NCBI RefSeq assembly: GCF_016937535.1
Contig: NZ_JAFHKK010000001.1
Span: forward strand, 124,001 to 188,000
DNA: 64,000 nucleotides
Direction of reading: 5' to 3'
DNA from: Sulfurospirillum tamanense
Lineage (GTDB): Bacteria; Campylobacterota; Campylobacteria; Campylobacterales; Campylobacteraceae
Shown: positions 1 through 64,000 of the stretch, piece by piece
Numbering within the stretch: position 1 is the first letter of the stretch
Layout of the letters: every line of letters starts with the position of its first letter
The notes under the pieces: model-generated
Seen by the model: the letters and a program-made list of their open reading frames with translations, nothing else
Told to the model about the DNA's origin: nothing
Databases searched by the model: none
Made by a program: the position numbers and the translations under genes

Positions 1-481
1 GGGTGGTTTTATAGTCTTTAAAGATGCTGTCCATGTCGATTTTAGGGTACACGTCTTCCAATAACCGCTCTACAAACTCCCGCGTCCACTCCAATCCAGC
101 CTCCAGATAAACTGCGCCCATCACTGCCTCAAACGCATTGGAAAGCAAAGAAGCTTTGATACGTCCTTTGTTGTTCTCTTCTGCCAAAGAGATAAAAATA
201 AAATCTCCAAGCCCCAAATGTTGGGCAAGCATTTCAAAACCTTTTTCACTCACTAGCGACGCGCGCATTTTTGACAAATCCCCCTCAGGGACATTCAAAA
301 AAGAGCGAAACAGATACTCTCCTACAATCAAATCCAGCACCGCATCGCCCAAAAATTCTAAGCGTTCGTTGTTGTATGATTTTTTGTAGCTCTTGTGTGT
401 GAGTGCCTCGATTATCAGGTTTTTATCCCGAAACTGATAACCCAGACGCTCTTCTAGTGCTCTAATGGCTTGCTTTTCCAT
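1..481 (-). CDS. rnc: Ribonuclease III, 3' end cut by the window edge
   Basis: Translation of the minus strand from the ATG at 481 gives an RNase III N-terminal and catalytic domain: [17 protein letters not shown] start, then the signature [15 protein letters not shown] (metal-binding Glu and Asp) and the second catalytic region [13 protein letters not shown]. The enzyme cleaves double-stranded RNA in rRNA processing and mRNA turnover. The double-stranded-RNA-binding domain expected at the C-terminus lies beyond base 1. It starts only 3 bases after the rnhA stop, so the two RNase genes are one transcription unit read leftwards. Identity is clear from the signature; only the C-terminus is unseen. 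Confidence 0.95.
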
Positions 482-484
482 GGT

Positions 485-940
485 TCACCCCAATAGTTTT
501 GCTTTAGTGGCTTCTTCTTTGGCGATCACATCGCACCGCTCATTTTCCTCGTGCCCATCGTGTCCGCGCACCCACGTTGCTTTCACGTGATGGGGTTTTG
601 AAACCTCAAGATACGCTTGCCACAAGTCTACGTTTTTGACATTTTTGAAGTTCTTTTTTACCCAGTTTTCCAACCAGCCATTAATGGCATTGACCACGTA
701 ACTTGAATCGCTAATAATGCTTACCATGCAAGGTTCTTTTAGCGCGCGAAGTCCCTCAATCACCCCTCTAAGCTCCATGCGATTGTTGGTCGTGTGTGCT
801 TCGTGTCCGCGTACGATTCTTTCCACATCCCCATAGCGCAAAATCGTCCCAAATCCCCCAGGGCCTGGGTTGCCAAGAGCAGAACCATCACTAAAAAGGG
901 AGATGTGTTTCAAGGCGTTCTTTCGTAATAATAGGTTCAA
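485..940 (-). CDS. rnhA: Ribonuclease HI
   Basis: A 151-residue RNase HI of normal length, which removes RNA from RNA:DNA hybrids. The catalytic acidic residues are visible: D18 in SDGSALGNPGPGG, E56 in NRMELRG, D78 in ISDSSYV, and the late Asp in ENERCDVIAKE. The ATG at 940 makes it overlap the upstream TPR gene by 50 bases; a TTG at 913, which would give MKHISLFSDGS, is an alternative start that shortens the overlap and matches the usual RNase HI N-terminus better. It forms an operon with rnc immediately downstream. Confidence 0.95.
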   Translation of the reverse strand: MNLLLRKNALKHISLFSDGSALGNPGPGGFGTILRYGDVERIVRGHEAHTTNNRMELRGVIEGLRALKEPCMVSIISDSSYVVNAINGWLENWVKKNFKNVKNVDLWQAYLEVSKPHHVKATWVRGHDGHEENERCDVIAKEEATKAKLLG

Positions 941-1928
941 TGTTCACACTTCCAAGGGCATGGCAACTGGGACAGCGGTAAAAATGCACCGGGAAGGTCT
1001 GCTTGCACGCATCGCAAAAATAGCTAAAGCTAAGCCCCGCGTTTTTGTAGCCGGCTTCTTGAAGTTTACCCAACACTTCCAGCTCAAACACTTCGCACGC
1101 ATCGCTTGTGATGGCATAACCTCTGGCTTTAAAAACCGCTCTTGCAAGGGGGGCTGTAACTGCTTCGGGGCGCACCAAATAAGGGTCAAGGTACCACAAC
1201 AAATCTACAATCTTCATTACTTCAAACGTACCAACTTCTTCCCAGTCTATAGGCAAATCGTATTTGAGCCAAAACTCAAACACCATGCGTTGGGCAAGAG
1301 CAAATTTTTCTTTGAGTTCACGTAAAGCAGCCAATTTGACCTCATTAGTCAGGCTCTTGTCTGCCAAAATACCCTTTGCCTTAACGTATGCTTTTTGGGC
1401 TTCCACGTCCGCGCCCATCTCTTCAAGGGCATCAAGCGCCTCTAAAGACCGGTCAAATTCTTTAAGTTTTTCATAGCTTACCGTGAGGTACTTAAGGGCT
1501 GTTTTGTTACGCGGATACAGGCGCAAGGCTTCTAAAAACACTTCCGAAGCGCGGCGCAAAAACCCCGCTTTAAAATAGGTCGTGCCAAGTTCGGTGAGAA
1601 TGTACTGCTTTTCTTCGCGGTTTTTGACCCGCTTTAGGGCTAGCAAATAAACGCCGATAGCCTTTTCAAAATCCCCACTTTTAGTGTAAGAATGTGCCAA
1701 AAGTCCCAAGGATTCTGTAGGCACAGCAAAATCTTCAAGGAGTTTTTTGTAGCCGTCTTCGTCGGTAGTAATCTCAAAGCGCTTGATAAATTGTTCGATG
1801 CTTTGTTTTTCTTCTTTGGATTTAAACACACCCCACCAGTAGTTCACAAAGGCGATGATAAAGACGAACGTAAACAGCAGAATAATCCCAAACATCGGAT
1901 CGCGGTACTCAATAAAAAACGGTTCCAA
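891..1928 (-). CDS. LapB/YciM-like membrane-anchored TPR protein with rubredoxin-type knuckle
   Basis: 345 residues. An N-terminal membrane helix (about residues 12-32) is followed by TPR-type helical repeats (about 60-250) and a C-terminal zinc-ribbon/rubredoxin-like knuckle with Cys305, Cys308, Cys319 and Cys322 (CDAC...YRCPSC). This order of domains is that of E. coli LapB (YciM), which controls LpxC turnover and lipopolysaccharide synthesis; the final YRCPSC block resembles LapB directly. The function in this organism is inference, since FtsH/LpxC partners are not in the window. It is the first gene of the leftward operon LapB-like-rnhA-rnc and is divergent from dnaG. Confidence 0.75.
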   Translation of the reverse strand: MEPFFIEYRDPMFGIILLFTFVFIIAFVNYWWGVFKSKEEKQSIEQFIKRFEITTDEDGYKKLLEDFAVPTESLGLLAHSYTKSGDFEKAIGVYLLALKRVKNREEKQYILTELGTTYFKAGFLRRASEVFLEALRLYPRNKTALKYLTVSYEKLKEFDRSLEALDALEEMGADVEAQKAYVKAKGILADKSLTNEVKLAALRELKEKFALAQRMVFEFWLKYDLPIDWEEVGTFEVMKIVDLLWYLDPYLVRPEAVTAPLARAVFKARGYAITSDACEVFELEVLGKLQEAGYKNAGLSFSYFCDACKQTFPVHFYRCPSCHALGSVNIEPIITKERLETHLPF

Positions 1929-1974
1929 GAGCTACCCTTCGCGTGAATTGGGCTAGATTATAGCTAAGATTGAG

Positions 1975-1980
1975 TACAAT
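1975..1980 (+). promoter_or_regulatory. -10 box of dnaG (TACAAT), leaderless arrangement
   Basis: TACAAT lies only 7 bases before the dnaG ATG at 1988, in the context TACAATTGCG that resembles the -10 region of the tRNA-Ala gene at 4647. No Shine-Dalgarno sequence lies between this box and the ATG, so transcription would start at or next to the start codon. Confidence 0.5.
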
Positions 1981-1987
1981 TGCGCTT

Positions 1988-3649
1988 ATGATAGACGAAC
2001 AATCCATTCAAACCCTCAAACAACGCCTTGACGTCATAGAAGTCGTGGGACACTACCTTGAGCTCAAAAAATCAGGCGCCGCTTTTAAGTGCTTGTGCCC
2101 GTTTCATGATGATTCAAGCCCAAGCTTACATGTAAGCCCTTCTAAACAAATCTACCATTGCTTTGCCTGTGGCGCTGGGGGCGATGCCATTAAGTTCGTC
2201 ATGGAATACGAAAAACTCACCTACCCCGAAGCCATCGAAAAGCTCGCAAGCATCTACAATTTCTCCCTCACCTACACCAATAAAATGGGCGAAAAGCGAG
2301 AAGAAAAAAAGGTGCTCGAAGCCCTCAACCTCTACTATCAACAATGCCTCGAAAAAGAGCCTGAAGCAAAAACTTACCTCCAAAAAAGAGGAATCTACGA
2401 TGCCCTTGTTGAAAAATTTGAAATCGGCTACGCCCCGCCTTCGCACGCTACTCTTCGCTTTTTGCAAGAACATGGCTTCACAGTCAATGACGCCAAGGAA
2501 GTAGGTGCGGCAGACGTGGGTGAAAACGGCCGCCCTTATGCCAGATTTATGGAGCGCATCACCTTTCCCATCTACTCACCCAGTGGGAAAATCGTCGGTT
2601 TTGGGGGGCGCACCATCTCAGGCCACGTGGCCAAATACGTCAACTCGCCCCAAAGTAAGGTGTTTAACAAATCTTTTTTACTTTACGGCTACCACCTCGC
2701 CAAAGAACACATCCTCAAAGAAAAGCGCATCATCGTCACCGAAGGTTACCTTGATGTCATCATGCTCCATCAGGCGGGCTTTTCTACCGCCGTTGCCACT
2801 CTTGGCACCGCCCTTACCAGCGAGCATTTGCCTCTTCTTTCGCGCGGAAACCCCAGCGTAGTGCTTTCCTATGATGGGGATGAGGCGGGCATCGCTGCGG
2901 CGCTAAAGGCTTCGCGCCTTTTGAGCACCCACAACATCGCAGGGGGCGTGGTGATTTTCAAAGAAGGCCTAGACCCCGCGGACATGGTCCAACGGGGTGA
3001 GCAAGCCCTTTTGGCAAAGCTGTTTGATGCGCCTCAACCTTTTGTGGAATTTTGCCTTGAGCGGACTATCAAATCTTTTAACCTCAAAGACCCCCTCCAA
3101 AAACAGCGCGCCCTCGAAGAAGCGACGGCCTTTTTGAAAAGCTTACCCGCGGTGGTAGCAAACGCCTACCAAGGGATGCTTGCAGACATGCTCGGACTCA
3201 AAGAAAATCTCGTGCGTGTTCCTCAGCAAAAAAAAGCCACGAACGCGCCCCAAAAAAGGGTGTTTGAAGATGTGTTGGAACTGAGCATCATCAAGTCCAT
3301 CTTGGCCGAACCTAGCCTCATTGACACGGTTCTTGACCTCGTGGATGCTTCTATGTTTAAGACTCACTACGAAGAGTTTCGCGCCCTTTTGGCAGGTCAG
3401 CTTGATCACCCCAGCTTGCGACGGATTCTTTTGTGGGAAGACATCAAACCCTACGCCCAAGAGGAGGAGTTTGTAGGGGCTTTGGTGCACTTTTTGGGGG
3501 CGTACTACCAAGAAGAATTAGAGCGGGTAAAGCGCGCAAACCATCTGGATTTTGCGACCAAAAGTTTTTTAATCCGCAAAATTCAGCACATTATGTTTAA
3601 ACTTAAAAAGGGAGAACTTGTTCCGTATGAAAGCTTTAGCACTCTTTAG
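1988..3649 (+). CDS. dnaG: DNA primase DnaG
   Basis: 553 residues from the ATG at 1988 (MIDEQSIQTLKQRLDVIEVV). The N-terminal CHC2 zinc-binding domain shows C37, H40, C58 and C61 (CLCPFH ... YHCFACGAGGD). The TOPRIM catalytic core shows TEGYLDVI and the acidic LSYDGDEAG motif. The C-terminal helicase-interaction part is short and divergent, as in other Campylobacterota. A frame-extending TTG at 1970 is rejected because it lies in the probable -10 element. The gene overlaps the following PP-loop gene by 23 bases. It synthesises RNA primers for replication. Confidence 0.97.
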   Translation: MIDEQSIQTLKQRLDVIEVVGHYLELKKSGAAFKCLCPFHDDSSPSLHVSPSKQIYHCFACGAGGDAIKFVMEYEKLTYPEAIEKLASIYNFSLTYTNKMGEKREEKKVLEALNLYYQQCLEKEPEAKTYLQKRGIYDALVEKFEIGYAPPSHATLRFLQEHGFTVNDAKEVGAADVGENGRPYARFMERITFPIYSPSGKIVGFGGRTISGHVAKYVNSPQSKVFNKSFLLYGYHLAKEHILKEKRIIVTEGYLDVIMLHQAGFSTAVATLGTALTSEHLPLLSRGNPSVVLSYDGDEAGIAAALKASRLLSTHNIAGGVVIFKEGLDPADMVQRGEQALLAKLFDAPQPFVEFCLERTIKSFNLKDPLQKQRALEEATAFLKSLPAVVANAYQGMLADMLGLKENLVRVPQQKKATNAPQKRVFEDVLELSIIKSILAEPSLIDTVLDLVDASMFKTHYEEFRALLAGQLDHPSLRRILLWEDIKPYAQEEEFVGALVHFLGAYYQEELERVKRANHLDFATKSFLIRKIQHIMFKLKKGELVPYESFSTL

Positions 3650-4607
3650 CGGTGGGCTTGATAGCATGCTAGCTATGAAGCTCATCACTGACCAAGGCAT
3701 CGAGGTGATTGCCTTACATGTAAACATTGGATTTGGCCCAGGAGAGGCCAAACACGCCCTCATGCGCCAACGTGCCGAGCAAGCGGGTGCTACCCTTGAA
3801 GTCTACGACGCTCGCCAAGCCTATCTTGATGAAGTGCTTTTTACCCCAAAACACGGCTACGGCAAACACTTTAACCCGTGCATCGACTGCCATGGGTTTA
3901 TGTTTCGTTTGGCGCGAAACCTTTTGCCTCATTACGGTGCGCAGTTTATCATCACGGGCGAAGTGGTGGGACAACGCCCCATGAGCCAACGCATGAAAGC
4001 CATCCACACGGTCACCGCCCTCGCGGGAGACGACGAAGGCTTGATTGTGCGCCCTTTGTGTGCCAAACTCATGGAAGAAACTTTGCCTGAAAAAGAGGGG
4101 TGGATTGACCGTTCGCGCTTGCTAGACATTAGCGGACGCAACCGCGAACGACAAATGGCACTGGCAAAATCCTACGGACTGCACGATTACGAAGCCCCCG
4201 CAGGAGGGTGCCTGCTCACCCATGCCCATTTTGCCAGTAAAATCAAAGACGTGGTGGCCCATGGGGAATTTGCCCTTGAAGACATCGTCTTGTTGCGTCA
4301 CGGGCGACATTTGCGCTTGCCAGAAGGCGCTAAACTAGTGATTGGGCGCGACGAAGCAGACAACGAAGCATTGGAAAAGCTTAGCCACTCCAAGTACGAT
4401 TTTATCGACCTTGGTGAACTGATTGGACCAACAGCCTTGCTTGAAAAGCACGCCAGTGCCACCGACTGCGAACTTGCCTTGCGCCTCGTGCTCGCCTACG
4501 CCAAAACCTCGCCCGAAGCGTCCTATTCGTTACATTTTAACCAAACCTTTTTCACCCTCTCACCACTTCCTTCAAAGGCTGCCGCACAAAAATACCTCAT
4601 CCGCTAA
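3627..4607 (+). CDS. PP-loop ATPase (ThiI/MnmA-like) with NFACT-R-like C-terminus, probable tRNA thiolation or modification protein
   Basis: 326 residues from the ATG at 3627, inside the dnaG end. The N-terminal PP-loop ATP-pyrophosphatase motif is LFSGGLDSMLAMKL. A CxxC motif (NPCIDCHGFMF, near residue 90) and GGCLLT (near residue 190) could handle persulfide sulfur. The C-terminal part (RHGRHLRLPEGAKLVIGRDE) resembles the RNA-binding NFACT-R domain found fused to PP-loop proteins. This supports a role in RNA modification with activated adenylate chemistry; the exact base modified cannot be read from the sequence. It is not MnmA itself. Confidence 0.7.
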   Translation: MKALALFSGGLDSMLAMKLITDQGIEVIALHVNIGFGPGEAKHALMRQRAEQAGATLEVYDARQAYLDEVLFTPKHGYGKHFNPCIDCHGFMFRLARNLLPHYGAQFIITGEVVGQRPMSQRMKAIHTVTALAGDDEGLIVRPLCAKLMEETLPEKEGWIDRSRLLDISGRNRERQMALAKSYGLHDYEAPAGGCLLTHAHFASKIKDVVAHGEFALEDIVLLRHGRHLRLPEGAKLVIGRDEADNEALEKLSHSKYDFIDLGELIGPTALLEKHASATDCELALRLVLAYAKTSPEASYSLHFNQTFFTLSPLPSKAAAQKYLIR

Positions 4608-4631
4608 GAGGCCTTACATGTAAAGCCTCTT
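4606..4631 (+). terminator. Stem-loop after the PP-loop gene with TTACATGTAA at its centre
   Basis: AAGAGGC (4606-4612) pairs with GCCTCTT (4625-4631), and the enclosed TTACA/TGTAA continues the stem after one C/A mismatch. It starts on the stop codon. The following T-run is weak, so termination efficiency is uncertain. Confidence 0.5.
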
Positions 4632-4646
4632 TAAGGTTATTTTACT

Positions 4647-4652
4647 TATAAT
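4647..4652 (+). promoter_or_regulatory. -10 box of tRNA-Ala
   Basis: TATAAT in the context CTTATAATTGCG, 18 bases before the mature tRNA 5' end. There is no clear -35, as is usual in this phylum. Confidence 0.6.
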
Positions 4653-4670
4653 TGCGTTCTTCCAAACCGT

Positions 4671-4746
4671 GGGGTGTTAGCTCAGCTGGGAGAGCGCGAC
4701 GCTGGCAGCGTCGAGGTCAGCGGTTCGATCCCGCTACACTCCACCA
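4671..4746 (+). tRNA. tRNA-Ala (anticodon GGC)
   Basis: A complete cloverleaf: acceptor GGGGTGT/ACACTCC, D arm GCTC..GAGC, anticodon stem CGACG/CGTCG with loop CTGGCAG giving anticodon GGC (Ala, codon GCC), T arm AGCGG-TTCGATC-CCGCT, discriminator A and encoded CCA. Confidence 0.97.
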
Positions 4747-4765
4747 TCACAAAATTAATTTTAAA

Positions 4766-5083
4766 CTACCGAAACTTCCACCCCTCACCCTCAAGTGCCG
4801 CTTTAACTTTGGTTTGCACGTCCCCTTGCAGGGCTATCCACTCCTCTTCCCATGTGCCACCGCAGGCGAGTTTCTTTTTTAAAAAGCGTAAGAGCTCTTT
4901 TTCAGCCTCTTCCTCAAGGGCAAACCTACCCACTAAGGTCACAGGCTTGCCCTTGCGCCGCTCAAAGCGAAAGACAAGTTGGTGGGCTTTTTGAGGCTTT
5001 GCATCCTCTTTGGCTCCCGCCTTTTCTTCTTTACCCTGAAGGGCCAAAGAGAGCTCTTCAAGTTTTGCACCCATTTCAAACAT
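4766..5083 (-). CDS. SUI1/YciH-family (eIF1-like) protein
   Basis: 105 residues. The C-terminal two thirds carry the eIF1/SUI1 fold pattern: KPVTLVGRF, FLKKKLACGGT, then IALQGDVQTKVKAALEGEGW, which corresponds to the KKCGCGGA...IEIQGD pattern of bacterial YciH. Such proteins bind the small ribosomal subunit; the bacterial role is not well defined. The N-terminal 35 residues are charged and probably flexible. The start codon overlaps the stop of the 30-residue membrane peptide gene upstream (TAATG), so translation of the two is probably coupled. Confidence 0.85.
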   Translation of the reverse strand: MFEMGAKLEELSLALQGKEEKAGAKEDAKPQKAHQLVFRFERRKGKPVTLVGRFALEEEAEKELLRFLKKKLACGGTWEEEWIALQGDVQTKVKAALEGEGWKFR

Positions 5084-5175
5084 TACTTGCGCCGACAGCT
5101 AGCGATGCCTAAAATCGCCCACATGCCCAATCCAAGGGCTACCATCACGCCTAAAAAATAGATTACTGCTTGCAT
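5083..5175 (-). CDS. 30-residue single-span membrane peptide
   Basis: The reading frame MQAVIYFLGVMVALGLGMWA continues to end in ...SCRRK, one hydrophobic helix with a positive C-terminal end. It has a proper ribosome-binding site (GGAG, 6 bases before the ATG) and its TAA stop overlaps the ATG of the SUI1-like gene. No family is recognised. The hydrophobicity, ribosome-binding site and coupling make it a likely real small protein. Confidence 0.6.
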   Translation of the reverse strand: MQAVIYFLGVMVALGLGMWAILGIASCRRK

Positions 5176-5267
5176 TGTTTACTCCGTAATATTTTTGTAA
5201 TTGTAGCGTGTTTAGGCTTTTACTAAAGGTCATTTGGATATAGTTTAAACAAAAAAAGGAAGCACTG

Positions 5268-5801
5268 ATGCGAATTTTTTGGTGGCTTTTGCTGCCTTTG
5301 CTAGCTTGGGGTTTTGAGGGAACATTAGTGCAAATTGTTGATGGCGACACCGTTGTGCTTAAAGACGCTAAAGGGAGCCAAACCATCTGTCAACTTGGTT
5401 TTTTGGACGCTCCTGAAGACCGCGCCAACGACCGCCTTGTGGCGCAAGCGACCCGCTGCAATTTACCCCAATCTTCTCTCAAGCAGGCAGGCCAAGAAGC
5501 CACTGCCTTCATCAAAGCGACGCTTGTGTTGGGCGAAACCTATACCTACGAGCTTCTTTCCCCTAAAAATAACAGCTGGGCACACTGCCTTATCCACATC
5601 CCCAAAGCCGCCCACGCCCAGCTGCACCCCACCATCAATGGCGTCATGCTTGACCAAGGCTTTGGTGCTTTTTTTCCGCTTGGCAAGCAGTCCCCCCATG
5701 CCAATGAAATGGAAAAATTTGCCAAAGCTGCCCACAAAGAGGTACGTGGCCTTTGGAAAACCCACCCGCGCATCATGGAGTGTCTTTCACCCATCCCCTA
5801 G
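5268..5801 (+). CDS. Secreted staphylococcal-nuclease-like (SNase/TNase) protein, probably catalytically altered
   Basis: 177 residues with a signal peptide (MRIFWWLLLPLLAWGF) followed by one SNase-type domain: VQIVDGDTVVL, LGFLDAPE and the late VMLDQGFGAFF...EVRGLW block. The Asp of IVDGDT and the Glu of DAPE are kept. The arginine that normally precedes the xxxDxPE motif (Arg35 of staphylococcal nuclease) is replaced by Gln (CQLGFLDAPE), and the second catalytic Arg (position 87 in the reference) also appears absent (NNSWAHCLIHI). It is preceded by a good ribosome-binding site (AAGGAAG). A periplasmic nucleic-acid-binding role is as plausible as nuclease activity. Confidence 0.75.
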   Translation: MRIFWWLLLPLLAWGFEGTLVQIVDGDTVVLKDAKGSQTICQLGFLDAPEDRANDRLVAQATRCNLPQSSLKQAGQEATAFIKATLVLGETYTYELLSPKNNSWAHCLIHIPKAAHAQLHPTINGVMLDQGFGAFFPLGKQSPHANEMEKFAKAAHKEVRGLWKTHPRIMECLSPIP

Positions 5802-5830
5802 GGATTGCTTACATGTAACCACTTTTAAAG

Positions 5831-5836
5831 TACAAT
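5831..5836 (+). promoter_or_regulatory. -10 box of the AstE-like/rimB/rimK operon
   Basis: TACAAT in the context AAAGTACAATTAGCG, 29 bases before the GTG start at 5865. It lies shortly after a TTACATGTAA copy at 5809-5818. Confidence 0.5.
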
Positions 5837-5864
5837 TAGCGTAATTTTTTTTGAAGGAACATAC

Positions 5865-6917
5865 GTGGCTTCGGCACTTATCATTGGCGACATTCCCATT
5901 CACGAAGGGGAAGAAAAACAGCTTTCTCTCCCCTTGCCAAACCTGTACAACACGCCCGCATTTTTGCCCTTACATGTAAAGCGTGGGCGCAAAAAAGGTC
6001 CCACGGTTTTCATCAGTTCGTGCATCCACGGCAATGAAATCAATGGCATCGAAATCATCCGCCGTTTATTGGAAGTCTCCTTGCTCAAACGCTTGCGCGG
6101 CACCCTTATCTTGGCACCTGTTGTCAACCCTTATGGGTTTAACAGCCTCTCGCGCTACTTGCCCGACCGTCGTGACCTCAACCGCTGTTTTCCAGGCTCC
6201 TCCACAGGCTCTCTTGCCTCACGGGTTGCCAAAACCTTTTTTGATGAAGTAGTGCTTAAAAGCGATTTTGGCATCGACCTTCACACGGCGGCTTTACACC
6301 GTTCCAACCTGCCTCAAACCCGCGTAGCATACGAAGATAGCGCTCTTTTGGAGTTTGCCAAAGCCTTTGAAGCCCCCGTCATTTTAAATGCTCCTTACCG
6401 CGAGGGAAGTTTGCGCTATTGCGCCCACAAAGCGGGCATTCCCGTGTTGCTTTACGAAGCGGGCGAAGCACTTAGGGTCGATGAATCTTCCGTGCGTATC
6501 GGGGTAAATGGCATTGTCCAAGTCCTTAAAAAACTAGGCATGCTTCCCCAAAAAGAGTCCCAAAAAAAGCGACGCAAAAACCCCCTTTACACCCAATCAA
6601 GCAACTGGGTACGCGCTAGTGAGAGTGGCATTATGCGCGCGCTAAAAAACCTTGGGGACACGGTGAGCAAAGACGAAGTCATCGCCCTCATCGAGAAACC
6701 TTTGTCCACTGCTCCAAGCTTTGTCCGCGCACCCCACAATGGCATCATCATCGGACGCACGGAGATTCCTTTGGTACAAGAAGGGGACGCACTCTTTCAC
6801 GTGGCAGCCTTTGAAAACCTCGAAAAAGCAGAAGAGCGCATCGAGTATTTCCAAGACGCCGCCATCAGTCAAAACGACTTTTTGGAACTAAAGGATCAAC
6901 ATGTCATCTCCGAATAA
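5865..6917 (+). CDS. Succinylglutamate desuccinylase/aspartoacylase-family zinc amidohydrolase with C-terminal biotinyl-like domain
   Basis: 350 residues from a GTG with the ribosome-binding site GAAGGA. The M14-type zinc-site motifs are SCIHGNEINGIEI (His and Glu ligands), RDLNRCFPG (Arg/Asn substrate binding) and GIDLHTA (third ligand region). The C-terminal 90 residues form a barrel-like sandwich-hybrid domain (SGIMRALKNLGDTVSKDEV). It overlaps the RimB-like gene by 17 bases and leads the RimK operon. The substrate is probably an acylated or glutamylated amino acid or peptide; a role opposing RimK glutamylation is inference from position only. Confidence 0.8.
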   Translation: MASALIIGDIPIHEGEEKQLSLPLPNLYNTPAFLPLHVKRGRKKGPTVFISSCIHGNEINGIEIIRRLLEVSLLKRLRGTLILAPVVNPYGFNSLSRYLPDRRDLNRCFPGSSTGSLASRVAKTFFDEVVLKSDFGIDLHTAALHRSNLPQTRVAYEDSALLEFAKAFEAPVILNAPYREGSLRYCAHKAGIPVLLYEAGEALRVDESSVRIGVNGIVQVLKKLGMLPQKESQKKRRKNPLYTQSSNWVRASESGIMRALKNLGDTVSKDEVIALIEKPLSTAPSFVRAPHNGIIIGRTEIPLVQEGDALFHVAAFENLEKAEERIEYFQDAAISQNDFLELKDQHVISE

Positions 6918-7338
6918 AGCCATCATTGGTCGGGTAGAGCTTGTTGCTTTACCGGCTTTTGGACTAGAAGAATTGGAAGCAAAAGTCGACACGGGTGCAG
7001 ACAGTAGTGCACTTCATTGCACCAACATTGCTTTACATGAAGACCATAGCGTCTCCTTTCATGTACTTGATGTCAACCACCCAAGTTATGTCTCCAAGCC
7101 TTTTCGTTTTCCTATTTATGCACTCAAAAAAGTCAAAAGCTCCAATGGGATTTCTAAAAAACGGGCTTTTATAAAAACGGAAATTTCCATTCATTCTCAC
7201 ATCTACCCCATCGTACTCTCCCTGACCGACCGCTCCGACATGTCAAAACCCATGTTGCTTGGGAGAAAATTTTTAGAAGGACTTTTTTTGGTAGATGTGG
7301 CACTAAAACATACATTTAAACAAAGGAAACAGCCATGA
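6901..7338 (+). CDS. rimB: RimB-like retropepsin-fold aspartic protease (ATP-dependent zinc protease family)
   Basis: 145 residues. The catalytic motif is AKVDTGADSSALHC, the single DTGA of a retropepsin-like half, followed by the hydrophobic-hydrophobic-Gly element MLLGRKFLEG near the C-terminus. Family members encoded beside rimK are reported to cut poly-glutamate tails added by RimK. The gene overlaps both neighbours (17 bases upstream, 4 bases downstream), so co-translation is clear. Confidence 0.85.
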   Translation: MSSPNKAIIGRVELVALPAFGLEELEAKVDTGADSSALHCTNIALHEDHSVSFHVLDVNHPSYVSKPFRFPIYALKKVKSSNGISKKRAFIKTEISIHSHIYPIVLSLTDRSDMSKPMLLGRKFLEGLFLVDVALKHTFKQRKQP

Positions 7339-8258
7339 AACTGGCGATTTTATCACGCAACGAAACGCTTTATTCCACCAGACGCTTGTACGAAGAAGCG
7401 TGTGCCAAAGGGTGGGAAACTCATATTTATGACTATTTGAAATTTACTGTTGAAATTATGAAAGACGAACTTTTTATGAATTACGGGGGTAAAAAAATCC
7501 TCAGACCTGATGCTGTTATTCCACGTATTGGAGCTTCGCGCACCTTTTTTGGCACAGCCATGGTGCGCCATTTTGAGATGCAAGACAGTTTTTGCGTTAA
7601 CGGCTCGCTAGCTATTTCTCGATCACGCGACAAATTGCGCGCCTTGCAAATCCTCTCCAAGCGGGGTATCGACATGCCAAAAACCGTTTTTGCTTCCAAC
7701 CAATCAGACCCCAAGGACGTCATCAAACTTATCGGGGGTACGCCTTTTGTCATTAAAATTTTAGAAGGCACCCAAGGGGTTGGTGTGGTCCTAGCTGAAA
7801 CCCAAAAAGCCGCCAAATCGGTACTGGATGCTTTTTATGGCATGAACGTCAACTTGCTTGTGCAAGAGTATATCGAAGAAGCCGCGGGTACTGATATTCG
7901 AGCGTTTGTGGTAGGAGGCGAGGTTATAGGCGCCATGAAGCGCCAAGGAGCGGAAGGTGATTTTCGATCCAACCTTCACCAAGGAGGCTCTGCCGTAGCC
8001 GTTAAACTCAGTCGTGCTGAAAAAGCCACCGCGCTAAGTGCAGCCAAAGCCATGGGGCTAGATATTTGCGGAGTGGACATGATTCCCTCAAAACGCGGCC
8101 CTTTGGTCATGGAAGTCAACTCCTCACCGGGGCTTGAAGGCATAGAGAGTGCCACGGGTGTTAATGTGGCAGGGAAAATCATGGACTTTATTGAAGCCAG
8201 CCTTCACCTTTCCCCCGCACCCAAAAAACGCAAACCGAGAGATATTATCGGCGCCTAA
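7335..8258 (+). CDS. rimK: RimK-type alpha-L-glutamate ligase
   Basis: 307 residues, an ATP-grasp ligase of normal length for RimK. Visible motifs are SRDKLRALQILSKRGIDMPKT, the ATP-binding FVIKILEGTQGVGV, DIRAFVVGGEVIGAM and the metal-binding MEVNSSPGLEG. RimK adds glutamate residues to the C-terminus of ribosomal protein S6. Together with the two preceding genes it makes a ligase/protease cassette. It converges with the MreB-like gene and the two stop codons overlap (CTAA at 8255-8258). Confidence 0.93.
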   Translation: MKLAILSRNETLYSTRRLYEEACAKGWETHIYDYLKFTVEIMKDELFMNYGGKKILRPDAVIPRIGASRTFFGTAMVRHFEMQDSFCVNGSLAISRSRDKLRALQILSKRGIDMPKTVFASNQSDPKDVIKLIGGTPFVIKILEGTQGVGVVLAETQKAAKSVLDAFYGMNVNLLVQEYIEEAAGTDIRAFVVGGEVIGAMKRQGAEGDFRSNLHQGGSAVAVKLSRAEKATALSAAKAMGLDICGVDMIPSKRGPLVMEVNSSPGLEGIESATGVNVAGKIMDFIEASLHLSPAPKKRKPRDIIGA

Positions 8259-9319
8259 AGACGAATGTGTTTGGAGGGGATGTGGCTTTTTTCCCTTCCA
8301 AATACGTGCTGCAAAAGCGCTTCGTTATTTAAAAGTTCTCCCACACCCCTTCCTACTGCCAACAATGGCTCATGGGCCACGCGCACAGGAAGTGCCAATG
8401 CTTCACTGAGATACAAATCAAGCCCTCGAATCAATGCCCCGCCCCCAGTAAGCACAATGCCATTATCCACGATGTCTCCCGCGAGTTCTGCTGGCATCAC
8501 CTCAAGCACACTCTTGATGGTCGCAGCCATTTGACGCAAAGGCTCAGCAATCGCTTTGCGCACCTCTTCACTATCAAGCTCCAAACGCACCAAATAGCCA
8601 AAGTTATCGCGCCCTTTAATGGTCGCCACAAGCTTTTCCTTAAGGGGGTAAGCCGCGCCGATTTCCACCTTAACGCTCTCAGCTGTACGCAACCCAATGT
8701 GCAAATTGTACTCTTGGCGCACAAAATCTAAAATAGCCTTATCAATCCTGTCTCCGGCTACCCGACTGGCTTTGCACAGCACCAGACCGCCCAGTGAGGT
8801 CACTCCCACCTCTGTCGTTCCCGCCCCAATGTCGACCACCATGTGTCCCATAGGTAAAGTAACGTCCAATGCTGCGCCAATAGCTGCAGCCATGGGCTCA
8901 TCCACCAAAAACACCTCGCGCGCTCCCGCGCCAATAGCCGCATCTTTGACCGCATTGCGCTCCACCTGCGTCACTTCGCGCGGCAAACAGATGATAATGC
9001 GTGGTTTAATAAACCGTTTGCGTTGGTACACCCGTTCTATCATCGCACGAATCATAATCTCCGTGGCTTTAAAATCCGCAATTACCCCATCGCGCATGGG
9101 GCGAATAGTCTCAATTGCTTGGGGAGTTTTACCCATCATAAGCTGTGCTTCTTTACCCACAGCCAACACGCCCTCTTTGGTCAAAACCCCTTTTTTGAAG
9201 GCAATCACAGCAGGCTCATTAAGCACAACGCCATCGCGTTTTGAGAAAATAATAATACTTGAAGTGCCCAAATCAATAGCGATATCGTTTGAAAATAGTC
9301 CCATAAGTTTTTTTAGCAT
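8255..9319 (-). CDS. MreB-like actin paralogue
   Basis: 354 residues from the ATG at 9319 (MLKKLMGLFSNDIAIDLGTSS); an upstream in-frame start at 9349 would add ten residues unlike MreB. Actin-fold motifs are DIAIDLGTSS (phosphate 1), VVDIGAGTTEVGV (phosphate 2) and VLTGGGALIRGLD (adenosine). Usual MreB has DLGTANT; here it is DLGTSSIIIF. The gene stands alone, without mreC or mreD. It may therefore be a second, specialised filament protein rather than the main cell-shape MreB. Confidence 0.85.
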   Translation of the reverse strand: MLKKLMGLFSNDIAIDLGTSSIIIFSKRDGVVLNEPAVIAFKKGVLTKEGVLAVGKEAQLMMGKTPQAIETIRPMRDGVIADFKATEIMIRAMIERVYQRKRFIKPRIIICLPREVTQVERNAVKDAAIGAGAREVFLVDEPMAAAIGAALDVTLPMGHMVVDIGAGTTEVGVTSLGGLVLCKASRVAGDRIDKAILDFVRQEYNLHIGLRTAESVKVEIGAAYPLKEKLVATIKGRDNFGYLVRLELDSEEVRKAIAEPLRQMAATIKSVLEVMPAELAGDIVDNGIVLTGGGALIRGLDLYLSEALALPVRVAHEPLLAVGRGVGELLNNEALLQHVFGREKSHIPSKHIRL

Positions 9320-9400
9320 GGCATGGCTTCTTGTTTTAAATTTTTGCAAAAGAATCTTAACACGAATCGCGTTTTAAATGGTTTAAAGTGTTTTAAAATA

Positions 9401-9416
9401 CCTTTACATGTAAAGG
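9401..9416. repeat. 16-bp perfect palindrome containing TTACATGTAA between mreB-like and mlaA
   Basis: CCTTTACATGTAAAGG is perfectly self-complementary. It lies in the divergent promoter region between the mreB-like gene and mlaA, 39 bases upstream of the mlaA -10 box, and so could be a protein-binding site. Confidence 0.8.
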
Positions 9417-9454
9417 CAGCAATGGGTGTTTTTGAATTCTTTCGCGAATATGGC

Positions 9455-9460
9455 TATAAT
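9455..9460 (+). promoter_or_regulatory. -10 box of the mla operon
   Basis: TATAAT in GGCTATAATGTCC, 45 bases before the GTG start of mlaA. Confidence 0.55.
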
Positions 9461-9504
9461 GTCCCTTTTATAGACTTCATTTCCTTTGTACTCTAGGGGT
9501 TTTC

Positions 9505-10218
9505 GTGAAAAAATTAACTTCATTTTTGGCGGGATTAGTGCTCTTTTTTTTCGCAACAACAACACTTGTTTATGCATCAGACCAAAGCGAGTTTGATGAA
9601 GAGTTTGCCATCATCTCCAAAAACGATCCGCTCGAGGGATACAACAGGGCGATGACACAATTCAATGATAATCTTTACGTCTATGCACTTATTCCTGTAG
9701 CCAAGGGCTATGCCACCGTTGCTCCAGAACCCTTGCGTGAGGGCATTAGCAATCTCTTTTATAATCTCCTTTTTCCTGTGCGTTTTATCAATGCCTTGCT
9801 TCAAGGAGAAGCCACCAAGAGCGCCGATGAATTGTTTCGGTTTGTCATTAACTCCACCGCGGGTGTCGGTGGATTTTTTGAAGTTGCAGGAACACATTTG
9901 GACATCCCAACGCACGCAGAGGACTTTGGTCAAACCTTGGGCACTTACGGTCTAAACAGCGGTCCCCATGTTGTCTGGCCCTTTCTTGGCCCCTCCAATG
10001 TGCGCGATACCTTTGGCATGGCCGGTGATTGGCTAGTAAGCCCCATGACTTACATTAAAACCGACACGGATGCACTGGCTATCAAGGGTTTTTATCGACT
10101 AAATGAACTTTCTCAAACCTATCCCCAGTACGAAACATTGCGCAAAGACGCACTTGATTTATACCCCTACTTGCGCGACCTTTATGAAGCACGCCGCGAA
10201 AAACTTATTCAGGAATAG
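9505..10218 (+). CDS. mlaA: MlaA/VacJ-family phospholipid transport protein
   Basis: 237 residues from GTG. An N-terminal signal sequence is followed by the MlaA core: NDPLEGYNRAMTQFNDNLY, the RFVINSTAGVGGFFEVA segment and EDFGQTLGTYGLNSGPHVVW. MlaA sits in the outer membrane and removes or passes phospholipids. The E. coli protein is a lipoprotein; here the signal ends VYASDQ with no lipobox cysteine, so it is probably not lipidated. It is the first gene of a three-gene operon matching the VacJ/Ttg2D/RND order known in Campylobacter jejuni. Confidence 0.93.
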   Translation: MKKLTSFLAGLVLFFFATTTLVYASDQSEFDEEFAIISKNDPLEGYNRAMTQFNDNLYVYALIPVAKGYATVAPEPLREGISNLFYNLLFPVRFINALLQGEATKSADELFRFVINSTAGVGGFFEVAGTHLDIPTHAEDFGQTLGTYGLNSGPHVVWPFLGPSNVRDTFGMAGDWLVSPMTYIKTDTDALAIKGFYRLNELSQTYPQYETLRKDALDLYPYLRDLYEARREKLIQE

Positions 10219-10222
10219 CCTT

Positions 10223-10813
10223 ATGAAACGTATTTTTATTGTCTTACTGGGCTTAAGCCTTAGTCTTTTTGCTGCGATTGAAAAAGAGCAAATAGCGCCC
10301 ATTATGAAACACAAAATCCAATCTGTCACAGACTTACTCCAACAAGAAAACATTAGCAAAAGTATACTTTCTGGTCAAATTTTTGAGGAATTTGACCCTG
10401 TTTTTGACTTTGACCTCATGGCAAGATTGAGCCTAGGAACAGCACAGTGGCGCGTTTTAAGTGGGGCGGAACAAAAAGAATTCACCTACCACTTTGTCGC
10501 TAGGCTTAAACGCTCTTTTATTGAAAAACTTGAGCTTTATTCTAATGAAGTGGCTGTCATTAAGGATGCCAAAGATGTGGTGGTTGGCTCTAGTACGCGG
10601 GTGTTTTTACTAACAGAACTCATCAGCAAAGAGGCCAATTACCAAGTAGATTACAAATTCTACGATGCCAAAGGGCGAGGATGGCTGATTTATGATGTGG
10701 ATATTTTAGGTGTAAGCATTGTGCAAACGTACCGATCTCAATTTGAAGGGTTTTTAAAAGACAATCCATTTGAAGCTTTAATCGGATGGCTACAAGAGGA
10801 TTTGGAACCCTAA
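10223..10813 (+). CDS. mlaC: MlaC/Ttg2D-family periplasmic phospholipid-binding protein
   Basis: 196 residues from the ATG at 10223, five bases after mlaA; a longer frame into mlaA is not needed. A signal peptide (MKRIFIVLLGLSLSLFAA) is followed by the MlaC pattern: FDFDLMARLSLGTAQWRVLS, a central sheet, and GWLIYDVDILGVSIVQTYRSQF. It carries lipid between membranes. Its inner-membrane partner here is the following RND protein, not an MlaFED ABC complex. Confidence 0.92.
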   Translation: MKRIFIVLLGLSLSLFAAIEKEQIAPIMKHKIQSVTDLLQQENISKSILSGQIFEEFDPVFDFDLMARLSLGTAQWRVLSGAEQKEFTYHFVARLKRSFIEKLELYSNEVAVIKDAKDVVVGSSTRVFLLTELISKEANYQVDYKFYDAKGRGWLIYDVDILGVSIVQTYRSQFEGFLKDNPFEALIGWLQEDLEP

Positions 10814-13267
10814 ATGCTCCTTCGCCTTTTTCGCGCAATCATTACATACCCTTTTATAAGTGTTGTACTTGTCACTTTGTGCGTGGGATTTTTAGGCATA
10901 TATACGTCACACCTCCAAATAGACGCCTCTTCCAAAACCTTGATGCTAGAAGATGACGAAGACTTACTCTTTACCAACGCCGTAGGTGAACGCTATGGAG
11001 GAGGCGATTTTCTTGTTATTGCATTTAAACCTCACGAGGATCTTCTCGCACCCCAAACACTAAACGCACTGAAAAACCTCTCCGATGAGCTCTCTGCCCT
11101 AAACCGCATTGCATCAGTGGTCTCTATTTTAAACGTTCCTTTACTTCAAAGCCCTGTGTTGCCCGTGCGCGAATTGGTGAAGAGAATCCCAACCCTAGAA
11201 GACGAGCGGGTGGATTATGCTCTTGCAAAAGAAGAGTTTCTTCATAGTCCTCTTTACAAAGACAACCTTGTCAGTGCTGATTTTACCACCACAGCACTGC
11301 TTCTTAATCTCACTCCCGATTTGCGTTACACCCAGCTAGAAAAACATAAAAAAGCCCTAGAAGCCCTTGAGCATCCAACATCTGTCCAACGTCAAGAGCT
11401 TAAACAGACACTACAGAACATTAAATTTCATCGAGACGCCCAACGGGAAATCGAACACCAAAGCATCAAACAAATTCGTGCCATCATGGAAGATTATGCG
11501 CCCTATGGAAGTTTGTTTTTGGGCGGGGTCAATATGATTGCTGATGACCTTATTACCTACGTTAAACACGATGTTCTCTTTTATGGAGTGAGTCTACTGC
11601 TTCTCCTTAGCCTAACACTGTGGGCCATTTTCCGTCAACTACGATTCGTGGCGCTTCCTTTGCTCATCTGCTTGTATTCAGTATTAGCCAGCACGGGAAT
11701 ATTGGGCTATTTTGGCTGGGAAGTGACGGTCATTTCGTCTAATTTTATCTCCCTACAACTCATCATTACGGTTTCTATTGTGCTGCATTTAGTGGTGCGC
11801 TACCGCGAACTTGCCTTACGCTACACCAAAACCTCCCAGCAGCGCCTTGTTTTTGTCACCCTCGCCTCCAAGGCAACGCCTTCGTTTTTTGCGATCATCA
11901 CTACTATTGCAGGGTTTGGTTCACTCATTTTTTCCAACATCAGGCCCATTATCACTCTAGGATGGATGATGAGCGTGAGCATTGGAACGTCTTTAGTGAT
12001 TGCGTTTGTTCTTTTTGGAGCCATTCTTGCCCTCTTGCCCAAAAAACGTCCCGTGAGCACCTTTGAGACCCGCTTTGCGCTCACCCATTGGTGTGCCAAT
12101 CTTGTTAAAACCCGAGGTAATGCTATTTTGCTTTTAAGTGGGTTTATTTTTCTTTTGGGCGTTTCGGGCGCCAGTAGGCTCGAGGTTGAAAACAGTTTTA
12201 TTAACTACTTTAAATCTAGTACTGAGATTTACAAAGGCATGGAAATTATCGACCAAAAGCTCGGTGGCACCACACCCTTGGACGTACTCATCACTTTTAC
12301 TCAAAAAGAAGAACTAGAGATTGAAGCGCTGGATGATTTTGAAGCAGAATTTGCTCAAAAGCAAAGCAAAGAAGAGTACTGGTTTAGCGCGCGAAAAATG
12401 CAAATTGTTGAACGTATCCATACTTACCTTGACGCGCAACCTGAGATTGGTAGTGTCCAATCCCTTGGCACACTGCTATCCGTTGGAAAAATTCTAAACG
12501 AAGGAAAGCAGTTAGATAGCTTTCAATTGGCGCTTCTTTACAATGAACTTCCTCCTCGTTTTCGCGGACTTATCCTAGACCCATACCTAAGCATCGAGCA
12601 CAATCAAGTGCGTTTTTCCACACGCGTCATAGATTCTCAAGAGGGTTTGCGACGCGACGCACTTTTGGCGCGCATCAACCACGACATTGACGCTCTACTA
12701 GAAGACGACACCGCCACCCACCGTCTTTCTGGACTTATGGTGCTCTACAACAATATGCTCCAAAGCCTCTACGAATCTCAGATTACAACATTGGGCTTTG
12801 TAGCATTGGTGCTTCTTGGTATGTTTTGGCTTTTGTTTGGCTCTTTAAAGGTGGCGCTTATCGCCATTGTTTCCAACATCATCCCCATGAGCATTGTGTT
12901 TGGCCTTATGGGCTGGGCTGGGCTACCCCTTGACATGATGACCATTACCATTGCTGCTATTAGCATTGGGATTGGCGTGGATGACACCATCCACTACTTG
13001 CACCGTTTCCGCGAGGAACTTGCCCACGACTGGAACTACGAAGCGGCGATGGAGCGTTCCCATCAAAGCATTGGGTATGCGATGTATTACACTTCTTTTG
13101 CTATCATTCTAGGCTTTTCTATCTTGGTGGTTTCTAATTTCATTCCTACTATTTATTTTGGTCTTTTGACCGTTCTTGTGATGGCAATGGTACTTCTTGG
13201 TGCCTTGTTGCTCTTGCCCCGCTTACTCATCGTTTTTCGCCCTTGGGGAACACAACCTTACATGTAA
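10814..13267 (+). CDS. RND-superfamily (MMPL/HpnN-like) lipid transporter
   Basis: 817 residues, immediately following mlaC. It has two repeats of an N-terminal helix, a large periplasmic loop and a bundle of membrane helices (about 240-410 and 650-810). Sterol-sensing/MMPL-type features include GIGVDDTIHYLHRFREEL in the second bundle. Its place behind mlaA and mlaC suggests it energises outer-membrane lipid traffic. The last three codons, TAC ATG TAA, are part of a TTACATGTAA palindrome. Confidence 0.85.
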   Translation: MLLRLFRAIITYPFISVVLVTLCVGFLGIYTSHLQIDASSKTLMLEDDEDLLFTNAVGERYGGGDFLVIAFKPHEDLLAPQTLNALKNLSDELSALNRIASVVSILNVPLLQSPVLPVRELVKRIPTLEDERVDYALAKEEFLHSPLYKDNLVSADFTTTALLLNLTPDLRYTQLEKHKKALEALEHPTSVQRQELKQTLQNIKFHRDAQREIEHQSIKQIRAIMEDYAPYGSLFLGGVNMIADDLITYVKHDVLFYGVSLLLLLSLTLWAIFRQLRFVALPLLICLYSVLASTGILGYFGWEVTVISSNFISLQLIITVSIVLHLVVRYRELALRYTKTSQQRLVFVTLASKATPSFFAIITTIAGFGSLIFSNIRPIITLGWMMSVSIGTSLVIAFVLFGAILALLPKKRPVSTFETRFALTHWCANLVKTRGNAILLLSGFIFLLGVSGASRLEVENSFINYFKSSTEIYKGMEIIDQKLGGTTPLDVLITFTQKEELEIEALDDFEAEFAQKQSKEEYWFSARKMQIVERIHTYLDAQPEIGSVQSLGTLLSVGKILNEGKQLDSFQLALLYNELPPRFRGLILDPYLSIEHNQVRFSTRVIDSQEGLRRDALLARINHDIDALLEDDTATHRLSGLMVLYNNMLQSLYESQITTLGFVALVLLGMFWLLFGSLKVALIAIVSNIIPMSIVFGLMGWAGLPLDMMTITIAAISIGIGVDDTIHYLHRFREELAHDWNYEAAMERSHQSIGYAMYYTSFAIILGFSILVVSNFIPTIYFGLLTVLVMAMVLLGALLLLPRLLIVFRPWGTQPYM

Positions 13268-13346
13268 ACATAAAAAACTTCGGTGATGCGAAAATTTCTT
13301 CGTCAATTCAATTCTTTTTTTAACGTCTTTTTAATTTTACTTCTTC

Positions 13347-13352
13347 TACAAT
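13347..13352 (+). promoter_or_regulatory. -10 box before leader RNA copy 1
   Basis: TACAAT, 15 bases before the AAGAGCAA stem strand of the leader. The same spacing type is seen before leader copy 2 (TACAAT at 17050-17055), placing the transcript start at the beginning of the conserved CCCC-AA(A)GAGCAA block. Confidence 0.55.
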
Positions 13353-13356
13353 TCAT

Positions 13357-13452
13357 CCCCAAAGAGCAATTTATAGGCCTAAGTTTTAGGTAAACATCAG
13401 TCGTTGCCCTGCCACTACTGCTTCTGTTACCCTCCTCTTGTTCTTATTTTTT
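13357..13452 (+). promoter_or_regulatory. Candidate structured leader RNA (riboswitch-like), copy 1, before the ABC importer
   Basis: The leader shares CCCCAA(A)GAGCAA and a 25-base core (GGCCTAAG..TTAGGTAAACATCAGT) with the leader at 17057. AAGAGCAA (13362-13369) can pair with TTGTTCTT (13438-13445), closing the element. CCTAA/TTAGG (13378-13382/13386-13390) makes an internal hairpin. GGTAA (13389-13393) could instead pair with TTACC (13427-13431), which would compete with that hairpin. A T-rich run (13447-13452) follows the closing stem. No known riboswitch class was recognised. Confidence 0.55.
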
Positions 13453-13476
13453 CGTCACTTACCCCAAGGAGCAGTT

Positions 13477-14358
13477 ATGTTAAAGCGATTTCTTCTCACC
13501 CTTTGTTTGGGCCTTTTTACCCTCTCCTCCCCCTTGCTTGCCAAAGCCCCTGAGCGCCTCATCATCACGGCTATTCCTGATGATAGCGCGGAAAATATGC
13601 GTGAATTTTTTGGGCTCATTGCCAGACACATTCAAGCCAGTACGGGCATTCCCACGGAGTATGTACATGTAGAAAACTACGCGGCTACGGTAACGGCGTT
13701 AGCTACTGGCAGGGCACATTTAGCGTGGTTTGGCGCGGTCACCACGGCCCAAGCGTACATGATGATGGGCGATGAGCTTGAGGTGGTCGCCGCACGTGAC
13801 ATAGACAAAGGGTTTATCAGTTACTTTGTGGCTAATGCGGACTCGGGTATTGCCCCCGTCAAAGACCTCAAAGAACTCGCTCAGCTGGCCAAAGGCAAAA
13901 ACTGGAACTTTACCTTCGGAAGCAAAAGCAGCACCTCTAGCCACCTCATGCCCCGCAGTTTTTTTGCCGACCAAAGCGGCCAACGTCCTGAGCAGGTCTT
14001 TCGCACCGTTGCGTACAGCGGAAGCCACGATGTGGTGGTACAAAAAGTGGCCAACGGTGAATTTCACATCGGCGCTCTTGGCCAACCGCCCTATGAGCGC
14101 GCTAGCGATGCCATCAAGGCCAAAGCCCCCATCATCTACACCACGCCCAAATTTACCAACTACTGCTTTGCCACCAAAAAAAGCTTAGGGCGTGACACCA
14201 TCGATGCCATCCACGCCGCCCTTTTAAGCCTACACGCATCCGAAGAAGGGAGAAAAGCCCTAGGGTATCTCAAGTCTCAAGGCTTTGTGGACGCGAACAT
14301 AAGCGAATGGATGAGCTACGTGGAGCTTTTAAAATCAGGCGTGGATATTGGAAAGTAA
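13477..14358 (+). CDS. PhnD-like periplasmic substrate-binding protein of an ABC importer
   Basis: 293 residues from the ATG at 13477 with the ribosome-binding site AAGGAG. A signal peptide (MLKRFLLTLCLGLFTLSSPL) precedes a PhnD/PtxB-type fold: YVHVENYAATVTALATGRAHLAWFG, FGSKSSTSSHLMPRSFF and FHIGALGQPPYERA. Relatives bind phosphonate, phosphite or related oxyanions, and some in selenium users are annotated as putative selenate-binding proteins. No phosphonate-degrading genes are nearby, so the ligand is open. It is the first gene of a binding protein-ATPase-permease operon. Confidence 0.85.
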   Translation: MLKRFLLTLCLGLFTLSSPLLAKAPERLIITAIPDDSAENMREFFGLIARHIQASTGIPTEYVHVENYAATVTALATGRAHLAWFGAVTTAQAYMMMGDELEVVAARDIDKGFISYFVANADSGIAPVKDLKELAQLAKGKNWNFTFGSKSSTSSHLMPRSFFADQSGQRPEQVFRTVAYSGSHDVVVQKVANGEFHIGALGQPPYERASDAIKAKAPIIYTTPKFTNYCFATKKSLGRDTIDAIHAALLSLHASEEGRKALGYLKSQGFVDANISEWMSYVELLKSGVDIGK

Positions 14359-15118
14359 CCCCGTTTTTACCCTCGAAAAGGCAAGCAAGTCCTTCGGGAA
14401 CAACTTCGCCCTTCAGGGGCTTTCCTTGACCATCCACCACGGCGAAAGAGTGGCCATCATCGGCCCCTCGGGTGCGGGAAAAACCACCCTCTTTCGCCTC
14501 CTTTGCGGGGTCTTACATCCCGATAGTGGCACGGTAAACCTTTTTAACCATGACACCAAAACCCTCGGCACAAGCACCCTTCGTCGTTTGCGCAAAGAGG
14601 TGGGCGTGCTTTACCAATCCGACAACCTCATCCCCCAACTGCGCGTAGTGCACAATGTCCTCATGGGAAACCTTGGGCGCTGGGCGCTGCCCAAAGCCTT
14701 GTGGTCGCTCTTGTGGCCCCAAGAGCTTTCCTGCGCCCGTGAAGCGCTCAGACAAGTGGAACTTGAAGAGAAGCTTTGGGCCATGCCAACAGAACTCTCC
14801 GGCGGCCAACAACAGCGCGTCGCCCTCGCCCGCTTGCTCGTACAACGCCCCAAAGTGGTCTTGGCCGATGAGCCTGTGAGTCAACTGGACGTGCGTCTTG
14901 GCAGGGAAATCATCCAATTGCTCTCTCGCATGGCCCAAGAACAAGGCAACACCCTTTTGGTAAACCTGCACACCTTGGAACTTTTAGAAGGGCATTTTGA
15001 GCGGGTTATCGCCCTTAAAGAGGGGAGCGTGTTTTGGGAAGGCAAACCTGACGCCTTAGATGAGCCCTTACTCAAAGCCCTTTATGGCAAAGAATACACG
15101 GGGCTTTATGCACACTAA
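14348..15118 (+). CDS. PhnC-like ABC transporter ATPase
   Basis: 256 residues from a TTG start overlapping the binding-protein stop by 11 bases. Walker A is GPSGAGKTT, the Q-loop region LYQSDNLIP, the signature LSGGQQQRVALAR, Walker B VVLADEP, and the switch histidine is in NLHT. It powers import through the following double permease. The sequence is closest in style to PhnC-type ATPases (LTIHHGERVAIIGPSG). Confidence 0.9.
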   Translation: MESNPVFTLEKASKSFGNNFALQGLSLTIHHGERVAIIGPSGAGKTTLFRLLCGVLHPDSGTVNLFNHDTKTLGTSTLRRLRKEVGVLYQSDNLIPQLRVVHNVLMGNLGRWALPKALWSLLWPQELSCAREALRQVELEEKLWAMPTELSGGQQQRVALARLLVQRPKVVLADEPVSQLDVRLGREIIQLLSRMAQEQGNTLLVNLHTLELLEGHFERVIALKEGSVFWEGKPDALDEPLLKALYGKEYTGLYAH

Positions 15119-16973
15119 ACGTCCGTGGGGTGCGTGGGCGGCTATCGTTGTGGTGGCCGTTCTTTTAGTGGGGGCTTTGACCGCCGTCTCGTGGGACATC
15201 TCCGTTTTGCGCGATAGCGCCCAGCGCTCCATGGCTTTTGGACGCATGGGGGCGTGGCTTTTAGCGTTTGCCTCTCCTGAGCTTGACCAAGCGTTTTTAC
15301 AACACTGCTGGGCGCTCACCCTCCAAACCCTTAGCGCAGCCCTTTTGGCAACCTTTTTGGCCATCATAGCGGCACTGGTGCTAGCCATGGGCTCTTCTAA
15401 GGCTGTAAGTGTTGGGCACGACAAACAAGGAGTGCTGGGACGGTGGGCAAGCCGCTTTACATGTAGCCTTAGTCGGCTTATCCAAGACGTGTTGCGTGGG
15501 GTGCCTGATTTTGTGTGGGCAGTGATTTTGGTGGCACTCATTGGCCTAGGGCCACTCACGGGCGCCTTGGCGTTAGCCCTTAGCATGACAGGGATTTTAG
15601 CCAAGGTTTACAGCGAATTGTGGGACTCGGTCGCGCCAAAGCGTTACGAGCAAGTGCGCATTTTAGGTTCAGGCAGGTTGGGCATTTTGGCCTATGGCAT
15701 CATGCCCCTTGCCGCGCGCAGTGTGCAAAGCTTTACCCTCATGCGTGCAGAATGTGCCATCCGAAACGCTGCGGTCATCGGCGCCGTGGGCGGGGGCGGA
15801 CTGGGGGCGGATATTTGGTATCAAATCCAATTTGGTGCATGGTCAAAGGTCACCACCTTACTCCTCTTTACTCTTGCCCTCACCCTTAGTGCGGACCTGC
15901 TAAGCAACCTCATTCGCCGTCAACTGCGCACCGACCCCAACCACCCTCGTGCAAAAAACGATGAACCATTGTGGCGGCAAATCGGGCGCAACTACCTTGC
16001 GGTGGGCATCATGGCCGTTGCGCTTGGGTGGTCACTGTGGTTCATGGGTTGGGGAAACAACGCCCCACCAGGCCAACAACCGCGCAATTTTCTCGCCCCC
16101 GCCACGGAACTTTTTTCTGGCCAAGCGTGGCAACATTTGAGCTTTTTTAAGCGAATGCTCTCTCCTGAGTTTGACCTCGCCGCCCTGGGGATTGGGGAAG
16201 AGCGTGTAGTGGAAGCCCGAAAAGAAGCAGGCAAAAGCGTGGAGCTGTTTGTCAAGCATAGCCCTTGGGAATTTTACAAAAAAGAGGCATGGCAAGGGTG
16301 GAACGCGGCGTTAAACAACTGGTTTGTGTGGAAAGTCATCACCTCTGCGGGCGTGCCCTTGGCGATGGCGATTGTGGGCACCTTGCTGGGAATGGGCGCG
16401 GCGGCACTGCTTAGCTACCCCCATTCCTTTTCGTTTATGTGGGAATCTTCCCAGTTTACGGGGGCCCGTTTGCCGTGGTGGGCAAACGTTCTGAGGCGTA
16501 CCCAACTGGTGCTTGCAAGGCTCACAGGATTGGTGGCGCGGGGAGTGCCTGAGGTGATGTGGGCCTTTTTGTTCATCGCTTTTTTTGGGCCGGGCATCCT
16601 TGCAGGTGCCCTTGCCATCGCCTTGCATACCGCAGGCGTGTTGGTTCGGGTCTTTAGCGAAAGCATAGACAACATCCCCTACCGCCGGTTTGAGCAATCT
16701 TTTAGCGGGTCATTGCCTGTGTGTTTTGGGCTAGTCGCCGTGCCAGTAGCGTGGCGCGACTGGCTCACGTACAGCTTTTTTCAGTTTGAGTCTAACGTGC
16801 GTATGGCGGTGGTGCTTGGCATCGTGGGTGCGGGCGGGCTTGGATTTCAGTTTAGTTTTCACTTTGAGTGGTTTATGTTTGAAAAAGCGGCAACATACTT
16901 GCTCATGATTATCGCCTTGACGGTGGGCATCGACCGCCTCTCCCGCGCGCTGAACCTTTCGCGGGCAGGCTAA
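15108..16973 (+). CDS. PhnE-like permease, two permease domains fused in one chain
   Basis: 621 residues from the ATG at 15108 (MHTKRPWGAWAAIVVVAVLL), overlapping the ATPase gene by 11 bases; an earlier in-frame ATG at 15060 is deep in the ATPase gene. It contains two PhnE-type membrane domains (about 60-290 and 410-620), each with a cytoplasmic loop motif and the ending AAVIGAVGGGGLG or AVVLGIVGAGGLG. Normally two separate subunits form the channel; here one gene encodes both. Between the domains is a polar segment (about 295-400) with one further membrane helix. Confidence 0.88.
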   Translation: MHTKRPWGAWAAIVVVAVLLVGALTAVSWDISVLRDSAQRSMAFGRMGAWLLAFASPELDQAFLQHCWALTLQTLSAALLATFLAIIAALVLAMGSSKAVSVGHDKQGVLGRWASRFTCSLSRLIQDVLRGVPDFVWAVILVALIGLGPLTGALALALSMTGILAKVYSELWDSVAPKRYEQVRILGSGRLGILAYGIMPLAARSVQSFTLMRAECAIRNAAVIGAVGGGGLGADIWYQIQFGAWSKVTTLLLFTLALTLSADLLSNLIRRQLRTDPNHPRAKNDEPLWRQIGRNYLAVGIMAVALGWSLWFMGWGNNAPPGQQPRNFLAPATELFSGQAWQHLSFFKRMLSPEFDLAALGIGEERVVEARKEAGKSVELFVKHSPWEFYKKEAWQGWNAALNNWFVWKVITSAGVPLAMAIVGTLLGMGAAALLSYPHSFSFMWESSQFTGARLPWWANVLRRTQLVLARLTGLVARGVPEVMWAFLFIAFFGPGILAGALAIALHTAGVLVRVFSESIDNIPYRRFEQSFSGSLPVCFGLVAVPVAWRDWLTYSFFQFESNVRMAVVLGIVGAGGLGFQFSFHFEWFMFEKAATYLLMIIALTVGIDRLSRALNLSRAG

Positions 16974-17056
16974 GGTATATTTTGGAAACATTATTTTACC
17001 AAAGTGTTTTTGTTGCCTTTTTTTAACATTCCTTTAACCCCAAATTCCTTACAATA

Positions 17057-17165
17057 CCCCAAGAGCAACACGGCCTAAGTTTAGGTAAACATCAGTTGAC
17101 GCTTCTGCCGCACCTGCCCTGTTAATCCCCCTCACAATCTTGCTCACCATCTTTACATGTAAAGG
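17057..17165 (+). promoter_or_regulatory. Candidate structured leader RNA, copy 2, before the double-cubane reductase operon
   Basis: The same element as at 13357. GAGCAA (17063-17068) pairs with TTGCTC (17140-17145); the matching copy-1 pair is GAGCAA/TTGTTC, a G-C to G-U change that keeps pairing. The CCTA/TAGG hairpin (17074-17077/17082-17085) and the single-stranded GTAAACATCAGTT block are kept. The element is preceded by TACAAT at 17050. At its 3' side a TTACATGTAA palindrome (17153-17162) overlaps the ribosome-binding site AAAGG, so that site could be masked. Confidence 0.55.
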
Positions 17166-17172
17166 AAAACTC

Positions 17173-18492
17173 ATGGGTGTTGAAGCACATAAACCCTTGT
17201 TGGAAAGTATCGGAGTTGACGTTGAACGTCATGCAAAAATGATGGGCATGGGCCTAGGCGCCTACCAAAACCTCTTCATGTCCCAAGAAAATCGCCCTAA
17301 AGGGATGGCGTATTTTGATTGGTTTGTGAGTGAGATTCAAGGGGAGCGCATCGCCGAAATTAACGCCTTGCGCGCGCAAAAAAAGCCCGCCGTGGGCACC
17401 TTTTGTATTTTCGTACCCGAAGAGATTGTCACGGGTGCTGGCGGGGCCTGTTACGGACTGTGCGGCGGTTCGGCAGCAACCATTGCAGACGCCGAAACGG
17501 AACTTCCTCGCAACATTTGCCCCCTCATCAAATCTGCCCATGGGTTTAAACTTCAGCGCACCTGTGCCTACACCCAATCTTCCGACTTCATCTACGGCGA
17601 AACCACCTGTGAAGCCAAGAAAAAAGGGTGGGAAATCCTCAACAAACACCACCCTGTGCATGTCATGAACATCCCCCACATGAAGCGCGACAAAGACTTG
17701 GCATTATGGCAAGAGGAGATTAAGGAGTTCAAAGAACACATCGAAGAAGTCACGGGCGAGCCGCTCTCTTTGGACGCCATGAAAGAAGGCGTACGTATCA
17801 TCAACGCCAAACGTGCCGCTTTACAGCGCCTAGATGCCTTGCGCGGTATGCACCCAGACATCATGCCCATCAGCGGTAAAGACGCCTTATTTATCACCCA
17901 GATGGGCTTTTTGGATGACCCTAAACGCTACACCCAAAAGGTCAATACCTTGTGCGACGAACTAGAAGAACGCATAGCCCAAAAAACTTCCGTGTTTCCC
18001 GCCAACACCCCGCGCCTCATCGTCCTTGGCACGCCCTTTGCGCCGCCAAACTGGAAACTTCACCATGCCGTTGAAACCACTGGGGGCGTCATCATCAACG
18101 AAGAATCTTGCATCGGACACCGTTATTTTAAAGACAACGTAGACATCGACGGCGTGGAAAACGAAGAGGCGCTTTACAAAGCCCTCATGGAGCGCTACAG
18201 CAAGATTGACTGCGCCTGTTTCACCCCTAACGAAGGGCGCATCGAAAAGATTTTAAACATGGTTAAAGAGCGCCAAGCCGATGGGGTCATCTACTACACC
18301 CTCTCCTTTTGCCACACCTACAACGTCGAGTCTAAACTGGTCTTAGACGCCATGGAAGAAGCGGGCATCCCCGCCCTTGCCATCGAGTCAGACTATTCGC
18401 CAGAAGATGCAGGGCAAATCAAAACCCGCGTGGAAGCCTTTTTAGAAAGCATTGCTTTTAGCCAAAAAGCACGTGCATTTAAAGGCTTGTAA
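17173..18492 (+). CDS. 2-hydroxyacyl-CoA dehydratase/benzoyl-CoA reductase-family protein, double-cubane cluster type
   Basis: 439 residues from the ATG at 17173. It belongs to the HgdB/BcrB superfamily. Conserved cysteines lie in GACYGLCGGSA (about residue 95), NICPLIKS, TTCEAKKKGW, ESCIGHRYF, DCACFTPNEGR and LSFCHTYNVES. A single-chain protein of this size next to one activator ATPase fits the double-cubane [8Fe-9S] cluster proteins that catalyse ATP-driven reduction of small molecules, rather than two-subunit dehydratases. No CoA-ester pathway genes are in the window. The substrate is unknown; it may be the compound imported by the co-regulated ABC system. Confidence 0.8.
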   Translation: MGVEAHKPLLESIGVDVERHAKMMGMGLGAYQNLFMSQENRPKGMAYFDWFVSEIQGERIAEINALRAQKKPAVGTFCIFVPEEIVTGAGGACYGLCGGSAATIADAETELPRNICPLIKSAHGFKLQRTCAYTQSSDFIYGETTCEAKKKGWEILNKHHPVHVMNIPHMKRDKDLALWQEEIKEFKEHIEEVTGEPLSLDAMKEGVRIINAKRAALQRLDALRGMHPDIMPISGKDALFITQMGFLDDPKRYTQKVNTLCDELEERIAQKTSVFPANTPRLIVLGTPFAPPNWKLHHAVETTGGVIINEESCIGHRYFKDNVDIDGVENEEALYKALMERYSKIDCACFTPNEGRIEKILNMVKERQADGVIYYTLSFCHTYNVESKLVLDAMEEAGIPALAIESDYSPEDAGQIKTRVEAFLESIAFSQKARAFKGL

Positions 18493-19248
18493 GTGTACTG
18501 GGGCGTGGATGTTGGCTCAACCTACACCAAAATCGTGGGCGTTAATAGCGCGGGAGAAGTATGCCACACCCACACGATTCCTACCATCATCAACCAAGAT
18601 GACATCGTCAAGGAAACCCTCAAACCCTATCCTGTACGCATGCTCGTAGCCACAGGATACGGGCGTTATCTGCTTGAAAATGCCTTTGGATGCCCTGTCA
18701 TTAGCGAAATCAAAGCCCACGCCAGAGGGGCTTACCACGCCTTTGCTCAAACCGACATGGTCATCGACCTAGGCGGCCAAGACAGCAAGGTCATCAAACT
18801 TGATGGGCGGGGCGGATTTGTAGATTTTAAGATGAACGACAAATGCGCGGCAGGAACGGGAAAGTTTCTTGAGATTGCCGCGGCACGCCTTGGGCTAGAG
18901 ATGGATGTTTTTGCCCAAGCGGGGTTTGACGCGGACAAGGAACTAACCATCTCTAGCATGTGTGCGGTCTTTGCCGAGTCTGAACTCATCTCCCTTATCG
19001 CCCAAAAAGAGCGGGTAGAAAACATCTGCTATGGGGTGCATGATGCTATCGCTAACCGCCTTGCGAGCATGGCGCGACGCTTTGCCAGTACAAGCACGCA
19101 CATCACCTTTAGCGGTGGTGGGGCACGCAACCCTTTTTTGGTGCATCTGCTAGGGAAATTTCTTGAAAAACCCCTTTACACCGCCCCGCACCCCCAACTC
19201 ATGGGTGCATTAGGCGCGGCGCTGAGTGGTCTTAGTACAGCGCCCTAA
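18493..19248 (+). CDS. BadF/BadG/HgdC-type activating ATPase for the double-cubane reductase
   Basis: 251 residues from a GTG directly abutting the previous stop. It has the ASKHA-fold nucleotide-binding motifs GVDVGSTYTKIV, VIDLGGQDSKVI and FSGGGARNPF. The two cysteines that hold the dimer-bridging [4Fe-4S] cluster are in NDKCAAGTGKFLE and SSMCAVFAESE. Such ATPases inject a low-potential electron into the partner enzyme on ATP hydrolysis. The gene overlaps the convergent BON-domain gene by 17 bases. Confidence 0.9.
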   Translation: MYWGVDVGSTYTKIVGVNSAGEVCHTHTIPTIINQDDIVKETLKPYPVRMLVATGYGRYLLENAFGCPVISEIKAHARGAYHAFAQTDMVIDLGGQDSKVIKLDGRGGFVDFKMNDKCAAGTGKFLEIAAARLGLEMDVFAQAGFDADKELTISSMCAVFAESELISLIAQKERVENICYGVHDAIANRLASMARRFASTSTHITFSGGGARNPFLVHLLGKFLEKPLYTAPHPQLMGALGAALSGLSTAP

Positions 19249-19810
19249 GGTATGAAACCGCCGAACGCGCCCCTGGGGTGTTGTAGGCAATCCACTCGGC
19301 ACGTTCACGCTCCATCTTGGTCTGCACAATACCTGCAAGTACCACATGGCACTGCACCGCGTGGACGTGCACATTGGAGCCGTAAATGTGTTTGTCTTGA
19401 AAAAGGCGGGTTTTGACGTCGCTTAAAATCGCTAGATTGCGGTATGTCGTGCAGTCGCCTTGGGTGGCTTTAGGGTGAAAATACGCAACCACTTCACGGA
19501 TACCCTCGGTCTCATTGGCGATGCGCAACAAGCGTTCTTTGTGGGCCGCATCTTCGTACTCTCCAAGGAGGTACACCGTCCCATAAAAACTCTCCACCCC
19601 CACATAATAAATATCTGAAGTGTTCTCTTGAAGCAAGCGGGACTGGATAAAAAGCTTGATACGCTTGTCCGAAGCCATCGTCCACAGCGAACGGCGGTCA
19701 ACGGTAATGGCGTAGGCATCATACACGCTTGTGCCGTGTAAAAATGTTGTTGGCGTTACACACCCACCCAACAACGCTCCTACCATCACAAGCCACCACC
19801 AACCTCTCAC
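19232..19810 (-). CDS. BON-domain lipoprotein
   Basis: 192 residues. A signal peptide ends in the lipobox LLGGC (Cys17). Two BON-like units follow (about residues 45-110 and 120-190): IKLFIQSRLLQ...YYVGVESFYGTVYLLGEYED and LSDVKTRLFQ...NVHVHAVQCHVVLAGIVQ. BON domains bind phospholipid or attach proteins to membranes, as in DolP/OsmY, so it is probably an outer-membrane-integrity protein. It converges with the activase gene. Confidence 0.8.
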   Translation of the reverse strand: MRGWWWLVMVGALLGGCVTPTTFLHGTSVYDAYAITVDRRSLWTMASDKRIKLFIQSRLLQENTSDIYYVGVESFYGTVYLLGEYEDAAHKERLLRIANETEGIREVVAYFHPKATQGDCTTYRNLAILSDVKTRLFQDKHIYGSNVHVHAVQCHVVLAGIVQTKMERERAEWIAYNTPGARSAVSYLRALY

Positions 19811-19876
19811 GTGCGCGCTCCTTTTTTGAGAAGTATTATACCAAGGGCTGTAAGGTTTTCTTTGTTTTTCTTGTGC

Positions 19877-19882
19877 TATAAT
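19877..19882 (+). promoter_or_regulatory. -10 box of tRNA-Sec
   Basis: TATAAT in GTGCTATAATTTCC, 17 bases before the mature tRNA start. Confidence 0.6.
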
Positions 19883-19898
19883 TTCCCCTCTTCTTTAT

Positions 19899-19996
19899 GG
19901 AGGGTATCTGACCCTGGTGGGCAGCACGGGCTTCAAACCCGATGTCTGGGCGGTTGACCGTTTGGAGGCAGGTTCGATTCCTGCACCTTCTCGCCA
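19899..19996 (+). tRNA. selC: Selenocysteine tRNA (anticodon TCA)
   Basis: About 98 nt, long as expected for tRNA-Sec. The anticodon loop CTTCAAA carries UCA, flanked by CGGG/CCCG. The extended variable arm is centred on GGGCGGTTGACCGTTT, the T arm is GCAGG-TTCGATT-CCTGC, and the 3' end is encoded GCCA. The acceptor stem (GGAGGGT/ACCTTCT) has G-U pairs. It supplies Sec for the two UGA-containing formate dehydrogenase genes and is the left border of an AT-rich acquired block. Confidence 0.93.
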
Positions 19997-20250
19997 TTAC
20001 ATACTCAATAAACTCCAATAGTGTCTAGAAATCCGCCAATCCAAGCTATACCTTAAATATTTCAGTCCAACTGAGCCCAATAAGACTTGTTAAAATCCAG
20101 AATTTCATGCTTCACGTTGTTAATGCTGCATTTTTTTGTTTGCCCTCCGCTCATGCCTCTGAGCTCTTCTTGTCCATTCCTAAAAAATATTGGGATGCTA
20201 GGCTAATTAATATTCGCTTCGATTCAAATTTGTAGAACAATATCTTTTAC
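19997..20250. other. AT-rich non-coding stretch after tRNA-Sec
   Basis: No convincing gene, ribosome-binding site or tRNA-Sec 3' end repeat was seen here. Base composition drops sharply relative to the left side, consistent with acquired DNA inserted beside the tRNA. Confidence 0.5.
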
Positions 20251-20318
20251 GTATAATATTTAAAATGAGCCAATGAATTGTCCGCAGGGTAATTTATTGG
20301 CTCCACTGATTTGTTATC
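20251..20318 (-). repeat. attC-like imperfect inverted repeat A
   Basis: Read on the minus strand it starts GATAACAAATCAGTGGAGCC just after the stop of the 134-residue gene, continues with AATAAATTACCCTGCGG and returns through ATTGGCTCATTTT. The arms GAGCCAAT/ATTGGCTC are inverted. Repeat B at 20805-20870 is nearly the same, which fits a pair of cassette recombination sites. Confidence 0.55.
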
Positions 20319-20321
20319 TAG

Positions 20322-20726
20322 CTAGTTGATTTCTCTTAACATACTCAAACCTTTTTCTATCTCAACAATTAAATTTGTTTTCATACCTAACCAATCATGA
20401 TTATATACCCCATCAATTTTCGGAGAACTTGACAATTCATGTTCATAAGTTAGTTGTACTTGCTGTTGTTTCGATTTTTTCATTAAAAATTTATCATCTA
20501 ACATTTTTTGAGTTACTTTTATTCCAGAAGCTTCATTTTCTTCAATAAACGAGTAAAATTCATTTGTATCAGTGTAGTTTCTTTCCCAACCAGAACGTCC
20601 AATTATAAAAGCTGTTGCCAAAGATGCATACTCCTCTTTAGATAACGAGTTTATATAATTTTTCATCTCATTTGATGACACTTGTAATGTTTGAATATTA
20701 TTAAAAATATTTTCTATCGGTTTCAT
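20322..20726 (-). CDS. Uncharacterised 134-residue cassette-borne protein
   Basis: It starts at the ATG at 20726 with the ribosome-binding site AAAGG. The protein (MKPIENIFNNIQTLQVSSNE...) is mostly helical and soluble, with SLATAFIIGRSGWERNYTD as its most distinct block and a Lys/Gln-rich middle. No family was firmly recognised (a DUF3775-like resemblance is possible). It has no promoter of its own in the short gap and is bracketed by attC-like repeats, as for an integron cassette gene. Codon use is AT-rich compared with the flanks. Confidence 0.6.
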   Translation of the reverse strand: MKPIENIFNNIQTLQVSSNEMKNYINSLSKEEYASLATAFIIGRSGWERNYTDTNEFYSFIEENEASGIKVTQKMLDDKFLMKKSKQQQVQLTYEHELSSSPKIDGVYNHDWLGMKTNLIVEIEKGLSMLREIN

Positions 20727-20748
20727 TTTTTTCCTTTGTTGTAATATA

Positions 20749-20785
20749 GATAACAAGCGGGTGTTCAGCCCGCGCCACCGTTATC
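20749..20785 (-). repeat. Short attC-like hairpin
   Basis: The ends GATAAC and GTTATC enclose GCGGG/CCCGC arms. It sits directly upstream of the 134-residue gene and is joined through a second palindrome (GTTATCTCGGA/TCCGAGATAAC, 20780-20810) to repeat B. The repeated GTTATC/GATAAC ends resemble the core sites of integron attC elements. Confidence 0.45.
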
Positions 20786-20804
20786 TCGGATGCGTAGCGT
20801 CCGA

Positions 20805-20870
20805 GATAACGTTTGAATTGAGCCAATAAATTTCCCGCAGGGTAATTTATTGGCTCCACTGATTTGTTAT
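20805..20870 (-). repeat. attC-like imperfect inverted repeat B
   Basis: On the minus strand it begins ATAACAAATCAGTGGAGCC two bases after the Abi-alpha-like stop, turns at ACCCTGCGGG and returns ATTGGCTCAATTCAAACGTTATC. About 60 of its bases match repeat A. Complementary ends with unpaired extra bases and a GTTATC end are typical of attC sites. Confidence 0.55.
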
Positions 20871-20872
20871 AT

Positions 20873-21589
20873 TTATTTGATACAAGCGATAACAAATTTT
20901 ACACCTAAAGAAGTGAGATTTAAGCTATCATAACCTTTATCAATGGTTGCACTTTCTCCTCCTATATTCATGTGACTCATTACTTTTACTTCTGAACAAA
21001 CACAACGCACACGCATTAAATTATCTATAGAATCTTCGTAGTCATATTCTGATATCTTTAATACATTCATGATATTATTTTTAGAAAATGATATTCTTCT
21101 TGGTGATTCTTTTTGAATATTGTCTTGCCCAACTGCATTAACATACCCATCGAACATTGCATTTAAAATTTTTACATCTATAACTTCAAGTTGTTTGATA
21201 ATATCAATAAATGCAGAGCGAACTTCACTTGAAGAGTTTTTCCCTTGTGCAGAAGACATTAATTTTGCCCAAAGGTCTTGTAGTAAATCATCTTCTTCTA
21301 AAGAAGCATTTTCAATAATTGGAATAGCAAGTTTTGGAGATACTGGAATTTCTTTTCCGTTAATACCTCGTTCGTGGTTTATTTTTTCTACTTGTTCTAT
21401 TAAGCGAACTTGTCTTTCCCATCGCATAAATTTTAACTTATCTCCTAAAATACCTGCTGCAGTCTCAATCGGTTCTCCAAGAACCTTGGCAAAAAAACCT
21501 CCAACTTTTTCACTTACTTCTAAACCTTTATGAGCTGTTTTTGCTATTTCTTGTGTTGCTTTTGCTGTTTCAACAATTTCTTCATTCAC
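20873..21589 (-). CDS. Abi-alpha/DUF4393-like protein, possible phage-defence gene
   Basis: 238 residues from GTG with the ribosome-binding site AAGGAA. The central region (FMRWERQVRLIEQVEKINHE, then VSPKLAIPIIENASLEEDDL and LQDLWAKLMSSA) matches the Abi-alpha (DUF4393) family, linked to abortive infection. The N-terminus is amphipathic, with a possible glycine-rich membrane-associating segment. It is AT-rich and cassette-like, with an attC-like repeat right behind its stop. A defence role is inference from the family and context. Confidence 0.65.
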   Translation of the reverse strand: MNEEIVETAKATQEIAKTAHKGLEVSEKVGGFFAKVLGEPIETAAGILGDKLKFMRWERQVRLIEQVEKINHERGINGKEIPVSPKLAIPIIENASLEEDDLLQDLWAKLMSSAQGKNSSSEVRSAFIDIIKQLEVIDVKILNAMFDGYVNAVGQDNIQKESPRRISFSKNNIMNVLKISEYDYEDSIDNLMRVRCVCSEVKVMSHMNIGGESATIDKGYDSLNLTSLGVKFVIACIK

Positions 21590-21893
21590 AATTGTTCCTT
21601 AAAATATAACTATTTATTCAACAAACATTATATACAAAACGGTCTGATACGCCCGAATAAATGGACATAAAAAGTGTTGGTTTATTTGATAAAATATTTC
21701 ACAATGCAATATTTTTACTAGTTTTTTATCAAATCCATTAAAATCTTTAAAATTTCAATGACCGTTTAAAAATATTTTTGGCGTTATTTGAACATGTTAT
21801 CGTTTAATTGGTGGAAAAAAGTATTAAATGGCCATTGTGTCGTTTAATCTTTTCTCGCTGTTGTTTTTTGGACTTCACCGTAACGCACCACCC
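21590..21893. other. AT-rich intergenic region before the YgjP-like gene end
   Basis: No gene is supported here. It should hold the promoter of the Abi-alpha-like gene; AT-rich -10-like words (TATAAC, TATATAC) occur near 21605-21632 on either strand but none stands out. No integrase gene is present in this gap. Confidence 0.4.
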
Positions 21894-22406
21894 TCAAATC
21901 CCCTCTTTTTTCTCCACTGCTCGCACTACCAACCAGACGCGAAAGTCAAATTCCACTTGGTGATAAGAGGGCAAAAGATGGGCGCAAAACTGGTAAAAGG
22001 CTTTGTCGTGCTCTTTGGACTTAAAGTGCGCCAACTCGTGCACCACAATCATCTCCAAAAATGCTTCGGGCGCGTGTTTAAACACTGAAGCGATGTACAC
22101 CTCGTTTTTGGCTTTGAGCTTTCCCCCTTGGACGCGCGAAACAAAACGGTGGATGCCTAGAGCGTTTTTCACCACGTCGATTTTGGTGTCATAGACGACT
22201 TTACTTAAGGGTGGAAATTTTTTAAGATGCCGTTGTTTTAGCGCATTGACGTAGCCAAACAAGGCTTTGTCATCTTTCACGCTATGGTGCGTTGGGTACT
22301 TTCCCTGCACATACTCACCCAACGTGCCCGCTTCAAGGCGTTGGCGCACGCTTTCTTGAAGGTGAGAGGGATAATGCCCAAGAAAGCGCGATAAAAGAGC
22401 TTCCAT
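21894..22406 (-). CDS. YgjP/WSS1-like M48-type metallopeptidase domain protein
   Basis: 170 residues. The zinc motif HELAH with a downstream histidine is in VVHELAHFKSKEHDKAFYQF, followed by LLPSYHQ, the arrangement of the YgjP/SprT-like peptidase family. Its cellular target is unknown. It lies one base downstream of the sensor kinase gene, so it may be the last gene of the copper two-component operon. Confidence 0.8.
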   Translation of the reverse strand: MEALLSRFLGHYPSHLQESVRQRLEAGTLGEYVQGKYPTHHSVKDDKALFGYVNALKQRHLKKFPPLSKVVYDTKIDVVKNALGIHRFVSRVQGGKLKAKNEVYIASVFKHAPEAFLEMIVVHELAHFKSKEHDKAFYQFCAHLLPSYHQVEFDFRVWLVVRAVEKKEGI

Positions 22407-22407
22407 C

Positions 22408-23607
22408 TTAAAACACTACCTCAAACACCGAGCCTTCGTTTTCTTTGGAGGCGATGTGCAGGGTAAAACCGTTGGTCTGGCAGATCGTGTTGACGATGTC
22501 TAGCCCGATGCCAAACCCGCCTTTGTCGCTATTGGCGCGTTTGTAGCGTTTGAGGATGTGGGGTAAGTCTTTGGGCGCGATGCCCACGCCCGTGTCGGAG
22601 ATTGTGAACCCTTTGGGCGTAAGTGTTAGGGTGAGACTCCCGCCCACACGGTTGTATTTGATGGCGTTAGAGAGAAGATTGTCAACGAGTTTTACCATGC
22701 CTTCATGGTTTACATGTAAGGAAACGGGCGCTAAGTCGCTCTTGCAGTGGAGCTTTTTACTGGCGATAAAATCCCCAAAATAGTCTAACCGCTCTTCCAC
22801 GAGTGCGCGCATATCGACGGTAGTTTTTTCTTCGTTGGTTTTGTCATGCAAGAGTAAGTAACTTAGGTTTCCATACAGCGTGGCGATGCGCCTTGCACTG
22901 AGTTCTAGCCGTTTGCGTTTTTTTTCCTCCACTTCGCCAAGGGAACGAATGCTCATCAAGATAGCCGTGATGGGCGTGTTAAGCTCATGGGTTGAGTCTT
23001 TGATGAAGCGGTCAAGATGGGCGATTTCTTCTTTGATAGGCTTTAAAAACAGCCGTGCAAGCACCACGCCAAGACCTGTGGCAAAGACAAGGCTAAGGCC
23101 AACCCAAAGGCCCATGCTCCGTTGCACAGCGCCCAGTAAACGGGCGATACCCTCCTCCTTGACCACCACATACCCCACCCCAAGATGCCCTCTAGCACTT
23201 TGGTCGAGGGCATAAAACGCATCTTCGTGAAAATAAAATTCCCGTGAAAAATCCACCGTTTCGGTAAAACTCCCCGCCAAAGGCGTGCTTTTGTCGCGGT
23301 ACAATGCCAAGGAAAATCCCCCATCAAGAGCAAAACACTGCTCAAGCACCTCTTCCTCTAAACACGCAGGCAAAGCCGCTTCGCCCATCATGTGTGCCGT
23401 GACGATGTTGTGGGAAATGGACGCGGCCAAAGAGCGCATTTGTAAGGCGTGGTTTTCGTAAAGGTTGCGCACCTGCAAGGTGGTCGCCATCCACCCAAGC
23501 ACGCCGATAAACACGTACATAGACCCTAGGTAAATGACCAAAAAACGCACCAAAGAGCGTTTTTCATAGGCACTTAAAGCGATACCCCACCCCTTTGATG
23601 TTTTCAA
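22408..23607 (-). CDS. Sensor histidine kinase, CusS-like by context
   Basis: 399 residues. Two membrane helices (about 17-40 and 160-185) flank a periplasmic sensor region. The H-box is DSTHELNTPITAIL, the N-box LVDNLLSNAIKYN, the G-boxes SDTGVGIAP and GGFGIGLDIV. The first 44 bases overlap the response-regulator gene. The pair is divergent from a FixH-like/CusCBA operon and probably senses periplasmic copper or silver. Confidence 0.85.
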   Translation of the reverse strand: MKTSKGWGIALSAYEKRSLVRFLVIYLGSMYVFIGVLGWMATTLQVRNLYENHALQMRSLAASISHNIVTAHMMGEAALPACLEEEVLEQCFALDGGFSLALYRDKSTPLAGSFTETVDFSREFYFHEDAFYALDQSARGHLGVGYVVVKEEGIARLLGAVQRSMGLWVGLSLVFATGLGVVLARLFLKPIKEEIAHLDRFIKDSTHELNTPITAILMSIRSLGEVEEKKRKRLELSARRIATLYGNLSYLLLHDKTNEEKTTVDMRALVEERLDYFGDFIASKKLHCKSDLAPVSLHVNHEGMVKLVDNLLSNAIKYNRVGGSLTLTLTPKGFTISDTGVGIAPKDLPHILKRYKRANSDKGGFGIGLDIVNTICQTNGFTLHIASKENEGSVFEVVF

Positions 23608-24226
23608 TCATCCCTTCAAGCCCGTAACTGCGCAAGGTTTTGATATAACTGCGCACGGTGGCATGGGTGGGCACTTCTTCAAAACGCCACACCTGCTCAA
23701 TAATCTCTTCAAACCGCACGATGCGCCCTTGGTTGGCGAGCAAATACTCCAGTAATTGCGCCTCTTTGTTGCGCAAAGGATGGGCCGCTTCAGGCCCGAT
23801 GATGCACAAATTTTCAGGGTCGTAGACATGAAACGCCCCAAGATCTACCCGCAAAGAGTGGCCGATGGCATGAAGCTTTTGCGTCCGCTCAATGCGGCTT
23901 AACAACTCTTCCAAATCAAAAGGTTTTTTTAGATAATCCTCCGCTCCAAGGGCAAACCCTTTTTTCACTTCGCCAATCTGATTTAGTGACGTAATAAAGA
24001 TAGTAGGGATTTTAATGTTGGCATCATTGAGGGTTTTTAGCAAAGAAAATCCGTCCAAAGAGGGCACGTTAATGTCTAAAAGCAAAATATCATAAGGGTG
24101 CGAAAACACCGCTTCTATGGCCTCTTTTCCATCGAAAAACGGCGTTACATGTAAGCCATGTTCCACCAAGAATTCTTCGATGATTTCGCTTAAAATCGGG
24201 TCATCTTCAAGGAGTAGTAGTTTCAT
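23564..24226 (-). CDS. OmpR/PhoB-type response regulator, CusR-like by context
   Basis: 220 residues from the ATG at 24226 (MKLLLLEDDPILSEIIEEFL). The receiver domain has the phospho-acceptor Asp in DILLLDINVPSLDG and Lys in YLKKPFD. The C-terminal winged helix ends THATVRSYIKTLRSYG...IKGVGYRFKCL. It precedes and overlaps the kinase gene. The 91-base gap to the divergent FixH-like gene should hold both promoters. Confidence 0.88.
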   Translation of the reverse strand: MKLLLLEDDPILSEIIEEFLVEHGLHVTPFFDGKEAIEAVFSHPYDILLLDINVPSLDGFSLLKTLNDANIKIPTIFITSLNQIGEVKKGFALGAEDYLKKPFDLEELLSRIERTQKLHAIGHSLRVDLGAFHVYDPENLCIIGPEAAHPLRNKEAQLLEYLLANQGRIVRFEEIIEQVWRFEEVPTHATVRSYIKTLRSYGLEGMIENIKGVGYRFKCL

Positions 24227-24317
24227 GGGCGTATTATACACTGTGTAAAGCCTCGCCACTCCACAAATCTTGCACACACGGGTTTTATACTGCTTGCATC
24301 TTTTTCAAGGAGCAGTT

Positions 24318-24701
24318 ATGAAACAATTTTTAGGACTTTTGCTTGTCTTTATGGTAGGCGCGAGTGGCCTTTGGGCTGATGCCTTTTCACGTACAGGAAA
24401 CGCAGGGGCGCTAAGCGTCACCTACAGCAGTGCCAAGCCTCTTTCACGCGGCGACAACCTCGTGAACATCACCATCGTTGAGGGTTCCAAAACCATCACA
24501 GACGCCAAAGTGACTTTTGTCGCTTCCATGCCCGAAATGCCAGGCATGCACGCCATGGAAGAAAAAGCCGAAGCGGTACTTAAGGGCAATGCCTACGAAG
24601 CAAACATTTTTCTTTCCATGAATGGCACATGGCAAATCACCATTTACATCGAAACCGCCGATGGTAAAAAACAGCGCTTGCGCTCTAGCGTAAACCTCTA
24701 A
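24318..24701 (+). CDS. Periplasmic FixH/YtkA-like domain protein
   Basis: 127 residues from the ATG at 24318 with the ribosome-binding site AAGGAG. A signal peptide (MKQFLGLLLVFMVGASGLWA) is followed by an immunoglobulin-like YtkA/FixH domain: NLVNITIVEG, DAKVTFVASMPEMPGMHAM (methionine-rich, a possible copper ligand set) and NGTWQITIYIETADG. As first gene of the efflux operon it may bind or deliver copper; that is inference. Confidence 0.7.
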   Translation: MKQFLGLLLVFMVGASGLWADAFSRTGNAGALSVTYSSAKPLSRGDNLVNITIVEGSKTITDAKVTFVASMPEMPGMHAMEEKAEAVLKGNAYEANIFLSMNGTWQITIYIETADGKKQRLRSSVNL

Positions 24702-25885
24702 TGCAACGCGCGCTCTTTCTCCTCGTAGCCCTCACGGGCTACGCGTTGGCCCAAAGCTCGCTTGTCTCCTTGGCCTATGAACACAACTTTGAGCTCAAAA
24801 CCCTCAAAGCCCAAAAAGCGGCCCTTGAAGAAGCGGTTGGTTTAAGCAAGATTTGGGACAATCCCACCCTCTCCGTGGGCGTCATGGATATCTTTTTAGA
24901 CAAGCCGCTTACCCGTGACCAAGGGATGCAAAACGAATCCATCGCATTAACGCAAACCATCCCCACAGGTTCCAAGCGCGACCTCCAAGCCACCCTAGCC
25001 CGCGCCGACGTTGCCCTCAAACGGCTTGAAATTGATGAAAAAAAACGCCAACTTAGCCGTCAGATTGGCCTACTCGAACACGCCCTTTGGCGCGCGGAAG
25101 CGGACATGGACGCGGTGGAGGGTATCTTGGACATACTAGAAGCTTCCCAAGAAGCGCACCTTGGCTACAACCCCACCGCCTCGCACCTTTCCCCCGCCCA
25201 CACCACGGCGATTTTTCAAAAAACCCTCTTGCTTCAAAAACGCACCCTAGCACAAGAAAAGGCTTCCCTAAAACACGAACTTCAAAGCCTCGTAAACGCT
25301 CCGTTGCCAAGCCTAACCCTGCCCGAGGGCCTGTTGCCCTACCCTTATGAGGACGAACACGCCCTTTTGGCCCAAAACCCACGCTTGCAACAAGCACACC
25401 TTAGAAGCCATCAACGCAACACGCAACTCTCTTTAGAAAAAGCGATGAAAACCCCCGACCTCATGCTAAAGCTGGGCTACAACCGCCGTGAAGGACGGGA
25501 AGATTACGCCTTTGTGGAGCTAGGTATGGCCTTGCCCTTGTATGGCAAAGAAACCTTGCGGGCACGCAAAGCAACCCTAGAACATGCCGCGAGCGAACAT
25601 GCCGCGAGCACCTTGCACGAACAACTGCGTTTTGCCCTTGAAAACGCACTCCTTTCCAAGGCATTGCAGAGTGATAAAATCGCCTTAACAGAAGCCATCA
25701 TCCGCGAGACAAACGCTTTGTATGCGCTCTATCAATCCACCGCTTTTTCCCAAAACGAATCCTTGCTTAGGCTCTATGAAACCCTCACCAAACGCCTTGA
25801 GGCACAGCTTGGGCTCAACCAAGCCACCTACGCTTACAACGCTTCGGTGCTCACCATCGCCTACCTTTTAGGAGCTTCTTTATGA
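24701..25885 (+). CDS. TolC/CusC-type outer-membrane efflux protein
   Basis: 394 residues with a signal peptide ending ALA. It has two coiled-coil TolC repeats of long helices rich in Leu, Ala and Gln, with strand segments such as LALTQTIPTGSKRDLQATLA and VELGMALPLYGKETL. It lacks the CusC lipobox cysteine. The start overlaps the previous stop (TAATG). It forms the outer-membrane exit of the CBA efflux pump. Confidence 0.85.
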   Translation: MQRALFLLVALTGYALAQSSLVSLAYEHNFELKTLKAQKAALEEAVGLSKIWDNPTLSVGVMDIFLDKPLTRDQGMQNESIALTQTIPTGSKRDLQATLARADVALKRLEIDEKKRQLSRQIGLLEHALWRAEADMDAVEGILDILEASQEAHLGYNPTASHLSPAHTTAIFQKTLLLQKRTLAQEKASLKHELQSLVNAPLPSLTLPEGLLPYPYEDEHALLAQNPRLQQAHLRSHQRNTQLSLEKAMKTPDLMLKLGYNRREGREDYAFVELGMALPLYGKETLRARKATLEHAASEHAASTLHEQLRFALENALLSKALQSDKIALTEAIIRETNALYALYQSTAFSQNESLLRLYETLTKRLEAQLGLNQATYAYNASVLTIAYLLGASL

Positions 25886-26850
25886 AACACGTCCTCTTGT
25901 TATGCTTACTCTTTGCCCACGCCTTTGCCGCTTCGGTGCAAACCGTTCCCGTGACGCGCACCACCCAAGGGGCCACCAAAACCTTCTACGGCACCACCAC
26001 GGCCAATGAGGCGTCGGTAAAAACGGTGGCCCTGCGGTACGATGCGTACGTGGAAGCCTTACATGTAAACCAAACTTTCTTACATGTACAAAAAGGCGAC
26101 CTCTTAGCGCGCGTCTATTCTCCTGAGGTAACCACCGCTCAGGCCGAATACCTCCATGCTTTACGCCTCAACAACCCTGCCATGGTTGAGAGCATCGCTC
26201 AAAAACTCACCCTACTTGGACTAGATGCCGCCACTATTGCACGCCTCAAAACCCGAAAAACACCCTTTCCTACCGTCGATGTTTTTGCCCCTTATGCGGG
26301 TATTATCACCCAAAAAAACCTTACCGAAGGGGCGTTTGTTCCACGGGGTAGCCCGCTGTATGAAATCACCGACTACACCACCTTGTGGCTTCATGCTAAT
26401 GTGTACGAACGGGACATCCCCTTTGCACTTTTGGCTCAAAAAGTGGAGGTTTTTTTCGACATGGACCCCACGCCCTACACCGCAACACTAGAGCGCATCA
26501 TCCCACAAATCGACCCGCAAACCAAAAGCGTGCCTGTGCGAATTGTGGTCGAAAACCCCAAAGGCACCTTGTTTGAAAACGCCTTTGCACGCATCACCTT
26601 TAGCACTCCTGCGCGCACGTATCTTTCCCTGCCAAGCCGTGCGGTAATCACCAAAGGTGCGCAACATTTTGTCTTTGTCGCGAGTGAATACGAAGGCGAA
26701 TACGACCCCCGCGCCATTGAAGCCCTACGCCTGAACAATGGCACGTTTGAAGTATTAAGCGGCCTTAAAGAGGGGGAAGAAGTGGTCGCTGAAGCCCTGT
26801 TTATGTTTGACAGCGATGTGCAAAACTTTGGAGGAAACGCCCCATGGTAG
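25882..26850 (+). CDS. cusB: CusB-type periplasmic adaptor of a heavy-metal RND pump
   Basis: 322 residues, short for the family because it lacks the N-terminal metal-binding extension. It shows a signal peptide, lipoyl-like halves (VALRYDAYVEALHV...KGDLLARVYSPEV and FAPYAGIITQKNL), a short helical hairpin between them and a beta-barrel region ending LKEGEEVVAEALFMFDS. It bridges the RND pump and the outer-membrane channel. It overlaps both neighbours. Confidence 0.88.
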   Translation: MKHVLLLCLLFAHAFAASVQTVPVTRTTQGATKTFYGTTTANEASVKTVALRYDAYVEALHVNQTFLHVQKGDLLARVYSPEVTTAQAEYLHALRLNNPAMVESIAQKLTLLGLDAATIARLKTRKTPFPTVDVFAPYAGIITQKNLTEGAFVPRGSPLYEITDYTTLWLHANVYERDIPFALLAQKVEVFFDMDPTPYTATLERIIPQIDPQTKSVPVRIVVENPKGTLFENAFARITFSTPARTYLSLPSRAVITKGAQHFVFVASEYEGEYDPRAIEALRLNNGTFEVLSGLKEGEEVVAEALFMFDSDVQNFGGNAPW

Positions 26851-29800
26851 AACACATCATCGAAGGAAGCTTGCGCAATAAAGCCATGGTGTTACTCACC
26901 TTGCTTTTAGGTGTGATGCTTTCCGTGTGGGCCATGAAACACACCGCACTCGACGCGCTTCCTGATTTGACCCCACCCCAAGTGATTGTGAGCGTTGAAT
27001 TCCCCGGCCAGTCCCCCAAAGTCATCGAAGACCAAGTGGTGTATGAGCTCACGAGCGCGCTCCTTTCCGTTCCCAAAAGCAGTACCGTGCGCGCCTTTAC
27101 CTCCTTTGGAAACGCTTTGGTGTACGTAATCTTTGACGATGCGACGGATTTGTACTGGGCAAGAGACCGCGTGAGTGAGGTCATCGCTTCGGTGGCTAAA
27201 ACCGTACCCCAAGAAGCCTCCATCCGTTTAGGCCCCGATGCGACGGGCATTGGCTGGGTGTTTGAATACGCCCTCACCTCCAACACAAAATCCTTGCAAG
27301 AGTTGCGCACCTTGCAAGATTATGTCTACCGCTACGCGTTGCTTGGCGTGGAAGGGGTGAGTGAGGTGGCAAGTGTGGGGGGTTTTGTTAAAACCTACGA
27401 AATCACCCTGCGCCAAGATGACCTTGTGCGTTACGACCTTGGCATTAGCCAAGTCAAAAACGCCATCGCCCAAAACAACCGTGACGTGGGCGGTGGCGTC
27501 CTCTTGGAAAATGGGTTTGAACACATGGTGCAAGCCAAAGGCTACGCCAAAAGTGCCGCAGATTTGCTCGCCATCCCTTTGGGTAGCCCAAAAGGCGTCC
27601 CCTTGACCCTAGGGGACATCGCAGACGTAACCCTTGTGCCTTCTTACCGTAGCGGTTTGGCGGAGCTTAACGGAGAAGGGGAAGTGGTCGGGGGTATCGT
27701 GGTGGTGCGGTATAAAGAAAACGCTTATAAGGTCATCCAAGCGGTCAAAGAACGCCTTGAAAGCTTACATGTAAACGATGTGGAAGTCATCACAACCTAC
27801 GACCGAAGCGACCTTATCCTTAATGCCATCACTAATCTCCAAAACGTCCTTTTGGAGGAAAGCGTGGTGGTGTTTGCGGTGGTGATGCTCTTTTTGCTCC
27901 ATGTGCGTAGCGCCCTAGTGGTGCTTATCATTTTACCGCTGACCATTGCGCTGACGTTTTTGCTCATGAAACTGTTTGGGATTGAATCCAACATCATGAG
28001 CCTTGGAGGCATCGCGATTGCCATTGGGGCGATGGTGGATGCGTGTGTGGTGATGATTGAAAACGTGCACAAAAAACTCGGCGGCAAAAAAGGCATCAGT
28101 GAGACTGAGCGCGTGGCGACCATCATCACCTCTTCCAAGCAGGTGGGGCGGCCTATCTTTTTTGCATTGCTCATCATCGTGGTGAGTTTTTTGCCCATCT
28201 TTTCCTTGGGCGGACAAGAAGGAGCGTTGTTTAAACCCCTTGCGTACACCAAAACCTTTGCCATGCTCATTGGGGCTATTTTGGCCATCACCTTTGTGCC
28301 TGTGCTCATGGTATTTTTCATCAAAGGCACTCTCCACAGGGAAGAAAAAAACCCCCTTAACCGCTTTTTCATCGCCGCTTATGGGGTGTTGTTAAAATTT
28401 TCCATGCGGTTTTGGTACCTCAGCATTGCCGTATTTGTGGGGCTACTCATCTTTGGCTACCACACTTACACCAAACAGCGTTGGGAATTTATGCCCCCAC
28501 TACACGAGCAAGCCCTCATGTACATGCCCGTTACTTCGAGCGGGATTAGCATCGAAACAGCCAAGGCGTATGCCAAGCAAAGCAACGCCATCATTAAAAG
28601 CTTTCCTGAGGTGGAGAGTACCTTTGCTAAAGTGGGCCGCGCGGCGACGGCGACCGACCCCGCACCCCTTTCGATGATCGAAACCATCATCCAGTTTAAG
28701 CCTCAATCCCAGTGGCGCGAAGGGGTCACCTACGCCTCTTTACAAGAGGAGATGAACGCCAAATTGCAACTGCCGGGCCTAGTGAATTCGTGGACATTTC
28801 CCATTCGTGGACGCATCGACATGCTCATCACAGGAATGCGCACGCCTTTGGGCATCAAACTCTACGGGGACAACGACGAAGCTTTGGAAAAAAGCGCACA
28901 GGCTATCGCGACCGCCCTTGGCACCCACCAAGACACGCGCAGTGTTTTTGCCGACAAAAGCAACAGCGGGTATTACCTTGACATCTCCCTCAACCCCGAA
29001 CCTTTGGCCCAGTATGGCATGGATAAAGAAGCGGTTTTAGAAGTCATCGCTGCTGCTGTGGGGGGCGCAAAAATCAGTACTTTTTTTGAAGGCATCGAAC
29101 GCTACCCTATCACCTTGCGCCTTGAACTTGAACACCGAAGCGACCTTGAAGCCCTCAAAGCCCTCGCTATCAAAACCCCCTACGGGTTCCAACCCCTTGA
29201 AACCTTTGCCACCTTGGCACACACCTTAAGTCCTGGGATGATGAAAACCGAAATGGGCAAAAAAGTCACCTACGTGTACATCACCCTAAACGAAGGGACG
29301 TCGTCTAAAACCTACAAGGAAGAAGCCTCAGCGCTGTTGGCCAATGTGCCCCTTCCTACGGGATTTTACACAGAATGGGCAGGGGAGAGCGAATACCTAG
29401 AAGGGGCGATGGAACGGCTAAAGTTTATTATCCCCTTGGCGCTTTTGCTCACCTTTGTGCTTATTTTCTTGGGGCTTCGCTCCCTTGGGCAAGCGGTCTT
29501 GGTGTTTTTAACCCTGCCCTTTGCGGTGGTGGGCGGGTTTATTTACATGGATTATCTCAACTTCAACCTCTCCATCGCCACTATTGCGGGCTTTTTGGCG
29601 CTCATTGGGATTGCAGTTGAAACGGCGATTGTGATGATTATCTACCTCAACGAAGCGGTGGCAACCCTTAAGGTGCGCACCAAGGAAACCTTGCGCCAAG
29701 CGGTGTTTGAGGGGGCGGTTTTGCGGGTTCGGCCCAAACTTATGACCGTACTTTCGACCCTTTTGGGCCTTTTGCCCATCATGTGGGCGCAAGGGGCGGG

Positions 29801-29918
29801 CAGTGAAGTGATGCAACGCATCGCTGCGCCGATGATTGGGGGATTGGTCAGTTCGGCGATTTTAACGCTGTTTATCATCCCCGTGGTGTATTACAAACTC
29901 CAAAAAGAAGACCAATAG
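26844..29918 (+). CDS. cusA: CusA-type heavy-metal RND efflux pump
   Basis: 1024 residues, normal length for HME-RND pumps. Twelve membrane helices flank two large periplasmic loops. The family opening is DALPDLTPPQVIVSVEFPGQ. The methionines that carry Cu(I)/Ag(I) in E. coli CusA appear kept in MYMP, PLSMIET and RIDMLITG. Helix 4 has the charged cluster AIGAMVDACVVMIEN used for proton relay. Copper/silver export is therefore more likely than zinc or cobalt. Confidence 0.9.
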   Translation: MVEHIIEGSLRNKAMVLLTLLLGVMLSVWAMKHTALDALPDLTPPQVIVSVEFPGQSPKVIEDQVVYELTSALLSVPKSSTVRAFTSFGNALVYVIFDDATDLYWARDRVSEVIASVAKTVPQEASIRLGPDATGIGWVFEYALTSNTKSLQELRTLQDYVYRYALLGVEGVSEVASVGGFVKTYEITLRQDDLVRYDLGISQVKNAIAQNNRDVGGGVLLENGFEHMVQAKGYAKSAADLLAIPLGSPKGVPLTLGDIADVTLVPSYRSGLAELNGEGEVVGGIVVVRYKENAYKVIQAVKERLESLHVNDVEVITTYDRSDLILNAITNLQNVLLEESVVVFAVVMLFLLHVRSALVVLIILPLTIALTFLLMKLFGIESNIMSLGGIAIAIGAMVDACVVMIENVHKKLGGKKGISETERVATIITSSKQVGRPIFFALLIIVVSFLPIFSLGGQEGALFKPLAYTKTFAMLIGAILAITFVPVLMVFFIKGTLHREEKNPLNRFFIAAYGVLLKFSMRFWYLSIAVFVGLLIFGYHTYTKQRWEFMPPLHEQALMYMPVTSSGISIETAKAYAKQSNAIIKSFPEVESTFAKVGRAATATDPAPLSMIETIIQFKPQSQWREGVTYASLQEEMNAKLQLPGLVNSWTFPIRGRIDMLITGMRTPLGIKLYGDNDEALEKSAQAIATALGTHQDTRSVFADKSNSGYYLDISLNPEPLAQYGMDKEAVLEVIAAAVGGAKISTFFEGIERYPITLRLELEHRSDLEALKALAIKTPYGFQPLETFATLAHTLSPGMMKTEMGKKVTYVYITLNEGTSSKTYKEEASALLANVPLPTGFYTEWAGESEYLEGAMERLKFIIPLALLLTFVLIFLGLRSLGQAVLVFLTLPFAVVGGFIYMDYLNFNLSIATIAGFLALIGIAVETAIVMIIYLNEAVATLKVRTKETLRQAVFEGAVLRVRPKLMTVLSTLLGLLPIMWAQGAGSEVMQRIAAPMIGGLVSSAILTLFIIPVVYYKLQKEDQ

Positions 29919-29919
29919 T

Positions 29920-29956
29920 CCTTTACATGTAAAGCTTTTTTCTTTACATGTAAAGG
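29920..29956. terminator. Bidirectional terminator built from two TTACATGTAA copies
   Basis: CCTTTACATGTAAAG (29920-29934) is the exact reverse complement of CTTTACATGTAAAGG (29942-29956); the loop is CTTTTTT. It lies between the convergent cusA and dbpA genes. This is a perfect 15-bp hairpin made from two head-to-head copies of the window's repeated palindrome. Confidence 0.7.
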
Positions 29957-31303
29957 CTACAGCACCCACGTAGGAAAGATTTTTTTCTTCACTTTAAAGC
30001 GTTTTTCTTTGACTTCATCTACCCGCGCTTGGGAAATGGCCACGTAACTTTGCTTGTCGTAAATGTCGATTTTGCCAATCTCTTTGGCCTCCAATCCCAT
30101 CTCGCCCGTGAGCGCACCCAAAATGTCGCCAGGGCGCAATTTGTCTTTTTTACCTCCTTCAAGCACAAGGGTACGAAAGGGAGGTTTCATGGAAAAACCA
30201 CGGCTTACATGTAAGGCATCTTCGCGCTCAAAGTGGCGAGAAGGCGCTTCGTACTGGGCGATTTTTTCCCACTCTCTTGAGGTGTAAAGGCTCACCGCCA
30301 ACCCCTCTTCCCCTGCGCGCGCGGTGCGTCCGATGCGGTGGGTGTAAGACTCTAGGGTGTGGGGCAAGTCGTAGTTGATGACCATGGCAAGGGCTTTGAT
30401 GTCAAGACCGCGCGCGGCGACTTCCGTGGCGACCAAGACTGAACAACTGTTGTTCGCAAACTGCACCAACACGTCGTTGCGCTGGTACTGCTCCAAATCT
30501 CCATGCAAGGAAAGGGCGTCCACCCCTCGTTTAAATAAAAAATCTGCCACCGTGTTGGCTTCGACTTTGGTGTTGACAAAGACAAGGGCATTGGAAGGCG
30601 TAAAGGTCGCAAGCGCGCGCAAGAGGGCTTCGGGCTTTGTGGAGGTTTCGTAAAAGCGCTCTATTACACGGTTATCTTGCGCTTCCACTTCCACGCTTTG
30701 AGGCTCACGCTGAATCCGCTGGCTTAACGCCACAATGTCCTCAGGAAAAGTCGCCGAAAAAAGCAAGGTCTGGCGCGCACGTGGTACAAATGCGATGACC
30801 TCTTCTACTTCTTCCAAAAAGCCCATGTCTAGCATCCTGTCTGCTTCGTCTAGCACCAACGTTGTAGCTTCGTCTAACACCAAGGTCTTTTTTTGCAAGT
30901 GCTTGAGCACACGCCCAGGCGTACCCACCACCACGTGCGCCCCGTGGGCCAACGAGCCAATCTGCGGCCCAAACGCCGTGCCACCGCACAGGGTTAAAAT
31001 CTTTAGATTAGGCGCAAAACGGGCGATGCGGCGCAGTTCCTTAGCCACTTGGTCGGCCAACTCACGGGTAGGACACAGCACCAATGCTTGGGGCTTGAAC
31101 CGTTTTACATCCAAGCGCGCCAAAAGGCCCACGCCAAAAGCGGCGGTTTTCCCACTGCCTGTTTTGGCCTTGGCAATGAGGTCATGGCCTTCTAGGATGC
31201 GCGGAAGGGCGGCTTCTTGGATGGGGGTCATGGCGTCAAACCCAAGACTCTCTAGGGTTGAAACTAAGGAATCGGGTAAAGGAAGGGTAGCAAAGGAAGG
31301 CAT
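29957..31303 (-). CDS. dbpA: DbpA-like DEAD-box ATP-dependent RNA helicase
   Basis: 448 residues. The helicase motifs are Q-motif TPIQEAALP, I AKTGSGKTAAF, Ia PTRELADQ, II VLDEADRMLDMGF, III FSATFP, V EVAARGLDI and VI YTHRIGRTARAG. The C-terminal RNA-recognition domain (LRPGDILGALTGEMGLEAKE) matches DbpA, which helps assemble the large ribosomal subunit near 23S helix 92. Confidence 0.92.
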   Translation of the reverse strand: MPSFATLPLPDSLVSTLESLGFDAMTPIQEAALPRILEGHDLIAKAKTGSGKTAAFGVGLLARLDVKRFKPQALVLCPTRELADQVAKELRRIARFAPNLKILTLCGGTAFGPQIGSLAHGAHVVVGTPGRVLKHLQKKTLVLDEATTLVLDEADRMLDMGFLEEVEEVIAFVPRARQTLLFSATFPEDIVALSQRIQREPQSVEVEAQDNRVIERFYETSTKPEALLRALATFTPSNALVFVNTKVEANTVADFLFKRGVDALSLHGDLEQYQRNDVLVQFANNSCSVLVATEVAARGLDIKALAMVINYDLPHTLESYTHRIGRTARAGEEGLAVSLYTSREWEKIAQYEAPSRHFEREDALHVSRGFSMKPPFRTLVLEGGKKDKLRPGDILGALTGEMGLEAKEIGKIDIYDKQSYVAISQARVDEVKEKRFKVKKKIFPTWVL

Positions 31304-31383
31304 GGGGTCTCTTTTTGGTGAAGTATACCAAAAATCGACGTTCTTTTTTGCCGATATAGCTTTAAGATACCAAAGGAGATGCC

Positions 31384-32340
31384 ATGCACATCACCCAAAG
31401 CCACTTCACCACCGCTTCTTCCCACCGCCTTGAACGGGCTTAAAGCACCACTGTACGGGTTCAACAGGGCGAATTAGCCCCAATGCCCCCACCCCAAGCA
31501 CCTCTTCTTGTAAACCTTGACACTTCTTACGCCCTAGACGACGACTACGCCAACCTCGACCCACGCTACCGCATGTTGGCGTTGTTACTGGAACAGATGT
31601 TTGGCAAACAAACCCTTGGTAAAGCAAAAGAAGCCCAGTTTCACACCACCCATCCAATACCCACCGCACATAGCGCACCCGTTCATGCCTCTTCTCCCAT
31701 CATCCATTACCAAACAAGCCTTGAAGAGCGCCAAACCCAAGTGCTAGAGATGCATGCCAACATCGAGCTAGAGGGCGGGGAAAGGCTTGAGGCTTCTTTA
31801 AGTCTGCGCTGGGAGCAGCATTTCATGGAAAAAGACGCTTTTTTCATCCAAAACGGACAGGTATTTCGCGACCCCCTCGTTCTCTCACTGGAAGGGACTC
31901 AGCCTCTTGCGCACACCACCTTTGCCTTTAACCTTCAAGGCAACGAGGGAAAACTTGTCCACTTAAACGCCAACAGCGGCTACTTGGTGCTTGATAAAAA
32001 CGGTAACGGAGTGGTTGAGGGCGGACGTGAACTCTTTGGGCCAACATCTGGCGAAGGATTTAAGGAATTAGCGCGTTTGGATGAGGATGGCAATGGGTGG
32101 ATTGATAAAAACGACAGTTTTTTTTCTCAGCTTAAATTCTGGCACGTAAGCGCATCAAGCGAGCAACTCCTTAGCCTAGAAGAAGTAGGTATCGGGGCGC
32201 TTTCTTTACATGTAACCCCTATGGACTACATACACAAAACAAACGCCACTACCCCATTGGCAGCGTTTAAACATGCCTCTTTGGCGCTTACCGCAACACA
32301 CCAAAGTGCTGCGGTATTTGAAATAGATATCGCTACTTAG
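31384..32340 (+). pseudogene. EF-hand-like repeat protein gene interrupted by an in-frame TAA
   Basis: The natural start is the ATG at 31384, with the ribosome-binding site AAAGGAG. Codon 20 is TAA (31441-31443), and the same frame then runs open to 32340. A restart ATG at 31483 has no ribosome-binding site. The downstream 285 residues contain two calcium-loop-like motifs, DKNGNGVVEGGRELFG and DEDGNGWIDKNDSFF, common in surface or extracellular proteins. It is either a pseudogene, a sequencing error or a phase-variable gene; no homopolymer surrounds the stop. Confidence 0.65.
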
Positions 32341-32342
32341 CC

Positions 32343-33533
32343 CTACACTCTCTCTTTGGAAGAGCTTTGTTTGGTTGAAAGAGAGAGGCTAATATCAGCA
32401 ATCACATCCAACTTTTGCGTGATGTCTTTCATGGCCTCACTTTCACCCTTAGCTGCAATGCTGATTTTCTCAATCTCTTCTTGGGTCGTGACGATTTCAT
32501 CGACCGTTTTTTGCAGGGCAGGCACAATGCTGTTGACGACTTGCTGCACTTGCCTGATGGCGATATGAATATTATCCGTCAAACGGTTGCTCTGGTCGGA
32601 AAGCTTGCGCACTTCGCTTGCCACGACCGCAAACCCGCGTCCGTGTTCTCCTGCGCGCGCGGCTTCGATGGCCGCGTTGAGCGCCAAAAGGTTGGTGTCA
32701 CTGGCAATGTGTTTAATGGAACTGGTGATGGAGCCTATCTCTTCCACGGCGTTCATGAGATTTTGCGCAAGCGCGTTGGTGTCTTGTACATTTCGCACTT
32801 CACCCGTAAGCTTGCCATGGACCAAAGCAATGGTTTTGGCCGTCTCTTCAATGGAACGAAACGCTTCTTGGGTGATGTGGGAAATATCTTTGGTCTGATC
32901 AGCCAAAGTGCTCGAAACCGCGCAGGATTCTTGCAGGATTTTTTGGGAATTGATACTCGTGACAATTTGCGCCAACGAACTCACACTCGCAGGGGTTGCA
33001 GTGCGTGGCGGACTGGGAATGATGACTGCATCTTGCTTGAGCCCACTGCCATAAGTAGTGTACAACGCCTTCCCGCGCGACACATATCCGTCGGTCCCGA
33101 TCACGTACCGCACACTAGAGAGTTTTTCGCGCACTTGAGCACTTTCCCACTCATCGAAAGGAACGATAGTGTAAGTCACGTGGGTGAGTTGGTACTGTTT
33201 TAAAAATTTGAGCATGACATTGGCGCCCGAAGAACTGTTGTTAAAAATCACCACTTCTTCGCCTTCGGGGATGCGACTCACTGCCACGAAAAAATCCGTA
33301 GGCGGCACAAATTCAACAGCCGTTACCCGCTCTTTGCTATAGGTTTTGACCATTTCATCGTAACGGTTTACAAAACACACAATCAAATCAAACGCCTCAG
33401 CATCGTACTGTTTGTAATTTTGCAAAGTTGCCGCTTGGTAAGTCACGGCGCCTTTAAGTGTTGCATCCACGAGAGAGACGAGCTCTTGGGTGGTTGCGTC
33501 ATTAGCACCAATGAGAAGAAGGGAAGCGCTCAC
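32343..33533 (-). CDS. Soluble methyl-accepting chemotaxis protein
   Basis: 396 residues without membrane helices. The N-terminal 200 residues form an alpha/beta domain resembling periplasmic-binding or PrpR-N-like folds ([13 protein letters not shown] ... [12 protein letters not shown] ... [14 protein letters not shown]). The C-terminal MCP signalling helices carry the hairpin tip [33 protein letters not shown]. It probably senses an intracellular small molecule or redox state. The gene is convergent with the interrupted EF-hand gene. Confidence 0.85.
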
Positions 33534-33718
33534 GATGACTCCTTGTTGGTAAAACGTTTTGCCAAATCTATCCTATGATACTTTTAGCAAAACCTCAAAA
33601 GAACGCCATCGTGTAGTGTAACAAATTTTAGAGACAAAAAAAGGAGTTTTAATTATAAGCTTAATGTTTCTATCTAAAAAAATTTAAAGATTATAGCACT
33701 GGACATCTTTACATGTAG

Positions 33719-33737
33719 AGGAGGCTTTGAACCTCCT
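33719..33737 (-). terminator. Hairpin after the 167-residue gene
   Basis: AGGAGG/CCTCCT arms around CTTTGAA, directly beside a nine-of-ten match to TTACATGTAA (33709-33718). There is no strong T-run, so this is a weak terminator or transcript-end stabiliser. Confidence 0.35.
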
Positions 33738-33752
33738 TTGCTACTCAAATGG

Positions 33753-34256
33753 CTAGCTACTTACAGGAGGGGTGTACTTTAGCACCGTGCGCGCAAAATC
33801 TACATTTCTAAAAAAGAGCAATTCAAACACAGGGTCAAGGTGCAACGCCGAAGCCTCTAGGCCTTCAAAGGGCGACACTTCAAACCCAACGCCAACTTTG
33901 CTGTTTTTTGGTTTCACGCTTACGCGCAAAGGGGCAAGGGCTTTGGCCATATTGAGGGCGTTTTTCTTCTTTTTTTCATCCAAGCCTTCCAAGAGGTCGC
34001 GCGAAGTGCGCGGGGCAAAAAGAAGGGTTTCAAGCAAGTCTACCTTGTCTTTAAAGACCACTTTGTTCCATTTCATGATGAGCTGTTCGGTGCGAATGTC
34101 GCAAGAGGTTTGTAAAAGCCCGTGGGGCTTAGTGGCGCGAATCGCTTCAATAAGGCCAAGCAAAAAATTGGCCCCACCTAAGGCAGTAGCGGCTTGCGTC
34201 AAACGGGTATGAAAAAGTGTTTTTGTAGGAGTGTCGTACTGGTGGAAGGGGTGCAT
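33753..34256 (-). CDS. Uncharacterised cytosolic protein
   Basis: 167 residues from the ATG at 34256 (MHPFHQYDTPTKTLFHTRLT) with AAAGG upstream. No signal peptide or membrane segment is seen. Features are an AATALGGANFLLGLIEAI helix, a Lys-rich EKKKKNALNMAKALAPL segment and a C-terminal part ending TVLKYTPPVSS. No family is recognised. It is divergent from the Crp/Fnr regulator. Confidence 0.65.
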   Translation of the reverse strand: MHPFHQYDTPTKTLFHTRLTQAATALGGANFLLGLIEAIRATKPHGLLQTSCDIRTEQLIMKWNKVVFKDKVDLLETLLFAPRTSRDLLEGLDEKKKKNALNMAKALAPLRVSVKPKNSKVGVGFEVSPFEGLEASALHLDPVFELLFFRNVDFARTVLKYTPPVSS

Positions 34257-34350
34257 GAAATGGCCTTTGAAAAAGATAAGGAAGTATAACAAAAGTATCT
34301 TTCCTTTTTAGGTACAATCTAACCTTAATTTCATTACAAGGAACAGACGC

Positions 34351-34989
34351 ATGCACCGCTTTTCTTTTTTTAATCGCCTTTCTCTTGAAAATCAATCTAT
34401 TTTGCTTGCAGCAGCCACCAAGACTACCATCCCCAAAGAACACCTTCTGTTTCATCAAGGAGACACTTGCAGACAAATTTTATTTTTAGTAGAAGGTTCC
34501 ATTCGTGTTTTTAGAAGACATGATTCGGGACAAGAAATCACCCTATACTACCTCAAGCCTTTTGAACAATGCAATGTCAATATCAACAGTGCCTTTGGTA
34601 ACACTCCTGCCATCGGGAGTGCCATTAGTGAAAGTGAATTGGAAGGGTATATGATTGATGCTAACGTGCTTCACACGCTTTACCGCCAAGAACAGGCCTA
34701 TCAAGACTATGTGTTTTCTCTTTTTTCTATTAGATTGGAGGAGTTTACGGAACTTGTGGAAGACATTCGCTTTAAAAAACTCGATGAACGCTTGATGCAA
34801 TGGCTCCAAGATACACCTGAGCAAACCCTCACCATCACCCATGAAAAACTTGCTTCTCATATTGGCACTTCAAGAGAAGTGGTTAGTCGTTTGTTAAAAA
34901 CCCTCGAAAAAGAAGGGGTGATAACCCTTTCGCGAGGAAAAATCACCAAATGCCCTGTCCAAAAAAGTTCTTTTTTAAAATGGTTTTGA
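34351..34989 (+). CDS. Crp/Fnr-family transcription regulator
   Basis: 212 residues. The N-terminal cyclic-nucleotide-binding-type barrel (HLLFHQGDTCRQILFLVEGSIRVFR) joins a long helix to a C-terminal helix-turn-helix (LASHIGTSREVVSRLLKTLE). The recognition helix carries the Crp/Fnr-type Ser-Arg-Glu-x-x-Ser-Arg pattern. The FNR iron-sulfur cysteines are absent, so it does not sense oxygen by that cluster. A perfect Crp-type operator lies just after it, before a cytochrome c gene. Confidence 0.88.
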   Translation: MHRFSFFNRLSLENQSILLAAATKTTIPKEHLLFHQGDTCRQILFLVEGSIRVFRRHDSGQEITLYYLKPFEQCNVNINSAFGNTPAIGSAISESELEGYMIDANVLHTLYRQEQAYQDYVFSLFSIRLEEFTELVEDIRFKKLDERLMQWLQDTPEQTLTITHEKLASHIGTSREVVSRLLKTLEKEGVITLSRGKITKCPVQKSSFLKWF

Positions 34990-34998
34990 TAGTGGATT

Positions 34999-35014
34999 TG
35001 TGATAAAAGTCACA
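34999..35014. promoter_or_regulatory. Crp/Fnr-type operator TGTGA-N6-TCACA
   Basis: A perfect palindromic Crp-type box, 60 bases upstream of the cytochrome c ATG and 10 bases downstream of the Crp/Fnr gene. The obvious ligand is the adjacent regulator. Confidence 0.65.
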
Positions 35015-35073
35015 GACAAAAACCGTCTATTCTGTCATGATACCGTCTCTTAAACAATCCCAAGGAGACCACC

Positions 35074-35397
35074 ATGAAGAAGAAATTCACCCTCGTTTTT
35101 TTACTTATAGCAGGAGGCAGTTCGCTTGCTTTTGCCCAAGGCGAACAATTGTTCAACAGCCCCACACTTGGCGGCAGTAAAAACGACGCCTCCTGCGTGA
35201 CCTGTCACGCAGGAGGCGAAGGCCTCAATGCGCCACTTTTTGATAGAAAAGAGTACGTGATGATGGGGCAAACATTTAGCACGCTTGAAGATATTGTCAA
35301 CATGTGTATTCAAATGCCCCTTGAAGGAAAGGCCATTGACCCCAACGGAGCAGAAATGAAACATCTTTTAAACTACATGAAGACGTTAACAAAATAG
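35074..35397 (+). CDS. Small periplasmic monohaem cytochrome c
   Basis: 107 residues with a signal peptide (MKKKFTLVFLLIAGGSSLAFA). The haem-binding motif is CVTCH, and the distal ligand is probably a Met of MCIQMPLEGKAI. It is probably an electron carrier or sensor output of the Crp/Fnr-controlled response. It has its own perfect terminator. Confidence 0.88.
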   Translation: MKKKFTLVFLLIAGGSSLAFAQGEQLFNSPTLGGSKNDASCVTCHAGGEGLNAPLFDRKEYVMMGQTFSTLEDIVNMCIQMPLEGKAIDPNGAEMKHLLNYMKTLTK

Positions 35398-35404
35398 TAA
35401 AAAA

Positions 35405-35434
35405 AAAAGAGTCTTTACATGTAAAGACTCTTTT
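35405..35434. terminator. 30-bp perfect palindrome terminator centred on TTACATGTAA
   Basis: AAAAGAGTCTTTACA (35405-35419) is followed at once by its complement (35420-35434), ending in TTTT and preceded by A-runs. It lies between the cytochrome c and the convergent DUF2892 gene and can terminate both directions. Confidence 0.75.
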
Positions 35435-35446
35435 GCCTCTAAAACA

Positions 35447-35638
35447 TTAGTTTCGCCACTTTACTATGTAGTGTTTTACGTTACACAACGGGCAATAATT
35501 TAGAGCGCCAAACACAATAGGCACAAGCCCCAAAAGACCCCAATAGCTCTGAAAAATCAGGCCAAGCGTGACGATTATCACGCCTGCGCTGATGCGAAAG
35601 GCTCTGCTTGGTTTTTTAATCCCACATGTCATCATCAT
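35447..35638 (-). CDS. DUF2892 (YgaP-type) small membrane protein
   Basis: 63 residues with two closely spaced membrane helices and the family pattern RISAGVIIVTLGLIFQSYWG followed by LLGLVPIVFGALNYCPLC. DUF2892 proteins often accompany rhodanese or sulfur-metabolism genes. It is three bases downstream of the FCSD-like gene, suggesting co-expression in sulfur or sulfide handling. Confidence 0.85.
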   Translation of the reverse strand: MMMTCGIKKPSRAFRISAGVIIVTLGLIFQSYWGLLGLVPIVFGALNYCPLCNVKHYIVKWRN

Positions 35639-35641
35639 TCC

Positions 35642-36967
35642 TTAGGAAAAAATACTTGCCGTAATGCCCTTGTACCAATCTTTGGTAGCAACAGCCGTAG
35701 CTTCGTCGGCATTTTCAAAAAGTTCGGCTTTTACTTTAACAGATTTTTCCTCTAAGTAGGCTTGGTGCGTCACGGCGATGGCTGTGGTTGGACTGACCAT
35801 AGAGTAGCACACATTCGCAGGAAGCTCCGCGCCCACGCGTGGGTCACGCCCGCTCAAACGTCGCCCAATCTGCTCGCCCGCAATGAGCCCGCACGAGTTT
35901 GCCATTTGGGCACTTTTGGGAAAGGGGTACTCCCCAAGCACGTCGCCTACGATGTACACATCAGGGTCACTCACGCTTTGAAACCCTGGAGCCACGACTC
36001 TGCCCCATCCCGTGCTTGTCACTGCAAGGCCTGCTCCAGTTAACAAAGCACTGGCTTTGTTGGCGGGGATGATATTGGCATCATCAAAGGCCAAGGTTTG
36101 TTTCACAAACTGCTTCGTGTTCACATCAAAGACATCGTAAGCGACGACTTTTTTGGCAAGGTCAATGTTTGTAATGTTGCTCGTAGGCAGGTATTCTAAA
36201 TACCCTTCATACTTCGCAAACGCTTCCAAAAAGCCCTTAGATTTCGTAGTTGGCTTGTCTCTTGGGTCTAAAAGCACCACCTTGGCCTTGCGTCCCTTGG
36301 CTTGAAAATAGCTAGCAATCAGCGCAGCACGCTCATAGGGTGCAGGAGGGCAACGATACGCGCCTTTGGGCACGGTGATGACAAAGACCCCTTCTGTAAA
36401 GTTTTCCACTTTTTTCTTTAAGGTCAATTGCTCTTCGCCGCCGGTGTAACTGGCAGGAAACAACGTGCGGCACGCTCTGGCTTCCTCGGCGTCTAGCCCA
36501 AAAGGTGCGTAATCGTACTCAATCCCGGTGGCAAGGACTAGCAGGGTGTACGCGTACGTGTTTCCAAGGGTTGTGAGGGTTTTGGCCTTGCGGTCGATGG
36601 CAATGACTTTTTCGTTGACCACTTCGTAGCCGTAAGTAATGGCGGGCTCCAAGGGCGAAAACAACAACTCTTCATAGCTTGTGCCCTCTACGCCCCCGAT
36701 CCACAAGTTGCTGTAAGGGCACGAGGCAAAGACGTTTTTAGACTCAAAAATCACAATCTCGGCCTCTTTATTGTGCTCGCGGATGGCCTTGGCCACACTA
36801 AGTCCTGCATACCCTCCACCGATGATGGCCACACGCGCCTTCCCATTAAGAGGGTGTGCTAGGGGCGCTACTGACGTTTTTTGTGCTTCATTTTCTTTGG
36901 CAACACCGTTAGTCACCACTGCCGCTGCGCCCAATACACTTAACTTTAATGCGTCTCTACGATTCAT
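35642..36967 (-). CDS. FCSD/SQR-like flavoprotein oxidoreductase with Tat signal
   Basis: 441 residues from the ATG at 36967 (MNRRDALKLSVLGAAAVVTN), a twin-arginine leader. FAD-binding motifs are VAIIGGGYAGLSVAKAI and VYIVGDV near the C-terminus. Redox cysteines occur in FASCPYSNLWIGG and near residues 230 and 400. The fold and the YSNLWIGG block match the flavin subunit of flavocytochrome c sulfide dehydrogenase. No haem subunit is adjacent; the 107-residue cytochrome c nearby could serve. Confidence 0.85.
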   Translation of the reverse strand: MNRRDALKLSVLGAAAVVTNGVAKENEAQKTSVAPLAHPLNGKARVAIIGGGYAGLSVAKAIREHNKEAEIVIFESKNVFASCPYSNLWIGGVEGTSYEELLFSPLEPAITYGYEVVNEKVIAIDRKAKTLTTLGNTYAYTLLVLATGIEYDYAPFGLDAEEARACRTLFPASYTGGEEQLTLKKKVENFTEGVFVITVPKGAYRCPPAPYERAALIASYFQAKGRKAKVVLLDPRDKPTTKSKGFLEAFAKYEGYLEYLPTSNITNIDLAKKVVAYDVFDVNTKQFVKQTLAFDDANIIPANKASALLTGAGLAVTSTGWGRVVAPGFQSVSDPDVYIVGDVLGEYPFPKSAQMANSCGLIAGEQIGRRLSGRDPRVGAELPANVCYSMVSPTTAIAVTHQAYLEEKSVKVKAELFENADEATAVATKDWYKGITASIFS

Positions 36968-37069
36968 TTTTTCACCTTTACATGTAGTAATACAAATCAC
37001 TATTTTATGGAATAATTGCTCCAAAACATCTCGGCATCATAATCTATTTTTTCATCAATGTCAAGTATT

Positions 37070-37098
37070 TTGACAAGTTTAATCAAGTTTGATATACT
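37070..37098 (+). promoter_or_regulatory. Sigma-70 promoter with 17-base spacer
   Basis: TTGACA (37070-37075) and TATACT (37093-37098) separated by 17 bases, upstream of the 101-residue periplasmic protein. A full -35 is unusual in this phylum. Confidence 0.65.
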
Positions 37099-37123
37099 AC
37101 ACCTATATTTCCAAAGGATGACG

Positions 37124-37429
37124 ATGAAAAGAATACTCTTAGCTTTTTTATTGCTAACACAGCTGGCTTTTGCAGGTGACCCTCACAAGGGGCAGATTTT
37201 TTACCGTTACGTCGTTTCACCTATCACGGACATGCGTGGAGATGCCTTTACTAAAACACATACTAAAGCAGAATGGGAAACACTGATGAGCAAAGAGGGA
37301 AAAGGGTTTTTAACCGCTTACAACATACCCCAAGGCACGCTAGATGCGGAAGCTTTGGAGCACTTGAGGGCGTTTTTCATCCACTACGCCAAAGACAGCG
37401 ACGTGGTAGCCGTGTGTGAGGAGCTATAG
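37124..37429 (+). CDS. Small periplasmic protein resembling a cytochrome c that lacks the haem motif
   Basis: 101 residues from the ATG at 37124. A signal peptide (MKRILLAFLLLTQLAFA) is followed by GDPHKGQIFYRYVVSPITDM, which has the start of a class I cytochrome c (KGxxxF) but no CxxCH; the only mature cysteine is near the C-terminus (AVCEEL). The helical end (LDAEALEHLRAFFIHYA) also looks cytochrome-like. It may be a degenerate cytochrome fold used for another purpose. Confidence 0.65.
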   Translation: MKRILLAFLLLTQLAFAGDPHKGQIFYRYVVSPITDMRGDAFTKTHTKAEWETLMSKEGKGFLTAYNIPQGTLDAEALEHLRAFFIHYAKDSDVVAVCEEL

Positions 37430-38026
37430 CCCCACCAAAAGTCCCAACCCAAAAAGGCCAAGCACCACGCCTGAGCCTTTTTGAATCCACCCTATTGCCC
37501 CATACAAACGTGCTTTAGTGTGGCGATTACCCGCAAGAAGTGCCACCACCATGTCCCACCCAAGCACCACCGCCACCATCCACACCCCGTACCAAAGACG
37601 CATTTGCATCCCCGTATCTGGGCTTACCATCGCCCCGAACAACACCCAATAAAACAGAGCATTTTTAGGGTTAAGCACCGCAGAGCCAAACCCAAGGGCC
37701 ACGTGTTTTCCCCATGCCTTTACATGTAAGGCTTTGCTAGCACTCTCACGCACTTTTGGCGCGCGCAAAAGATGCCATCCGATGTAACACAAATAGACCC
37801 CACCAAGGCTTCGCACCACTACAAAAAAGGTTTCGTGCTGGGTCAACAGTGCCGCACTACTGAGCGCCAAGGCGATATACACCCCATTGCCCAAGGCAAT
37901 CCCCAAGCACACCCCAAAGGCATAGCGCAACGGAAGCCGCAAGGCTGTTTGGATGATGAGAAAAAAATCAGGCCCAGGACTCAACAACGCCAAAAAATGC
38001 GCCCATGCTACCAAGAAAAATTCCAT
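37424..38026 (-). CDS. LysE/RhtB-family amino-acid exporter
   Basis: 200 residues with six predicted helices. Family motifs are LALLSPGPDFFLIIQTAL (helix 1), GNGVYIALALSS and SAVLNPKNALFYW. It exports amino acids or related small molecules. It converges with the 101-residue gene and is preceded by a 110-bp repeat shared with the selD upstream region; an AraC-type gene lies upstream in the same direction and may regulate it. Confidence 0.9.
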   Translation of the reverse strand: MEFFLVAWAHFLALLSPGPDFFLIIQTALRLPLRYAFGVCLGIALGNGVYIALALSSAALLTQHETFFVVVRSLGGVYLCYIGWHLLRAPKVRESASKALHVKAWGKHVALGFGSAVLNPKNALFYWVLFGAMVSPDTGMQMRLWYGVWMVAVVLGWDMVVALLAGNRHTKARLYGAIGWIQKGSGVVLGLFGLGLLVGL

Positions 38027-38030
38027 AATA

Positions 38031-38140
38031 CTCCTTAGAGTTCTTTCAGAACTCTCAATACGCTTTTAGAGCAAAGCTCCAAAAGCTACGCTAACGCTAC
38101 GCACACTTACGCAGAAAGCCCACGCACCTTTGGTGCTTTG
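38031..38140 (-). repeat. 110-bp intergenic repeat, copy R1 (before LysE)
   Basis: An ungapped comparison with copy R2 (39991-40100) matches about 83 of 110 positions. It starts with CTAAGGAG (the LysE ribosome-binding site on the minus strand), then a GAGTT/AACTC hairpin, an AGCAAAGCTCC block and GCACCTTTGGTGC. It ends before the AraC gene stop. Confidence 0.7.
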
Positions 38141-38167
38141 TGCGTTAACGATGAAGTATAGAAAAAT

Positions 38168-38953
38168 CTAGGCTTTTAAATCTTGTAAAAAATTGCGTTG
38201 GTAGGCTTTGGGGGTTTGGGTGGTGAAGGCTTTGAAGTGGTGGTGAAAATGGCTTTGGTCGTAAAAACCGCACATTTGGGCAACCTCGGCGATGACGCGG
38301 CCTTGCTGGAGGTAGCGGCGCGCCGCCTCGATGCGGCAGTTGAGCCTAAAGGCGTGGGGCGTGACCCCAACACTGGCTTTAAAAGCACGAATCAACCCGT
38401 ACACACTCCCACCCGCCGCGTGGGCAAGCGTTTCAAGGGGCAACTCTTCTTCTAGGTTACATGTAAGCATCTCTTGCGCCCGCGCTATGCAAGGAGTACT
38501 GGGCATTGCGGGTAAAAAGCGCACGCGCTCTAGCAACGCGCCAAAAAACTCCGTCAGTTTTTCCTCTTTTTCCATCCTAAACCCCTTGGGGTCTAGCAAG
38601 GTGGTAAGGGTGTCAAAATAGTGCGCTACCAACGAAGCATCTTCAAGGAGTGAGGTTTGAAAAGGGGCAAACACTTCACGTCCTTGCAAGGACGCGCACC
38701 ACGCGGTGTCGAGGTAAAGCATCCCGTACGTGCGGGGTTTAGAAGGAGAAGGATTGCACGCATGAAGCACGTGGGGGTTGATGAGGGCTAACGTGCCGCT
38801 TTGTAGCGTAAACGCTTTCTCTCCTAACGTAAACTCCACCTCGCCCTCAAGCACCGCCCCGATGCTAAGACGTTGGTGTAGATGGGATTTAAAATGTTCA
38901 AAACTGCGGGTCGCAAACCGCGCTTCCGCAAAAGGCAAGGTGCCCGCTTGCAC
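38168..38953 (-). CDS. AraC-family transcription regulator
   Basis: 261 residues from GTG, one base after selD. The N-terminal cupin-type effector domain (ALINPHVLHACNPSP) is followed by two helix-turn-helix units ending FYDQSHFHHHFKAFTTQTPK, the AraC signature. Effector and targets are unknown; the next gene downstream, LysE, is the likely target. A TTACATGTAA copy inside the gene encodes Thr-Cys-Asn. Confidence 0.88.
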   Translation of the reverse strand: MQAGTLPFAEARFATRSFEHFKSHLHQRLSIGAVLEGEVEFTLGEKAFTLQSGTLALINPHVLHACNPSPSKPRTYGMLYLDTAWCASLQGREVFAPFQTSLLEDASLVAHYFDTLTTLLDPKGFRMEKEEKLTEFFGALLERVRFLPAMPSTPCIARAQEMLTCNLEEELPLETLAHAAGGSVYGLIRAFKASVGVTPHAFRLNCRIEAARRYLQQGRVIAEVAQMCGFYDQSHFHHHFKAFTTQTPKAYQRNFLQDLKA

Positions 38954-38954
38954 C

Positions 38955-39986
38955 CTACACGACCCTTAGGGGTGTCGCTTCGCGCGCTAATACTTCGCCG
39001 ATGATGCACGTGTGTACGTAACCCAAATCCTGAAGCACAGCGATGCTTTGCCGTACTTCTTTTTCAGGCAAGGCTACCAGTAAGCCACCCGAAGTTTGCG
39101 CGTCAAAGAGCGTGATGTCCACGTCGTCCTTACATGTAAGGAAACGCTCAACATGCGATTTGTTGGCATAACTTCCTGCGGGGATGATGCCCATGTCTGC
39201 GTAAGTCTTGGCACTCTTTAGCACCGGTACCGCCCCTTGGGCGATGCACAACGTGACCTTATCTGCCGCCATTTCCAAACCATGTCCCAACAGTCCAAAA
39301 CCCGTCACATCCGTGCACGCACTCACCGCCAAAGGACGCAATGCGCGCATAGCGTGGACGTTGAGCTGCGCCATAATCTGCGCGGCTTCGCACGCCTCGG
39401 CATCACTTAGCAAATCTGCCTTGATAGCGGTCGAGAGAATCCCCATGCCAAGGGGTTTGGTGAGGAGTAGCACATCGCCCACGCGCGGCGTGTTGTTGCG
39501 CCAAAACCGCTTAGGATGCACCATGCCCGTCACCGAAAGGCCATAGTACATTTCAGGGGTTTCGATGGTGTGTCCGCCTGTAACGACCCCGCCGCATTCT
39601 AGCACCTTGTCGCGTCCGCCTTCTAAGATTTCCCGCAAAAGCGCACGGGGATGGTGACATCCATCAAACCCCACAAGGTTCAACGCACTGAGCACCTCTG
39701 CCCCCATGGCAAACACGTCGCTGAGGGAATTTGCCGCGGCAATCTGTCCGTACACAAAGGGGTCATCCACCACTGGCGTGATAAAATCCACCGTTTGCAC
39801 CAAAGCTTGGGTTTCGTTGAGCGCGTACACGCTGGCATCTTCACTGCCTTCACTGCCAACAAGCACGTTTGGATGCGGGGCATAAAGGCCGCTAAGGGTG
39901 TTTGTGAGATCCTCCGGACCCAACTTAGCAGCACAACCCGCAGCCTTGACGTATTTAGTCAGCTTGGCTTGGTTGTTTAAAATCAT
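38955..39986 (-). CDS. selD: Selenophosphate synthase (selenide, water dikinase)
   Basis: 343 residues from the ATG at 39986. The catalytic Cys and Lys are in AAGCAAKLGP (Cys17 and Lys20 of the E. coli enzyme); the active-site residue is Cys, not Sec. Other motifs are GGHTIETPE, LTKPLGMGILSTAIK, DVTGFGLLGH and DAQTSGGLL. It makes selenophosphate for Sec-tRNA formation. The repeat R2 lies between it and yedF, and its ribosome-binding site (AAGGAA) is part of that repeat. Confidence 0.96.
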   Translation of the reverse strand: MILNNQAKLTKYVKAAGCAAKLGPEDLTNTLSGLYAPHPNVLVGSEGSEDASVYALNETQALVQTVDFITPVVDDPFVYGQIAAANSLSDVFAMGAEVLSALNLVGFDGCHHPRALLREILEGGRDKVLECGGVVTGGHTIETPEMYYGLSVTGMVHPKRFWRNNTPRVGDVLLLTKPLGMGILSTAIKADLLSDAEACEAAQIMAQLNVHAMRALRPLAVSACTDVTGFGLLGHGLEMAADKVTLCIAQGAVPVLKSAKTYADMGIIPAGSYANKSHVERFLTCKDDVDITLFDAQTSGGLLVALPEKEVRQSIAVLQDLGYVHTCIIGEVLAREATPLRVV

Positions 39987-39990
39987 GACA

Positions 39991-40100
39991 TTCCTTAGAG
40001 TTTTTTCAAAACTCCTGACACGCCTTTGAAGCAAAGCTCCAAAGACTACGCTAACGCTGAGTTCTCCTCAGCGGAGGGTTCGCGCACCTTTGGTGCTTTT
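39991..40100 (-). repeat. 110-bp intergenic repeat, copy R2 (between yedF and selD)
   Basis: Homologous to R1 with the same blocks in the same order. Its variable middle forms a different small hairpin (CTCCTCAGCGGAG). The selD-proximal end supplies a GAGTT/AACTC hairpin followed by the ribosome-binding site. Such elements between genes can set the mRNA level of the downstream gene. Confidence 0.7.
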
Positions 40101-40107
40101 GGCTTCC

Positions 40108-40692
40108 TTACAGGCTAATCACATCCTGAGCGTTTAGGAGCATTTCGATGGTGCTGTACGCATTGCCAATCACCCCTACTTTGAGGGCATCTTGCACCTT
40201 GTAAAACTCCAAGCACACGCCGCATGAGTAGATTTCTACGCCTTTATCAGCAAGAGCTTTGAGCACGGCGATAACGTCACTTCCCTCGGGTGCAGTAGTG
40301 AGCAAGACGCCCTTGTTGACACAAATAATGCGGCTTGGCAAGGCTTTTTGCTCTAGCACGGTTTTTAAAAAACCAACCATGAGCATTCCGCCTAACTCGC
40401 CCTCGCCCACTTTGTCATCTTTAATAAAAAGGGTTTTGTTCAAAAATCCACTGGGAGCCGAAGGAACGATGTCGCAACCGTAGCCCTTCACAAGGGTGAT
40501 GAGCGTTGCATCGCCTTGGACGCTCTCGCGCACTTCACACCCGCTGTTTTTCCCAAAACGCATGACGTTTTCGCGTGAGGCAACGGAATTGACAAGCACT
40601 TCAAGGACGGCGTCCTCTGGCAAAGATTCAAGGGCTTTTTTGGTCTCAAGGACAGGCTGGGGACATTCTAAATTGCGGCAATCGATTTGCAT
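40108..40692 (-). CDS. yedF: Selenium metabolism protein YedF
   Basis: 194 residues. The N-terminal TusA-like domain has the CPxP motif (NLECPQPVLETKKAL), and the C-terminal DsrE/DsrF-like domain has cysteines in YSCGVCLEF. This two-domain form is the YedF type that accompanies selD. It probably carries persulfide or perselenide to SelD. It is upstream of selD in the same direction. Confidence 0.92.
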   Translation of the reverse strand: MQIDCRNLECPQPVLETKKALESLPEDAVLEVLVNSVASRENVMRFGKNSGCEVRESVQGDATLITLVKGYGCDIVPSAPSGFLNKTLFIKDDKVGEGELGGMLMVGFLKTVLEQKALPSRIICVNKGVLLTTAPEGSDVIAVLKALADKGVEIYSCGVCLEFYKVQDALKVGVIGNAYSTIEMLLNAQDVISL

Positions 40693-40783
40693 TATTACTC
40701 CAAAATGGTGGTTTACATGTAAGGGGTTTGGCGCTTGAACTCAAGCCTAAAAAGAAGCTGCCCACATTTTGTGGGCAAAGGGG

Positions 40784-40966
40784 TTATTTGAAATTGGTAG
40801 CAATCCACGCTTGCGCGGCTTCAACGGTGTCAAACTTCTGGCTTTTAGCCACTTGTACGCCACCTTCGTAAAAACGGATGCGAATGCCATCTTGCACTTC
40901 GTCTATCTTGATGCGGGTAATTCTTTCAGTGTTAAGATACACACGGTCGTTTAGTTTAATAAACAT
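40784..40966 (-). CDS. Uncharacterised 60-residue protein
   Basis: It starts at the ATG at 40966 with the ribosome-binding site AAAAGGAG. The protein (MFIKLNDRVYLNTERITRIK...) alternates strands and one C-terminal helix (TVEAAQAWIATNF). No family is recognised. It lies in line with the ModE-like gene and yedF, so it is probably part of the formate/selenium operon. Confidence 0.65.
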   Translation of the reverse strand: MFIKLNDRVYLNTERITRIKIDEVQDGIRIRFYEGGVQVAKSQKFDTVEAAQAWIATNFK

Positions 40967-41013
40967 GGTCACTCCTTTTAAATTTCGCTGATTCTATCAT
41001 GTTTGGACTAAAA

Positions 41014-41748
41014 CTACGAAAACTCCCGCTTATTGCGAGGTTTTAAAAATAGCTCTTTAAAGCGCTCGTTGGCGTACGCTTCGATGTCTGCTTGCAAGGT
41101 TTTGTACGCGTCCATGAGTGCATATGCTTCAGGAGTTAGGGTCGTGCCGCCACTTTCACCGCCGCCTTTTTGAGTTTCCACAAGAGGGCTTGGGAAGCTT
41201 TTTTGCAAAATCTGAATGTGACTCCACGTTTTTTTGTAATTCATCCCCAGTTTTTCCGCCGCCCCTGAGATAGAACCTGTTTGCGCTACATCTTCTAAAA
41301 CTTCGGTTTTGCCCTTACCAAAAAGCAGTTCGCCTTTTTCGTTCTCAATCCATGTTTTGGTTTTAACATAAAGCCTGACCCGTTTTTTTTCTTTAAAACA
41401 GCCCAGTTCGCAATATTTCACATCAATGTTGCATTTATCCAGTGTTCCACGGACTTTTTTAAGCCCAACGCCTGCGGCCGTGCCTCTGGCATCTTTGCAA
41501 AACACTTTTTTATTTTCATCCAACAAAGGCTCTAAGCGCGTTTTAACTTCGTCACTAAACTCATCTTTTTCCAATTTTCCAAACTGCCCCAGTTCACAAT
41601 CACTGATGCGCACACCCATGGCTTTGGCGGTGTCACCTACGGTGCGCACCGCTTCTTTTGTTTTGGCGGCAACCTTGTAGGCATCTTTACATGTAAGCTT
41701 GCCTTCTTCGTTAAGGTTTTCTTTGATGTGGCGCTCTAATTCAGACAT
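41014..41748 (-). CDS. ModE-like winged-helix regulator with two N-terminal CKDA/CELG repeats
   Basis: 244 residues. The C-terminal part (about 140-235) is a ModE/LysR-type DNA-binding domain: LEDVAQTGSISGAAEKLGMN, YKKTWSHIQILQKSF and the GGGESGGTTLT wing. The first 115 residues hold two copies of a unit of about 55 residues with motifs (L/F)TCKDA or FCKDA...ISDCELGQF or YCELGCF. This unit may bind metal or oxyanion and replace the molybdate-binding domain. It overlaps fdhD by 8 bases, so it probably controls formate dehydrogenase or molybdenum/tungsten use. Confidence 0.75.
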   Translation of the reverse strand: MSELERHIKENLNEEGKLTCKDAYKVAAKTKEAVRTVGDTAKAMGVRISDCELGQFGKLEKDEFSDEVKTRLEPLLDENKKVFCKDARGTAAGVGLKKVRGTLDKCNIDVKYCELGCFKEKKRVRLYVKTKTWIENEKGELLFGKGKTEVLEDVAQTGSISGAAEKLGMNYKKTWSHIQILQKSFPSPLVETQKGGGESGGTTLTPEAYALMDAYKTLQADIEAYANERFKELFLKPRNKREFS

Positions 41749-42526
41749 GGATGCGCTCCGGCGCGTTGTAGATGTTCATGCGGTCATTGCGGGCAAAGCC
41801 CACCAATGTAAGGTTAAATTTCTTGGCAATCATGAGTCCCAGACACGTGGACGCAGTACGTGAGACAAGGATAGGAATCCCGTGCATGACCGCTTTGGCG
41901 ACCATCTCTGAAGAGAGTCTGCCGCTCACCATCAAAAATGCTTTAGAAACATCAGCACCCGCTAAACGCGCTTTGCCAATGGCTTTGTCGATGGTGTTGT
42001 GTTGGGCGATGTCTTCGCCGATAAAAAAGGTTTTCTCATCAAGAAAAAGCTTGGCCGTGTGCACACAACCTGTTTGCTCATACAGCGGACACTCGGTATA
42101 GAACTGGCTCATTTGCGTTGAAAGAAGGCTTGCTTCGATAGTTAAAGGGTTGTGAATGACCTTTGCCTCAATGGCTTCGGGGTCGATGTTGGCTGTCATG
42201 CCGCGCCCGCAACCGCTAATGACTACCCCTTCAGCATTAAGTTTGCCAATATTGGCGGCGTTGACTTTGGCTTCAATCTCTACACCCATGCCATCATTCA
42301 CCAGCTCCATGCGTGTAATATCATCAAATGTTTCAATGATATTTTCACTCATCAGGTACCCAAGCGCTAATGCTTCTTGGTCTACAGGTGTGGCCATCAC
42401 CGCACCCACGCGTTCACCATTAACAATGAGTTCGAGTTTAATTTCACGCACAAGAGTGTCATCAGTCTCTATTTTTTTGCCGTCTTTGATTTTTGTAATC
42501 TGTGTGGTATATACGGGTTCCATCAT
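41741..42526 (-). CDS. fdhD: Formate dehydrogenase sulfurtransferase FdhD
   Basis: 261 residues with FdhD motifs GAVMATPVDQEALALGYLMSE, GVVISGCGRGM, GCVHTAKLF, GEDIAQHNTIDKAIGKA and LMVSGRLSSEMVAKA. FdhD moves sulfur from IscS to the molybdenum/tungsten bis-MGD cofactor. The E. coli CxxC pair is represented by only one cysteine (SGCGRG). It is encoded directly behind the fdh1 subunits, and its stop overlaps the next regulator gene. Confidence 0.94.
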   Translation of the reverse strand: MMEPVYTTQITKIKDGKKIETDDTLVREIKLELIVNGERVGAVMATPVDQEALALGYLMSENIIETFDDITRMELVNDGMGVEIEAKVNAANIGKLNAEGVVISGCGRGMTANIDPEAIEAKVIHNPLTIEASLLSTQMSQFYTECPLYEQTGCVHTAKLFLDEKTFFIGEDIAQHNTIDKAIGKARLAGADVSKAFLMVSGRLSSEMVAKAVMHGIPILVSRTASTCLGLMIAKKFNLTLVGFARNDRMNIYNAPERIHV

Positions 42527-42647
42527 CTGTTTCCTTCTTTTAAAATACGCAATCTTAGCACATTACCCCCTAAGGTAAGTTACTAAAACCGTGTAAAAAG
42601 GCAGCGCCCACTCCGGCACCGCCCCTTACATGTAAAGCAAAGGCGAC

Positions 42648-43547
42648 TTACACTTCGCCTTTTTCTTTAAGTTTCTTGTAGTACGAAGAGTGCAATATCC
42701 GCACTTCTTCTTCTTCCATGTGGCCATCGATGATGCTATGTACCGCACCTTTAATGGCGAACATAGACATGTACACATGGGTAATAAACAGTGCAAGCAC
42801 AGCAAAGCCTACCACGTTGTGCAAAATAGCCGCTAAGCGTAGCAAGTCAATCTGGCTAAGGCCTGTAAGGCTTACTAGCATGCTCATGTCAAAGTCAAGC
42901 AAGTACATCATTACACCCGTAATGACCATGACAAGACTGCCTAGGGTTGCTATCCAGAACCACATCTTTTGGCCTGCGTTGAACTTACCTGCAGGAATGG
43001 GCTTTTTCTCCTTAGAGAGATACCCGCCTAGAATCATCATCCATTTGATGTCATCAGTATTTGGAATGGCTTCTTTGACCCACATGAAAAACATAGGAAT
43101 CACGACAAGTGCAAAAGGAATGGTAAAGAGTCCGTGCAAATCTTTGCACAAAGTAACAAACCACCCTCCCCCAAAGAAACTTCCAAACACCATCACGATA
43201 CCCGTAGGGATAATGACGATAAAGCTAATGGCTGCAATTTGGTGAATAACACGGTTAAAAAGGCTGAAGACTTTAATCTTCTTTCCCCCATGAGGAAAAA
43301 CCTTAGGGCCGATGACCAAATAGTGCAGTAAAAAAACCGCAGGCACGCCTACGATGATGGCTAAAAAGATAGGGACAAAGTATTGGTTTTGTAAAAGGGT
43401 GAACAAAGGACCAAGACCGGTGCTTCCCTCTTTGCCGTAGCCAAAGATATTTGTGATGCGTCCCTCGCCCCAGATGGGGTTCTCAGCGGCAAATACCGCT
43501 GAGACCATTAGGGGGAGAAGGAGCAGAGCACCAAGACGGTGTTTCAT
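42648..43547 (-). CDS. fdhC: Formate dehydrogenase cytochrome b subunit, copy 1
   Basis: 299 residues from the ATG at 43547 with a signal-like start (MKHRLGALLLLPLMVSAVFA), a periplasmic loop and four membrane helices. Haem b histidines are probably in LHYLVIG, RVIHQIA, DLHGLFT and LHNVVGF. It passes electrons from FdhB to quinone. About 870 bases (42675-43530) are nearly identical to fdhC copy 2, whereas the extreme N- and C-termini differ. Confidence 0.93.
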   Translation of the reverse strand: MKHRLGALLLLPLMVSAVFAAENPIWGEGRITNIFGYGKEGSTGLGPLFTLLQNQYFVPIFLAIIVGVPAVFLLHYLVIGPKVFPHGGKKIKVFSLFNRVIHQIAAISFIVIIPTGIVMVFGSFFGGGWFVTLCKDLHGLFTIPFALVVIPMFFMWVKEAIPNTDDIKWMMILGGYLSKEKKPIPAGKFNAGQKMWFWIATLGSLVMVITGVMMYLLDFDMSMLVSLTGLSQIDLLRLAAILHNVVGFAVLALFITHVYMSMFAIKGAVHSIIDGHMEEEEVRILHSSYYKKLKEKGEV

Positions 43548-43561
43548 CTTTTGCTCCTTCA

Positions 43562-44161
43562 TTAGTACGCTGTACTCCACCCATAAGGCATACCTTGCGT
43601 TCCTTTGCCTTTACTAACAAGGCGCTGGCGGTAGATTTCAGCAACAGACTCACCATCACCTACTAACAAGGCTTTTGTGGAACACATGGCCGCACATACA
43701 GGAACTTTGCCCTCAGCAATGCGGTTTTGTCCATAGAGTTGACGCTCTTTTTCTGAGTTAGTCTCTTCTGGGCCGCCTGCACACATGGTACATTTATCCA
43801 TAGCTCCCTTGGTACCAAAGGCACCATCGCGTGGGAACTGCGGTGCGCCAAAAGGACATGCATATAGACAATAGCCACATCCAATGCAAGTCTCTTTGCT
43901 GTGAAGGACGATTCCATCTTCTCGCACATAGAAACAATCCACCGGACACACCGCTTCACATGGCGCATCGGTACAGTGCATACATGCCACAGAAAGGGAG
44001 AACTCTTTGCCCTCGACCCCTTCATTAAGCGTGATTTCTTTACGTCGGTTTACACCTACGGGAAGCTCGTGGGCTTCCGCACACGCAACGCTACATCCGT
44101 TGCAGTCGATACAACGGGCCTCATCACAGTAAAACTTCATTCGCTGCATAATTTCGCTCAT
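43562..44161 (-). CDS. fdhB: Formate dehydrogenase iron-sulfur subunit, copy 1
   Basis: 199 residues with four [4Fe-4S] cysteine groups: CIDCNGCSVAC, CMHCTDAPCEAVCPVDC, CIGCGYCLYACPFG and CTMCAGGPEE...CAAMC. It has no membrane anchor of its own. It relays electrons from FdhA to FdhC. It is close to copy 2 in layout but clearly diverged in sequence. Confidence 0.95.
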   Translation of the reverse strand: MSEIMQRMKFYCDEARCIDCNGCSVACAEAHELPVGVNRRKEITLNEGVEGKEFSLSVACMHCTDAPCEAVCPVDCFYVREDGIVLHSKETCIGCGYCLYACPFGAPQFPRDGAFGTKGAMDKCTMCAGGPEETNSEKERQLYGQNRIAEGKVPVCAAMCSTKALLVGDGESVAEIYRQRLVSKGKGTQGMPYGWSTAY

Positions 44162-44171
44162 GACTCACCCC

Positions 44172-47009
44172 CTACGCTTTTTCGATGCGGCAGAGGCCGC
44201 CTTTGGTTTCGGGGATTTGTGTAATAATGTCATACCCGTAGTTCGTTACCGTATTTGCACTTTCGCCTCTTGAATATGGCGTGGTGCCCTCAGGATAACG
44301 CTCTGTCAAATCCTTACCTTGGAAATGCCCTGCCCAGTGGAATGGCAAAAAGATGCGATCAGGCAGTACTGACTGTGTAAAACGTGCCTTAACCTTAATC
44401 TTCGTACCTTCAGGTGAATGTACCCACATCATCGAACCGTTTCGGATGCCATGCGTTGCTGCCAAGTCAGGGTTAATATCCGCAAACATTTCTGGTGTCA
44501 ATTCAACCAAGTACTTAGAGCCCCTGTTTTCAATACCTGCACCATTCATGTTAACCAAACGTCCCGTTACCAAGTTGATAGGGAACTCTTTGGCAAAATC
44601 TTTGCTCTGCTGAAGCGAAGCAAACTTTGTTGTTACACGGTAATGTCCTTTGCGATCATTAGCAAAAGAGGGGTATTTTTTAGCCAAATCAGTACGTGGC
44701 GAGTGGAGCGGCTCACGGTGAATTGGCATCATGTGGTCAAGTTTTTCCCACTCCCACACAATACAACGCGCTCTGGCATTACCATAAGGGGCAACACCTG
44801 CTTCCATACATTTTTGCGCAATAAGATTGCTCTTATCTACTTTCCAGTTAGCGCCCATAGCTGCTTTTTCAGCATCTGAGAGCTTAATGCCAAGAACTGC
44901 TTCGATGTTATCCTTAGTAATTTCTGGATAACCGCCCTTGACTTTGGAGCCTTTCACTGTAGCCGCAGGACCTGCAAGCTGGCTTACACCGTTGTGCTCT
45001 AGGCCATAACGGTTTCTAAAGCCCATACCGCCTTCAACAACAGGACGGTCGGTGTTATAAAGAATTGGACTACCGCTGTGGGTTTCTGTCCAGCAAGGCC
45101 ATGGAAGACCATAGTACTCGCCTTTCATTGGGCCAAAGCCACGTCCTGAAATCTCATCAAACATGTGCCAGTTGTCCGTATGCTTTTTGATACGCTTGGC
45201 TGTCCAGCCTGTTAGGCCGATGGTTTTAATAATGCGAGCGATTTCATCGGTTGCATCATCAGGCCATGTAAAGGTTTTTTTGTTCTCTTTCATGAGCATA
45301 GCTTTGGTGTACTGCTCGTAAAAGCCTAGGCGCTTGGCAAGTTCAAACATGATTTCATGGTCAGGCTTGGACTCATACAAAGGCTCAATGACTTTATAAC
45401 GCCACTGGGCACTTCGGTTAGTAGCCGTTACAGAACCTTCGGTCTCAAATTGTGTTGATGAAGGAAGAAGGTATATGCCATCTTGCTTGTCGGTCAAAAT
45501 AGCCGCTTCGTTCACAAAAGGGTCTGCAAGAACAAGCATCTCAAGAGCATCTAGCCCTTTTTTGATTTCTGCTTGCTGAGCAATACCTGTAATACCATTA
45601 CCCAAAACAAAAAGCGCTTTAAGGCGTGTGCCCGCATTGTTGCCAGTGCTGTCTGCGCCACCGGTTGCGCCCTCATGCCAACGGGCAAGGGTGAAACCAG
45701 GTTTGCTCATCATCTCTTTTGATTTGTGCTGGGAAACAAGCCAGTCAAAATCCACACCCCATTGGGAAGCGAAATATTTCCAAGCACCTTCAGCCAAACC
45801 ATAATAACCAGGCAAGTTATCTGCCAAACAACCCATATCTGTGGCACCCTGAACGTTATCATGGCCACGAAGGATATTAGTACCGCCGCCTTCTTTACCC
45901 ATGTTGCCAAGAGCAAGCTGAAGGATTGGAGCGAGACGTGTGTTGCCTGTACCAATATTGTGCTGAGTTAAACCCATCGCCCAAATCAGTGTACCAGGTC
46001 GGTTTTTAGCATACACATTTGTAATTTGAATTAATTTCTCTGCAGAGACGCCTGTGACATCTTCCACCACTTCGGGTGTCCATTTTTTGGCTTCTTCGCG
46101 AATTAAGTCCATAGCATACGTTCGGCTATCAATATGCTCTTTATCTTCCCAACCGTTTTGGAAAATGATGTTAAGCATGCCGTACATAAAGGCGATATCT
46201 GTTCCTGGACGAATGGCTGCATGGAAATCTGCTTTTGCAGCAGTTCGTGTAAAGCGAGGGTCTACAACAATAATTTGTGCATTGTTGCGCTCTTTGGCTT
46301 TCAAAAAGTGCTGAAAACCTACTGGGTGATTTACCGCTGGGTTTGCACCAAAAATAATAATAGCTTTTGCGTTTTGGATATCTCCAAGTGAGTTGGTCAT
46401 AGCGCCATAACCCCATGTATTCGCCACACCGGCGACTGTTGCACTATGTCAGATTCGAGCTTGGTGATCTGTGTTGTTTGTTCCAAAAAATGCTGCAAAC
46501 TTTCTAAAATAGTAAGCTTGCTCGGTACTGATTTTTGCTGAGCCTAGAAATTGCACCGCATCAGGTCCGTCTGTTTTTTTAAGGTCAGCCATTTTTTTAG
46601 AAATTTGATCAAGGGCTGCATCCCAACTGATGCGCTTCCACTGACCATTTTCTTTGACCATTGGGAATTTTACACGCGTTTGTGCACGTGCTAGATCGAT
46701 CATTCCCGAGCCTTTACAGCAGTGACCGCCAAGGCTGATAGGATGGTCTTGGGCAACTTCTTGGCGTACCCATACACCGTTTTGAACTTCGGCGATAACA
46801 CCGCAGCCAACTGAACAAGACGTACAAATGGTCTTGACTAATTTTGAACCTGGGAATGGGTTTTTAACCTCTTCCTCGGTTGCGCTTCGTGTTGCTCCGC
46901 TACTTGCAAAGCCCGACGTTGCTCCAAATGCACCCGCTATTGCGGCCATTTTTAGAAAGCTTCGTCGCCCGACTTTGTGCGCTAGAACACGTGTTGCGTT
47001 CTCTTGCAT
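44172..47009 (-). CDS. fdhA: Formate dehydrogenase catalytic subunit with selenocysteine, copy 1
   Basis: 945 residues when the in-frame TGA at 46449-46451 is read as Sec187 (QARI-Sec-HSATVAGVANTWG). The N-terminus carries a Tat signal (GRRSFLKMAAIAGAFG) and a [4Fe-4S] motif CTSCSVGCGV. Later domains bind the bis-MGD cofactor. It oxidises formate in the periplasm. Without Sec read-through the frame would end at 46449, so a single product needs tRNA-Sec and SelB, both present here. A conserved hairpin follows the UGA. Confidence 0.95.
46421..46451 (-). promoter_or_regulatory. UGA/Sec codon and bacterial SECIS hairpin of fdhA copy 1
   Basis: UGA is at 46449-46451; 13 bases downstream UCGCC and GGCGA pair around the loop GGUGU (46421-46435). 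The same bases, including synonymous positions, occur after the UGA of copy 2. Confidence 0.8.
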
Positions 47010-47024
47010 CGAACTCTCCTTAGA

Positions 47025-47216
47025 TTACTTGGCAGATTGGTAATATGCTTCCCAAGCCTGCGTTTTTTTGTAAAGAATCTCTGTCTTTGGAGATTTCCCT
47101 ACAACAACACCACCCGAACTGTATGACTGCTTTCCTGAAGCGGCAACTGCTGCAACAGCAGTAACAGCACCAGCGACCGCTGCTTTTTTCAAAAAGCCAC
47201 GTCTTGCCTCGACCAT
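47025..47216 (-). CDS. Small Tat-signal protein of the formate dehydrogenase region, copy 1
   Basis: 63 residues: a twin-arginine leader (EARRGFLKKAAVAGAVTAV) and a short tail ending LYKKTQAWEAYYQSAK. It belongs to the family of small Tat proteins found next to fdhA. Copy 2 (52739-52948) has the same tail pattern (LYQKTRHWEDFYKNAY). It probably helps assembly or export of FdhA. Confidence 0.85.
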   Translation of the reverse strand: MVEARRGFLKKAAVAGAVTAVAAVAASGKQSYSSGGVVVGKSPKTEILYKKTQAWEAYYQSAK

Positions 47217-47253
47217 ACAATCCTCCTTATGATGAATTTAACTTCGCGAAGAA

Positions 47254-47287
47254 GTTACCTTTGCCTTACATGTAAAGCAAAGGTAAC
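47254..47287. other. Intercistronic hairpin with TTACATGTAA at its tip
   Basis: GTTACCTTTGC (47254-47264) pairs with GCAAAGGTAAC (47277-47287), and the enclosed TTACATGTAA extends the stem. It lies between torD-like copy 1 and the small Tat gene. No T-run follows, so it is more a stability element or partial attenuator than a terminator. Operon 2 lacks it. Confidence 0.6.
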
Positions 47288-47296
47288 CCCTTGAGG

Positions 47297-48046
47297 TTAC
47301 GCGTCACAGACTCCTGACTCGCAAGATGCTTTAACTGCACGCTCTGCATCACGCTTGGCTTTGTTGGCCGCACGACGCTGCATCTCTTGTTCATCTGCCA
47401 ACTCTTGCTTTGTTTTTTTAGCCTCTTTTTTGGGCACTTTTGCCACTTCAAAATAGAGCCGTTCAAACTCCATAAACGCATTAAGTAAAATGGCTACATC
47501 TTTGTAAACATCGCTTTTGTTGTGAGTAAAGAGTGCCTCGACAACTTCATCCACAAAAGGGTTGATGATTTGCTCAAACAAACAATGCTGAATGTTGTCG
47601 TATTCTTTGTGTCCCTCAACACTCAACGCAACCAAATCGTGCATAAACGTCAACAAGAAAGGCAATGTATCTTCGTTGTCTTTAAAGGTGGCTTCATTGC
47701 GGCGGATTTTTGTTTTAGCAATAAATCCACGCACCTCAACCAGTTTTTTACCCGCCTCATGCCCCTCTTCATAAAAAGAGGCTGAAGTGCGAATCACACG
47801 TCCTACAAAGGCATGAAAAAGTGCGTCGTACTCTTCAATTAAGGGTTGCGTTCCTTGCGTGTCCAGTGTGGTTAATACTCTTTTTGCCGCAGCACCTGAA
47901 TGCTCATCAAGGGGATTGGTCCCAATAACCGCCAACGCATCGTCAACGCCTTCAAAACGATTAGCCTCCGTAGAATACACAAGAAACTTGCTCAGTAGAC
48001 CATAATAAAGGGCACGTGCTTTGTTGGTGGAAGTTTTATCAATCAT
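47297..48046 (-). CDS. TorD-family formate dehydrogenase chaperone, copy 1
   Basis: 249 residues from the ATG at 48046 with AAAGG; an in-frame ATG at 48121 would add 25 residues that are a relic of another gene. It is an all-helical TorD-type protein (NKARALYYGLLSKFLVYSTE ... LLTFMHDLVALSVEGHKEYD) with a charged C-terminal extension (KVPKKEAKKTKQELADEQEM). It binds the FdhA Tat leader and cofactor-free enzyme. It is the first intact gene of fdh operon 1. Confidence 0.88.
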   Translation of the reverse strand: MIDKTSTNKARALYYGLLSKFLVYSTEANRFEGVDDALAVIGTNPLDEHSGAAAKRVLTTLDTQGTQPLIEEYDALFHAFVGRVIRTSASFYEEGHEAGKKLVEVRGFIAKTKIRRNEATFKDNEDTLPFLLTFMHDLVALSVEGHKEYDNIQHCLFEQIINPFVDEVVEALFTHNKSDVYKDVAILLNAFMEFERLYFEVAKVPKKEAKKTKQELADEQEMQRRAANKAKRDAERAVKASCESGVCDA

Positions 48047-48085
48047 TATTTTACCTTTACGCCCATGACGGTCGTTTGAACGCAA

Positions 48086-48163
48086 ATGCAAAGGAGAGTA
48101 TCGTATTACCTTTGACGGCATGCACCGCATCCACTTGGTCAATGGCTGTTTACCGAATTGTAG
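48086..48163 (-). pseudogene. Promoter and start-codon remnant of a ferredoxin-like gene
   Basis: Starting at the -10 TACAAT (48157-48162), about 45 of 54 bases match the segment from the -10 box to the first codons of the 561-residue ferredoxin-like gene (56695 downwards). The ATG at 48121 corresponds to the ATG at 56654 and stays in frame with torD copy 1. The rest of the gene is gone. Confidence 0.6.
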
Positions 48164-48330
48164 GGACTCTTCCATTAAAGCTTTCTTAATAAAAGAGCTA
48201 AAAAGTCCTGTTCATAGGGGTTTTATAGGGGTTTTTCTCTACCCATCGAAGGTAAAAACGATGGTTAAGAGTGGTTTTCTTTTTTGTTTTTTTGTATTTA
48301 TATTTTTCTATTTTTCCCCATAGTTCGATG

Positions 48331-48365
48331 GTCCAAAAATATGCAAATTTTGCATATTTTTGGAC
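48331..48365. promoter_or_regulatory. 35-base perfect inverted repeat, operator A
   Basis: Two 17-base arms around one central T. Its core ATATGCAAATTTTGCATAT (48339-48357) differs by one base from operator B at 54900-54918. It lies between fdhC copy 2 and fdh operon 1, about 170 bases upstream of the conserved -10 box. No T-run follows on either strand, so an operator is more likely than a terminator. Confidence 0.6.
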
Positions 48366-48408
48366 AGAGTCAATACAAATTATAACAAAAACAAATCAAA
48401 GTATTTTG

Positions 48409-49308
48409 TTAAATTTTTCCTTCTTTTTGTAACTTTTTGTAGTACGAAGAGTGCAATATCCGCACTTCTTCTTCTTCCATGTGGCCATCGATGATGCTAT
48501 GTACCGCACCTTTAATGGCGAACATAGACATGTACACATGGGTAATAAACAGTGCAAGCACAGCAAAGCCTACCACGTTGTGCAAAATAGCCGCTAAGCG
48601 TAGCAAGTCAATCTGGCTAAGGCCTGTTAGACTCACAAGCATGCTCATGTCAAAGTCAAGCAAGTACATCATTACACCCGTAATGACCATGACAAGACTG
48701 CCTAGGGTTGCTATCCAGAACCACATCTTTTGGCCTGCGTTGAACTTACCTGCAGGAATGGGCTTTTTCTCCTTAGAGAGATACCCGCCTAGAATCATCA
48801 TCCATTTGATGTCATCAGTATTTGGAATGGCTTCTTTGACCCACATGAAAAACATAGGAATCACGACAAGTGCAAAAGGAATGGTAAAGAGTCCGTGCAA
48901 ATCTTTGCACAAAGTAACAAACCACCCTCCCCCAAAGAAACTTCCAAACACCATCACGATACCCGTAGGAATAATGACGATAAAGCTAATGGCTGCAATT
49001 TGGTGAATAACACGGTTAAAAAGGCTGAAGACTTTAATCTTCTTTCCCCCATGAGGAAAAACCTTAGGGCCGATGACCAAATAGTGCAGTAAAAAAACCG
49101 CAGGCACACCTACGATGATGGCTAAAAAGATAGGGACAAAGTATTGGTTTTGTAAAAGGGTGAACAAAGGACCAAGACCGGTGCTTCCCTCTTTGCCGTA
49201 GCCAAAGATATTTGTGATGCGTCCCTCGCCCCAGATGGGGTTCTCAGCGGCAAATACCGCTGAGACCATTAGGGGGAGAAGGAGCAGAGTGCGTAAAGAA
49301 TTTTTCAT
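48409..49308 (-). CDS. fdhC: Formate dehydrogenase cytochrome b subunit, copy 2
   Basis: 299 residues from the ATG at 49308 (MKNSLRTLLLLPLMVSAVFA). Helices and haem histidines are as in copy 1. From 48437 to 49290 the DNA is almost the same as copy 1; the few differences include the block TTAGACTCACAA near 48628 and single bases near 48970 and 49107. The C-terminal tail (KKLQKEGKI) and first seven codons differ. It ends operon 2. Confidence 0.93.
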   Translation of the reverse strand: MKNSLRTLLLLPLMVSAVFAAENPIWGEGRITNIFGYGKEGSTGLGPLFTLLQNQYFVPIFLAIIVGVPAVFLLHYLVIGPKVFPHGGKKIKVFSLFNRVIHQIAAISFIVIIPTGIVMVFGSFFGGGWFVTLCKDLHGLFTIPFALVVIPMFFMWVKEAIPNTDDIKWMMILGGYLSKEKKPIPAGKFNAGQKMWFWIATLGSLVMVITGVMMYLLDFDMSMLVSLTGLSQIDLLRLAAILHNVVGFAVLALFITHVYMSMFAIKGAVHSIIDGHMEEEEVRILHSSYYKKLQKEGKI

Positions 49309-49334
49309 GCCACCCCCTCTAGTGCACCGCAGCA

Positions 49335-49898
49335 CTAACGATTTCCACGTCGCAAAACGCGCTTTGTAATAACATCCGAAACAGAAGCCGAATCGCCTGC
49401 TAGCAACGCCTTGGTGGAACACATAGACACGCACACAGGCAATTTTCCCTCGGCCAAACGATTTTGTCCGTAAAGTTTATATTCCGCATCACTCAATGTC
49501 TCTTCTGGGCCACCCGCACAAAATGTACATTTGTCCATGGAGCCTTTTGTTCCAAACACACCAGAGCGTGGGAACTGCGGTGCGCCAAAAGGGCACGCAT
49601 ACAGACAATAACCACATCCGATACATGTCTCTTTATCGTGCAGTACAATTCCATCCGCACGGATATAGAAACAATCCACCGGACACACTTGCTCGCACGG
49701 GGCATCGGTGCAGTGTTGGCACGCGATAGAGAGTGTTCTCTCCTTGCCTATAATCCCCTCATCAAGCGTGATTACCCGACGACGGTTTACCCCAACAGGG
49801 AGATGATGGGCTTGTTTGCACGCTACATCACAACCATGGCACTCAATACAACGATTCTCATCGCAGTAAAATTCCATTTTAACGTTTGTTGTTGACAT
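49335..49898 (-). CDS. fdhB: Formate dehydrogenase iron-sulfur subunit, copy 2
   Basis: 187 residues with four [4Fe-4S] sites: CIECHGCDVACKQAHH, CQHCTDAPCEQVCPVDC, CIGCGYCLYACPFG and CTFCAGGPEE...CVSMC. It is shorter at the C-terminus than copy 1. It sits between FdhA2 and FdhC2 in the same order as operon 1. Confidence 0.95.
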   Translation of the reverse strand: MSTTNVKMEFYCDENRCIECHGCDVACKQAHHLPVGVNRRRVITLDEGIIGKERTLSIACQHCTDAPCEQVCPVDCFYIRADGIVLHDKETCIGCGYCLYACPFGAPQFPRSGVFGTKGSMDKCTFCAGGPEETLSDAEYKLYGQNRLAEGKLPVCVSMCSTKALLAGDSASVSDVITKRVLRRGNR

Positions 49899-49909
49899 GG
49901 CCCACCCCC

Positions 49910-52723
49910 CTAAGCTTTCTCAACACGGCAGAGTGTACATTTTGTCTCTGGTGTTGTGGTTACAATATCAAATCCATAACTAATGATGGTGTTTACCGCT
50001 TCGCCTAGGGCGTACGGCTCCATTCCTTTTGGATAGCGACCCACGATTGATTCGCCTTGGTAAATGCCCGAGAAAGTATATGGCATAGAAACCGTATCAT
50101 AAGCCACGCGGTAGCTAAATTTGGTCTTAACTTTAATGCGCAGTCCGGTAGTTCCATAAACCCACACCATATCCCCATCTCTAAGACCCAATTCATGGCC
50201 CTTGTCTGGGTGGATTTCTAGCAATGGTTCAGGCTCAACTTCTGCCAAGTACAAAGATGCACGGCTTTCCGTGCCCGTACCAAGGTGCGCTACAACACGG
50301 CCAGAAAGGAGTTGAAGCGGGTACTCTTTTGCCCAAACTTTCTCATTTTGGCGACTTTCGTATTTAATGAATGCACGATAATGGTTCTCTTGGTCTTTGT
50401 AGGTTGGGTACTTAGAAATCAAATCAGGCCGTGGCGAATGAAGCGGTTCACGATGCTTTGGAACTTGGTCAATCCACTCCCACACGTGGGTTCTTGCCTT
50501 GCCGTTTCCATAAGGACAAAGACCCGCTTGAAGTGCTTTTTCAACCAAAATATTGCTCATATCCGTGGACCAGCTCTTTCCTTGCACTTTCTCTTTTTCT
50601 GCTGGAGTTAGAGTGGTTCCAGTGATTTGTTCAACGTTGGCAGCCGTAATATGGTCGTGGCCTTTTACCCCATTAGAGGAACCAACAACGGCAATATCTG
50701 CCAACAAGCTTTCGCCGCTTGGTGCCTTTGGCGTCCAGCGGGTTCTAAAGCCCATACCGCCTTCGCTTGCAGGAATGCTATTGTTATAAAGGATTGGAGT
50801 GCCTGGGTGTTTTTCTGTCCAACACGGCCAAGGAAGACCAAAATACTCGCCCTTAAATGGTCCTGTTCCTCGCAATGTTTTGGAGTCAAACATGTGCCAG
50901 TTTTCGCTTTGGGCTTTGATGCGTTCAGGCGTGATGCCTTGCAAACCAATACTGCGAATCGCTTGGGTGTATTCACGGGTTGCATCTTCTGGCCATTGGA
51001 AATTGCCTTTACCATCACCCATTGCACGTACTAATTCATTGTAAAAACCGAGTTTTTTAGAGAGTTCAAACAAAATATCATGGTCAGTTTTGCACTCATA
51101 CATAGGCTCAACCACTTTATGACGCCACTGAGTACCACGGTTTGTGGAGGTTACGGTTCCGCTGGTTTCAATCTGACTCGCCGCTGGAAGGATGAAAAGG
51201 TTGTTTTTCATTTCTGCGATGGCAGCCATGTCGTTTACAAACGGGTCAATGATGACGCATAATTCTAGCTTTTCCATTGCCTCTTTTGTGACATTTGTTA
51301 AAGAGATTGCAGAAAGACCGCTTCCCATATTCATCATACCACGGACTGGCGTGCCTGTATTGTTTTTGGCATTGCCTTCATCCAAAACACCAAAACGCCA
51401 CGTAGCCACACTAAAGCCTGTTTTGTGGAGCATTTCAGGGGTTTTAAACCGTGATTGCATCCATTTGTAGTCCACTTTCCAGTTAGAGCAAAAATATTTC
51501 CAAGCACCCTCAGCCAAACCATAATACCCTGGAAGCGAGTGGGCAAGGTTGGACATATCTGAAGCACCTTGAACGTTATCGTGTCCACGGAGAATATTAC
51601 ATCCACCGCCTGGTTTTCCAAGGTTTCCAAGAATGAGTTGCAAAATAGCCGTTTGGCGCGTATTTCCAGTACCCACGGAATGTTGGGTCAATCCTTGGTT
51701 GTAAATGAGCGTAGCAGGCTTTGCCCGTGCCATGGTTTCCGTAATCTCGATGAGTTGTTGCGCTGGTACACCTGTGATGTCTTCTACCACTTCAGGAGTG
51801 TACTGTTCTGCTTCTTTGACTGTCTCCTCAAAACCATACACACGCTGAGCGATGTACTCTTTGTCATGAAGATTGTTTTTGATGATATGTCGAATCATGC
51901 CGTACATAAAAGCGATGTCAGTTCCTGGGCGGATTCTGGCAAATATGTCTGCTTTGGCAGCTGTTCGGCTGTAATGAGGGTCAACCACAATGATTTTTGC
52001 ACCCGTTTCCTTGGCGCGCAAAATATGCACCATGCCGACAGGGTGGGCTACCGCTGGGTTAGCACCGATAATAAAGACGCATTTAGAATTTTGGATATCG
52101 CCTAGGTGGTTTGTCATGCCGCCATACCCTAATGTATTCGCCACACCGGCGACTGTAGGAGCATGTCAAACGCGAGCTATGGTGTCAATATTATTCGTTC
52201 CATAAAATGCTGCAAATTTTCGTAAATAGTATGATTGTTCCCCAGAAACTTTAGAAGAACCTAAAAACATCATGCTATCTGGACCATATTTGTCTCGTAA
52301 GCCTTGCATTTTTTTAGAGATTTTATTCATAGCGTCGTCCCAACTGACGCGCTTCCATTCACCGTTTACTCTCTCCATTGGATAACGAAGACGTTTTTCG
52401 CTTCTAACGCGGTCAATCATATCCGCGCCCTTACAACAATGTCCACCAATACTTACTGGATGGTCTGCTGCTGGCTCTTGGCGAACCCAAACTCCATTTA
52501 CAACTTCTGCTATAATTCCACAGCCGACTGAACAATAGGTGCACACGGTTCGTACTTTTTGTGAAGAGGGGTACTTTTCCTTCAATTCCTGCCCGCTAGC
52601 AGGTCTTGTCACCTTTGATTGGTCGGCACCTAGTGCTTGTGTAGCACCTGCTGCGCCTGCGATCGCACTCATCTTCAGAAATTTTCTTCTGCTGATGCCG
52701 CAACTACTCCATGTTTCGCTCAT
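49910..52723 (-). CDS. fdhA: Formate dehydrogenase catalytic subunit with selenocysteine, copy 2
   Basis: 937 residues when the in-frame TGA at 52166-52168 is read as Sec186 (IARV-Sec-HAPTVAGVANTLG). The Tat leader is SRRKFLKMSAIAGAAG and the [4Fe-4S] motif CTYCSVGCGI. It has the same domains as copy 1 with many substitutions throughout, so it is an old paralogue. Different expression conditions or metal (Mo versus W) are possible reasons for keeping both. Confidence 0.95.
52138..52168 (-). promoter_or_regulatory. UGA/Sec codon and bacterial SECIS hairpin of fdhA copy 2
   Basis: UGA is at 52166-52168; UCGCC/GGCGA with the GGUGU loop is at 52138-52152, at the same distance as in copy 1. Confidence 0.8.
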
Positions 52724-52738
52724 CTTTTTCTCCTTAGG

Positions 52739-52948
52739 TTAATACGCATTTTTGTAGAAATCTTCCCAGTGACGTGTTTTTTGATACAACACTTCTACTT
52801 TTTTAGACCTGCCTTTAACCACTGTAGCTGAAGATTTTTCAGCTCCCAAGCTTTGGGATGCAAGCAACGACGTACCAGCAGCTGCTAATACGGTTGTTTT
52901 ACCTGCATTGACCAAGAATGACCGTCTTGGATTTGGTTGGTGTTCCAC
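52739..52948 (-). CDS. Small Tat-signal protein of the formate dehydrogenase region, copy 2
   Basis: 69 residues from a GTG at 52948, chosen for the strong AAGGAGGT eight bases upstream. The Tat leader is PNPRRSFLVNAGKTTVLAAA and the tail ends LYQKTRHWEDFYKNAY. Same family and position as copy 1. Confidence 0.82.
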   Translation of the reverse strand: MEHQPNPRRSFLVNAGKTTVLAAAGTSLLASQSLGAEKSSATVVKGRSKKVEVLYQKTRHWEDFYKNAY

Positions 52949-53023
52949 GGGCGTAACCTCCTTTATAAGATTTGGGAAATACCCACACAAAGTTTCCAAA
53001 AAACCTTGCGTAGGCATTGCCTA

Positions 53024-53644
53024 CTATTTAAGATACTCCCTTTCAAAAGCCATAAATCCCTCCAAAATCTGGATAATGTCTTTGTAGTGGTTAGCCAAAG
53101 AGTGCTCTTTTACCTCATCCATAAATGTTTTTATCACAGGAGAGATGTATGTATTGAAAATCTCTTGTTCTTCCACAACAAACGCTTTTCCTTCGACGCA
53201 ATAACGCATCATTAAAAAAAGATAGCCCAGATGGTCTTCCGTCTCCTTAAAAATCTTTTCATTGCGTCTTATGGGCAAGGCTTTGAGTGTTTGGCGAATA
53301 TCAACTAAAATTTCCCCATTTAAGCGTCCCTCTTTATAGTGGGAAACATAGGGCAAAACCATTTCACCCTTCATGGGAATCATAAAAATATCATCATACT
53401 CTTTGAGCAAATTTTCCACACCGTTAGCTTCCAACTCTTCGTGCAAACGTTCAAAATTTTGCGCCACCACATCTTCTAATGGAGAGCTTTTAAATAGTCC
53501 TATTTGTTCTTGAAGCAACCCAGCTCGCCCCTCCAAAAGAGGGTACAAAAAACACCCCGCAAAAAAGTCATAGTAGAGTGTGCGGGCTTGGTCAATGCCA
53601 GACATGGCTTGCGTATCCCTTGGTGCTTTTTGCACAGATTTCAT
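53024..53644 (-). CDS. TorD-family formate dehydrogenase chaperone, copy 2
   Basis: 206 residues, helical: GIDQARTLYYDFFAGCFLYP, LLKEYDDIFMIPMKGEMVLP, LPIRRNEKIFKETEDHLGYL. It lacks the charged C-terminal tail of copy 1. Its ATG overlaps the stop of the ferredoxin-like gene upstream by four bases. It is the second gene of operon 2. Confidence 0.88.
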   Translation of the reverse strand: MKSVQKAPRDTQAMSGIDQARTLYYDFFAGCFLYPLLEGRAGLLQEQIGLFKSSPLEDVVAQNFERLHEELEANGVENLLKEYDDIFMIPMKGEMVLPYVSHYKEGRLNGEILVDIRQTLKALPIRRNEKIFKETEDHLGYLFLMMRYCVEGKAFVVEEQEIFNTYISPVIKTFMDEVKEHSLANHYKDIIQILEGFMAFEREYLK

Positions 53645-54873
53645 TCATTAACTCCTTTTTCATTCTTTACATGTAAGGCTTGCACCAAAGCACTTAAGCG
53701 TCTATCGAAGTCCTCTTGAGGCTCTTTTGTCTCCTCAAAACTCATTTTTACTAAAGCTTGTTCTTTAGATAATGCTTCTTCAAATTCTTGTGGTGATTTT
53801 GCCCACAAAATCGCCTTTTTGTCATAAATCCGACGGTACAATTCATTGACACAATAGATTGCTTTTTTGGTAGATTCTGGAAGTTTTGAGTCATACACGA
53901 CCACATTTACCCCAAGGTTTTGAAGCATTACAAGCCAATGCCAATCACTAAACCCTCCGCATCCTTGCACCACCACAGGCACAATCCCCTCTGGCAAGGC
54001 AATCCCTCTTAAAGATTCTAACGCCCAAGCAGGGATGACAACCAAGCGCTTATGGGCACATTTTTGGACTGTTTTTTGAAGCATTGCTTGGGTAAAGGGG
54101 ATGTAATCTAGCGCTCTTGTCGGGCAACCATGCAAACACTCTCCACAGCTTGTGCACTCAAGCTGCGCTATAGTAACCTCATCCAAAAGAGTATTGACAC
54201 TAATGGCTTTTACTGGGCAAATCTCTTGGCATTTTTGGCAGGTACTTGTGTCGCAAAGGGTGCTATCGTAACGGATAAGGTTTGGATAATTAAAAATTCC
54301 AGCCCTGTTGCGCAAATTTTTCATAAGGTATTCTGGTTCTGGATACTCGCCAACCCACTCAACCCCTGTAAGATGAGGCACGTTTGCACTCTCATCGCAC
54401 ACAATAATTTGCCCAAATGTAGCCATCTCTTCTTCATTTTGCCTTAATTCAAAACAGCCCAATTTTCCGCCAATTGATTCTAAATTTTGTGGACTTACAC
54501 AGCGGATATCATCAAAATAGTATTGGGTTAAGGTTATTATGCTTTGCACACTTTCAAGCTCCTCATCGCCGATTATGGCGACGCTTCTTGGAACTGTTAC
54601 GCTTTGGGTGCGCTTTCCTCCAAGAGAGTGGCGCATTTGACGCAAATCATAAAGCAACTCCATAACCTCATGCTGTTCAGACTGGCTCGCCTTAGAGTGA
54701 AGCACGTACCAGTTGATTTCAGGCGCGTACACCTCGCCCAAGGAAGGTTCGTTGGATATAAAAGCGTTGACATAATGGGCCCCTTCATGGTCCATCACCA
54801 TAATCTCGCCCCCATTTTCAAGGCTTGTTGGGATTTCGGGATTCATCACAAAGAGATATTTAACCTGATACAC
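53641..54873 (-). CDS. Ferredoxin-like protein with two [4Fe-4S] motifs, first gene of fdh operon 2
   Basis: 410 residues from a GTG with the ribosome-binding site AAGGAG. The N-terminal 190 residues form a sensor-like or Rossmann-like region without cysteine clusters. Cysteine groups are CDTSTCQKCQEICPVKA and CTSCGECLHGCPTRA, followed by an alpha/beta region with GCGGFSDW. It is a shortened paralogue of the 561-residue protein at 54969. It may deliver electrons or handle formate dehydrogenase maturation. Start and operator B are 24 bases apart. Confidence 0.75.
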   Translation of the reverse strand: MYQVKYLFVMNPEIPTSLENGGEIMVMDHEGAHYVNAFISNEPSLGEVYAPEINWYVLHSKASQSEQHEVMELLYDLRQMRHSLGGKRTQSVTVPRSVAIIGDEELESVQSIITLTQYYFDDIRCVSPQNLESIGGKLGCFELRQNEEEMATFGQIIVCDESANVPHLTGVEWVGEYPEPEYLMKNLRNRAGIFNYPNLIRYDSTLCDTSTCQKCQEICPVKAISVNTLLDEVTIAQLECTSCGECLHGCPTRALDYIPFTQAMLQKTVQKCAHKRLVVIPAWALESLRGIALPEGIVPVVVQGCGGFSDWHWLVMLQNLGVNVVVYDSKLPESTKKAIYCVNELYRRIYDKKAILWAKSPQEFEEALSKEQALVKMSFEETKEPQEDFDRRLSALVQALHVKNEKGVNE

Positions 54874-54896
54874 AGCACTCCTTTTTTAAACAGTGT

Positions 54897-54921
54897 CTAA
54901 TATGCAGATTTTGCATATTAG
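54897..54921. promoter_or_regulatory. Operator B upstream of fdh operon 2
   Basis: CTAATATGCA and TGCATATTAG form 10-base arms around GATTT. The core ATATGCAGATTTTGCATAT is one base different from operator A. At 24 bases from the GTG it overlaps the likely promoter, fitting a repressor or a promoter-proximal activator. Confidence 0.65.
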
Positions 54922-54928
54922 TAGGTAA

Positions 54929-54967
54929 AAAATTTTGACGGTGGCCTAGTGGCTCCGTCAAAATTTT
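54929..54967 (-). terminator. Terminator of the 561-residue ferredoxin gene
   Basis: AAAATTTTGACGG (54929-54941) pairs with CCGTCAAAATTTT (54955-54967) around a 13-base loop; on the minus strand it is followed by a T-run. It separates this gene from fdh operon 2. Confidence 0.8.
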
Positions 54968-54968
54968 G

Positions 54969-56654
54969 TTATAGCGTCGCCTTTTCTCTTTCTTTCAAAT
55001 AATCCTCAAACATCACTTTTGGCTTGCAATCGCCGCAGCAATAAAGGCTTTTGAGCTTGGTATCGTTTCCTGCAAACAGGGGCGCCATAATTGCCGCGAT
55101 ACGGTTTACAGATTTACTTGTTGCAAAGGGTTTGCCACACTTAACACATTCAAATAGGGTGTCTTTAGCCATAATCCGCTGGCCAAACCACCCTTTGTTG
55201 AGTGCTATTTCGCCCCGCTCCATGCTTAGGCAATCCTTTTCAGGACAGGTCGCCTCGCAGTAGCCACAGCTTGTACAAATAGACGCATCAAAGCGCAAGC
55301 TGTTATCTGAGGTATGTGCTGTGAGTGCACGCACGTTACAGGCTCCCACGCAACTTAGGCACAAAGTACAAGCCTCTTCATTGATATTGATCGTCCCATA
55401 GCGCACATGTTCACCCGCTTGGATGGTGCCATAATCCCCCTCACCCACTGCCCATGCAAGGCGCGCGGAGAAGATTTCGCGTTTGCGCAAGCCATCTTCT
55501 TGGATGCCATGACGCGTGCCCTCAATGGGGCCAACCTCTTGGAGGGCTTGGATAAGCTCGGCTTCATTCATGGCAACATAAATCGCTTTAGTACCATACA
55601 TTTTTTCATAGGCTTGGTTTAAAATGGAAATCACATCACCCGTGCCCTTGGAGATAAAATCGGTGTAAAACACTACCGAACTTCCGCTTTCTTGCAAAAG
55701 GGTCAATAAATGGGCTTCGTGTAGAAATTTCTCACCCTCAATCCCTAGAGGCAACACGTTTTGAGGGAGGCTTACATGTAAAGCATCTAGCCCCATTTTG
55801 CGGGGGATAATCAATGCGGTTTTATCTTGGTAAAGTTTGGCAATCTCATAAAACGCACGGCGGGGCATTTGGGCGTATTCAACCGCACCACTAGGGCACA
55901 CACTGATACAGCCACCGCAACCGTGACAGTCGATGTGGGAAAATTGCAAATGTTTAGTGTCGTCAAGTTTAACAATGGCTACCGTGGGGCACACTTCGGC
56001 GCATTTACCGCAAACCTCTTCGCGGCGCTCATGATACTGGCAAATGGAAGGGTCATAAGTGATGAAGTTTTTGTAGGTATGGGTGCCTGTTTTGGCTTCG
56101 ATGGCTTCGACAATCTGTGCGATGTCGTTTTTTTCTGGATTCAATACACCGCTTTGGCGCAAAGCAAATTCAGGGGCCTCAAACCATACCATTTGGTCTG
56201 CGTCCACTTCATGAAGCGCATCTTCTTGGCGAAGGGTTACATGTAAAGCACCTAAATGGCCTTCAATCATCGCCACTTCGCTTGGATGCACCACCAACAC
56301 AGCAAAACCTTTAGCCTTTAGTGCTTGCTTGAGGTCGCTTAAAGCTTCTTCTTCGCCCACAAGCAAAATGTTTTTCCCCACTTCTTGGGAAAAATCCGAA
56401 TCTTGGGAAAAATCGTAGCACAACGCGCGGGCTTCAAAAAGAGTGGAAGCGTTAAGTGCTTTATCTAAAAGTGAATCTTGGGAGTGTTGAAGGTAAAAAT
56501 CTATCTCAGGGGCAACTAAGTGAGAGGGAACATCGGGGTGATTAGTAACAAGACACTGCTCCCCTAATAAAGGGGTTTTAACCACTTCAATGTGGTCTTG
56601 AAGGGGAATTTCGAGGTTTAAATGGTCATAATAGACATACTCTTTTGCCAGCAT
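54969..56654 (-). CDS. Multi-cluster ferredoxin-like protein (561 residues)
   Basis: It starts at the ATG at 56654 (AAAGGA eight bases upstream); two in-frame ATGs further up lack spacing. The first 190 residues have no clusters. Clusters follow: CGKCAEVCPTVA with CHGCGGCISVCPSGA, then CTLCLSCVGACNVRA and CTSCGYCEATCPEKDC, and a final CVKCGKPF...CCGDCKPK zinc-like knuckle. It is the long form of the operon 2 ferredoxin. It has its own promoter (TACAAT, 56690-56695) and terminator, so it is transcribed separately. Confidence 0.8.
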   Translation of the reverse strand: MLAKEYVYYDHLNLEIPLQDHIEVVKTPLLGEQCLVTNHPDVPSHLVAPEIDFYLQHSQDSLLDKALNASTLFEARALCYDFSQDSDFSQEVGKNILLVGEEEALSDLKQALKAKGFAVLVVHPSEVAMIEGHLGALHVTLRQEDALHEVDADQMVWFEAPEFALRQSGVLNPEKNDIAQIVEAIEAKTGTHTYKNFITYDPSICQYHERREEVCGKCAEVCPTVAIVKLDDTKHLQFSHIDCHGCGGCISVCPSGAVEYAQMPRRAFYEIAKLYQDKTALIIPRKMGLDALHVSLPQNVLPLGIEGEKFLHEAHLLTLLQESGSSVVFYTDFISKGTGDVISILNQAYEKMYGTKAIYVAMNEAELIQALQEVGPIEGTRHGIQEDGLRKREIFSARLAWAVGEGDYGTIQAGEHVRYGTININEEACTLCLSCVGACNVRALTAHTSDNSLRFDASICTSCGYCEATCPEKDCLSMERGEIALNKGWFGQRIMAKDTLFECVKCGKPFATSKSVNRIAAIMAPLFAGNDTKLKSLYCCGDCKPKVMFEDYLKEREKATL

Positions 56655-56689
56655 GCTCCGCATCCTTTTGGTCAATAAATGTTTACCGA

Positions 56690-56695
56690 ATTGTA
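56690..56695 (-). promoter_or_regulatory. -10 box of the ferredoxin-like gene
   Basis: TACAAT on the minus strand, followed by TCGGTAAACA, the same as in the remnant at 48157-48162. Confidence 0.5.
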
Positions 56696-56733
56696 ATAGT
56701 TAGCACATTAAGAGCCACTTAAGGAGAGTAAAA

Positions 56734-56913
56734 ATGTCTTATTTATCCACGATATTGACGTTAGATTCATTGAAGTTTAGGCGTGTTATAATCCTCATTA
56801 ATTGCACATTTACAGGTTGTAAAGCACATGGTAAACCATACTTTCCTAAGACTTCTCTTTTTCTTCACTTTTTTAGGCCTTGGTGGTCTGGCATATTGGT
56901 CCGTTCAACCTAA
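56734..56913 (+). CDS. Possible 59-residue peptide overlapping the binding-protein gene
   Basis: The ATG at 56734 has a strong ribosome-binding site (AAGGAG, seven bases upstream) and the frame stays open to TAA at 56911, running out of frame into the binding-protein gene at 56828. The peptide begins MSYLSTILTLDSLKFRRVII. A TATAAT sits inside the frame. It may be a leader peptide or a chance frame. Confidence 0.25.
   Translation: MSYLSTILTLDSLKFRRVIILINCTFTGCKAHGKPYFPKTSLFLHFFRPWWSGILVRST
56787..56792 (+). promoter_or_regulatory. -10 box of the binding protein-kinase-regulator-selAB operon
   Basis: TATAAT in GTTATAATCCTC, 36 bases before the ATG at 56828. Confidence 0.55.
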
Positions 56914-57982
56914 AGATGGTCCGATTATTCTTGGCGCTTCCCTTCCTCTTACGGGTATTAATAAAGAACTTGGCACGGAAGTTGTCGCAGGGGCCAACGC
57001 ATGGTTTGAACACGTGAATGCCACGGGCGGCATCAAAGGAAGAAAAATCGAATTTATCTACTACGATGACAAATACGAACCCCAAAATACCGCACATAAC
57101 CTCCAAAAACTCCTCTACGAAGACCAAGCTTTTGCGCTCTTTGGTTTTGTAGGCACGCCCACTATCAAAAAAATCCTACCTGAGATTATGCTCAACAAAC
57201 TTCCCCTCATCGCCTCCTATACGGGAGCTAGTTTTTTGCGCGACGCCTCTGCGCCAAATATTGTCAATTTTCGCACCAGCTACCAAGAAGAAATCAACGC
57301 CCTTGTAGAGCACTTGCACACATCTCAGGGGTTGACGCGTTTTGCCATTTTTTACCAAAATGACATTTTTGGCGAAGAGGGCTACATTGCTACGGTCAAC
57401 GCTTTAGGCACCTATAGTCTCTCTCTTGTGGGGGAAGGAACATACAAGCGCAATACTCTTTCGATTCGCCATGCCTTGCACGAAATTCAATCTTCCAGTC
57501 CAGAGGCTATTATTGTTGTAGGGGCGTACAAGCCAAGTGCGCATTTCATTCAACAGGCTAAGGAAAATGGGATGAACACGGTTATCTTTTGCCCCATCTC
57601 TTTTGTCAATGCTGATGCGCTTGTTGCGGAGCTTAGTGGCAAAACTAAAAATATTTTGTTTTCACAAGTGGTGCCCTCTTATGACCCAAAGGCTTCTGCG
57701 GCCGCCCTTGAGTACACCCGCTTACTCGAACGCTACGCACCGCTCAATAAACCCTCTCTTGCTTCTTTTGAAAGCTTTTTGGCAGCCAAGGCACTTACTC
57801 TTGCCCTAAAACGCGTGGATGACCCACTTACCAGAGGAAAGCTCCTTACTACACTTAACAATCAAACCTTTGTGGACCTGGGCGACATTCCTATGCGCTT
57901 TAGCCACCTTTACATGCATGCAAGCGTCTATCTTTCTGTGTATGAAGAAGGGTTTCACATTATCCATCGAAAGAGTTTTTAA
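56828..57982 (+). CDS. Periplasmic ligand-binding protein (branched-chain amino acid/Peripla_BP_6 type)
   Basis: 384 residues. An N-terminal membrane anchor or signal (LRLLFFFTFLGLGGLAYWSV) is followed by two lobes with the family start IILGASLPLTGINKELGTEV and FFG-type hinge segments (FALFGFVGTPTIKK, FAIFYQNDIFGEEGY). No permease or ATPase follows; instead a kinase gene starts on its stop codon (TAATG). It is therefore probably the sensing arm of a three-component system, not a transporter part. Confidence 0.82.
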   Translation: MVNHTFLRLLFFFTFLGLGGLAYWSVQPKDGPIILGASLPLTGINKELGTEVVAGANAWFEHVNATGGIKGRKIEFIYYDDKYEPQNTAHNLQKLLYEDQAFALFGFVGTPTIKKILPEIMLNKLPLIASYTGASFLRDASAPNIVNFRTSYQEEINALVEHLHTSQGLTRFAIFYQNDIFGEEGYIATVNALGTYSLSLVGEGTYKRNTLSIRHALHEIQSSSPEAIIVVGAYKPSAHFIQQAKENGMNTVIFCPISFVNADALVAELSGKTKNILFSQVVPSYDPKASAAALEYTRLLERYAPLNKPSLASFESFLAAKALTLALKRVDDPLTRGKLLTTLNNQTFVDLGDIPMRFSHLYMHASVYLSVYEEGFHIIHRKSF

Positions 57983-59586
57983 TGGGCTTTTACACTGCCT
58001 TTAACGCCTACCTTGACCGCATTACCTTTTCCATCAAAACCCGTATTTTGATTGTCATCATTGCTGGTGGCATGGTGAGCATTGGCTTTTTGATGTTTAT
58101 CTCTATTTTTGCCCTCAAATATGACTACGAAACCCTCTTTCAGCGTCGCACCCTGCCGCTGGTAGAAATCGAAGAGATTAAAGACCTTTATGCGGTCAAC
58201 ATTCACGACACCCTCTATGACCTTCGCTTGGGGCAAATCAGTTTAGCCAACGCCACAGAGGTAATTGGCCTAGCCAAACACATTGTAGACGAACAATGGG
58301 GCAATTACCATGCTTACTTAAACCACCAAGTTGGCGGCGTTACACGCTTTGCCAGTGCGTGGTTGAATTTTTTTCTTTTAGTAAAAGACCCGCCCCCCAA
58401 AAGCCTCTACCAAGAAGGCATCACCACCAAAGTTCAAGCAAAAATGGATACCATCAATGTGCGCACACAAGAAATTTTGACCCACTACCATGCACAAAAT
58501 ATCACCCTTGCGCACAGTCTCACTCAAGAGACGTTTTTGGAAATCAATGCGTTGAGTATTTATGTCTCAAGTCTCATCACCTCACACCTTAAAGAGGCCA
58601 TCAACGAAAAAATCCGTACAGAGCGGATTTTCCGAACCAGTATTTTTATGCTTGTTTTGCTCATTGGGTTTGTCTTCGCATTGAGCCTTTTGGTCTCGGT
58701 GCTGCTTATTAACCATTTTAAAAATCTCAACGCGACCCTTGAGGCCAAAGTAGACGATAAAACCAAAGCACTCAAACGCCTCAACAGCTCTTTGGAAAAG
58801 CGCGTAGCTAAAGAGGTGGAACTTAACCGCAAAAAAGACCAAATCATGTTCCAACAATCCCGCATGGCAAGCCTTGGAGAGATGTTGCAAAACATCGCCC
58901 ACCAATGGCGCCAACCCCTTGGGGCACTGACCATGATTATCCAGAGTTTTGAGACCAAACACATGGCAGGCAAACTCACGGGCGCATTCATTGAAGAGCG
59001 TGTCAAAGATGCGCAAGTGCTCGCCAATGGCATGTCTGAAACCTTAGATGATTTCCGTACCTTTTTTAACCCCAACAAAAGCAAGCGGGGATTTGACCTC
59101 AAGGAGTCCATCCAAAAAGCCATCGACCTCTCCTACTATTTGCTTGAAAAAGAAGAGGTAGAACTGCAGCTGTTTATGAGTGAAAATGTACGCATTTTTG
59201 GCTTTAAAAACGAACTAAGCCACGTCTTTTTAAACCTCATCAACAATGCCAAAGATGCCTTGTCTAAAAAACCCACCCCAAAAAAAATCCATATCTACGT
59301 CAAATCCACTCCCGCAGAACACCAAATCAGCGTCATCGACAATGCAGGTGGCGTTGATGAAAAAATCTTGCCGCGCATCTTTGACCCCTACTTCACCACC
59401 AAACACCAAAGTGTCGGCACAGGCATTGGGCTGTACATGTCTAAGCAGATTGTTGAAGAGCACATGCAAGGAAGCATTACATGTAAAAATATTTACCACA
59501 AAATGGGCACCAAAACCCTCTACCGGTGCGCCATGTTCACCATTCACATCCCCCGCCACAAAAAGGAATCCCATGAACCGTCGTGA
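57982..59586 (+). CDS. Sensor histidine kinase of the binding-protein system
   Basis: 534 residues. A membrane helix at about 18-42, a helical periplasmic domain (45-210), a second helix (about 215-245) and a coiled coil (250-285) lead to the catalytic core. The H-box is NIAHQWRQPLGAL (HWRQP type), the N-box FLNLINNAKDAL, then DNAGGVDEKI, FDPYFTTK and GTGIGLYMSKQI. The TTACATGTAA copy at 59478 encodes Thr-Cys-Lys near its end. It overlaps the response-regulator gene by 14 bases. Confidence 0.9.
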   Translation: MGFYTAFNAYLDRITFSIKTRILIVIIAGGMVSIGFLMFISIFALKYDYETLFQRRTLPLVEIEEIKDLYAVNIHDTLYDLRLGQISLANATEVIGLAKHIVDEQWGNYHAYLNHQVGGVTRFASAWLNFFLLVKDPPPKSLYQEGITTKVQAKMDTINVRTQEILTHYHAQNITLAHSLTQETFLEINALSIYVSSLITSHLKEAINEKIRTERIFRTSIFMLVLLIGFVFALSLLVSVLLINHFKNLNATLEAKVDDKTKALKRLNSSLEKRVAKEVELNRKKDQIMFQQSRMASLGEMLQNIAHQWRQPLGALTMIIQSFETKHMAGKLTGAFIEERVKDAQVLANGMSETLDDFRTFFNPNKSKRGFDLKESIQKAIDLSYYLLEKEEVELQLFMSENVRIFGFKNELSHVFLNLINNAKDALSKKPTPKKIHIYVKSTPAEHQISVIDNAGGVDEKILPRIFDPYFTTKHQSVGTGIGLYMSKQIVEEHMQGSITCKNIYHKMGTKTLYRCAMFTIHIPRHKKESHEPS

Positions 59587-60247
59587 TTTTGAATGCCTCG
59601 GGCGTTTTAATATTCTCTACCTTGAGGATGAAATTGACCTTCTTAAACACACCACCGATGTGCTTGTGGATTTTGTGCATCACATTTATCCTGCACAAAC
59701 CTGTCAAGAGGCGATGGAAATCATCCAAACCAAAAAGGTAGATGTGATTGTCTCGGACATCTTGCTCAAAAACGGCAATGGGATTGAGTTTTTGCAAGAG
59801 CTCAAAGCTAAAGGCTACGACACGCCCGCCATTCTTACCACCGCTTACACCGACACGGAATATCTACTAGAAGCCATCAAACTCAAAGTGGAAAACTACA
59901 TCGTCAAACCCATCAACATCAAAGAACTGCTCAACTCCTTGCACGATGTGCTCTTGCCCAAAATCCAATCCCGCGAGATTCACCGCTCTTACAACATCAT
60001 CAAAACCATCTCCGCGGTGACCGATGGCAAACAAGTGGAACTCATCCGCTTTATCATCAAAAACCTCGATGATGACAATATCCTTAACTACTCTTACGCA
60101 GACATCATGGAGCGCGTGGACGTGAGCAAACCTACCGTCATTAAACTTTTTAAACAACTCTCGGATTTGGGCATCCTCACCAAAGTCCAAAACGGAAAAT
60201 ACCGCTTTGACGAGTGCGAACTGCCTGCTCCGGAGGCTACCGCATGA
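59573..60247 (+). CDS. Response regulator with winged-helix-like output, upstream of selA
   Basis: 224 residues from the ATG at 59573 (AAAAGGAATCCC upstream). The receiver domain has phospho-Asp in VIVSDILLKNGNG and Lys in YIVKPIN. The output part (YSYADIMERVDVSKPTVIKL and LGILTKVQNGKYRF) is a compact helix-turn-helix unlike OmpR or NarL types. Its stop overlaps the selA ATG (ATGA at 60244), so it is co-translated with selenocysteine synthase. Confidence 0.85.
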   Translation: MNRRDFECLGRFNILYLEDEIDLLKHTTDVLVDFVHHIYPAQTCQEAMEIIQTKKVDVIVSDILLKNGNGIEFLQELKAKGYDTPAILTTAYTDTEYLLEAIKLKVENYIVKPINIKELLNSLHDVLLPKIQSREIHRSYNIIKTISAVTDGKQVELIRFIIKNLDDDNILNYSYADIMERVDVSKPTVIKLFKQLSDLGILTKVQNGKYRFDECELPAPEATA

Positions 60248-61581
60248 GCTTACTTCGCTCCCTTCCCAAGATTGATAAACTCATGGCCCACGACGCCTTT
60301 GCTTCGTTTAACCCTACGCGCCTTGCGCCTTGTGTCAAAGCCGCCGTGGAAGCCTTGCGCCAAGGCATTCTTGAGGGCACAGTGACCCATGTCGATGAAA
60401 ACGCCCTTGTCCAAGAGATTTGCGCGCGCATGGAAGAGAGCCTTTCGCCCTCCCTCGTGCCTCTTGTGAACGCCACGGGCGTCATCGTCCACACCAACCT
60501 TGGACGCAGTTGCCTTAGTCCTGTTCTCTTAACCCGCGCAACCGCCGCTTTGACCCACTACACCAACCTCGAATACGACGTGCAAAAAGGCCGACGGGGT
60601 GAGCGCTACGCCCACGTAAGCCGCCATTTGCGCGAACTCTTGGGCGTGGAAGATGTGCTCGTGGTCAACAACAACGCCTCAGCGGTTTTTCTCATCCTCA
60701 ACACCTTTGCCAAAGGCAAGGAAACCATCGTTTCACGGGGCGAACTGGTAGAGATTGGGGGAAGTTTTCGCGTCCCTGAAGTCATGAGTAACAGCGGCAC
60801 CACCCTCGTGGAAGTGGGCGCGACCAACAAAACCCGCCTGAGTGACTACACCAACGCCCTCACTGAGCACACCGCCATGCTCATGAAAGTCCACCGCTCC
60901 AACTTTAGCATCGAAGGCTTTAGCGAAGAGGCCAGTTTGGAAGAGCTCGTAGGACTCGCCAAGGAAAAAGGGGTATTGGACTACTACGACCTAGGCAGTG
61001 CGTACTTAGCAGACTTGCCCTATGGCTTAAGCCACGCCGAGCCTAGCTTGCCCAAGCTTCTTGTTCACAACCCCTCACTGGTGAGCTTTAGTGGCGACAA
61101 ACTCTTTGGCGGGGTACAAGCGGGCATCATCGTGGGCAAAAAAGCCCTCATCGACCGTCTCAAAAAAAACCAACTCTTGCGGATGCTTCGGGTAGACAAA
61201 CTCACGTTGTGCCTTTTAGAAGAAACCGTCAAAGCCTACCTTGGGGGCGAAACCCACCTCATCCCCACCCTTGATTTGCTTTTGCGCGACGTTAAGAGCC
61301 TTGAAGCCTTAGCCAAAAAAATGCGCCGCCAGATTGGCGCGGAAAAATGCGACATAGTGCATTCTCAAACGTACGTGGGCGGAGGTACCATGCCCAACCG
61401 TCCCATTCCTACCGTAGCCTTACATGTAAAGGGTGAAGCCACAGCACTTGAGCGGCGTTTTAGAGAAAGGCACGTCATCGGACGCATTGAGCGCGACCGC
61501 TTTTTGCTCGACCTTCGCGCCCTGCTTAAAGAGGATGAAAAACCCCTTGTGGAGATTTGTAAAAAGGTACTGAACGCATGA
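60244..61581 (+). CDS. selA: L-seryl-tRNA(Sec) selenium transferase
   Basis: 445 residues from the ATG at 60244 (MSLLRSLPKIDKLMAHDAF). The PLP-binding lysine is in VSFSGDKLFGGVQAGI. Other family motifs are NATGVIVHTNLGRS, YDVQKGRRGERY, NNNASAVFLIL and RMLRVDKLTLCLLE. It converts Ser-tRNA-Sec to Sec-tRNA-Sec with selenophosphate from SelD. Its stop overlaps the selB start. Confidence 0.97.
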   Translation: MSLLRSLPKIDKLMAHDAFASFNPTRLAPCVKAAVEALRQGILEGTVTHVDENALVQEICARMEESLSPSLVPLVNATGVIVHTNLGRSCLSPVLLTRATAALTHYTNLEYDVQKGRRGERYAHVSRHLRELLGVEDVLVVNNNASAVFLILNTFAKGKETIVSRGELVEIGGSFRVPEVMSNSGTTLVEVGATNKTRLSDYTNALTEHTAMLMKVHRSNFSIEGFSEEASLEELVGLAKEKGVLDYYDLGSAYLADLPYGLSHAEPSLPKLLVHNPSLVSFSGDKLFGGVQAGIIVGKKALIDRLKKNQLLRMLRVDKLTLCLLEETVKAYLGGETHLIPTLDLLLRDVKSLEALAKKMRRQIGAEKCDIVHSQTYVGGGTMPNRPIPTVALHVKGEATALERRFRERHVIGRIERDRFLLDLRALLKEDEKPLVEICKKVLNA

Positions 61582-63416
61582 AGCAGTTAGTTATTGGCAC
61601 CGCGGGTCACGTTGACCACGGTAAAACAGCACTCATCAAAGCCCTCACGGGGTTTGAAGGCGACCAAACCGAAGAAGAAAAACGCCGTGGGATTACCATC
61701 GATCTCAGTTTTTCCAACCTCAAAGAGGGCGACACCAACATCGCCTTTATCGACGTGCCAGGCCATGAGAAGCTTGTTAAAACGATGATTTCAGGGGCGT
61801 TTGGATTTGACGCGGCACTCGTGGCCATTGACGCGCGTGAGGGCATCAAACCCCAAACGGTAGAACATTTGCAGATTTTGAATCTCTTACATGTAAAGCA
61901 TTGCCTCATTGCCTTGACCAAATGCGACCTCGTGAGTCCTGGCGAACTTGAAAACCAACTCCTCCTTGTGCGCGACCATTTAAACGTCTACAAACACTTA
62001 CATGTAAGCCTTCTGTTGCCAACAAGCATTCATCAACCCCACACCATTGATACCCTTCGCCAAACCCTGCTAGATTTGCCTTCCGCCAAACGTCCAGACC
62101 GTGGCGTGTTTCGCTACTACGTGGACCGCTCTTTTTCCCTCAAAGGCATCGGCACGGTCGTCACCGGAACAGTCCTTGAAGGCCAACTGGAAGTAGGCAA
62201 AAAAGTGTGGGTGTGTGAGCTTGCTAAAGAGGCGACCGTGCGTAACTTGCAAGTACACGGCGAAGACGTGGATGTGGCCAAAGTCGGCGAGCGGGCCGCG
62301 GTAAATCTGGGCGCACTCTCTCATCATGACATCAAAAAAGGGACACTTCTAACCCAAAAAGGCTACGTGCGGGGCTTTGACGTAGCGGACGTGTGGGTAG
62401 AATGCCTAGAGGGGCAAATGCTTCCCCACAACACCAAAGTCACCTTTCACGCAGGGGCCAAACAAGTCGAAGCCACAGTGCTACACTACGAGGGCGAAGT
62501 GGAACTTGCTCAGGGGTTTTCCAAGGTACAGTTCAAAGAACCACTGTTTTTAACCTTTGAAGAACCCTTTGTCCTCTCCCAATCAGGCCACACCATCGCG
62601 GGCGGGCGGGTCATCAACGCCATCAACGACCCCATCAAAAAGCGCGTGAAAATCCCTTTGCTTGAAGCCTTGTACCGCAAAGATTTGCCCATAGCGTTTA
62701 TGCTACTTAGCCAAGTGCACAAACACGGGTTTGGGCTCATCTCAGCCTATCAGCGTTTTGGGCTTTCTCACCAAGAGGCACTAGCCATCACTGAGGGCAT
62801 GCCTAAGGAAATTTTTGTGGATGAAAAAGGGTTGGTCATTTACCCGTTTTTTGCCCTCCAGGAACTCGAAGAGATGGTGGAAAAAATCTACGCCAAAAAC
62901 CCCTACGCCTTGCTTTCTGCCACGTCTATCTCCCTTAAACTGGTCTGGGCTAGTGTGGGCATCGCCCAAAAAGCCTTGGACGGCCTGTGTGAGCGCGGAT
63001 GCATCGAACAAAAAGGCGGCGTATATGTCAAAGCGGGTGTAAACATCGAAGACATCGACGCCCACGTGGAGGGCAAAATGTTTGCCATCTTAAAAGAAGC
63101 GGGCGCGTCTCCCGAGGCACCTTATAACATCTACGACGCCCTAGACATCGACCGCAAAACAGGCGATGACGCCCTCAAGCGCCTCACCACTGCGCGCAAA
63201 GTAGTGCGCCTAGCCCACAACCTTTTTGTCACTACCGAAGCGCTTACTAGCATGATGACGCGCCTGCGGGAAATCATGAAAAACGAAGGGTTTGTGGATG
63301 TGAAAAACGCCAAAGACCACTTTGGCCTCACACGCAAATACCTCATCGCCTACCTTGACTACCTCGATAATTTTGACGACGTGGTCAAAGAGGGCATGGC
63401 ACGAAAATTGAAATAA
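61578..63416 (+). CDS. selB: Selenocysteine-specific elongation factor SelB
   Basis: 612 residues. GTPase motifs are GTAGHVDHGKTALIKALTG, the DVPGHE switch and TKCDL. Domains 2 and 3 are EF-Tu-like (GIGTVVTGTVLEG); the C-terminal 270 residues are winged helices that bind the SECIS hairpin. It delivers Sec-tRNA to UGA in fdhA1 and fdhA2. The gene overlaps selA and the following ACT-domain gene by 4 and 1 bases. Confidence 0.97.
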   Translation: MKQLVIGTAGHVDHGKTALIKALTGFEGDQTEEEKRRGITIDLSFSNLKEGDTNIAFIDVPGHEKLVKTMISGAFGFDAALVAIDAREGIKPQTVEHLQILNLLHVKHCLIALTKCDLVSPGELENQLLLVRDHLNVYKHLHVSLLLPTSIHQPHTIDTLRQTLLDLPSAKRPDRGVFRYYVDRSFSLKGIGTVVTGTVLEGQLEVGKKVWVCELAKEATVRNLQVHGEDVDVAKVGERAAVNLGALSHHDIKKGTLLTQKGYVRGFDVADVWVECLEGQMLPHNTKVTFHAGAKQVEATVLHYEGEVELAQGFSKVQFKEPLFLTFEEPFVLSQSGHTIAGGRVINAINDPIKKRVKIPLLEALYRKDLPIAFMLLSQVHKHGFGLISAYQRFGLSHQEALAITEGMPKEIFVDEKGLVIYPFFALQELEEMVEKIYAKNPYALLSATSISLKLVWASVGIAQKALDGLCERGCIEQKGGVYVKAGVNIEDIDAHVEGKMFAILKEAGASPEAPYNIYDALDIDRKTGDDALKRLTTARKVVRLAHNLFVTTEALTSMMTRLREIMKNEGFVDVKNAKDHFGLTRKYLIAYLDYLDNFDDVVKEGMARKLK

Positions 63417-63802
63417 TGCGTGGTGAAAAAGAGTTGCAAAAGCTACTCTCCGCCCTTTCGCCCGTGCTTAAAGAGGGCGCGTACGTGTTTTGCACCCAAC
63501 AGGGTCCGCCCCACGCCCTCAAAGCCCAAGCACGCATGGTGTTTGAAGAGTATGAGGGCACCACGCTCATCCTAGAACGCTCCCTCGCCCACGGGCTTTT
63601 GCATGAGGGCGTTTTTGCGTGCATTCGCCTCGACGTACACTCAAGCCTCGAAGCCGTCGGCCTCACCGCCACCGTCTCCACCGCCCTAGCCTACCAAGAC
63701 ATCAGCGCCAACGTCGTCGCGGGCTACTATCACGACTATATTTTCGTCCCGTATGAAAAAAAAGAAGCCGCGCTGGGGTGTTTAAAACAGCTTTACATGT
63801 AA
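63416..63802 (+). CDS. ACT-domain protein
   Basis: 128 residues. Two ACT-like halves: KEGAYVFCTQQGPPHALKAQ...ILERSLAHG and FACIRLDVHSSLEAVGLTAT...ISANVVAGYYHDYIFV, the pattern of the ACT_3/ACT_7 family. It probably binds an amino acid. It is translationally coupled to selB, and a role in serine or selenium sensing would be guesswork. Its last codons TAC ATG TAA lie in a TTACATGTAA copy. Confidence 0.8.
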   Translation: MRGEKELQKLLSALSPVLKEGAYVFCTQQGPPHALKAQARMVFEEYEGTTLILERSLAHGLLHEGVFACIRLDVHSSLEAVGLTATVSTALAYQDISANVVAGYYHDYIFVPYEKKEAALGCLKQLYM

Positions 63803-63873
63803 GCACATCTTAAACCCAAGCTTTCAAAAAAACGTAATGTTTTTATTCAAGAGTTGCCTAACCTTAACTCGCG

Positions 63874-63879
63874 TATGAT
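63874..63879 (+). promoter_or_regulatory. -10 box of the last, partial gene
   Basis: TATGAT in CGCGTATGATTC, 45 bases before the ATG at 63924. Confidence 0.4.
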
Positions 63880-63923
63880 TCTTTTATGCTCGCTTGCGGG
63901 CGATTTTTACAAAAAGGACACAC

Positions 63924-64000
63924 ATGGCGCACATTCTCTCTCTTATTCCTTTGGTTGGCATCGGAATTGTGGTAAGTTTGCTTGTTTTTCTCTATTTTGA
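63924..64000 (+). CDS. Membrane protein, N-terminus only (runs off the window)
   Basis: The ATG at 63924 follows AAAAAGGA by five bases. The visible 25 residues (MAHILSLIPLVGIGIVVSLL...) form one hydrophobic helix. Family cannot be named from this much sequence. Confidence 0.6.
   Translation, partial: MAHILSLIPLVGIGIVVSLLVFLYF

What the first reader, a model, noticed from the sequence alone, without database searches (positions are those of the whole stretch)
19899..21589. Integron-like gene cassettes beside tRNA-Sec, including an Abi-alpha-type gene
Two AT-rich genes in one orientation are each followed by a near-identical imperfect inverted repeat with GATAAC/GTTATC ends, plus a third shorter hairpin. 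This matches cassette-plus-attC structure. The cassettes stand next to selC, a common insertion point, and the block lacks TTACATGTAA. No integrase is present, so the cassettes may be stranded or moved in trans. One product resembles an abortive-infection protein; the other is unknown.
Basis: partly seen in the sequence, partly recalled or inferred. Interest (0 to 1): 0.6.

Follow-up and report, generated by a model that had tools for sequence, protein, structure and literature searches.

The report
Decayed integron with phage-defence cassette
Beside a selenocysteine-tRNA gene sits a broken integron (a bacterial gene-capture platform): it kept its docking site, two captured genes (one resembling a phage-defence gene) and a scrap of a widespread gene-free structured cassette, but lost the enzyme that moves them.

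Summary
A covariance model trained only on attC sites beside integron integrases of other Campylobacteria scores the two repeats 85.4 bits (E 4.5e-17) and 64.3 bits (E 3.7e-12); they are the only attC sites in this genome.

Homology stops about 15 nt before the intI start codon, and the genome has no intI. So this is a complete integron that lost intI, not cassettes stranded by off-target insertion. (2) Cassette 1 encodes an Abi_alpha protein (PF14337); cassette 2 an orphan protein. (3) The third hairpin is a 56-bp remnant of a widespread gene-less cassette of about 150 bp: 61 copies examined, 55 starting exactly at attI or attC, with a covarying fold. I found no published description of it. 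(4) attI without intI recurs elsewhere; at one orthologous locus, seven genomes each carry a different cassette.

selC as target is unsupported: there is no tRNA-end duplication, and other remnants are not at tRNAs. Function and mobility are inferred, not tested.

The parts
19898..19992 (+). tRNA-Sec gene (selC); neighbour, not shown to be an insertion target
   Evidence: ARAGORN; Rfam RF01852; no duplicated 3' end
20251..20319 (-). attC site of cassette 2 (distal); R' box decayed to ATTATAC
   Evidence: covariance model R1 64.3 bits, E 3.7e-12; fold z -3.0
20257..20753 (-). gene cassette 2, bounded by G|TT-type crossover points
   Evidence: sequence; compared with other arrays
20322..20726 (-). 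cassette 2 gene, orphan protein of 134 aa (144 aa from the first TTG)
   Evidence: no Pfam/NCBIfam/PADLOC family; 48.6% identical homologue on an Agarilytica plasmid; absent from 371 other genomes of the class
20754..20809 (-).
   Evidence: first 53-54 nt identical to the full-length element in L070/L083; family model R2 31.9 bits
20804..20872 (-). attC site of cassette 1
   Evidence: covariance model R1 85.4 bits, E 4.5e-17; 95% identical over 65 nt to an attC in an intI-adjacent array, L041; fold z -5.9
20810..21609 (-). gene cassette 1
   Evidence: crossover points at attI (21610|21609) and in attC1 (20810|20809), read from sequence and alignment
20873..21589 (-). cassette 1 gene, Abi_alpha family protein (238 aa, GTG start)
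   Evidence: PF14337 94.2 bits, cut-off 29; PADLOC PDC-S47, E 1.6e-14
21610..21680 (-). attI site and cassette promoter region; -10-like TATAAT at 21627-21632 (-)
   Evidence: conserved in the alignment of 11 attI loci; promoter activity inferred from sequence only
21610..21853 (+). attI-to-intI leader, kept up to about 15 nt before the missing intI start codon
   Evidence: 83.5% identical over 243 nt to L050, 78% to L045/L029, 75% to L039, in all of which intI follows; 29 of 397 genomes carry it
21853..21894 (.). junction where intI is lost; host-type DNA and the 3' end of a YgjP-like gene follow
   Evidence: alignment; YgjP PF01863 at 21894-22406 (-); no intI in the genome

Best explanation
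This is a decayed chromosomal integron. An ordinary Campylobacteria-type integron (intI, divergent leader, attI with the cassette promoter Pc, cassettes) stood here. intI was deleted from just upstream of its ribosome-binding site. What remains is attI/Pc, cassette 1 (Abi_alpha gene plus an intact-looking attC), a 56-bp remnant of a gene-less cassette, and cassette 2 (orphan gene plus an attC with a decayed R' box). Shown by sequence: attC identity, attI/leader identity, absence of intI, the Abi_alpha family, and the origin of the third hairpin. Inferred: that Pc still transcribes both genes toward selC as a short operon; that loss of intI froze the array so the defence-type gene is now kept like an ordinary gene; that the cassettes could be excised only by an IntI supplied in trans; and that the Abi_alpha protein acts in phage defence.
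For: attC model trained on other genomes: 85.4 and 64.3 bits; the first is as good as the best true attC sites beside integrases. Only two sites in the genome, both here. attI/leader 83.5% identical to an intact integron, with homology ending just before intI. No intI in the genome. A decay series in relatives: intact intI, internally deleted intI (L120), first 28 codons only (L128), leader only (L112, L113, and here), attI only. Island-like composition. Both cassette genes are sporadic, in 1/372 and 4/372 genomes. One of those Abi_alpha relatives is itself an attC cassette in another genome (L137).
Against: The sister genome G001 shows neither these attC sites nor the neighbouring genes, so no empty or intact allele of this exact locus was seen and the deletion is inferred from homology. 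attC2 has lost the GTT of its R' box. No expression, excision or phage data exist. The assembly has 63 contigs, although completeness is given as 100.
Confidence: 0.9

Rival explanations
1. CALIN formed by off-target insertion: an IntI acting in trans put cassettes at a secondary site next to selC, and no integron ever stood here.
For: There are two attC sites with no intI nearby, which is the formal definition of a CALIN.
Against: An off-target event inserts cassettes, not 240 bp of attI plus the intI leader; that leader is present and abuts cassette 1 at the attI crossover point.
Confidence: 0.03
2. An attI-plus-cassette segment without intI was moved here as a unit and serves as a trans-fed landing site, like the orphan attI locus next to htpG in seven genomes of another family.
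For: intI-less attI loci are recurrent: 29/397 genomes carry the leader, and about half of these lack a full intI. At one orthologous locus seven genomes each carry a different cassette exactly at attI while none of them encodes IntI.
Against: The window keeps nearly the whole leader, up to just before the intI start codon, which fits in-place deletion better. The distal attC is decayed and no donor IntI is present in this genome.
Confidence: 0.06
3. The repeats are ordinary transcription terminators or mobile palindromes (MITE/REP-like), not attC.
For: They are hairpins behind genes, and hairpins are common in intergenic DNA.
Against: Independent covariance model E 4.5e-17 and 3.7e-12; only two copies per genome; near-identical sites form arrays beside intI in other genomes.
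Confidence: 0.01
4. For the third hairpin alone: it is a minimal working cassette or regulatory leader of cassette 2 in its own right, not a deletion remnant.
For: It is bounded by G|TTATC on both sides and folds stably.
Against: Its first 53-54 nt are identical to the 5' third of the full element in L070/L083, and other truncated copies exist, L084 and L088.
Confidence: 0.15

Closest known systems
Sedentary chromosomal integrons and CALIN elements (IntegronFinder 2.0, PMC9024848; review PMC8618304)
   Same: attC-bearing cassettes in one orientation; two attC sites without intI meets the CALIN definition; loss of intI is a proposed origin of CALINs.
   Different: attI and the intI leader are still present, so the origin by intI loss is visible rather than assumed. 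The attC sites are of a Campylobacteria type not among the 11 taxon models of PMC8352920.
Gene-less cassettes of Vibrionaceae superintegrons (PMC11014356)
   Same: Cassettes without an ORF inserted between attC/attI and genes, upstream of other cassettes.
   Different: The Vibrio ones are a set of 29 cassettes studied for promoter activity. The element here is one conserved, covarying 150-bp structure, often repeated identically in an array and often first at attI.
Abi-alpha of Enterococcus faecalis prophage 6 (ef2833, PMC6356687)
   Same: Same Pfam family (formerly DUF4393, now Abi_alpha).
   Different: Carried as an integron cassette in a Campylobacterales genome, not by a prophage; activity untested here.
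CALINs in Xanthomonas, progressive loss of intI (PMC12444791)
   Same: Loss of intI thought to stabilise useful cassettes.
   Different: Different phylum and site; here the attI/leader remains and the locus lies beside selC.

Membership tests
Complete integron | intI gene next to attI | tested here: not met
   best TIGR02249 score 52 bits, cut-off 265; none at the locus
Complete integron | attI site with intI leader and cassette promoter | tested here: met
   83.5%/78%/75% identity to the region just upstream of intI in L050, L045/L029, L039; promoter activity itself not testable
CALIN (attC cluster lacking integrase) | at least two attC sites, no intI nearby | tested here: met
attC recombination site | R''/R' boxes (AAC ... 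GTT) around an imperfect stem, matching an attC covariance model | tested here: met
   R1 85.4 and 64.3 bits; note the R' of attC2 is ATT, not GTT, and attC1 is GTTATCT rather than strict GTTRRRY
attC recombination site | recombined by IntI as a folded single strand | not testable with these tools
   needs an excision/conjugation assay
Abi_alpha (PF14337) abortive-infection proteins | match to the family profile above the curated cut-off | tested here: met
   94.2 bits, cut-off 29, profile 2-196/196
Abi_alpha (PF14337) abortive-infection proteins | stops phage growth by early death of infected cells | not testable with these tools
   known here only for E. faecalis ef2833 (PMC6356687)
Gene-less integron cassette | no conserved ORF, ends at G|TT crossovers, sits in an array | tested here: met
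   for the full-length family: longest ORF median 27 aa, max 35; 55/61 copies start exactly at attI (21) or attC (34). The window copy is a 56-bp remnant
Gene-less integron cassette | promoter activity for the next cassette | not testable with these tools
   a section heading of the Vibrio paper states it cannot be identified in silico
tRNA-targeted genomic island | duplicated tRNA 3' end and a tRNA-site integrase | tested here: not met
   no second copy within 3 mismatches; degenerate translation next to selC matches no Pfam family

The most novel reading that the evidence does not exclude
The third hairpin is a relic of a gene-less cassette family that has spread by itself through Campylobacteria integrons as a structured passenger: a 5' hairpin plus a three-way junction closed by GGGGGCGCGGG/CCCGCGCCCCC. 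It is copied several times within one array and often takes the first place at attI. In addition, attI sites that have lost intI, like the one here, persist as landing pads that take up new cassettes through an IntI acting in trans.
Probability: 0.4. Interest if true: 0.7.

Novelty: new variant of a known kind. Interest (0 to 1): 0.52.

Why it matters
It shows, at one locus with attI and leader still in place, how an integron decays into an integrase-less cassette cluster that keeps a defence-type gene. It also uncovers a conserved, covarying gene-less cassette family in Campylobacteria, for which I found no published description in the open-access library searched, and an orthologous attI-without-intI locus whose cassette differs in every genome examined. 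Both make testable two open questions: what gene-less cassettes do, and whether attI without intI still receives cassettes.

Tried and rejected
Rfam: no family for the block or for the gene-less element. A strict RYYYAAC/GTTRRRY scan did not separate real sites from chance; a looser scan found one site in the window and arrays elsewhere. A tRNA-island reading was tested by searching for a duplicated tRNA end and by scanning a degenerate open frame next to selC: neither supported it. YgjP and BON neighbours in relatives did not give a syntenic empty site. Viral contigs held neither cassette gene nor the gene-less element. Structure prediction of the orphan protein from one sequence gave pLDDT 54.7, unusable. 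attC-like sequence around the Agarilytica homologue was looked at by eye but not shown: model R1 gave no hit there.

Full report
What was checked. The block lies at 19898-21853 of the window, in a Campylobacterales genome of 2.46 Mb in 63 contigs (the order is inferred from named relatives). tRNA-Sec is at 19898-19992. Two genes on the - strand (20322-20726 and 20873-21589) are each followed by a 65-nt imperfect inverted repeat; the two copies are 89% identical. They fold far better than shuffled sequence in the first case (z -5.9) and moderately in the second (z -3.0). The repeat is found nowhere else in the genome. GC is 0.32 in the cassettes and 0.25 in the leader, against 0.48 for the window.

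Are the repeats attC sites? An integron integrase is absent: the best TIGR02249 score is 52 bits against a cut-off of 265. In the class, 34 of 397 genomes have one over the cut-off. I fetched the DNA beside 20 of those integrases and found arrays of sites with almost the same sequence as the window repeats, for example AAATCAGTGGAGCCAATA...TATTGGCTCATTTCAAAC; the closest, in L041, is 95% identical over 65 nt. Twenty-five such sites, none from the window, were aligned and made into a covariance model. In the window it finds 20804-20872 (-) with 85.4 bits, E 4.5e-17, and 20251-20319 (-) with 64.3 bits, E 3.7e-12; the same two places on the other strand follow at 32 and 25 bits, and nothing else. 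In the whole genome these are again the only sites. The first scores as high as the best of 85 sites in the integrase-adjacent arrays. The attC reading is therefore established at sequence level. The distal site has a decayed R' box (ATTATAC).

attI and the lost integrase. BLAST of the block against integrase loci showed that window 21607-21848 is 83.5% identical over 243 nt to the stretch between the first cassette and intI in L050, and 78% and 75% identical to L045/L029 and L039. The alignment shows the shared attI core (GAATAAATAG|TT, crossover at 21610/21609), a conserved TATAAT at 21627-21632, and the whole leader up to TCGTTTAATCTTT. In the relatives the ribosome-binding site and start of intI follow. 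In the window host-type DNA and the end of a YgjP-like gene follow. The array thus was a complete integron and lost intI, with a breakpoint near 21853. Searching 397 genomes for the leader found it in 29. Twenty of these places were read. They form a decay series: intI broken by an internal deletion (L120), only its first 28 codons (L128), leader but no intI (L112, L113, L114, L116 and the window), shortened leader or attI only (others), with zero to a few attC cassettes. None of the 20 lies beside a tRNA, and the tRNA-Sec end is not duplicated in the window, so selC is best taken as a neighbour by chance.

The cassettes. Cassette 1 (20810-21609) encodes a 238-aa Abi_alpha protein (PF14337, 94.2 bits; PADLOC PDC-S47, E 1.6e-14). 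The family's founding member stops a phage in Enterococcus faecalis by premature lysis (PMC6356687). Relatives are in 3 of 371 other genomes of the class. One of these (L137) is itself followed by an attC (64.8 bits) and is flanked on both sides by a diverged gene-less element. Cassette 2 (20257-20753) encodes an orphan protein; its only relative found is 48.6% identical, on a plasmid of Agarilytica rhodophyticola, and it is absent from 371 other genomes of the class. Sporadic distribution fits cassette cargo.

The third hairpin. On the - strand it reads G|TTATCTCGGACGCTACGCATCCGAGATAACGGTGGCGCGGGCTGAACACCCGCTTG|TTATC (20809-20754). Searching the held integron loci and then a genome collection for its core found the same element, full length, in many arrays. 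In 61 copies examined, 21 start exactly at attI and 34 at the R' box of an attC. It contains no ORF longer than 35 aa and is about 150 bp. Identical copies stand before different genes in one array: three in L035, two in L048, two in L062. Twenty-six distinct copies share a fold (a 14-bp closing stem and two inner arms) with 98.5% of cells paired, 8 pairs and 44 cells changed on both sides (shuffles 5.4 and 10.8; slid controls at most 3 and 11). Single copies fold with z -6.6 to -7.3. It occurs in 22 of 397 genomes and 11 of 68 genera of the class, and not in viral contigs. Named hosts are mostly Sulfurimonas and other Campylobacteria; a few contigs binned as other phyla carry the same attI or element sequence and are probably misbinned. 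Rfam has no such family. The window copy is identical to the L070/L083 copy over its first 53-54 nt and then ends at a G|TTATC, as if two GTTATC sites had recombined. It is a remnant, and a weak match to the family model (31.9 bits).

attI without intI. In seven genomes of one genus of another family (L119, L121, L123, L124, L125, L126, L127) the attI fragment lies at the same place next to htpG, with flanks 78-94% identical over more than 4 kb. Each genome has a different gene directly at the attI crossover, and none has an intI over the cut-off. The parsimonious reading is that intI was lost once and cassettes changed afterwards, which needs an IntI acting in trans. Repeated replacement of the locus by homologous recombination, or several separate losses, is not excluded.

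How it probably works. Inferred steps: the promoter beside attI reads both cassette genes toward selC; loss of intI stops cassettes being reordered or excised, so the Abi_alpha gene is kept stably; attC1 and attI could still recombine if an IntI arrived, while attC2 is doubtful. None of this was tested.

Literature. [quoted passage not shown] CALINs and loss of intI are known (PMC8618304, PMC9024848, PMC12444791). Campylobacterota are on the list of integron phyla (PMC8618304) but are not among the taxon attC models of PMC8352920. In the library searched I found no description of the conserved gene-less element or of the orphan attI locus; most subscription papers and preprints are not in that library.

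Verdict. The locus itself is a member of a known kind; the gene-less element and the possibly trans-fed attI locus make it a new variant worth following.

Noticed in passing
window, 32 sites (e.g. 2126, 29923, 61998): The palindrome TTACATGTAA occurs 32 times in 64 kb against 0.04 expected. In another family it also forms the hairpin behind htpG...CCTTACATGTAA... (L119-L127), so it may be an uptake-signal or terminator-linked motif.
   Followed up: partly
L119, L121, L123, L124, L125, L126, L127 (about position 5000-6500 of each): An orthologous attI site without intI next to htpG carries a different cassette in each of seven genomes.
   Followed up: partly
L137:1-1200: Abi_alpha cassette flanked on both sides by a diverged gene-less element (GTTGTACG..CGTACAACGGCGCGGCTGAGCAC ... 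GTGCTCAGCCGCGCCGTTA), suggesting that the architecture outlasts the sequence.
   Followed up: partly
L093:1-180: A 110-bp, nearly perfectly palindromic version of the gene-less element, directly at attI.
   Followed up: no
L062, L064, L068, L080, L091: Contigs binned as Gracilibacteria or Peptostreptococcaceae carry Campylobacteria-type attC/attI or the gene-less element; one element is identical to a Sulfurimonas copy, so misbinning is likely.
   Followed up: no
window 19993-20250: AT-rich 258-bp stretch between tRNA-Sec and the last attC, full of stops; no Pfam match.
   Followed up: partly
L132:3180-4530 (Agarilytica rhodophyticola plasmid pSU2): The only relative of the cassette-2 protein sits among small genes with attC-like AAC...GTT repeats seen by eye; not confirmed by the Campylobacteria attC model.
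   Followed up: partly
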